DNA of 25,931 nt, from IMG/VR virus record IMGVR_UViG_3300023049_000067, positions 1-25,931 of that record, one strand, 5' to 3'. Numbering within the stretch: the first letter of the stretch is position 1; every line of letters starts with the position of its first letter. Position numbers and translations under genes: made by a program. This document shows, piece after piece, positions 1-25,931 of the stretch. This DNA comes from a virus. Below the pieces are notes generated by a model that was not told where the DNA came from, did not search any database, and saw only the letters and a program-made list of their open reading frames with translations.

Positions 1-225
1 CCTAACATCCCTAGCATCCCTAGCATCAACCCCAACATCCCTAGAATAGCAAGCAGCAGCCCTAGCAGCCCCCCTAGCAGCCCCATCAGCAGAACAAGTA
101 GCAGCTCCAGCAGCAATCCTAGCAGCTCCAGCAGCAATCCTAGCAGCAACCCTAGCAGCAGCAGAACAAGCAACATCCCAAGCAGCATCTCCAGCAGCAT
201 CCCAAGCAGCATCCCTGACGTCATC
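1..225. repeat. degenerate agcagc/catccctag repeats
   Basis: Short degenerate units (variants of 'cctagcagc', 'agcagcatccc' and 'ctccagcagcaat') recur continuously. On the minus strand they encode the Ala-rich tail of the protein starting at 567. Unit length and composition vary, but the reading frame stays open throughout. Confidence 0.75.
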
Positions 226-567
226 GCCTATCAAACCATTTGCGAAGTCTCTGGCCGCTTGTATCGCATCCCTCGGCCTAGTATCCTCATGTTCTTTTTC
301 GTATAAATGAAGAACACTCTCTGCACAATCCGCAGCAAAAAGCCTGACTTCTTTTTCATGTTCAGGACATATAGATCGCAAACACCATACGGCATCATCT
401 AACCCATTACTTTCGGCTATCTGTGAAAATTTAACCGGTGTATGAAGCCCATATGACTTAATTCCGCCAAGTGATTTATCCAGCTTTACCCATCCGCGTT
501 TACACGGCCTATGCTCGCGTATCTTTGCAAGTGTTGTTGTTATTTCTTTAATTGTATCAATAGTCAT
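1..567 (-). CDS. Ala-rich repeat protein, Imm5-like (partial)
   Basis: The frame is open from an ATG at 567 to the left edge, at least 189 codons, so the C-terminus lies outside the window. Residues 1-110 are ordinary globular sequence with a segment like 'RPRDAIQAARDFANG'. The rest is a degenerate Ala-rich repeat of the DAAWDAAGDAAW or ARIAAGAARIAAG kind. An N-terminal domain with KRPR..IEAAR followed by repeated AA(W/R/Y) blocks is, as I recall it, the pattern of the putative immunity protein Imm5 family, which is common in phages; this is from memory. The upstream AAGGAATTTAAACAATG resembles the leaders of its neighbours, and the first codons (MTIDTIK) match those of the gene at 1214-1390. 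Function is unknown; a helical repeat is likely. Confidence 0.7.
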   Translation of the reverse strand, partial: MTIDTIKEITTTLAKIREHRPCKRGWVKLDKSLGGIKSYGLHTPVKFSQIAESNGLDDAVWCLRSICPEHEKEVRLFAADCAESVLHLYEKEHEDTRPRDAIQAARDFANGLIGDDVRDAAWDAAGDAAWDVACSAAARVAARIAAGAARIAAGAATCSADGAARGAARAAACYSRDVGVDARDARDVR

Positions 568-579
568 TGTTTAAATTCC

Positions 580-918
580 TTATATGTCAAAATGTTTAAA
601 TAGTTGTAAAAGGCGCATCGCCATGAATGACCAATATTTATTGATATAGTTTTGTTGCTTGCTTTCGGTTGCGTCACATATTCCCGCTAGTTTTATGATA
701 TCTACGTTCATGTAAGGAATATTAAGCGCAAGCCCTTGCAACCAGTCAGTTATAGCGGCATGTTCTCCTTTTCTATCAATACACTATTTATATTCACTGT
801 ATAAACGGCCTTTGATAAATTCAGCGCGTTGTTTATCGTTTTCAAGCGTGTTTAAATATGTTGCATCGTCATAACCCGCGCTATCTAATAACAGGCGTTC
901 ATATTTGAAGTATCGGCG
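580..918 (-). pseudogene. phage protein remnant with in-frame TAG
   Basis: Directly after the TAG (921-919) of the preceding gene, the same frame stays open for 44 codons (RRYFKYERLLLDSAGYDDAT...), meets a second TAG at 786-784, then runs 67 more codons (CIDRKGEHAAITDWLQGLA... to KHFDI) to TAA at 582-580. The two halves read like one continuous domain: 'IDRKGEHxAITDWLQGL' followed by a 'YWxFMAxxLLQL' end is a pattern I associate with small hypothetical phage proteins. There is no ATG, GTG or TTG start and no ribosome-binding leader in front, unlike every neighbour. The simplest reading is a decayed gene that lost its start and gained a nonsense codon. Amber readthrough is the alternative. Confidence 0.6.
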
Positions 919-1200
919 CTAAGGCTTAAGATTATTGTGCATTTTTTCAGCCTCTTTCATCGCCTCTTTTATACTTTTGATAGTGTATTCAAGATTATAA
1001 GATTGAAAGACAATCCCGCCACCATAACTTTTATTGTGGTATTTACGGCCGCCGATTTTGTTCATCAAACGGACTGTTTCTCCATATTGATCATTCCAGT
1101 CTTCAATATTCGGCATGCAGTTGAGGTAATGAATAACATAGCGTGGATTGCCGTTTGTATCGCTGTTTACTCTTGTAAAGTCGTTTAAATCGATTGTCAT
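919..1200 (-). CDS. small accessory protein, 93 aa
   Basis: The ATG follows a strong leader, AGAAGGATTAAAACT. The product is hydrophilic with no membrane segment. It contains 'NSDTNGNPRYVIHYL' near the N-terminus and 'GGRKYHNKSYGGGIVFQSY' in the middle, and ends in a Lys/Glu-rich helix. I recall similar small proteins of unknown role in phages and conjugative elements, but cannot name a family. It lies in a leftward array of small genes and ends in TAG, directly abutting the interrupted gene at 580-918 in the same frame. Confidence 0.75.
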   Translation of the reverse strand: MTIDLNDFTRVNSDTNGNPRYVIHYLNCMPNIEDWNDQYGETVRLMNKIGGRKYHNKSYGGGIVFQSYNLEYTIKSIKEAMKEAEKMHNNLKP

Positions 1201-1213
1201 AGTTTTAATCCTT

Positions 1214-1390
1214 CTATTTGTTTTGTTTACAAAAACGCGCTGTCACATAGTCTTGGCTTATGCCTTGCGCCTTTGCATATGAAGCAACCGCATCTTTACA
1301 AGTTGCTCGCCAAGTTGTACTTGCTTGATACGCCCCCATAAAATATAGGTCTATTTTCGGGTAATCTTTTTTGATTGTATCAATAGTCAT
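1214..1390 (-). CDS. small hypothetical protein, 58 aa
   Basis: The gene starts at an ATG behind AGAAGGATTAAGACT and ends in TAG. The product reads MTIDTIKKDYPKIDLYFMGA at its N-terminus, with 'YQASTTWRATCKDAVASYAKAQG' after it (a run of 20 plus 3 residues: YQASTTWRATCKDAVASYAK, then AQG), then a basic end. Its first seven residues equal those of the partial protein at 1-567, so the two share a 5' end. It sits just downstream of the promoter at 1427-1455 and is probably the first gene of that transcript. The stop codon lies within the leader of the next gene. Function is unknown. Coding status rests on the leader, the promoter and the tight spacing. Confidence 0.65.
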   Translation of the reverse strand: MTIDTIKKDYPKIDLYFMGAYQASTTWRATCKDAVASYAKAQGISQDYVTARFCKQNK

Positions 1391-1426
1391 AGTCTTAATC
1401 CTTCTCTTTGTTTTGTTTATACCCTA

Positions 1427-1455
1427 ATTATACCAAACTTTATAAAGTTATGCAA
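1427..1455 (-). promoter_or_regulatory. sigma70-type promoter for accessory array
   Basis: On the minus strand, TTGCAT (1455-1450) is separated by exactly 17 bp from TATAAT (1432-1427). The spacer contains the perfect palindrome AACTTTATAAAGTT (1436-1449), a possible operator. The -35 overlaps the stop region of the gene at 1448-1711. A near-identical copy lies at 2472-2500. Confidence 0.75.
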
Positions 1456-1711
1456 CCTTATAAACGTTATTAACTGTATTAAGTTCAAAGCGTTCGCAAA
1501 ATTGGCGTGTTCTATATGGTAAATCCATAAACCTAATCAAACGGCCTAAATGATCCCCGTCCAATGCTTGCGAGTGAATGGCGCAACCGTTTGCGGCGGC
1601 GGGATCATAGGACAAGCTTAAGGAGCGGTATAGATTGCCCTCTTTTTCATCCATAAATAAAATGATATAGCGGTCTAATGTTTCGCCATTGTTGTCATAT
1701 ACTTTAATCAT
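1448..1711 (-). CDS. small hypothetical protein, 87 aa
   Basis: The ATG at 1711 follows TAAGGATTAAAACA, with 11 bases separating it from the preceding gene. The protein starts MIKVYDNNGETLDRYIILFM, has a central 'SLSLSYDPAAANGCAIH' and then 'GDHLGRLIRFMDLPYRTRQF'. The layout (DNGGxTxDRY, then L-S-x-x-P, then HLGxxIxFxDLP) resembles a set of small phage hypotheticals I have seen without assigned function. It is soluble, with no signal peptide. It is co-directional with its neighbours and probably transcribed from the promoter at 2472-2500. Confidence 0.75.
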   Translation of the reverse strand: MIKVYDNNGETLDRYIILFMDEKEGNLYRSLSLSYDPAAANGCAIHSQALDGDHLGRLIRFMDLPYRTRQFCERFELNTVNNVYKVA

Positions 1712-1722
1712 TGTTTTAATCC

Positions 1723-2205
1723 TTATGCTATGTGTTCAGGTAAAAGGCTATATAATTCCTCAAACGTCGCGTCGCTTGCTTTTGCGATTGTTGCTGCGTA
1801 TTCCGCCCGGTCATAATTGTAAATATCTAGGTATTCATCACCGTTATATTCTTCACCGTCTATAAGAAAGAGGCAATAAATACGAGAATCAAAAAACAAG
1901 CCCTCAAAATCGGCTTTTAATTTTTGTGCATCCGTTTCAACGCCCCAAAGTTTTGTCAATGCCGCAGGATCACAATAAACCGTCGCATAATCACCTTGTG
2001 AATAGCCTGTTATACTAATGGCGGTTGCATTTTCTAAACTGTCAGGAGTTTCTAAATTACCGCAATCCGTATAATAATAAGCGTCCTTATCTGTTAAACG
2101 CGTGAAACTTTCATCAAACTGCATCTGAGTTTGATCATGATCAACATAGATTGTAAGCTCTATATTTTTACCATCTGAATTATTGTTGTAATTGTTTGTT
2201 TGCAT
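1723..2205 (-). CDS. acidic hypothetical protein, 160 aa
   Basis: I place the start at 2205 because AGAAGGACTAAGACA precedes that ATG, in the form seen before the other genes here. An in-frame ATG at 2241 would lie inside the upstream gene and lacks a leader. After an Asn-rich N-terminus the protein has 'NIELTIYVDHDQTQMQF', a mid segment 'GVETDAQKLKADFEGLFFD', and an acidic Tyr-rich 'EYNGDEYLDIYNYDRAEY'. It is strongly acidic, which could fit a DNA mimic or anti-defence protein, but nothing specific supports that. The ribosome-binding leader overlaps the stop of the upstream gene, implying translational coupling. Confidence 0.75.
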   Translation of the reverse strand: MQTNNYNNNSDGKNIELTIYVDHDQTQMQFDESFTRLTDKDAYYYTDCGNLETPDSLENATAISITGYSQGDYATVYCDPAALTKLWGVETDAQKLKADFEGLFFDSRIYCLFLIDGEEYNGDEYLDIYNYDRAEYAATIAKASDATFEELYSLLPEHIA

Positions 2206-2209
2206 TGTC

Positions 2210-2440
2210 TTAGTCCTTCTGTTTGTTTTGTTTATTTGCATGATTATTTGCGGCTTCTAACGCATCTGAATAATTGATAAAGGCATTTTGGAAAGTGTCA
2301 CAAAACCTGAATACATAATCCGGTTGTCCTATGTTGTTAAAATTGCCCGTAAATTCCATTGTTATGGTATAGCGGCGATCTTTTACACCATCCTCTGGCC
2401 AGCTTATCGGCCAATGTTGCTTTGTTGTAAGTCTTGTCAT
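2210..2440 (-). CDS. small hypothetical protein, 76 aa
   Basis: This is the first gene of the leftward array. The ATG follows GAGAAGGATTAAAAACC and lies about 30 bp downstream of the promoter at 2472-2500. The product begins MTRLTTKQHWPISWPEDGVK, has 'YTITMEFTGNFNNIGQPDYV' in the middle and ends in a basic, Asn/Lys-rich tail encoded partly by the leader-like repeat AAACAAAACAAACAG. There is no membrane segment or known motif. Being promoter-proximal in an accessory cluster suggests early expression, but no function can be assigned. Confidence 0.7.
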   Translation of the reverse strand: MTRLTTKQHWPISWPEDGVKDRRYTITMEFTGNFNNIGQPDYVFRFCDTFQNAFINYSDALEAANNHANKQNKQKD

Positions 2441-2471
2441 GGTTTTTAATCCTTCTCTTGTTTATACCTTA

Positions 2472-2500
2472 ATTATACCAAACTTTATAAAGCTATGCAA
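2472..2500 (-). promoter_or_regulatory. sigma70-type promoter, start of leftward array
   Basis: On the minus strand TTGCAT (2500-2495) lies 17 bp from TATAAT (2477-2472). The spacer holds AGCTTTATAAAGTT, one base from the palindrome of the promoter at 1427-1455. The two copies agree over about 35 bp, including GGTATAAACA downstream of the -10. The core ATAAAGTTT also occurs in the neighbouring iterons. Confidence 0.75.
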
Positions 2501-2507
2501 GCTTTTA

Positions 2508-2569
2508 TATAGGGTTTATGTAGTTTTGTATAAGGTTTATGTAGTTTTGTATAAACTTTATGTAGTTTA
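2508..2569 (-). repeat. three iterons, left cluster
   Basis: Three 20-bp units start at 2508, 2529 and 2550, a strict 21-bp period or two helical turns. In minus orientation each reads AAACTACATAAA followed by CCC, CCT or GTT and then TATA. Confidence 0.85.
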
Positions 2570-2800
2570 GCACGTGTTAAAAAGATGTTGCGTCATATAT
2601 TATCATATAATAAAACACTTTTTTCTCTTTTCCTAACGCCACAGGTGATAACATTAATCATATATATCATATATTATCATATAACATTGTTCATATAATT
2701 CATATATTATGATATACGATAGAACCTGTACTACTTTCAAAACAAAAAAAATGTTTTACTATATGATAATATATGACGCAGTGTCCTTTTAAGGCGTAGA

Positions 2801-2871
2801 TAAACTACATAAAGTTTATACAAAACTACATAAAGTTTATACGCAATCTCACAAACTACATAAAGTTTAGC
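2801..2871 (+). repeat. three iterons, right cluster
   Basis: Units with core AAACTACATAAAGTTTA begin at 2802, 2823 and 2853, with spacings of 21 and 30 bp. They are inverted with respect to the left cluster. The third runs into CATAAT (2871-2876), a possible -10 element without a clear -35. Confidence 0.85.
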
Positions 2872-2945
2872 ATAATATAAGCATTAATATAGCACAGCGT
2901 TGATAACCTTTATAAAGTTATTGACATGCGGCATGTTTTATGCGT

Positions 2946-2960
2946 GGGGGGCATCCCCCC
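2946..2960. other. G6-CAT-C6 hairpin
   Basis: GGGGGG (2946-2951), the loop CAT (2952-2954) and a C run (2955-2961) form a very strong small hairpin. No T run follows, so it is not a classical terminator. It lies in the leader upstream of the terminase genes, just after the palindrome at 2924-2936. Confidence 0.6.
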
Positions 2961-3054
2961 CTATGTTGCACCCGCGTCACCTGCTCACAATTTTTTTGCA
3001 TATTTCTCGTAACTCGACAAGTTCCACACGGTATAGAAGAGCACCCCACATGAG

Positions 3055-3711
3055 ATGCCCGTATATATAATGTTGACAGAGGTGACATGTTTCAAGCATA
3101 TTATTCGTATGACCAGCATCAATTCACCAACTAAAGCATATGATCTGTTAGAAGCTATCGAACGTGAGGTCGTTGATGACTATGTTGCCTACGTCCAGTC
3201 TGACCAGAAGTTCAAAGGTGAGAGAATAGCCATTGCGCTGGGATATGCGATACCCGCAGAGTATGTAAGACGGTCTAAAGGTGCGCTCAACAAGCCTATC
3301 GTCCGAATTGCCGTACAAGAGAAAATACAACAAATTGCGGACGACGAGGATTTATCGCCTTCCCGGGTGATCAAAGAGCATGCTGCGATTGCGTTTTCCA
3401 ACCTTAAGGATTTTGTTGAGGCTGCTGACTTTGGTGAGTTTAAGGTGAAGAACCTAGACGAGATCCCCAAAGAGCTTATGGGCGCGGTCAAGACAATCAG
3501 GACTGTTCCTACAGCGTATGGCAATCGTATTGAGGTTATCATGCACGACAAGCTGGCCAGCCTTAAGATGATGGGTGAGTTGATGGGGCTTGCAGCACCT
3601 GACAGACCGCCGGCGCTTGAGGATTATTCGACACCGCGAGAAGAGAAGAAAGAGCTGAAAGCCACGGCTGCAGACGCTTACACACAATTACTGGAGAGTC
3701 AACATGCTTAA
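3055..3711 (+). CDS. terS: terminase small subunit
   Basis: Role: DNA recognition for packaging, forming an oligomer that hands phage DNA to the large subunit. After a variable N-terminus the protein reads as a Terminase_2-like small subunit: 'GERIAIALGYAIPAEYVRRSK' (a helix-turn-helix-like part: IAIALGYAIPAEYVR), then 'KPIVRIAVQEKIQQIAD' and 'VIKEHAAIAFSNLKDF'. It lies immediately upstream of the large subunit gene. The start is uncertain. The ATG at 3055 gives 218 aa; an in-frame ATG at 3112 (MTSINSPTKAYDLLE) would give 199 aa and matches the first family-like residues better. Neither has a clear ribosome-binding site, and a TTGACA occurs between them at 3073, so the shorter form may be the real one. 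Confidence 0.85.
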   Translation: MPVYIMLTEVTCFKHIIRMTSINSPTKAYDLLEAIEREVVDDYVAYVQSDQKFKGERIAIALGYAIPAEYVRRSKGALNKPIVRIAVQEKIQQIADDEDLSPSRVIKEHAAIAFSNLKDFVEAADFGEFKVKNLDEIPKELMGAVKTIRTVPTAYGNRIEVIMHDKLASLKMMGELMGLAAPDRPPALEDYSTPREEKKELKATAADAYTQLLESQHA

Positions 3712-3725
3712 AGAGATGGTCTCAA

Positions 3726-5471
3726 ATGCGTAGCATAATCGACTGGTCCCCTGACAGCGCAACACCAACCGCCAAATTGTGGAAACCACATGCTCTAACA
3801 CGTGAAGAGTGGCCGCCAGACTACGATGCGGTCTATCGCTGGCGTGCTGACACCCTCAAGCAATTGATGAAGGATGAGCATATGTTTGCCAGCGCGTGGA
3901 CGTATTATTCAACGCGACCGGCTGAGTTTATCATGCACTGGATGGACACCTATGACCCTCGCCGTGACGGTAGCAAATGGATACCTTTTGTCTTCTTCGA
4001 GAAGCAGGTCGAGCTCATCGAGTTCCTTGAGGACTTGGATAGGGATCAGGAAAGCGGGTTACTTGAGAAGGCGCGTGACATGGGTGCTACATGGGTTGTG
4101 TGTGGTTATTGTGTCTGGCGCTTCCTGTTCAAAGACGATGATTCGCTGCAGTGGGGTTCGCGTAAAGAGGCGCTTGTTGACCAACCTGGCAACGTTGACA
4201 GTATCTTCGAGAAAATGCGTCTCATTCTAAAAAGGCTACCTAGAATTTGGCTACCTGAGGGCTTCAACGCCAAGCGTAACGCGACATTCCTCAAGCTGAG
4301 AAACCCTGTCAACGGGTCGTTCATTGGCGGTGAGGCTGGTGACAACATCGGTCGTGGTGGTCGTAATGCGATGGTGCTTAAAGACGAGAGCGCCCATTAT
4401 GAACGCCCTGAGAAGATTGAGGCGGCGCTAGGTGACAACACCAACTGTCAGGTTGACATTTCATCCGTAAATGGTCTGGGTAACGTGTTCCATCGTCGCA
4501 GGGAGAACGGTGTCATGTGGGAACGCGGTAAAAAGCTACCAAAAGGCTTCGTCCGGATCTTCGTCATGGACTGGAAAGATCACCCTAACAAAACCCAAGA
4601 GTGGTACGACCTGAGGAAAGCCAAGTACGATCGTGAAGGTATGGCTCATGTGTTCGCGCAAGAGGTTGACCGCAATTATTCTGCTGCCATTTCAAACACT
4701 GTCATTTCGTATGAGTGGATCACCTCCGCAGTCGATGCACACATTCACGTACCGTACATTGCCGCAGAGACCGAGAAGAAGCTCGGCACATGGGTTGCAG
4801 GTCTCGACGTTGCCGATGAGGGTAACGACAGAAACGCTCTGACGATGCGTGAGTGGATCATATGGCGTCATACTTCAGAATGGGGCGAGAGAGACCCAGG
4901 TGTCACAGCACGCCGTGCTGTGGTGGCTTGCCGACCCTATTCAGGGCATATCAGTTGTCAATACGACAGCATCGGTGTTGGAGCGGGTGTGAAATCAGAA
5001 TATAACCGGCTCACGCAAGACGTTGACCCTGCGACCGGTGAGATCCTTATCAACGCCAGAGATATACCTTTCGTACCGTGGAATGCGGGCGCTAAGGTGT
5101 TGGGACCATACAACCGTATCATCCCGGACGACGATGAAAGCTTGATGAACAAGGATTTCTTTGCTAACCTGAAGGCTCAAGCGTGGTGGTCTTTGCGCAC
5201 TCGTTTCTACAAAACGCACAAGGCTGTTACTGAGGGGGTCATTTATCCGGTTGATGAATTGATCAGTCTCGACAGCAGGATGCCGTTGCTTGAGCAGTTG
5301 AAGAAAGAGTTAGCACAACCAACACGAGGGCAATCCTCACAGTTGAAAATGTTGATAGATAAGAAACCAGATGGAACAAAATCACCCAACCTCGCAGATA
5401 GTGGTGTTCAAGCATACTATCCGATACCCACAGACGGTGCGCAGATAGTAGTAGGATCATACGGTCACTAG
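3726..5471 (+). CDS. terL: terminase large subunit
   Basis: This is the ATP-driven packaging motor and headful or cos nuclease acting at the portal. The 581 residues fit the family. The ATPase domain has a Walker A variant 'EKARDMGATW' (about 114-123), Walker B 'MVLKDESAH' with D220 and E221, and a coupling-motif-like 'DISSVNG' (about 244-250). The C-terminal RNase H-like nuclease has 'GLDVADEG' with D361, 'DSIGVGAG' with D414, and a late acidic residue in 'PNLADSG'. The start at 3726 has AAAGAG about 11 bases upstream. The gene ends in TAG; reading through would add only eight residues before TAA, so this TAG behaves as a normal stop. Confidence 0.95.
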   Translation: MRSIIDWSPDSATPTAKLWKPHALTREEWPPDYDAVYRWRADTLKQLMKDEHMFASAWTYYSTRPAEFIMHWMDTYDPRRDGSKWIPFVFFEKQVELIEFLEDLDRDQESGLLEKARDMGATWVVCGYCVWRFLFKDDDSLQWGSRKEALVDQPGNVDSIFEKMRLILKRLPRIWLPEGFNAKRNATFLKLRNPVNGSFIGGEAGDNIGRGGRNAMVLKDESAHYERPEKIEAALGDNTNCQVDISSVNGLGNVFHRRRENGVMWERGKKLPKGFVRIFVMDWKDHPNKTQEWYDLRKAKYDREGMAHVFAQEVDRNYSAAISNTVISYEWITSAVDAHIHVPYIAAETEKKLGTWVAGLDVADEGNDRNALTMREWIIWRHTSEWGERDPGVTARRAVVACRPYSGHISCQYDSIGVGAGVKSEYNRLTQDVDPATGEILINARDIPFVPWNAGAKVLGPYNRIIPDDDESLMNKDFFANLKAQAWWSLRTRFYKTHKAVTEGVIYPVDELISLDSRMPLLEQLKKELAQPTRGQSSQLKMLIDKKPDGTKSPNLADSGVQAYYPIPTDGAQIVVGSYGH

Positions 5472-5500
5472 GTGTATAGTGACTTAACGGAGAAATAAAG

Positions 5501-6985
5501 ATGACATTTAGTAAAATTGACCACCCACTGATGAAACGCTCTAAGGATATTGAAGTCATGATGCCTTATTGGACCATGGTTGACGACATCGTCGAGGGTT
5601 ATGACGCAATCAAGTCTGCGACGGACAAATACCTTCCCAGGTTTCCCGATGAGGAGAATAAAGATTACCAGACGCGTCTCGAAAATACGAAGTTCACAAA
5701 CATTTACCGCGACGTCCTAGAGGCGTTATCCACAAAACCGTTCGAGGATGAGGTCAAACTTATAGGCGGTGAAGAGCGCAACCCTGTGAACATCACCGAG
5801 TTCATTGAAGACGTAGATGGTGCAGGTAATAACCTCACCGTCTTTTCTTCCTTGACCTTTTTCAACGGGATAAACAGTGCAATCGACTGGATCATGGTGG
5901 ATTACCCTAATGTTGACACCAGTAAGGTTAGAAACCAGAAACAGCAAAAAGAAGCTGGTATTCGCCCGTTTTGGTCGCATGTTCTGGCTAAAAACGTGCT
6001 TGAGGTCCGTACACAAATTACAGCCACCAAAGAGGTAATTACTTACTTCAGGATGTTCGAACCCGCCCATGGTGGTAAAAAAGACAGTGTTAGAGTGTTC
6101 AAACGCAGTGAAGAAGGTGTTGTGACTTGGGAACTTTTCGAGCACAACGACAAAGCCCAGAACGAGAAAGACATGTTTACTCTAATCGACAGTGGAAACA
6201 TCTCAATCGGGATCATTCCTTTCGTGCCTTTCTCAACAGGTCGCCGCGACGGTAAAACCTTCAAATTCTATCCCGCGATGCGTGATGCAGCCGACCTTCA
6301 GATCGTGCTTTATCGTAACGAATCTGCTCTTGAGTTCATCAAGACGATGGCCGGCTATCCTATGCTTGCTGCCAACGGTATGAGACCTGAGAAGGAATCT
6401 GACGGTAAAACGAACAAGAAGCTTGGTATTGGACCTATGAAGGTTCTCTACGGTGTTCCAGATGGAGCCGGTAATCACGGTGAATGGAAGTTCATCGAGC
6501 CTAATGCCAACTCCATGGAGTTCTTGCAGAAGAACATCGCAATGACCAAGCAGGATCTTCGTGAATTGGGTCGCCAACCTTTGACAGCACTCTCTTCTCA
6601 GCTCACCACAGTGACAACATCTGTCGCGGCAGGTAAGGCGAGAAGCGCTGTGACAGCATGGGCGCTACAGCTTAAAGACGCTCTGGAAAACGCACTCGTC
6701 CTAACAGCGCTCTGGATGGGTGATACAACATACGACCCGCAGGTTCATGTCTTTACAGGGTTTGACAACGTTCTCGACGACGGTAAGGATCTGGACGCGC
6801 TCAACGCTGCTCGCGATCGTGGTGACTTGTCGCAGGAAACCTACCTGTTGGAATATAAACGCCGTAAGATTTTATCACCTGAGTTCAACTTCGAGGATGA
6901 AAAGACAAAACTATTAAATGAAATACCTTCAGACGGGGTTGACACTGAGGCGCCAGAAGAAGAAGATGTTAACACTAATGACTAA
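5501..6985 (+). CDS. portal protein, DUF4055-like
   Basis: It should form the dodecameric vertex ring through which DNA enters and leaves, and to which the connector attaches. The protein has 494 residues and a position directly after the large terminase gene. Recognisable parts are 'RLENTKFTNIYRDVLEAL' near residue 55, 'FWSHVLAKNVLEVR', 'IPFVPFSTGRRDGKTF', and a helical 'MTKQDLRELGRQPLTALSS' followed by 'VTTSVAAGKARSAVTAWAL', as I know them from the DUF4055 portal-like group. The C-terminus is acidic (EAPEEEDVNTND). The ribosome-binding site is ACGGAGAAATAAAG before the ATG. Confidence 0.85.
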   Translation: MTFSKIDHPLMKRSKDIEVMMPYWTMVDDIVEGYDAIKSATDKYLPRFPDEENKDYQTRLENTKFTNIYRDVLEALSTKPFEDEVKLIGGEERNPVNITEFIEDVDGAGNNLTVFSSLTFFNGINSAIDWIMVDYPNVDTSKVRNQKQQKEAGIRPFWSHVLAKNVLEVRTQITATKEVITYFRMFEPAHGGKKDSVRVFKRSEEGVVTWELFEHNDKAQNEKDMFTLIDSGNISIGIIPFVPFSTGRRDGKTFKFYPAMRDAADLQIVLYRNESALEFIKTMAGYPMLAANGMRPEKESDGKTNKKLGIGPMKVLYGVPDGAGNHGEWKFIEPNANSMEFLQKNIAMTKQDLRELGRQPLTALSSQLTTVTTSVAAGKARSAVTAWALQLKDALENALVLTALWMGDTTYDPQVHVFTGFDNVLDDGKDLDALNAARDRGDLSQETYLLEYKRRKILSPEFNFEDEKTKLLNEIPSDGVDTEAPEEEDVNTND

Positions 6986-7008
6986 TTATTAAACCCTAGC
7001 CTTGTTTT

Positions 7009-7040
7009 GGATAAAATTCGGCGCAACTATTGGATGATAG
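7009..7040 (+). promoter_or_regulatory. GGAU-hairpin leader element, copy A (scaffold)
   Basis: GGAT (7009-7012), GCGCAA (7021-7026), then a hairpin: stem CTATT (7027-7031), loop GGAT (7032-7035), stem GATAG (7036-7040), five pairs including one U-G. It ends five bases before the scaffold ATG. The loop GGA is also the only purine-rich stretch at ribosome-binding distance, so folding or protein binding here should affect translation. Copies B and C precede the coat and tail tube genes. Confidence 0.6.
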
Positions 7041-7044
7041 AGAT

Positions 7045-7860
7045 ATGAAAAACCTATTAAAGACTACAACACTACTCACTACAATGTTTGCATTCAACAA
7101 CTCAGGTGGTTGGAAGCTCGACACAGACGGTAACATCGAAGTAAAAGATGGTAACCCTGTTTACGTTGATTCTACTGGTGCCGAAAAGACGGTTGGTGGA
7201 GATACTATTTCAAAGCTCAACGGTGAAGCAAAAGCCCACCGTGAAGCAAAAGAAGCAGCCGAGACCAAACTTAAAACATACGAAGGTCTTGATGCTGAAA
7301 AAGCACGTGAAGCACTGCTGACAGTTTCCAAGCTCGACGCTAAGACACTCATCGACGCTGGTGAAGTCGATAAAGTCAGAGACGAGATGAAGACCCAGTT
7401 CACGGAACAGCTCGCGGAAAAAGACGGTAAAATTACCGAACTAACCAAAGCTGGCGACAACATGCGTATTGAACAAGTATTCTCTTCAAGCGAGTTCGTC
7501 CGAGACGATATTGCAGTTCCTCGTGATATGTTCGAGTCAACGTTCAGAAAGAACTTCAAGGTCGAAGATGGTGAGATTAAAGCTTTCGATAACAACGGCA
7601 ACCAACTCATGTCGAAAGAACGTGTAGGTGAACATGCTACACCGGAAGAGTCCCTTAAGATCTTGGTGGACACTCACTCACAGAAAGATCAGATCCTTAA
7701 AGCAGACGGTAAAACCGGTTCTGGCGGGTCCGACAGTGGTGGTATGCGAAGCAGCTCAAGCAGAGTAACCCGCGCCGAGTTTGACAAGCTTCCACCTAAC
7801 GAACAGGCTACTCTCGCCGGTAAAGCAGGAAAAGGTGAGGTCACAATTGTGGATTCATAG
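7045..7860 (+). CDS. scaffolding protein, DUF6651-like
   Basis: It guides coat assembly inside the procapsid and leaves before or during DNA packaging. I use the ATG at 7045 (271 aa); an in-frame TTG at 7030 would start inside the hairpin. Residues 1-22 (MKNLLKTTTLLTTMFAFNNS and two glycines) are an unusual hydrophobic leader. The recognisable protein then begins: 'WKLDTDGNIEVKDGNPVYVD', 'ISKLNGEAKAHREAKEAAETK' (charged coiled coil), a long Lys/Glu helix region, and a Gly/Ser-rich linker before 'VTRAEFDKLPPNEQATLA'. This charged, coiled-coil architecture between portal and coat genes is typical of scaffolds. The stop TAG overlaps a TTGACA for the coat gene. Confidence 0.8.
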   Translation: MKNLLKTTTLLTTMFAFNNSGGWKLDTDGNIEVKDGNPVYVDSTGAEKTVGGDTISKLNGEAKAHREAKEAAETKLKTYEGLDAEKAREALLTVSKLDAKTLIDAGEVDKVRDEMKTQFTEQLAEKDGKITELTKAGDNMRIEQVFSSSEFVRDDIAVPRDMFESTFRKNFKVEDGEIKAFDNNGNQLMSKERVGEHATPEESLKILVDTHSQKDQILKADGKTGSGGSDSGGMRSSSSRVTRAEFDKLPPNEQATLAGKAGKGEVTIVDS

Positions 7861-7890
7861 TTGACAGACTGTTAATTATACGTGTATTTT
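7861..7890 (+). promoter_or_regulatory. promoter upstream of coat gene
   Basis: TTGACA (7861-7866), directly after the scaffold TAG, is followed after 18 bp by TATTTT (7885-7890). A transcript from here would start about 10-12 bases before the first GGAT of leader copy B. The layout resembles that at 12451-12479. The -10 is a moderate match. Confidence 0.5.
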
Positions 7891-7908
7891 TAAATATAGC
7901 TAATTTTC

Positions 7909-7939
7909 GGATGAAAAGAAGCGCACCGGCTGGATGGCC
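7909..7939 (+). promoter_or_regulatory. GGAU-hairpin leader element, copy B (coat)
   Basis: GGAT (7909-7912), GCGCAC (7921-7926), then stem GGCT (7928-7931), loop GGAT (7932-7935), stem GGCC (7936-7939). Loop and spacings match copy A, but the stem sequence differs while still pairing. About 70 bases separate it from the coat ATG. A second possible pairing is CGCACC (7922-7927) with GGTGCG (7965-7970), which would compete with or enclose the hairpin. Confidence 0.6.
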
Positions 7940-8011
7940 TCATCACTTAAAAAGTCAATCAACTGGTGCGGCACTTTCTGTTCTGCACCTCAAAACAAGA
8001 GGTACTACAAA

Positions 8012-9208
8012 ATGAAAAATAAAACACACATGAGCTTGTTGGACGTTTTTGCGTTCGACAACGTAATCACAGGTCTACTTCCTGATCTTTATCAAGGTTT
8101 GGACGTTGTATCACGTGAACAGGTCGGCTTTATCCCGGGTGTTACACGCAACGCCGGTGCGGAACGTGCTGCTGTAGGTGAAAACGTAACATACCATGTT
8201 GCTCCCGCTTCAGTCGCGACTGACATCGCCCCTGCAATGGCAATCCCTGAACCTGCTGACCAAACAATCGGCACAGGTCAGCTTCAAATCACCAAGTCTC
8301 GCTCCGTCCAATTTGGTTGGAACGGTGAAGAGATGAAAGGTTTGAACAACGGTCCCGGCGCCATGTCTGTGCAAGCTGACCAGTTTGCCCAAGCTCTTCG
8401 TACTCTCACGAACGAGATTGAAGCAGATCTTGCTGTTGAAGCTTACGGCGCGGCATCACGTATGTATGGTGCAGCGGGAACTACACCGTTTGGTACAAAC
8501 ACTGGTGAAACTGCACAGTTGAAGAAAATCTTGGACGATAACGGCGCACCATTGTCAGAACGTTCATTAATCCTCGACACAAGTGCAGGTGCTTCTCTCC
8601 GTACTTTAAGTCAACTGACTAAAGTTAACGAAGCCGGTACTGCAATGACTTTGCGTGATGGTGAGCTTTTGAACTTGAACAACTTCTCGATCAAGGAATC
8701 AGCTCAGATTTTGACACCTGCTGTGGGAACCGGTGATTCTGCAACAACTGACGCGACTGGTTATGCGGTTGGTAAGACAGTGATTGCACTCGATTCTGCG
8801 GGTACTGGTACGGTCTTGGCTGGTGATGTAGTTACTTTCGCCGGTGACACAAACCAGTATGTTGTTGCTTCCGGTGACACAGACGTTTCAAACGGTGGTT
8901 CAATCACCTTGAATGCGCCTGGTCTTCGCGTTGCAATTCCAGCATCCACTACAGCGATCACCGTCAAAGCGGCTGGTGCTCGTAACATTGGTTTCGCTCG
9001 CAGTGCTCTGCAACTTGTTACACGTGCTCCGGCATTGCCGAACGGTCGTGACGCAGCGGTTGAGGACTTCATGATGATTGACCCTCGTTCAGGTCTGGCA
9101 TTTGAAATCCGGATTTACGAAGGTTACCACAAGATGATGGCCACAGTAGGCGCTTCGTGGGGTGTTAAAGCCACTAAAGAAGATCACATCGCTGGTCTCT
9201 TCGGTTAA
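8012..9208 (+). CDS. major capsid protein, P22 coat-like
   Basis: This is the HK97-fold shell protein. From about residue 17 it matches the P22 gp5-like coat pattern: 'GLLPDLYQGLDVVSREQVGF', 'ERAAVGENVTYHVAPA', 'DQTIGTGQLQITKSRSVQF', 'NEIEADLAVEAYGAASR'. A Gly/Thr-rich insertion domain follows (about 230-320, 'GTVLAGDVVTFAGDTNQYVV'), and the protein ends at 'YHKMMATVGASWGVKATKED'. I choose the ATG at 8012, with AAGAGG about 10 bases upstream. The open frame extends back to 7934, but that ATG lies in the hairpin loop and has no ribosome-binding site. Residues 1-16, MKNKTHMSLLDVFAFD, are an extra leader resembling those of the scaffold and tail tube. Confidence 0.9.
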   Translation: MKNKTHMSLLDVFAFDNVITGLLPDLYQGLDVVSREQVGFIPGVTRNAGAERAAVGENVTYHVAPASVATDIAPAMAIPEPADQTIGTGQLQITKSRSVQFGWNGEEMKGLNNGPGAMSVQADQFAQALRTLTNEIEADLAVEAYGAASRMYGAAGTTPFGTNTGETAQLKKILDDNGAPLSERSLILDTSAGASLRTLSQLTKVNEAGTAMTLRDGELLNLNNFSIKESAQILTPAVGTGDSATTDATGYAVGKTVIALDSAGTGTVLAGDVVTFAGDTNQYVVASGDTDVSNGGSITLNAPGLRVAIPASTTAITVKAAGARNIGFARSALQLVTRAPALPNGRDAAVEDFMMIDPRSGLAFEIRIYEGYHKMMATVGASWGVKATKEDHIAGLFG

Positions 9209-9233
9209 AACCGACGCAGAAATATCTAAATTT

Positions 9234-9263
9234 AATAAGGGGGTTTTACACCCCCTTATTTTT
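9234..9263 (+). terminator. intrinsic terminator after coat gene
   Basis: A perfect 10-bp stem, AATAAGGGGG (9234-9243) with CCCCCTTATT (9251-9260), encloses the loop TTTTACA and runs into a T tract. It isolates the coat gene from the following head genes. Confidence 0.85.
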
Positions 9264-9272
9264 GTGCGAGTA

Positions 9273-9278
9273 TATAAT
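9273..9278 (+). promoter_or_regulatory. possible -10 after terminator
   Basis: A consensus TATAAT lies 41 bases before the next gene and just after the coat terminator, where a restart of transcription would be useful. No good -35 is visible at 16-18 bp (TTTACA at 9245 is 22 bp away), so this is weak. Confidence 0.3.
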
Positions 9279-9319
9279 TTGATTATATTGTTCAATTTAA
9301 CCCTTTCAGGAGAAATCTC

Positions 9320-9706
9320 ATGAATACCACACCCACAGTGACCATCAAAGGTCAAAACGGAGACCCTTTGATCATTAATCTCGAAGATTATGACGCTAAA
9401 GCCCATACAATCATCGGCACCACTCAAACACCTGATGCACCTAAGTTTGACCGTGAAGCAGCTAAAGCCAAGCTTAAAGAAGCTGGTGTTAAGTTCGCCG
9501 GTAATGCAAAAAATGAGCTTCTCAAGAAGCTTGTTGCGGATCTTGGTGCAACACCACCGGAAGCACCTGTAGAAAAAACCTTTGCAGTTGAGCCTAAAGA
9601 TGATAAATTTGTTATTGTTGATGGTGAAGGCGTCCAGATTGGTGAAGATACTTACGACACCGTAGAAGATGCAAATACAATGGTTTCCTTAGTAAAAGGT
9701 GAATAA
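9320..9706 (+). CDS. head-region protein with HeH-like motif
   Basis: This 128-residue protein has an N-terminal beta-rich part (TPTVTIKGQNGDPLIINLED) and a central 'AAKAKLKEAGVKFAGNAKNE' followed by LLKKLVADL, which fits the HeH/SAP-like helix-extended-helix pattern (small DNA- or protein-binding motif). A C-terminal 'DDKFVIVDGEGVQIGEDTYD' reads as another small beta unit. It sits between coat and head-tail adaptor, where phages often encode head-completion or decoration proteins, so a minor head role is inferred. The ribosome-binding site is CAGGAGAAATCTC before ATG. Confidence 0.65.
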   Translation: MNTTPTVTIKGQNGDPLIINLEDYDAKAHTIIGTTQTPDAPKFDREAAKAKLKEAGVKFAGNAKNELLKKLVADLGATPPEAPVEKTFAVEPKDDKFVIVDGEGVQIGEDTYDTVEDANTMVSLVKGE

Positions 9707-9708
9707 AA

Positions 9709-10215
9709 ATGTTTTACGGTAGCGCTGCTAATTTTACGACTTACCACGAAGACCGGGGTCGCACGGTTCCGGCTGAGTGGACTGATAGTATTAAAGAAGC
9801 GGCGCTACTGTTAGCTTCTGAATGGATTGATAACCTTTATGGTGAAAGCTTTTATGGTTATCCAACTGACGGCTTCTTACAGGAGCGCCAGTGGCCGAGA
9901 GAAGATGCTCGGACGAACACTTACCCTGAACACCTCTTCACGAACACAGAGACACCTGACAACGTTGCAGATGCAACATATGAGGCCGCATTCCGCGAGT
10001 TAACCTCACCTGGTGCTTTGAATGTTGATTTCACACCGAACAAATATAACAAAGCTTCCGTAGACGGTGCGGTGACTGTTGAATACGCACAGAATTTAAC
10101 CGTCAACGACGCACAAGTCCAAATTCGTGTCGTTGACCCAATCCTCAGTCCGTTACTTGATCCAGCTAAAGGCGGTTCTTTCAGCGGATTATCAGGTGAC
10201 GTGAGCAGACAATGA
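9709..10215 (+). CDS. head-tail adaptor, DnaT-like family
   Basis: This 168-residue protein resembles the phage group often annotated as putative DnaT-like ssDNA-binding protein, which by position and size corresponds to the adaptor ring on the portal (gp6/gp15-like). Visible markers are 'EAALLLASEWIDNLYGESF' (N-terminal helix), 'QERQWPREDA', 'VADATYEAAFRELTSPGAL' and 'VDGAVTVEYAQ'. It starts three bases after the previous stop behind GGTGAATAAAA, and its stop overlaps the next start (ATGA type). I consider adaptor the likely function; the DnaT label reflects family naming only. Confidence 0.7.
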   Translation: MFYGSAANFTTYHEDRGRTVPAEWTDSIKEAALLLASEWIDNLYGESFYGYPTDGFLQERQWPREDARTNTYPEHLFTNTETPDNVADATYEAAFRELTSPGALNVDFTPNKYNKASVDGAVTVEYAQNLTVNDAQVQIRVVDPILSPLLDPAKGGSFSGLSGDVSRQ

Positions 10216-10574
10216 CCATATACGACGACCTAAAACCGGTGGCAACTGAGCTTCTTGTTGATTTCAAGCAAGGTGTTATTACGCTTACGCAAATCACACC
10301 CGGAACAGGACCTGCAGACAACCCGGGTGCATCGACACCGACCGTGTATCCTCTTAGCGGCACCGTCAAAGGTGTTTCTTTCCAGTATGTGCGTGACGGT
10401 TTCGCTGTCGCCACGGACCTGATGGTCACGACCGCTGTCAACGATGATGTGGTGCCAACAGAGAAGGATTTCATTGACATCGACGGTGTACGCTACAAGA
10501 TCATCAAAGACATGTCTGTTCCAGCAGCCGGCACCAAAATCGCATGGAAATTCATCGTCCGTAAAGGAGGATAA
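10212..10574 (+). CDS. head closure / stopper protein
   Basis: This 120-residue protein has a beta-strand-rich body. After an N-terminal helix (DDLKPVATELLVDFKQ), a strand region 'VYPLSGTVKGVSFQYV' and 'ATDLMVTTAV' lead to 'KDFIDIDGVRYKIIKDMSVP' and 'GTKIAWKFIVRKGG'. This arrangement, ending in a 'PAGTxxAWxxIVR' strand, matches small head-completion proteins encoded just after the adaptor, which close the connector channel. The start overlaps the adaptor stop by four bases. Confidence 0.7.
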   Translation: MTIYDDLKPVATELLVDFKQGVITLTQITPGTGPADNPGASTPTVYPLSGTVKGVSFQYVRDGFAVATDLMVTTAVNDDVVPTEKDFIDIDGVRYKIIKDMSVPAAGTKIAWKFIVRKGG

Positions 10575-11606
10575 ATGGCACGCAGAACAATAGACCAGCT
10601 TTACGCGCTGACAATCCCTGAAATACAAGAAGCCTTTCTTGAAGCCATGCAAGGTGTGGTTGATTCCGCTATGCTCGGTGAGATGATCAATGCGATCGAG
10701 GCTGGGGACGCCAATGCGCTTTTCAAGGCCACAGGGTTCACTCCTGCTGCACTCGGTCCAATCCTCGACCGGGTAGAGCGGGCGTACCGTGGGGCCGCTG
10801 AATTGACCGTAGACGGTTGGCCTTCGCGCATAAGAACCCCAACAGGTTTGACAATCTTCAGGTTTGACATGAGAAACCCTGTCGTTGAACAGGATCTAAG
10901 ACAGCATTCAAGCAACTTCATCACTCAAATGACGGAAGAACAGCGTCTAAACGTGAGGCTGGCTTTGGAAGACGGTATGATTAACGGTCGCAACCCGCGC
11001 ACAACAGCGTTAGACATAGTAGGGCGGGTTGACCCTCGCACCAAAAAGCGTGTCGGCGGCATTATTGGTTTAACCACCAATCAAACCAAATGGGTCAGCG
11101 CAACCCGGCGCCGGTTGACACATCTCGACAAACGATACTTATCTTTAGGTTTGAGGGATAAGCGCTTTGATTCAATCGTTGAGAAAGCCGTCAAGACCGG
11201 GAAGAACCTTTCTGGTGACCAAGTTGAGAAAATTGTGACTGCATACAAGAAGAATGCCTTGGTTTATCGTGGTCAGGCTGTGGCGCGTACAGAGAGTATT
11301 CAGAGCATCAACCGTGGAGAACATGCGGCGTACAGTCAAGCAGTTGCAGATGGTACAATACAGCAAGACGCCTTGAGTAAAGAGTGGGACGACACAGGTG
11401 ATAGTCGTGAGAGAGCAACCCACCTAGCGCTGGGTAAGAAATACGGTAAGAATAAAGGTATCGACTTAGACGACGCCTTTCTCTCACCGTCCGGGTCTCG
11501 CCTCAGGTTTCCAGGTGATTCTTCTTTAGGTGCAGATGCTTCTGAGATTGTCTTCTGTCGTTGTAAAGCACGTTACCGTGTGGATTGGCTTGCAAATGCC
11601 GAGTGA
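10575..11606 (+). CDS. MuF-like minor head protein
   Basis: This is a 343-residue protein with a perfect ribosome-binding site (AAAGGAGG) six bases before ATG, overlapping the previous stop. The N-terminal half is helical; the C-terminal half has the MuF (phage Mu gpF) head morphogenesis signature: 'ARTESIQSINRGEHAAYSQA', 'EWDDTGDSRERATHLAL', 'FLSPSGSRLRFPGD' and 'ASEIVFCRCKARY', with the paired cysteines and conserved Arg/His pattern. In other phages MuF proteins are minor capsid or ejected proteins, usually encoded next to the portal; here the gene is moved into the connector cluster. No toxin domain is fused to it. Confidence 0.8.
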   Translation: MARRTIDQLYALTIPEIQEAFLEAMQGVVDSAMLGEMINAIEAGDANALFKATGFTPAALGPILDRVERAYRGAAELTVDGWPSRIRTPTGLTIFRFDMRNPVVEQDLRQHSSNFITQMTEEQRLNVRLALEDGMINGRNPRTTALDIVGRVDPRTKKRVGGIIGLTTNQTKWVSATRRRLTHLDKRYLSLGLRDKRFDSIVEKAVKTGKNLSGDQVEKIVTAYKKNALVYRGQAVARTESIQSINRGEHAAYSQAVADGTIQQDALSKEWDDTGDSRERATHLALGKKYGKNKGIDLDDAFLSPSGSRLRFPGDSSLGADASEIVFCRCKARYRVDWLANAE

Positions 11607-12015
11607 TTTTGAAACACAGATTGATACGCTCGTAATAAAAACGGAAGCTCGTCTTTTGGCTGTCACACGTCAGGCGATCGAGGAACTGATCGAAGATGTT
11701 CAGACACCTGTTGCCAAAGGTGGTAAGATGCGTGTGGACACAGGTTTTCTACGCAGCACCGGTCTGTCGTCTTTAAATGCGCCACCGACGGGTGTAGGAT
11801 CAGGTGAGAAGGATAAAAAATACCTTTATTCAGGTGAGCCAGTCAACTTAACGTTGGCAAAGATGAAAATTGGTGATAGTTTTTACTTTGGTTGGACGGC
11901 CAACTATGCTCGACACAGGGAGGTTTTTGACGGCTTTCTTGAGACTGGTTTGCAGAAATGGCAGTCTCATGTAGACAAAGCGGTTCAGTTTTTCCGCGAT
12001 AAAGACGCACCGTAA
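11596..12015 (+). CDS. neck protein, HK97 gp10-like
   Basis: I use the ATG at 11596 (139 aa; MPSDFETQIDTLVIKTEARL), which overlaps the end of the MuF-like gene; a longer frame from 11530 would run within that gene. The sequence has the gp10-like pattern: an N-terminal helix, 'TPVAKGGKMRVDTGFLRSTG' (the typical P-V-x-x-G-x-x-R-x-D-T-G-x-L-R-x-S motif), and 'YFGWTANYARHREVF' near the C-terminus. Members of this family act at the head-tail junction or in tail completion. The order adaptor, stopper, neck, tail terminator supports this. Confidence 0.8.
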   Translation: MPSDFETQIDTLVIKTEARLLAVTRQAIEELIEDVQTPVAKGGKMRVDTGFLRSTGLSSLNAPPTGVGSGEKDKKYLYSGEPVNLTLAKMKIGDSFYFGWTANYARHREVFDGFLETGLQKWQSHVDKAVQFFRDKDAP

Positions 12016-12031
12016 TTAACAGGAGAATGAG

Positions 12032-12454
12032 ATGGAAAGATATGTATTAGAAGCTCTACAAAAGGCGGTCACCGCCGCTGTTGCTGCGACAACATTCCCT
12101 GAGGTGGCTGTTAAATACGTTGGGCGGCAGTTCACCATACCGAGTGATGACAAGTGGCTTGAGTTGGTTTATATACCCAACAACATCATCGGAGAGTTTT
12201 GGGGCACCGAGAAAACACACCGAGGCGTCCTGAGGTTGTTGCTTCACTGGCCAATGGATGACGCGGGTGCATATCCACCAATAGATGCACTGCAGCCAAT
12301 TCTTGATGGGTTTGTCAAAGGTGTAAAATATGAAGATCTAGGTCAAAACGTAAAAGTGCAGGTGACGGAAACACCTAACATTCTTAACGTTATTGAAGAC
12401 GCACCTGAAATACTGGTGGCAGCAAGCGTTCGTTATAACTTTTTTAGTTCTTGA
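12032..12454 (+). CDS. tail terminator, DUF4128-like
   Basis: This 140-residue protein has the size and layout of the ring that caps the tail tube and joins it to the neck. 'ALQKAVTAAVAATTFPEVAV' gives the first helix, 'WLELVYIPNNIIGEFWGTE' and 'HRGVLRLLLHWPMDDAGAY' the central strands, and the final 'ILVAASVRYNFFSS' the last strand. The ribosome-binding site is AACAGGAGAATGAG before ATG. The stop TGA is embedded in the TTGACA of the promoter for the tail tube gene. Confidence 0.75.
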   Translation: MERYVLEALQKAVTAAVAATTFPEVAVKYVGRQFTIPSDDKWLELVYIPNNIIGEFWGTEKTHRGVLRLLLHWPMDDAGAYPPIDALQPILDGFVKGVKYEDLGQNVKVQVTETPNILNVIEDAPEILVAASVRYNFFSS

Positions 12455-12479
12455 CAGCATTTGTCATGGAACGTATTCT
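12451..12479 (+). promoter_or_regulatory. promoter upstream of tail tube gene
   Basis: TTGACA (12451-12456) is followed after 17 bp by TATTCT (12474-12479). A start near 12486 would place the first GGAT of leader copy C about 10 bases into the RNA, as inferred for copy B. The -35 overlaps the stop of the preceding gene. Confidence 0.6.
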
Positions 12480-12495
12480 TTAATCTGCGAAGGTT

Positions 12496-12525
12496 GGATA
12501 ATCTGAGCGCAATGGCCGGATGGCT
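12496..12525 (+). promoter_or_regulatory. GGAU-hairpin leader element, copy C (tail tube)
   Basis: GGAT (12496-12499), GCGCAA (12507-12512), then stem GGCC (12514-12517), loop GGAT (12518-12521), stem GGCT (12522-12525). GCGC-to-loop spacing (11) equals that of copies A and B; GGAT-to-GCGC is one base shorter. The stem is a swapped version of copy B (GGCC/GGCT against GGCT/GGCC), so pairing is kept while sequence changes. The tail tube ATG is 33 bases downstream. Confidence 0.6.
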
Positions 12526-12557
12526 TTTAACTCCGTTTTAACTTTAAGGTAATCCAG

Positions 12558-13061
12558 ATGAAAAAATTTACATTGCTCACAAGCGTATTCGCTTTCGCAA
12601 ACACAAACGCAGCCTCCTCAATCTTCGTATGTTCCACAGTACAAAATGAGGACATTGACCAAACAGATTATGAAGCTCTGACATGGGTTGAAGTCAAAGG
12701 CGTCGGTTCACGCGGTGAAACAGGTCGTAGTACCAACATTGTCAACTATGACACATGGGACACTACTGTTACTCAGAAAGCCAAAGGTGTCACTGACGCT
12801 GGCTCACCAGACATTGAGGTTGCTCGGATCCCTACAGATGCAGGTCAAGTTATCTTACGTGCTGCGGGTGTAGTCGGTAACAACGGCAACTATGCCATTA
12901 AAGAAGTTCGTAACGACAGTGCTGGTTCAACTCCTACCGTTATTTATAATCGTGGTATTGTTACTGGGCCTAAACGCCCGGGCGGTCGTAATGAAGACTT
13001 CGACTTAGAGATCTTCACAATCGGCTTCAACCAAGAAGAGATCGTTGTAGACCCTACATAA
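12558..13061 (+). CDS. major tail tube protein
   Basis: Hexameric rings of this protein should form the inner tail tube. From about residue 20 the sequence follows the lambda gpV-like tail tube pattern: 'FVCSTVQNEDIDQTDYEALT', 'WVEVKGVGSRGETGRST', 'YDTWDTTVTQKAKGVTDAG', 'VARIPTDAGQVILRAAG', and the final 'NEDFDLEIFTIGFNQEE'. Residues 1-19 (MKKFTLLTSVFAFANTNAA) are an additional leader, signal-peptide-like in its K-K and hydrophobic stretch and similar to those of the coat and scaffold. The ribosome-binding site is TTTAAGGTAATCCAG before ATG. The gene has its own promoter, leader element and terminator. Confidence 0.85.
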   Translation: MKKFTLLTSVFAFANTNAASSIFVCSTVQNEDIDQTDYEALTWVEVKGVGSRGETGRSTNIVNYDTWDTTVTQKAKGVTDAGSPDIEVARIPTDAGQVILRAAGVVGNNGNYAIKEVRNDSAGSTPTVIYNRGIVTGPKRPGGRNEDFDLEIFTIGFNQEEIVVDPT

Positions 13062-13089
13062 TATTCATCTCCATGAACAGAACAGAACA

Positions 13090-13126
13090 AACAGCAACCT
13101 CATTGCAAAAAAGGGGTTGCTGTTTT
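13090..13126 (+). terminator. intrinsic terminator after tail tube gene
   Basis: AACAGCAACC (13090-13099) pairs perfectly with GGTTGCTGTT (13115-13124) around a 15-base loop and leads into TTTTAG. With the promoter at 12451 it makes the tail tube gene a separate unit. Confidence 0.8.
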
Positions 13127-13132
13127 AGTTTA

Positions 13133-13138
13133 TTGACA
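13133..13138 (+). promoter_or_regulatory. possible -35 for tail chaperone gene
   Basis: TTGACA lies directly after the tail tube terminator, 51 bases before the next start. The region at -10 distance (TAAAGC at 15 bp) is a poor match, so the promoter is tentative. Confidence 0.3.
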
Positions 13139-13189
13139 GTATTGTTAAGCTTGTAAAGCATTCAAGCTCATATCAACAAAGGAACCACA

Positions 13190-13576
13190 ATGGATTTAAA
13201 AGACATAAAACCTTCAGGTCGTGATATTGTAATCACTCACCCGGGTACCGAAGAACCATTGAACATCACAGTATCTGTACTCTCTATCAGCGATCCTGCA
13301 ATGAAGAAAATCAAACGCAAGATCCAAGATGAGCGCCTGACCCTCGAACGTAAAGGTAAGAACTTCAAGTCTGATGAAATCGAAGAGAACCGCAACATTT
13401 TGACACTGAGCGCAATGACCGGTTGGAAATGGGGTAAAGATGCTAAGTTCAACGGTGAGGTGCCTGAGTTCAATCGTAAGAACGTTTTGAGTGTGTTCGA
13501 GGAACTCCCTTGGTTCCGTGACCAAGTCGAGGAGGCGGTCAGCGATGAATCCGCTTTTTTTACGACCTCCAAATAA
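13190..13576 (+). CDS. tail assembly chaperone (gpG-like)
   Basis: Lambda gpG-type proteins coat the tape measure before the tube polymerises. The 128 residues include 'VITHPGTEEPLNITVSVLS', 'DPAMKKIKRKIQDERLTLE', 'KSDEIEENRNILTLSAMTGW' and a C-terminal 'LPWFRDQVEEAVSDESAFF'. This pattern is typical of short chaperones encoded just before the tape measure. The ribosome-binding site is AAAGGAACCACA before ATG. The last codons run through a seven-T tract that should allow a -1 shift into the downstream frame (see the 13190-13950 entry). Confidence 0.8.
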   Translation: MDLKDIKPSGRDIVITHPGTEEPLNITVSVLSISDPAMKKIKRKIQDERLTLERKGKNFKSDEIEENRNILTLSAMTGWKWGKDAKFNGEVPEFNRKNVLSVFEELPWFRDQVEEAVSDESAFFTTSK

Positions 13577-13950
13577 GACTGTCTGAAGCCGTCCGAATTT
13601 ACGCTCGCTATGAAACCCCTAACAATGAAGACGGGAGAACGAGGCGCGAGCGTAACGAGGCTGTTAAAGAATATTGCCCAACGTTTGCAATCCCTCATGA
13701 AGGTGTTTATCTTTGGGATTGGTTCACTGATATAAACAAGCGTATTTCCCGCATTAAAGACGGTGTTTGTTATCTCATACCTTTGACTGAGTACATTGCA
13801 TGGTCAAAACTAACCGAAAACGTTGTTTATTTTTGGGAATATGATATTCTAATGGACATGGACGCTGCTTATTGTTCTGAGACAAACCTCGAATTTGCTG
13901 CAGAACGAGCTAAAGCTGAGGATAAGCGCCAGTCTGAACTGAACAACTAG
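13190..13950 (+). CDS. tail chaperone frameshift product (gpG-T-like)
   Basis: No initiator begins the open frame at 13561-13950, yet it encodes a plausible protein: 'YDLQIRLSEAVRIYARYETP', 'GVYLWDWFTDINKRISR', 'IPLTEYIAWSKLTENVVYFW' and a charged helix 'EFAAERAKAEDKRQSELNN', ending in TAG at 13948-13950. An 'LWDWF' segment in the C-terminal extension is what I recall from G-T chaperones of related tails. A -1 shift on T-TTT-TTT (13555-13561) would join 124 residues of the upstream protein to 129 residues of this frame, 253 in all. This is the classic G/G-T arrangement of siphophages; the shift itself is inferred. Confidence 0.8.
13555..13561 (+). other. -1 ribosomal frameshift site (T TTT TTT)
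   Basis: Seven T residues in the phase X XXY YYZ: the zero frame reads GCT TTT TTT ACG; slipping back one base gives TAC GAC CTC and so on. The zero-frame stop is 12 bases later. Both tRNAs can re-pair perfectly. Confidence 0.75.
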
Positions 13951-13965
13951 CGTCGAAGGGGTGGC

Positions 13966-16314
13966 ATGAGTGATATTGCAGAAATCGGTTTCAGGGCTAA
14001 TACGAGTGATCTCGACAAGGCCGTCCTAACCCTAAACAAACTCAAGATGGCATCGAAAGGTGTCGCCACTTCAACAAACCAGGTGTCTCAGGCAGTTCAG
14101 GGTAGTAGTAAAGCAATGTCTCAGGCGGCTGTTTTGGTTGCCCGCGCCACCAGCGCAAAGGCGAAGGCCAACCTCGACGCTATGAGAGCGTCCGAAACAG
14201 CATCAAGATCTGAAATCAAACAGGCAACAGCAGCACTCAAACTTGCCAAATCTCAAGAGAGTGCCGCCAATTCCGTCATGGCGACCGCAAAAGCCAACGA
14301 AGCCTTGAGTAGAGCCACGGTAAGCGCGACGCAATCTCAAGTTAAACAACTGACTGTAATGCAGAGAATTAACAAAGCTACCGGCGTATCAAGAGGTATG
14401 CCAAAATCAGCACGCGACAGTGCTGCTGCATTTGGTGGTATAGCAAATGATCAGATGCCCAACCGTTTCAACACGGCAAACATCGCTGCCCAGTTTCAGG
14501 ATATCGGGGTTACTGCGGCCATGGGTATGAACCCTATGACTGTCGCACTTCAACAGGGTACACAGCTTTCTGCCATTTTGAACTCAATGGAATCACCGTT
14601 GGCAGGCCTTAAACAGGCATTCACGTCTATCATCAACCCTGTGTCGTTGATGGCCATCGGTTTCGTAGGTATTACGGTTGCCTTAATCCAGCTTGTCAAC
14701 TGGTCCAAGGCTGCACAGGGTATTCTCATGAGTCTGGGTGGTATTTTAGAGACAATTTCAACCACTATGGGTGTTCTTGCTCAGGGTATCCTCATCGTGG
14801 GTGTGGCTTTCGGTATCGCAGCAACCGTTGTGGGGATTTACACCGGTGCGCTCATGTTGATGACTTTGGCAACAGTCGCAGGTAGACAGGCTGCCATGGC
14901 ACAAGTTACTACTCTCGGCACATTAATCGTACAGTACAGCGTGCTTGCAGCCCAGGCCGTGTTCACGGCTGCCAGAATGGCTGCAGCATGGGTTGTTGCA
15001 GGTGGGCCAATCGCATGGATCACAGCAGGTATTGTGGCATTGGTGGCTGGTTTAGGTATTCTGGCGACGGTTCTAGACAAGACTTTAGGTACAGGATTGA
15101 TGACGGGTCTCAAGACTTCGTTTAATTTTGTCATTGGTGGATTTCTAGGTGCGTTCAAAGGCATAGGTGCTGCGGCTGAGGCATTGTGGAATAAGATACT
15201 GCGGAAAGACGGACCGACTGAGATCGGTAAAGCATTTGCTGATGCTTTTAAGAACTCTTTGGGTGCAGACTATATAGGTGCGGCGGGAGCTGTTGTTAAG
15301 GACGGTCTTGATTCGTTGGGTGGTTCGCTAAAGGGTTTCGCATCCGGTATAAACACGTCCGGTGACAAAGACAAGAAGGGTGGTAAGACTGAAGCTGAAC
15401 GCTATGAAGATGTCATCAACGGTGCGAACCGCCGTATCGCCACTTTAAAGGCTGAAGAGGCTGCGCTCGGTCTCACAAGGGAAGCGGCTTCCGCATTGAA
15501 GACGGAGCAAGATCTCATAAATCAGGCAATGCAGAAGAATATTGACCTTACACCACAGCAGCGTCAGGAGCTTGCAGGGTTGGCTGAAGAAATGGCAAGG
15601 ATTGAGGAAGAAACTCTCAAGGCTAAAGAGGCTATGGATTTCGCTAAAGGTGCTGCAAACGGTTTTGTCAGCGACTTGCGTTCGGGTTTGAAGCAGGGTG
15701 AAAACCTTTGGGATTCGTTCGCCAGTGCTGCGGTCAACGCCTTGGACAAAATTTTAGACAAGATGATACAGACAAACATCAACAAGATGTTTGAAAGCAA
15801 CAGTAGTTCTGGTGGAGGTTTGCTGGGATCTCTTTTAGGTGCAGCAGCCGGTATATTCACAGGCGGTTTTGGTGGTAACGATGCTAGACAGGCCGCTGGT
15901 TTTGCCGCGAACCCTGATGCGTTCGGACCGTTCGCCAAAGGTGGTGCTTTTGGAGCAGGTGGTGTTCAGAAGTTCGCCAAAGGTGGCACCTTCACCAACG
16001 GAGTTTATTCCCGTCCAACACCTTTCAAGTTTGCAGGCGGTGACGCTTTTGGTGAGATGGGTGAAGCTGGGCCTGAAGCGGTTATGCCGTTGCATAGAGG
16101 TTCGGACGGTTCACTAGGTGTCAAGATGTCTGGTGGTGGCTCGGGTGATGTAACGTACAATTACGAGATCGACGCAAGAGGTGCAGACGTGGGTGTTGAG
16201 CATCGCATCAGGAACGTCATGTTGCAGGTGGAGAAGTTGAGAAAAGACAGCCCTGAAATCGCTGTTAATTCGGTGCGGGACGCAAACAATAGAAACTTAG
16301 GATTTTTCAGATGA
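13966..16314 (+). CDS. tail tape measure protein
   Basis: It sets tail length and lies within the tube before DNA ejection. The 782 residues comprise an Ala/Lys/Ser-rich helical N-terminal part (to about 155), then 'FNTANIAAQFQDIGVTAAMG' and 'PMTVALQQGTQLSAIL', the lambda gpH-like N-terminal signature. Several hydrophobic segments follow (about 225-360), then charged coiled coil (about 475-580), and a Gly-rich end with 'AKGGAF...KFAKGGTFTNG' and 'GEMGEAGPEAVMPLHRGSDG', the standard C-terminal motif of this family. The ribosome-binding site is AAGGGGTGGC, directly before ATG. It follows the chaperone pair as expected and overlaps the next gene by four bases. Confidence 0.9.
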   Translation: MSDIAEIGFRANTSDLDKAVLTLNKLKMASKGVATSTNQVSQAVQGSSKAMSQAAVLVARATSAKAKANLDAMRASETASRSEIKQATAALKLAKSQESAANSVMATAKANEALSRATVSATQSQVKQLTVMQRINKATGVSRGMPKSARDSAAAFGGIANDQMPNRFNTANIAAQFQDIGVTAAMGMNPMTVALQQGTQLSAILNSMESPLAGLKQAFTSIINPVSLMAIGFVGITVALIQLVNWSKAAQGILMSLGGILETISTTMGVLAQGILIVGVAFGIAATVVGIYTGALMLMTLATVAGRQAAMAQVTTLGTLIVQYSVLAAQAVFTAARMAAAWVVAGGPIAWITAGIVALVAGLGILATVLDKTLGTGLMTGLKTSFNFVIGGFLGAFKGIGAAAEALWNKILRKDGPTEIGKAFADAFKNSLGADYIGAAGAVVKDGLDSLGGSLKGFASGINTSGDKDKKGGKTEAERYEDVINGANRRIATLKAEEAALGLTREAASALKTEQDLINQAMQKNIDLTPQQRQELAGLAEEMARIEEETLKAKEAMDFAKGAANGFVSDLRSGLKQGENLWDSFASAAVNALDKILDKMIQTNINKMFESNSSSGGGLLGSLLGAAAGIFTGGFGGNDARQAAGFAANPDAFGPFAKGGAFGAGGVQKFAKGGTFTNGVYSRPTPFKFAGGDAFGEMGEAGPEAVMPLHRGSDGSLGVKMSGGGSGDVTYNYEIDARGADVGVEHRIRNVMLQVEKLRKDSPEIAVNSVRDANNRNLGFFR

Positions 16315-16931
16315 GCATCACATACCCTTTAACATTCCCTGACGTGTTGACAATCGAAGGTTTCGAGATAAACCTGCGCACGTCCTCAGCAAAGAACACC
16401 AGCCCATTCTCACTTGAGGAGCAGGTGTATGATTTCGGCGGTGAAGCGTGGGAGTTTTCCGGCGCGATGCCCACCATGGTTCGTGAGAATGCTGCAATCT
16501 ACACGTCTTTCATTATGAGCTTGCGCGGTCAGGTTGGAACTTTTCTCATGCCTATACCTGATTCCAAGGTGCCTCTTGGTTCTTGGGGTGGAACACCCGT
16601 GGTTGACGGTGGTTCTCAAACAGGTAATGAACTTACGCTGCGCGATCTACCTTTAAGTCAGACCGGTTGCGCCAAGGCTGGTGACTATATTTCACTGGGT
16701 TCAGGGGCGCAGACAAGGCTCCACAGAGTTGTTGCGGATGCCGACAGCGACGGAAGCGGTAACATGACGGTGACCATCGTCCCGCGTTTGAGAGAAGCAC
16801 CTGTAGACGGTGCGACTTTGACATTTTCGTCGGCAATGGGTCTGTTCAGGCAAAACGAACAAGTTTCTGGTTATGGGGCGAGCCCTTCAAGTCTTTACGA
16901 CATGCAACTTTCATGCAGGGAGGCACTTTAA
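16311..16931 (+). CDS. tail tip protein (gpM-like position)
   Basis: This 206-residue protein is encoded right after the tape measure. Sequence signs are 'SPFSLEEQVYDFGGEAWEF', 'SLRGQVGTFLMPIPDSKVPL' (GxxGTFLxxxP), 'AKAGDYISLGSGAQTRLHRV' and 'DSDGSGNMTVTIVPRLREAP', a pattern I know from distal-tail proteins next to tape measures in phages with gpL/gpK/gpJ-like neighbours. It probably forms part of the tail-tip ring linking tube and J-like hub. The start overlaps the tape measure stop (ATGA). Confidence 0.7.
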   Translation: MSITYPLTFPDVLTIEGFEINLRTSSAKNTSPFSLEEQVYDFGGEAWEFSGAMPTMVRENAAIYTSFIMSLRGQVGTFLMPIPDSKVPLGSWGGTPVVDGGSQTGNELTLRDLPLSQTGCAKAGDYISLGSGAQTRLHRVVADADSDGSGNMTVTIVPRLREAPVDGATLTFSSAMGLFRQNEQVSGYGASPSSLYDMQLSCREAL

Positions 16932-16932
16932 G

Positions 16933-17502
16933 ATGGCTAGAGATATTTCATCAGGCTTTGAAACCGAAATTGACGCCAGCTTGATGCGTCCGATAATCCT
17001 AACCAAGGCTGAGTTTGACAGCGGTGATCTTAGGCTTTGGACGGGGCTCGGAGATCTGACATATAATTCGGAGATTTATACAGGTTCCGGGAATTTGTTG
17101 AAGATGAACAGCGTAAAGGAAACGCAGAACCTTTCAGCAAACAACGTGTCATTTGAGGTTTCAGGTTTGCCTTCAGGCGTCATTTCAATCGCTCTTTCTG
17201 AAGACTATCAGGACAGACCAATCGCGGCATATTTCGGGGTGCTCGACGAGAATTTTGCATTGATAGCAGACCCGTACCAAATATTTGCCGGCCAGATGGA
17301 TGTCATGGGTATAAAAGATGACGGTGTAACATCTAGGATAACTGTTGACACTGAGAGTGAATTGATACTTCTCAATGAAACAGGTGAGCAACGTTATACA
17401 CCTGAAGATCAGAAGTCACTGTATCCTAATGACGAAGGATTTGACTTTGTTCCGAACGTTAAAGATTTGGAATTATCATTTGGTTCCGGGAGGCTCGACT
17501 AA
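16933..17502 (+). CDS. tail tip protein (gpL-like position)
   Basis: I use the ATG at 16933 (189 aa; MARDISSGFETEID) because GGGAGG lies 10 bases upstream; the frame extends back to 16873 within the previous gene. The product contains 'LTYNSEIYTGSGNLLKMNSV', 'NNVSFEVSGLPSGVISIAL' and 'IADPYQIFAGQMDVMGIKDD', the 'LADPxxxFxGxMD' pattern of gpL-like or DUF2163-like tail proteins. No Cys cluster is visible, so an iron-sulfur cluster as in lambda gpL is not supported. It lies between the gpM-like and NlpC/P60-like genes, matching a lambda-style order. Confidence 0.7.
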   Translation: MARDISSGFETEIDASLMRPIILTKAEFDSGDLRLWTGLGDLTYNSEIYTGSGNLLKMNSVKETQNLSANNVSFEVSGLPSGVISIALSEDYQDRPIAAYFGVLDENFALIADPYQIFAGQMDVMGIKDDGVTSRITVDTESELILLNETGEQRYTPEDQKSLYPNDEGFDFVPNVKDLELSFGSGRLD

Positions 17503-17918
17503 TGAGACCGCAAGGATGGGAAAAAATGCTCGACGAGTATCTCGTGAAAACCACCTCAACACCGTTTGAGTGGGGTGTCTGCGATTGCCTGATATTTACC
17601 AGTGATTGGTGTAAGATCGCCTGTGGTGTGGACCCTATGAGCAAGAAAAAGAAGACAGACCCAAAGACTTTTAGAGGTAAATATAAAACTGAAGCTGAAG
17701 CTCGCACTCTCATCAAGTCTTATCGTAAATCTATACGTGAAATAATGGATGTTCATTTTGAGCGTATCCACCCGAATTTTGCACAGCGTGGTGATATTGT
17801 TCTTCATAAGATGTCATTTGGTATATCAATTGGTCGCGGTAAAGCAATGTTTAAAACTGAGGAACTGGGAATGGTAACGATAGACCTTGGTGATTGTGGG
17901 GTTGCATGGCGTATTTAA
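17502..17918 (+). CDS. NlpC/P60-like tail protein, DUF6950-like
   Basis: This 138-residue protein starts within the previous stop (TAATG). 'TPFEWGVCDCLIFTSDWC' places a Cys at the position of the NlpC/P60 nucleophile (W-G-x-x-D-C-x-x). The later 'QRGDIVLHKMSFGISIGRG' follows the R-G-D-I-V-L strand before the usual catalytic His region, and the end 'GDCGVAWRI' is typical of the DUF6950 group. In lambda-like tails the gpK peptidase domain sits at this place; it may cut peptidoglycan during entry. The canonical His is not obvious here, so catalysis is uncertain. Confidence 0.75.
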   Translation: MRPQGWEKMLDEYLVKTTSTPFEWGVCDCLIFTSDWCKIACGVDPMSKKKKTDPKTFRGKYKTEAEARTLIKSYRKSIREIMDVHFERIHPNFAQRGDIVLHKMSFGISIGRGKAMFKTEELGMVTIDLGDCGVAWRI

Positions 17919-20116
17919 TCTTTTTCCTGTGTTTACTGGTATCTTCAGTTGCTCATGCTGATCCTGTATCCTTGGCAATTGCAGCCGTGGCTGCAGGGAT
18001 AGGAACGACCGGAACAATTGCAGCGGGAACTTTGGCTTTGAGTTTCAGTATTGGTAATGCTGTGATAGGTGCTGCACTGGCGGCGGGTAGTAGCCTGCTT
18101 TCCAAAAGGGCAGGAGGCGGTGGAAACTCTTTCACCCCCGTCCGTACTAATGGCTCAACACAACAGTTCAGGCAACCTGTGACCGCCAGAGAGATTGTTT
18201 ACGGGGATGTTAGGAAATCTGGTCCGGTTGTTTATGCCGGCGTAACAGATAACAACAAATACATACACATGGTCATTGTTCTCGCCACGCACGAGATCGA
18301 GGAAATTGGTGAGATCATAGTCAACGACCTGTCCATACCTGTTGATGATTTAGACGGTGACGGGATTGTGCAATCGGGTAGATACGCTAACGTTGTCAGG
18401 ATCAAGAAACATCTAGGTGCGACAACTCAGGTTGCCGACGCTGATCTGGTCTCAGAAGTACCTGAATGGACTCCAAACCACCGTTTGAGGGGTTGTGCTT
18501 ATATTTATGTGCGACTTGAGTGGGACAGGGATGTTTTCACAAGTGGTATCCCCAATTTCTCAGCTTGGATAAAAGGTAAAAAATGTCTGGATAGCAGGGA
18601 CGGTGTTGAGAAGTGGACACCTAACTCTGCATTACAATCTAACGATTATTTGACCGACGATTATTACGGTTTGAGGGTGACAACGGTTGACCAGGCAGAG
18701 TTGAACGGTGCGGCAAACACATGTGAAGAATATGTGACCACAGAAAACCTGGATGTCTCGTACACGGCTGTAGACACCGAAACAGGAATTATAACGATTG
18801 CCGGAGATACGTTACGCTATCAACTGGGTGACAGGGTTCAGGTGCAATCAGGTACTATAGGCGGTTTGACAGGTGGGGTGAACTATTACGTGATACCATA
18901 CCAACGAAAAGATGTAACACGGTTGAGGTTGGCGAGCAGTTTAGCGTTGGCGATCACCGGAACATCAGTCACTTTAACAAGTGGATCGAACGGTAAGCTG
19001 CGTAAAAATGCAGAACCGCGCTACTTTGGTGGCGGTATTCTGAAGATGGATGCTGCACGAGGTGAGAACCTTAAGAATGTACTGTCTGGTATGTCAGGTC
19101 AGGCTGTTTATGCAGGGGGTAAGTGGAGGATTCTTGCGGGTGAGTATCAGTCACCGACCATTGCTTTCAATGAAAGCGATTTGGCTGGTGGTGTGGAAGT
19201 TTCAACCAAGGTATCAAAGAAGGATCGGTTCAATCGAGCGCAGGGGATATACGTCTCACAGCTCAACGACGGTAACCCGTCCGATTACCCACTTGTGAAA
19301 AACGACACCTATGCAACAGAAGACGGGAGCATCATCAAGAAAGATATAGATTTACCTTTCACCCAGAGACCGCACACTGCAATGCGTATTTGTAAGTTGC
19401 AACTCGAACGGGCAAGACAGGAAATAACCTTTACAGCCAAGTTTAAGCTTACGGCGTTCAAAGTACAGGTTGGTGACAATATTTACTTGAGTTTTGCTCG
19501 GTATGGTTGGTCTTCTAAAATCTTCGAGGTTCTTTCATGGGAGTTGTCAAACGACGACGGTGCGCCGGTTATTGAGCTTGTTTTACGTGAGAACGCCAGC
19601 AGCGTGTATGACTGGAACAGCGGTGAGGAAACCTTTGTAGATCCGGCACCAAACTCAAGCCTGCCTTCACCTTTCGACGTTGACCCTCCTACAGGTTTAG
19701 TCATCACACCAATCGAGATCAGGACGCAAAAAGGTGACTTAACCTACGAGTTTAAGGTTACGTTCACACCGCCTGACGACTTCTACGTTACGAACGGTGG
19801 TTACTATGAGACGCAATACAAAGAAAGCTCATCCTCAGACTGGGAGAACTTTGTTCGGGCAGAAGACGATCAGACCAGTTTACGTATCAAGCAGATCAAT
19901 CCTGCAGTCAACTACGACTTCAGAATGCGTTCGGTCAACTATTTAGGTGCTCGAAGCGCATGGCAGCAAATATTAGGTTTTGACGTAAGCTCACCGTCCG
20001 GAGCAACTATCACCCTTGACTACGGTAAAATTAGTGATACAGTCTTAGAAGTGCGCGATTACGGTAACATCGCTGACACTGTTGTTGGCAACCAACATTA
20101 TGGAGATATAGTTTAA
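17906..20116 (+). CDS. tail tip host-specificity protein (gpJ-like)
   Basis: I use the ATG at 17906 (736 aa), overlapping the previous gene; a TTG at 17894 is in frame. Residues 1-18 (MAYLIFFLCLLVSSVAHA) look like a signal peptide with an AHA site, though no basic residue precedes the hydrophobic core. A hydrophobic Ala/Gly region follows to about 65, then hub domains ('TAREIVYGDVRKSGPVVYAG', 'HEIEEIGEIIVNDLSIP', 'PNFSAWIKGKKCLD', 'DYYGLRVTTVDQAELNGAAN') typical of gpJ-like central tip proteins. A fibronectin-III-like region comes near 630-700, and the C-terminus has three 13-residue repeats (DYGKISDTV, DYGNIADTV, HYGDIV). It binds the receptor and closes the tail. Confidence 0.85.
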   Translation: MAYLIFFLCLLVSSVAHADPVSLAIAAVAAGIGTTGTIAAGTLALSFSIGNAVIGAALAAGSSLLSKRAGGGGNSFTPVRTNGSTQQFRQPVTAREIVYGDVRKSGPVVYAGVTDNNKYIHMVIVLATHEIEEIGEIIVNDLSIPVDDLDGDGIVQSGRYANVVRIKKHLGATTQVADADLVSEVPEWTPNHRLRGCAYIYVRLEWDRDVFTSGIPNFSAWIKGKKCLDSRDGVEKWTPNSALQSNDYLTDDYYGLRVTTVDQAELNGAANTCEEYVTTENLDVSYTAVDTETGIITIAGDTLRYQLGDRVQVQSGTIGGLTGGVNYYVIPYQRKDVTRLRLASSLALAITGTSVTLTSGSNGKLRKNAEPRYFGGGILKMDAARGENLKNVLSGMSGQAVYAGGKWRILAGEYQSPTIAFNESDLAGGVEVSTKVSKKDRFNRAQGIYVSQLNDGNPSDYPLVKNDTYATEDGSIIKKDIDLPFTQRPHTAMRICKLQLERARQEITFTAKFKLTAFKVQVGDNIYLSFARYGWSSKIFEVLSWELSNDDGAPVIELVLRENASSVYDWNSGEETFVDPAPNSSLPSPFDVDPPTGLVITPIEIRTQKGDLTYEFKVTFTPPDDFYVTNGGYYETQYKESSSSDWENFVRAEDDQTSLRIKQINPAVNYDFRMRSVNYLGARSAWQQILGFDVSSPSGATITLDYGKISDTVLEVRDYGNIADTVVGNQHYGDIV

Positions 20117-21228
20117 TGTCAGTTCAAGAACTTATGCGAGGCGGCACCAAGGCTGAAAACGATGCTTTCACAGGTGCTGAAAAAGAAACTGTCTTTGACA
20201 CGGAAAACAGTCGTCAGATCAACCACGACGGTTCGCTGCAGGGCGGTTATACAGTGCCTCACCATCAGGACATTCATAATCAGGCGTTTACGTTCGCAAA
20301 TGCGGGTGGTACAGCAACGGCCATCACAGCGTCAACCGCTATTGAACCAACTGCACTTGTTGCAGGAATGAAGATCACGTTGAAGATGGACAGCGCCGCA
20401 ACAGGTGCGGCAACTTTGACATGGGGTAGTTTGGTCGCAAAAGACATCAAATTTCTAGCTGCAGGGGTCAAGACAGATCCTGTTGCTGACATTTGGGTAA
20501 TCGGTGATTACGTTGAATTCATATACGATGGTGTAGATTTCATAGCTCTGGTAGCAGGGGGTGGTGGTGGCGGTATGTTCGACCGTCAAGTTTTTACTTC
20601 GTCAGGGACTTGGACCAAACCAGCCGGGACGAATAAAGTTAAAATTATCGTCGTCGCTGGTGGCGGTGGTGGCTGTGGATTAGCTGCGGGGAACTCTGTT
20701 GCAGGAAACACCGGGGGTTCATCTTCGTTCGGTTCCCACGCTAGCGCAACAGGCGGCGGCGGTGGTGGTGGGCAGACGTTCTATGGCGAAGGTTCAGGTG
20801 GCCCTTCAGCCCGCGCCAAGAACAGTCTAGGCGGTATCGGTTCAGACGGCGACGAAAACCACAGAGGGCAGGCGGGCGGCGCTCCGTCGTCTGGTCGCAG
20901 TAGTGATACAGTATGGGCCATAGGCGGCAACGGTGGCGCATCGCATTTCGGCGGCGGCGGCGCGTCACTTGCAGACAGCGCCCCAGGGAACGCGCCCGAC
21001 GCTGACGGGTACGGCGGCGGCGGCGGCGGCGCGGGTGTGGAAACGACTTCGTCCGGTGCCGCCCACGCATGGGGCGGCGGCGGCGGCGGGTCTGCTGTCA
21101 AATTCATTTACACAGGTATCGGTTCGTCTGAAACTGTAACTGTCGGAAGTGGTGGAAGTGGTGGTAACAGCAGTAACGATGGTGGTAATGGCGCGCCGGG
21201 TATTGTAATTGTAGAAAGTTATAAATAA
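20116..21228 (+). CDS. glycine-rich tail fibre / adhesin
   Basis: This 370-residue protein starts at the stop of the J-like gene. The N-terminal part (about 1-150) contains 'VPHHQDIHNQAFTFANAGG' and 'VADIWVIGDYVEFIYDGVDF', reading like a fibre base domain. The C-terminal part begins 'RQVFTSSGTWTKPAGTNKVK' followed by IIVVAGGGGG, and continues with many poly-Gly blocks to the end. This 'FTxxGTWTxPAGVxxVxVxxxGGGGG' arrangement is known from phage adhesins; poly-Gly sandwiches of this type form the receptor-binding tip in phage S16 gp38. It is a likely receptor contact and quick to vary. Local GC is high because of GGC repeats. Confidence 0.75.
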   Translation: MSVQELMRGGTKAENDAFTGAEKETVFDTENSRQINHDGSLQGGYTVPHHQDIHNQAFTFANAGGTATAITASTAIEPTALVAGMKITLKMDSAATGAATLTWGSLVAKDIKFLAAGVKTDPVADIWVIGDYVEFIYDGVDFIALVAGGGGGGMFDRQVFTSSGTWTKPAGTNKVKIIVVAGGGGGCGLAAGNSVAGNTGGSSSFGSHASATGGGGGGGQTFYGEGSGGPSARAKNSLGGIGSDGDENHRGQAGGAPSSGRSSDTVWAIGGNGGASHFGGGGASLADSAPGNAPDADGYGGGGGGAGVETTSSGAAHAWGGGGGGSAVKFIYTGIGSSETVTVGSGGSGGNSSNDGGNGAPGIVIVESYK

Positions 21229-21584
21229 TGAAAAAATTTGGTGTATTCAATAAAAAGGGCGTCATTGAAAACGTGATCTTACTGAGCGAAGAGGCGGGAT
21301 ATTCGCTTCCTGAAGGGTTGACGTTGATCGAAGACGATGACGCTGAAATCGGTCACAAGGTCGTCGAAGGTAAGGTCATCGTTCCTGAGCCTGAGCCTGA
21401 GCCTGAGCCTGAACCGACCTATCAGCAACTCCGCCGCACAGAATATCCGCCTGAAGGTGACCAGCTTGATGTTATTTGGAAACAATTTGAACAAATGAGA
21501 ACAGACGGAACTGTTCTATTGCCTGAAACAGATGCAATGTTGACAAAAATTAAAACTGTCAAGTCCAGAAATCCAAAAAAATAA
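21228..21584 (+). CDS. tail-fibre-associated protein with Glu-Pro repeat
   Basis: This 118-residue protein starts within the fibre stop (TAATG). The N-terminus 'MKKFGVFNKKGVIENVILLS' and the C-terminal 'YQQLRRTEYPPEGDQLDVIW' ('YPPxGDQLDxxW') are hallmarks of small proteins placed after tail fibre genes, as I know them. They are joined by a (Pro-Glu) repeat encoded by a hexanucleotide array. A role as fibre chaperone or small structural partner is inferred from position. The protein ends in a basic tail. Confidence 0.65.
   Translation: MKKFGVFNKKGVIENVILLSEEAGYSLPEGLTLIEDDDAEIGHKVVEGKVIVPEPEPEPEPEPTYQQLRRTEYPPEGDQLDVIWKQFEQMRTDGTVLLPETDAMLTKIKTVKSRNPKK
21384..21413 (+). repeat. cctgag hexanucleotide repeat
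   Basis: Four perfect CCTGAG copies and one CCTGAA encode alternating Pro-Glu in the protein at 21228-21584. Because the unit is six bases, copy changes would alter linker length without breaking the frame. Confidence 0.9.
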
Positions 21585-21604
21585 GTTTCCTAACCTTGAT
21601 AAGA

Positions 21605-21613
21605 TGTTACAAT
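21605..21613 (+). promoter_or_regulatory. possible extended -10 for lysis cassette
   Basis: TG-T-TACAAT (TG at 21605, hexamer 21608-21613) matches an extended -10 element in the 82-base gap before the first lysis gene. No -35 is seen, which extended -10 promoters can lack. Confidence 0.35.
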
Positions 21614-21666
21614 CCTCTAAAGAAGGTTCAACTCTTCATTCAAACACAGAAGTTGAAGGATTACCG

Positions 21667-21972
21667 ATGCAATTTACACAAGATTTCCTCATGTGGGCAG
21701 GATCAGTATTGGCAGGTTTGATTTTCTTGCTTATGGGATGGGTTTTTAAGATGGTTTTTGGTTTGATTGAAGATTTGCAAGACGGTCATGTCAAGGTCGA
21801 TAAATCTCTGTCCGATCATAAACTACACGCCGCCGAGACGTTCGCAACAAAGAGTGAAGTTGATAAAGGTTTCGACCGTGTCATGAGAAAGTTGGATGCG
21901 ATGGACAAGAAGGATGACGAGAACCAACGATTGTTAAACGCTAAGATTGATACGAAAGCAGACAAGAAGTGA
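21667..21972 (+). CDS. membrane protein with coiled coil, lysis cassette
   Basis: I use the ATG at 21667 (101 aa) because GAAGGATTACCG stands before it; the frame extends back to 21604 without support. There is one transmembrane helix at about residues 9-31 (MWAGSVLAGLIFLLMGWVF), then a soluble part with 'LSDHKLHAAETFATKSEVDK' and a charged C-terminal coiled coil. This 'HKLHxAETxxTKxxxxxxxxRxxxxLD' pattern occurs in small membrane proteins next to endolysins, sometimes annotated as holin or hemolysin XhlA-like. I infer a lysis role. Its stop overlaps the GTG start of the endolysin. Confidence 0.6.
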   Translation: MQFTQDFLMWAGSVLAGLIFLLMGWVFKMVFGLIEDLQDGHVKVDKSLSDHKLHAAETFATKSEVDKGFDRVMRKLDAMDKKDDENQRLLNAKIDTKADKK

Positions 21973-22517
21973 CGTATAAAAACCAGTTCATAAATGAGAT
22001 ATTTAAGGTCGAAGGTGGTTACGTTGACGACCCTGACGACAGTGGCGGCGAGACAAACTTCGGCATCACCGAGCGCGTAGCCCGGCGTTTTGGGTATAAA
22101 GGTCCGATGAAAGACATGCCGAAGTTTATGGCACGTGTCATCTACGAAGGACTCTATTGGGATACCATGAACCTCGACCATATTGAGAAACTCTCACCGT
22201 CCCTAGCAAAGGAAATGACTGACACTGGAGTTAACGCAGGAATAAGTAGAGCGGGTGAATTTCTACAAAGATCATTAAACGTTTTGAATAACCGAGAAAA
22301 ACTATATACTGACATAGTTGTTGACAATGACGTCGGCCCTCAAACCTTGAGAACACTCGAAAAGTATTTGAGAGTAAGAGGATCTGCCGGTGAACTTGTC
22401 TTATTTAATATGTTGAATTGCCTTCAGGGTGCATTTTACGTTGAACTTGCTGAGAGACGTGAGAAAGACGAGAAGTTCATCTACGGTTGGTTCACACATC
22501 GTATAAACATCTCTTGA
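21969..22517 (+). CDS. endolysin, GH108 N-acetylmuramidase
   Basis: It cleaves the peptidoglycan glycan backbone at the end of infection. This 182-residue protein starts at GTG, overlapping the previous stop. 'KVEGGYVDDPDDSGGETNFG' contains the GH108 signature with the likely catalytic Glu15 in E-G-G-Y. 'YWDTMNLDHI' and 'DTGVNAGISRAGEFLQRSLN' follow, then a C-terminal peptidoglycan-binding part with 'DNDVGPQTLRTLEKY'. There is no signal peptide or transmembrane segment, so release to the periplasm should depend on the holin candidates on either side. Confidence 0.9.
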   Translation: MTYKNQFINEIFKVEGGYVDDPDDSGGETNFGITERVARRFGYKGPMKDMPKFMARVIYEGLYWDTMNLDHIEKLSPSLAKEMTDTGVNAGISRAGEFLQRSLNVLNNREKLYTDIVVDNDVGPQTLRTLEKYLRVRGSAGELVLFNMLNCLQGAFYVELAERREKDEKFIYGWFTHRINIS

Positions 22518-22529
22518 AAGGGGAATAAA

Positions 22530-22919
22530 ATGCTTAAAGGTTATAAAACATACATTACAGGAATCGTCACAATCGTTTCAACGGTCGGTGCGTTTTTGCT
22601 CGGTGAGATAACACTCACTGTTGCTTTACCGACTGTCGTCACAGCGGTCATGGGTATGACTATTCGTGCAGGTGTCACAACTGAAGTGGGTAAGAAGCTC
22701 GTTCTCGGGTTTCTCTGCATCGGCATCATGTTGGCAGCCATGCCGCAGAAAGCACACGCAGGTACTCCATTGTTCTTGTTCGCTTCAACGATTATCACCG
22801 GTGGTTGGTTTGCTGCAACGTCTGAGGACTGTAAGGATTTAGGGCTTGATGGTAAGGAATGCGTCACCAAGTTATGGTCTGAGCGTATCGCACCGGATTA
22901 CTCAAAACTAAATGACTAA
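22530..22919 (+). CDS. holin-like multi-pass membrane protein
   Basis: This 129-residue protein has the ribosome-binding site GAAAGGGGAATAAA before ATG. The N-terminal 55 residues (MLKGYKTYITGIVTIVSTVG..., two hydrophobic segments at about 7-26 and 30-49) look like a complete small phage holin-like protein. A second hydrophobic stretch, 'KLVLGFLCIGIMLAAMPQK', ends in AHAG, like a signal peptidase site, followed by another hydrophobic segment (about 81-95) and a Cys-containing tail 'EDCKDLGLDGKECVTKLW'. It looks like a holin-like unit fused to a small exported domain. Function in lysis is inferred from position. Confidence 0.6.
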   Translation: MLKGYKTYITGIVTIVSTVGAFLLGEITLTVALPTVVTAVMGMTIRAGVTTEVGKKLVLGFLCIGIMLAAMPQKAHAGTPLFLFASTIITGGWFAATSEDCKDLGLDGKECVTKLWSERIAPDYSKLND

Positions 22920-23148
22920 CATAATCATCATTCTCGCCCTGTTTTTACCCATCTCCGGAATAGGTCTTTACCTGTTCTTGCAGGTGAAAAAAGCAGGGCG
23001 AAATGAGTCTGAGATAAAACACGTAAAGAATACAAACGAAGGGTTGAAAGATGAAAACGAAGATCTCGCTAACCGCCCTCGTAATCTCGCTGATCGGACT
23101 AAGCGGCTGCAGCAATGGCGCGACAAACTACCAAAGAACAAAGATTGA
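22912..23148 (+). CDS. i-spanin (Rz-like)
   Basis: This 78-residue protein starts eight bases before the end of the previous gene. An N-terminal transmembrane helix (about 4-24, IIIILALFLPISGIGLYLFL) is followed by a charged, coiled-coil-like domain 'NESEIKHVKNTNEGLKDENE' and a basic end 'DRTKRLQQWRDKLPKNKD'. This is the architecture of inner-membrane spanin subunits, which span the periplasm and fuse inner and outer membrane during lysis. The o-spanin gene begins inside it in another frame, which strongly supports the pairing. Confidence 0.8.
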   Translation: MTNIIIILALFLPISGIGLYLFLQVKKAGRNESEIKHVKNTNEGLKDENEDLANRPRNLADRTKRLQQWRDKLPKNKD

Positions 23149-23263
23149 TGTGACCTACGAGTTCCTTGACGCTCTAATTGAGGAACAAGAAGGTGTTGCA
23201 CGCGAGTATCCGAATACGGCCACTGTTGTCGATGATTGGATAGTTCAGAACGAACCAGACTGA
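23051..23263 (+). CDS. o-spanin lipoprotein (Rz1-like)
   Basis: This 70-residue lipoprotein starts 98 bases before the end of the i-spanin gene in another frame, behind AAGGGTTGAAAG. The N-terminus MKTKISLTALVISLIGLSGC is a lipoprotein signal with lipobox L-S-G-C; Cys20 is followed by Ser, which fits outer-membrane sorting. The mature part (about 50 aa) is acidic and not proline-rich, unlike lambda Rz1, so the assignment rests on lipobox, size and nested position. It is the last gene before the convergent polymerase gene. Confidence 0.8.
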   Translation: MKTKISLTALVISLIGLSGCSNGATNYQRTKIDVTYEFLDALIEEQEGVAREYPNTATVVDDWIVQNEPD

Positions 23264-23292
23264 GGCGCACTCACCGCCCTATAATAGTACAG

Positions 23293-25332
23293 CTACAGCA
23301 CGAGTTTGCGGGCTTCCTCGACATACCAATCATAATGAATGTTATCAAACCTGAACTTGTTGACGTCGTTGACCACAGTGGTTCTGAAACCTGAAGCCTG
23401 ATTTGTGCGGACGATTTGGTAGGTGCTTTTATTTTTCGTACAGACATTCTCGTCCCATTGCCAACCGTTTGCGTTCATGACGGCTAGGTAATCACGCTCA
23501 GATACTTTTTGAGCGCGTTTAGGTGCCCCTAGTATCGCGCCAGGTGGTAATTTGGGTTCAGCCACCTTGATGAGATCTTGCCCGTCTGTCGAGATGTAAT
23601 AGCGTGTGTTACGCTGTATCTGCGTATCACCCCACATGAGTTTGTCTTTTCTGTTTATTTTCTTCTGGTTCATAAAGTCGAAAGGGTTGGTACAGCTTCG
23701 GATGAAGGTTTCAATGTCAACACCATGAACCATGTGTGCAATTGCAGCTCTGATGCTAACAGGGTTAGACAGGTTTTTGTGCCATGCTGGTGGTTGTGCG
23801 TTCGATATTGATTCATGCCAGTTCAAAGGATCTGGCGCCCAGTAAGCACCCTTCTCTTTGAGGTTGCCATCCATGTCTTCAGCAATGTAACTATTCACGT
23901 CCCGGACGAACATTCTGTTGTATTCAACATCTTCGAGCACCAACAGCGTTAAGGCTTCCCATTCTTTTTCTATCTGCTCGGCTATATGAACATGTTGTCT
24001 GTCGATGAAATAGGTGATGCCGTCTGTGTTGGCCTGAATGAGCTGCAAGGTTGGCACGTTCACCAATCGCTCGATCAACATGGCCAGCAGGAGTTGACCG
24101 TTGATCGTGATGGTCATTGTAAACTGTGGATCGAAAAGCACGCTGAATTTACTGTTACTCTTACCGTAAGCACCGTTGGCACCAAGTTTGAGAGAGTTGG
24201 CTTCATTGCATTTCTTACCTTTTTGAGCTTGCCAGACTTTACGCTCTTTGGGTATTTCAGCATAGACGTTAACAAACGGTTCACCTAAGTGTTCAGGTGA
24301 AAGACGGTTCACGATTGCGATGCTCGGGTACAGACTGGCCACGTCAATATCTCGTATCATATGTGTTCGCGTGGAAATCACTTTCTTACGCTCAACAGAG
24401 CCGTGAATACCCCCGACGCCAAAACCGAACTTCACACCGCCAACAATTGCGTGGAGGTCTTTAAAGACGCCTTTAGTCTTCAGGCTCGGTGTGCCGTTTT
24501 CGTCAATGTCGAGCTCATCGGCACGTATTGTTTTAGCCCTCAGTTTGTCAAGAACGCCTTGAAATTCAGGGTTTTGGAAATGAACGTAAGGGAAAATTAT
24601 GTCGTTGAAAGCGATCTGAAACCTTGGTGTTTGACGCTTCTGCTTACGTCCTGAGGTGTAATCAAAACAGAGATCCTTACCTAACCGTTTTATGATCAAC
24701 TCTTCGCCAATTTTAGTGTCGTTCCAGTTTAAGACTTCTATGCCGTATTCTTCGATTAACTTCTCTCTGAAACGCATTGCTGACATACTATGGTGGGCAA
24801 ATGTGGCTGTGGAATCAACGTCATGATCGTTGTATGGGATGAGTTCGGTTTCAATCTCTTCTTTAGTCAGGTGAACGTTAAACCCTTGCCCCATCTCAAC
24901 CACATTAGGAAGCCGCATATTGATCTGCAACCCTTTGAGGCTCTGCATTTTGGCGACATTGTCTAAATGGTGTAGCTTTCTGAGATCTATCTGCGGGATG
25001 AACCTGTCATTAGGCCAAACCATGACGTGGAATTTAGGGAACGCGTTGATTATTTCGTCGTTCTTGGCTCTGATTTCAGGTGCCGTGACGTGCGGGTTTT
25101 GCATCAACCAGTGGATCATTGGATAATCATATTCGAGGTTGTTGAAACCGATCATGAATATCTGACACTGCGCACAGTGTTGTAGAAATTGCATCAATTG
25201 CTTTGAATCGTTCCGATGTTCAGAAATCTCCCAAACAGCCCTTTGATCACCGAAAAGCTCTTTCATTGAGAAGGTGAAGACGTTTGGGTAAGATTCCAAA
25301 TCATAAACTATAGCCGTGTCGAGAATGTTCAT
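23293..25332 (-). CDS. DNA polymerase, family B
   Basis: This 679-residue replicative polymerase has proofreading motifs. Exonuclease: 'VYDLESYP' (D11, E13), 'GFNNLEYDYP' (N64/N65 to D69) and 'YNDHD' (167-171). Polymerase: motif A 'DIDVASLYPS' (328-337), motif B 'KLGANGAYG' (382-390), motif C 'NTDG' (435-438), and a KxY-like 'KEKGAYW' near 494. Motif C has Asn where canonical family B enzymes have the first Asp of DTD; I recall the NTDG form in other phage polymerases, so the enzyme is probably active. It is transcribed towards the lysis cassette. The ATG overlaps the stop of the upstream gene (ATGA), showing an operon. It ends in TAG. Confidence 0.9.
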   Translation of the reverse strand: MNILDTAIVYDLESYPNVFTFSMKELFGDQRAVWEISEHRNDSKQLMQFLQHCAQCQIFMIGFNNLEYDYPMIHWLMQNPHVTAPEIRAKNDEIINAFPKFHVMVWPNDRFIPQIDLRKLHHLDNVAKMQSLKGLQINMRLPNVVEMGQGFNVHLTKEEIETELIPYNDHDVDSTATFAHHSMSAMRFREKLIEEYGIEVLNWNDTKIGEELIIKRLGKDLCFDYTSGRKQKRQTPRFQIAFNDIIFPYVHFQNPEFQGVLDKLRAKTIRADELDIDENGTPSLKTKGVFKDLHAIVGGVKFGFGVGGIHGSVERKKVISTRTHMIRDIDVASLYPSIAIVNRLSPEHLGEPFVNVYAEIPKERKVWQAQKGKKCNEANSLKLGANGAYGKSNSKFSVLFDPQFTMTITINGQLLLAMLIERLVNVPTLQLIQANTDGITYFIDRQHVHIAEQIEKEWEALTLLVLEDVEYNRMFVRDVNSYIAEDMDGNLKEKGAYWAPDPLNWHESISNAQPPAWHKNLSNPVSIRAAIAHMVHGVDIETFIRSCTNPFDFMNQKKINRKDKLMWGDTQIQRNTRYYISTDGQDLIKVAEPKLPPGAILGAPKRAQKVSERDYLAVMNANGWQWDENVCTKNKSTYQIVRTNQASGFRTTVVNDVNKFRFDNIHYDWYVEEARKLVL

Positions 25333-25550
25333 TTATTGAACTGCAATTCTATTTGATCAGGGTTTGGCAACACAGCTTCCTGTGGGCTGTCCACGTATTC
25401 CATACCTTTATGAAACCGCTCTGCGTCCTTGGTGAAGATAACTCCTGAATGTAAGCTCATGTAAACTATGTCTTGACGTTGGGTGACGGCGTTGGACGCT
25501 GGGAATAACATGCGATAAAGCACGCCTGACTTTTCGTGGCGAAATATCAT
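25329..25550 (-). CDS. small protein upstream of DNA polymerase
   Basis: This 73-residue protein (MIFRHEKSGVLYRMLFPASN at the start, then 'VYMSLHSGVIFTKDAERFHK') has the ribosome-binding site ACAGGAGATCCGTT before ATG. A pattern of 'H-x-x-x-G-x-L-Y-R' and 'VYxSLxxGxIFxxxxxxF' recalls small DUF1653-like folds, but I cannot assign it firmly. It overlaps the polymerase start by four bases, so the two are translationally coupled. A role in replication is possible from linkage alone. Confidence 0.65.
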   Translation of the reverse strand: MIFRHEKSGVLYRMLFPASNAVTQRQDIVYMSLHSGVIFTKDAERFHKGMEYVDSPQEAVLPNPDQIELQFNK

Positions 25551-25572
25551 AACGGATCTCCTGTGAGTGTTT

Positions 25573-25603
25573 ATAAAAATGGCAGACTTTAAGCGGTCTG
25601 CCA
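25573..25603 (-). terminator. intrinsic terminator, minus strand
   Basis: On the minus strand TGGCAGAC and GTCTGCCA form an eight-pair stem around CGCTTAAA, followed by TTTTTAT. It stands 14 bases past the stop of the Pro/Ala-rich gene and separates it from the polymerase operon. Confidence 0.75.
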
Positions 25604-25616
25604 GCGCTTTACTCAG

Positions 25617-25931
25617 TTAGCGTGGTAGTGGCATTCCCGGCATCTCGCTAGAAGGGGATGTAGTCGCAGCCGGAGCAGTGCCAGGAACCGATTGGGTCGT
25701 AGCTGCCTGTGGTTGTAAAGGTGCCGCAGCAGGAACACCTTGTGGCGGGTGTGCTGGTTGCATTGCTTGAGCAGGTGCCGTACCTGTGGCATTAGCTACA
25801 AAGTTAGGGTCTGCTGGTGGTAAACTCTGAACCGGAGCAGCCGCAGGTGGAGCAGCCGCAGGTGGAGCAGCCGCAGGTGGAGCAGCCGCAGGTGGAGCAG
25901 CCGCAGGTGGAGCAGCCGCAGGTGGAGGAGC
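25617..25931 (-). CDS. Pro/Ala-rich protein, C-terminal part
   Basis: The minus-strand frame is open from the right edge to TAA at 25619-25617, about 104 codons; the N-terminus lies outside the window. It starts with repeated A-A-P-P-A units encoded by 15-bp repeats, continues with 'PVQSLPPADPNFVANATG' and 'PAQAMQPAHPPQGVPAAAP', and ends 'SEMPGMPLPR'. This is low-complexity and probably disordered. Such tails occur on phage replication or recombination proteins, for example single-stranded DNA-binding proteins, but the domain that would decide is not in view. Its terminator lies just downstream. Confidence 0.65.
   Translation of the reverse strand, partial: APPPAAAPPAAAPPAAAPPAAAPPAAAPPAAAPVQSLPPADPNFVANATGTAPAQAMQPAHPPQGVPAAAPLQPQAATTQSVPGTAPAATTSPSSEMPGMPLPR
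25834..25931 (-). repeat. 15-bp tandem repeat, six copies
   Basis: The unit GGAGCAGCCGCAGGT repeats exactly six times from 25834 to 25923 and continues in altered form to the window edge. It is in frame and encodes the Ala-Ala-Pro-Pro-Ala repeat of the protein on the minus strand. Confidence 0.95.

Follow-up and report, generated by a model that had tools for sequence, protein, structure and literature searches.

A repeat-rich, non-coding block just before the terminase genes is probably the replication origin of the phage analysed here, and it would work in the manner of the P4 and PICI origins. The window, that is, the whole stretch of DNA analysed, is the 25,931-bp virus contig IMGVR_UViG_3300023049_000067. 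The block is read as an origin because its layout of mirrored, helically phased iterons recurs in relatives of the phage with different letters. Three things were directly established: the anatomy of the block, its return at the corresponding genomic position in relatives, and the primase-helicase that these relatives encode.

Genomic context

The window opens with leftward early genes (1-2440), followed by the iteron block and a rightward run of terS, terL, portal, scaffold, capsid, tail and lysis genes, and it closes with a leftward DNA polymerase gene at its right end. The non-coding region holding the block runs from the leftward early operon, whose first gene has its ATG at 2440, to terS (start at 3055 or 3088). 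The TerL of the window is 62% identical to that of Rhizobium phage P106B (56,024 bp) and 60% to that of RHph_X2_24 (55,689 bp), and the DNA polymerase is 54% identical to its P106B/X2_24 counterpart. Judged by these sequence comparisons, the window phage is a siphovirus of ~55 kb and kin of both Rhizobium phages. Because its TerL and polymerase relatives are ~55-56 kb, approximately half of its genome is absent from the contig. A search via the primase for a contig holding the missing half found none from the samples that contain near-identical copies of the phage; the L007 contig is 99.98% identical to the window and adds no divergence.

Architecture of the iteron block

The features of the region, in window coordinates, are as follows.

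1427-1455, minus strand: second leftward promoter P_L2, of the same design as P_L1, 83% DNA match to the P_L1 region
2441-3087, no strand: non-coding region, from the ORF list, TerS by Pfam PF03592
2472-2500, minus strand: leftward early promoter P_L1, TTGCAT-17 bp-TATAAT with extended -10 TGGTATAAT, as read from sequence
2510-2527, minus strand: iteron L1, AAAACTACATAAACCCTA
2531-2548, minus strand: iteron L2, AAAACTACATAAACCTTA, 21 bp from L1
2552-2569, minus strand: iteron L3, TAAACTACATAAAGTTTA, perfect TAAACT-N6-AGTTTA dyad, 21 bp from L2
2514-2624, no strand: left arm of the imperfect inverted repeat (two inverted pairs, one common centre)
2570-2800, no strand: AT-rich core, proposed unwinding region
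2593-2610, plus strand: inner repeat TCATATATTATCATATAA, copy 1
2667-2684, plus strand: inner repeat copy 2, identical to copy 1
2700-2717, plus strand: inner repeat copy 3, 89%
2760-2776, minus strand: inner repeat, inverted copy
2745-2856, no strand: right arm of the imperfect inverted repeat (two inverted pairs, one common centre)
2801-2818, plus strand: iteron R1, TAAACTACATAAAGTTTA, perfect dyad
2822-2839, plus strand: iteron R2, AAAACTACATAAAGTTTA, 21 bp from R1
2852-2869, plus strand: iteron R3, CAAACTACATAAAGTTTA, 30 bp from R2
2904-2921, plus strand: outlying dyad TAACCTTTATAAAGTTAT, with the CTTTATAAAG box as in P_L1 and P_L2

The 12-mer AAACTACATAAA is present in exactly six copies in the 25,931 bp, with no other exact copy, at 2515, 2536 and 2557 on the minus strand and at 2802, 2823 and 2853 on the plus strand. 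The first-pass annotation, made from the sequence of the window, had described two mirror-image clusters of three iterons, mostly with a 21-bp period, enclosing an AT-rich core with repeated inner sites, the whole forming an imperfect inverted repeat with arms of over 100 bp. Each of these elements was recovered. The left cluster (2510-2569) holds three iterons spaced by 21 and 21 bp, the right cluster (2801-2869) three in mirror image, spaced by 21 and 30 bp, and two of the six iteron 18-mers (at 2552 and 2801) are perfect dyads. The inverted-repeat arms measure ~111 nt with 120 nt in between, and consist of an outer piece (2514-2569/2801-2856, 86% complementary) and an inner piece (2572-2624/2745-2797, 85%) that are contiguous and have the same centre, 2684.5-2685. 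The core holds a second, 17-bp repeat: its inner site TCATATATTATCATATA stands at 2593 and 2667, a variant of it follows at 2700, and the copy at 2760 is inverted. The AT-richest 200 bp of the window begins at ~2575 (78% AT). The range given earlier for the block, 2508-2871, fits as well; the whole figure spans ~2472-2921 once the outermost partly matching sites are counted. Between 2500 and 2899 there are 115 direct and 154 inverted 16-mer pairs, against a mean of ~4 each and maxima of 21 direct and 19 inverted in 200 shuffles (first-order Markov resamplings).

Host DnaA-box-like sites were sought in and near the block and none was found. Rfam and tRNA searches returned no match, nor did an INPHARED DNA search with the block as the query, and a search of IMG/VR for the tandem-iteron pattern retrieved a near-identical copy of the same phage only. 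A cruciform or hairpin origin was set aside, the arms being only ~85% complementary and separated by at least 120 nt. The first-pass annotation had also proposed cumulative GC skew as a check. The minimum in the window falls at 3131, but skew in the window, P106B and X2_24 tracks gene strand and is uninformative on the origin.

The annotation had further noticed a core shared between the block and the leftward promoters, and this sharing is real: the iteron and both promoters have the ATAAAGTTT core in common, and P_L1 and P_L2 both carry AAACTTTATAAA, two mismatches from the iteron core. Besides these two promoters, which contain the only TGnTATAAT sequences in the window, just two window sites lie within two mismatches of the iteron core. 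The P_L1 spacer contains the near-iteron AAACTTTATAAA / CTTTATAAAG dyad. Altogether three outlying iteron-like CTTTATAAAG dyads were found, at 1438, 2483 and 2908, two of them in leftward-promoter spacers; the one at 2908 stands outside any clear promoter. The likeness of P_L1 and P_L2 takes in the leader (83% over ~77 bp). Clear promoters occur on the left of the block only, the right iteron cluster having none beside it. As the two leftward promoters contain near-iteron sites, the block may also have a regulatory side-role.

The same layout in related phages

Terminase, polymerase and primase relatives were taken from IMG/VR, giving twelve underlying records to which P106B and X2_24 were added; for each genome, non-coding gaps were listed and repeat pairs counted against shuffles. 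Most relatives contain one non-coding, usually AT-rich block upstream of the terminase, with the same layout and different repeat letters. In most near-complete genomes, P106B and X2_24 among them, the AT-richest 200 bp lies ~1-5 kb upstream of terL, and in most genomes the gap with the most inverted pairs falls in this interval too. An inverted excess (p<=0.01) was detected in 10 of the 14 main-set blocks (window counted), nine of these ten having direct and inverted excess together; in the control gaps of the same genomes both excesses occurred in 0/67 and the inverted excess in 1/67, a comparison in which the relatives' blocks were chosen with knowledge of AT content and repeats and the control gaps were unselected. 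Among further relatives, nine of eleven passed the inverted test.

When the spacings between direct copies were pooled, they showed the pattern of helical phasing, with peaks at 9-10, 18-21, 30 and 40-41 bp and none at 13-15. The iteron letters vary from one relative to another: TTATGTAATA in L015, GGGCGATTAT in L033, GTTGATGAA in L036, ACTCGGTAA in L222, TTGGGGAAATC in L042, GGGTTAC in L043 and AAAACTTTAAGGC in L008. Orientation and phasing persist among the phages although the repeat sequences differ. The first-pass annotation had named arms that are not conserved in relatives as evidence against its reading; what we found is divided, the architecture being conserved and the arm sequence not. 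The core between the arms measures ~30-300 nt in relatives and is mostly 67-91% AT, falling to just 49-63% in the L036, L218 and L222 subclade. A common sequence motif was considered and rejected: several blocks have an excess of TTATG[T/G] and others of CTTGACA, which probably reflects promoters, and neither is universal.

The pattern has exceptions, and these count against the origin reading. L013 has no clear block, X2_24 has none by the repeat-pair test, the array of L037 is weak and that of P106B is modest (p=0.04). In P106B, whose AT-rich block is at 52.77-53.14 kb, and in X2_24 the annotated genes flanking the block run one way, so that divergent transcription is not part of the pattern.

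A candidate initiator in the relatives

The earlier statement that no initiator gene is recognisable in the window is true; however, the window is a fragment, and the candidate initiator gene is encoded in relatives in the half that is missing here. The near-complete records checked whose terL is closest to that of the window encode a ~780-aa primase and SF3 helicase, and P106B_71 and its X2_24 counterpart have RepB_primase, PriCT_2 and DUF5906 domains. When the protein was sought in more distant terminase relatives (e.g. L042, L054, L064 and L067), several gave no match, so the co-occurrence of primase-helicase and block is limited to an inner clade. In 11 of 12 genomes the primase-helicase gene has the block on its 3' side, between the gene and terL. 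The distance from gene to block ranges from 34 bp to 6.9 kb among relatives, with the shortest values in one subclade (34 bp in L036 and 220 bp in L037; L218 and L222 are alike).

Sequence searches with the primase-helicase matched NrS-1, S-2L PrimPol and RepB. In its AlphaFold model (mean pLDDT 86.6), the fold matches the C-terminal region of the NrS-1 polymerase and the pox D5/E5 helicases. The last ~100 residues are modelled as helix-strand-helix-helix-strand-strand, a winged-helix order; this C-terminal domain had no significant structural match in the PDB (best E=0.17), and many of its weak matches are winged-helix DNA-binding proteins. The iteron-binding protein is likely the primase-helicase itself. 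P4 alpha and PICI Rep have been described as initiators that act at the ori of their own element (PMC6092414).

Comparison with known origins

The annotated crr of P4 closely follows the alpha gene (777 aa; DUF5906, D5_N and Pox_D5 domains) on its 3' side and is made of 8-bp repeats in both orientations, some of them 9-11 bp apart. The same repeat-pair test applied to P4 gave an inverted excess for crr (p=0.005) and a weak one for ori1 (p=0.05). The block resembles crr and ori1 in having short, helically spaced iterons in both orientations; crr, like the block of most relatives examined, lies 3' of a D5-type/DUF5906 helicase gene. In P4, however, the function is split between two sites with 8-mer iterons, whereas here there is one block with 18-mers 21 bp apart, which can be kilobases from the primase-helicase gene. 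Further, P4 has a Toprim primase and the relatives an AEP (RepB_primase). DUF5906 (PF19263) was detected at 2.7e-18 in the P106B protein and at 2.5e-9 in P4 alpha; Pox_D5 (PF03288) and Toprim were sought in the relatives' primase-helicase, with no PF03288 match and RepB_primase/PriCT_2 instead. An hhalign profile comparison of the relatives' primases with P4 alpha found nothing, though Pfam DUF5906 is common to both. As the primase types differ and Pox_D5 was not detected, the likeness to P4 is one of architecture and helicase class, not of orthology. The relatives' primase-helicase may work like alpha, yet it is not classed among the orthologues of alpha.

In PICIs the origin is found 3' of rep, and its AT-rich region is invariably bordered by two sets of iterons (PMC6092414). 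The PICI/SaPI origins (pri-rep-ori) are those of satellite islands, whereas the window phage is a self-sufficient tailed phage of ~55 kb that encodes a DNA polymerase itself, and in most relatives the block is near the terminase rather than directly after the primase-helicase gene.

The NrS-1 PrimPol is similar in that the relatives' protein has the same helicase fold together with an AEP primase. Its 8-nt recognition sites in mid-genome have been proposed as a possible origin; unlike the block, the part of the NrS-1 description considered here has two recognition sites and no iteron array. We take TTTGGTTA to be the NrS-1 PrimPol recognition sequence. It was discarded as a general feature of the relatives' blocks, being present in the L018/L020 type only: the L018 inverted arms (3508-3530/3701-3723, perfect over 23 nt) contain it, as do the L020 arms. 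Helically spaced iterons next to AT-rich DNA, as in the window block, are also a hallmark of the lambda ori and of iteron plasmid origins. In those systems, however, the iterons are direct repeats that occupy a single flank of the AT-rich region, and the initiators are of other families, whereas here the iterons are mirrored on both sides of the core.

Alternative explanations

The first-pass annotation considered an origin and a regulator array equally likely. That equality has not survived, since the relatives tip the balance towards an origin, but its suggestion of a possible regulatory side-role has. If the iterons served a phage transcription factor as operators or as activator sites, controlling the divergent leftward early and rightward late units with no replication role, the window would fit by itself: the block sits between divergent units, the iterons are immediately upstream of the P_L1 -35, two of them are perfect dyads, and near-iteron boxes are inside both leftward promoters. 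We nevertheless regard regulation alone as improbable. The same geometry recurs as essentially the sole such block per genome, the block of P106B and X2_24 sits between same-direction annotated genes, and the position 3' of the SF3 primase-helicase gene in 11/12 genomes is that of P4 and PICIs; all three observations favour an origin. A simple operator set needs neither the recurrent mirror layout around a core nor that recurrent position, and the right cluster would be left without a clear promoter to act on. Far less probable still is a packaging (pac) site, where TerS would bind the repeats and packaging would start. SPP1-type pac sites do contain TerS-binding repeats, and the distance from the block to the downstream terL is at most ~5 kb; in the window, terS follows the block directly. 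On the other hand, it can be 3-4 kb from terL with other genes between, lies 34-220 bp from the primase in one subclade, and has two mirrored arrays around a usually AT-rich core, which is origin-like.

A different binder at the origin is a rather unlikely variant, and its share is counted within the origin reading and not added to it. A small HTH protein (P106B_70 type) or a host factor would bind the iterons, and the primase-helicase would be loaded indirectly. P106B indeed has an HTH_17 protein directly before its primase gene; X2_24, however, lacks that gene at this place, the search for DnaA-box-like sites speaks against the host factor, and the P4 alpha and PICI Rep precedents speak for direct binding.

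Proposed mechanism and implications

For the preferred reading, an origin bound by the primase-helicase, we infer the following course of events. The initiator would be a phage protein, the likeliest candidate being the C-terminal DNA-binding part of the AEP primase / SF3 helicase encoded outside the window, and it would bind both of the mirrored, helically phased iteron sets. With two or three turns from site to site, the protomers would line up on the same face of the helix, and the mirrored sets would load a pair of helicase assemblies face to face across the AT-rich core. The core would then melt, the helicases would travel outwards, and the primase domain would provide the phage DNA polymerase with primers. 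Binding of this initiator to the near-iteron boxes in the leftward early promoters may also tune early transcription.

This design has so far been described mainly in small parasitic phages and islands. Its layout as a single repeat-rich block in a self-sufficient phage clade would extend it beyond satellites, and it offers an origin prediction, tied to a named candidate initiator, for phages in which no mapped origin was found. The clade also offers many natural initiator-iteron pairs for studying how recognition changes, and as some members are isolates (P106B and X2_24), bench work is possible. A bolder proposition, which we hold only tentatively and think somewhat doubtful, is that full-size tailed phages which encode a polymerase have, throughout a whole clade, origins of the P4/PICI type, with iteron letters changing in nearly every lineage and the geometry kept. 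If true, diversifying pressure would be acting on the initiator-origin pair, and satellite origins could stem from such phages.

Additional features of the contig and its relatives

Coding repeats are present at both ends of the contig and may be the reason that the assembly stopped there. At 1-306 lies an Imm5-like ORF with triplet-rich repeats, and at 25834-25931 a coding 15-bp x6.5 Pro/Ala repeat, which is probably the tail of a Gp2.5-like SSB, judged by position in P106B. The leftward operon encodes, at 919-1200 on the minus strand, a homologue of TreK (PF24229), a protein encoded in the terminal repeats of Staphylococcus phages.

Further arrays were seen in two relatives. L012 has a second, GC-balanced array (3020-3212) of six direct TATGTAATGGTAYGGC copies, mostly 21 bp apart and ~2.2 kb from its AT-rich inverted block, and either could be the L012 origin. 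In L008, a long run of 9-bp CAACACCCC-type repeats (3331-3530) lies directly upstream of terS. Finally, the X2_24 early region (L124, 3442-3951) encodes a GcrA-like cell-cycle regulator (PF07750).
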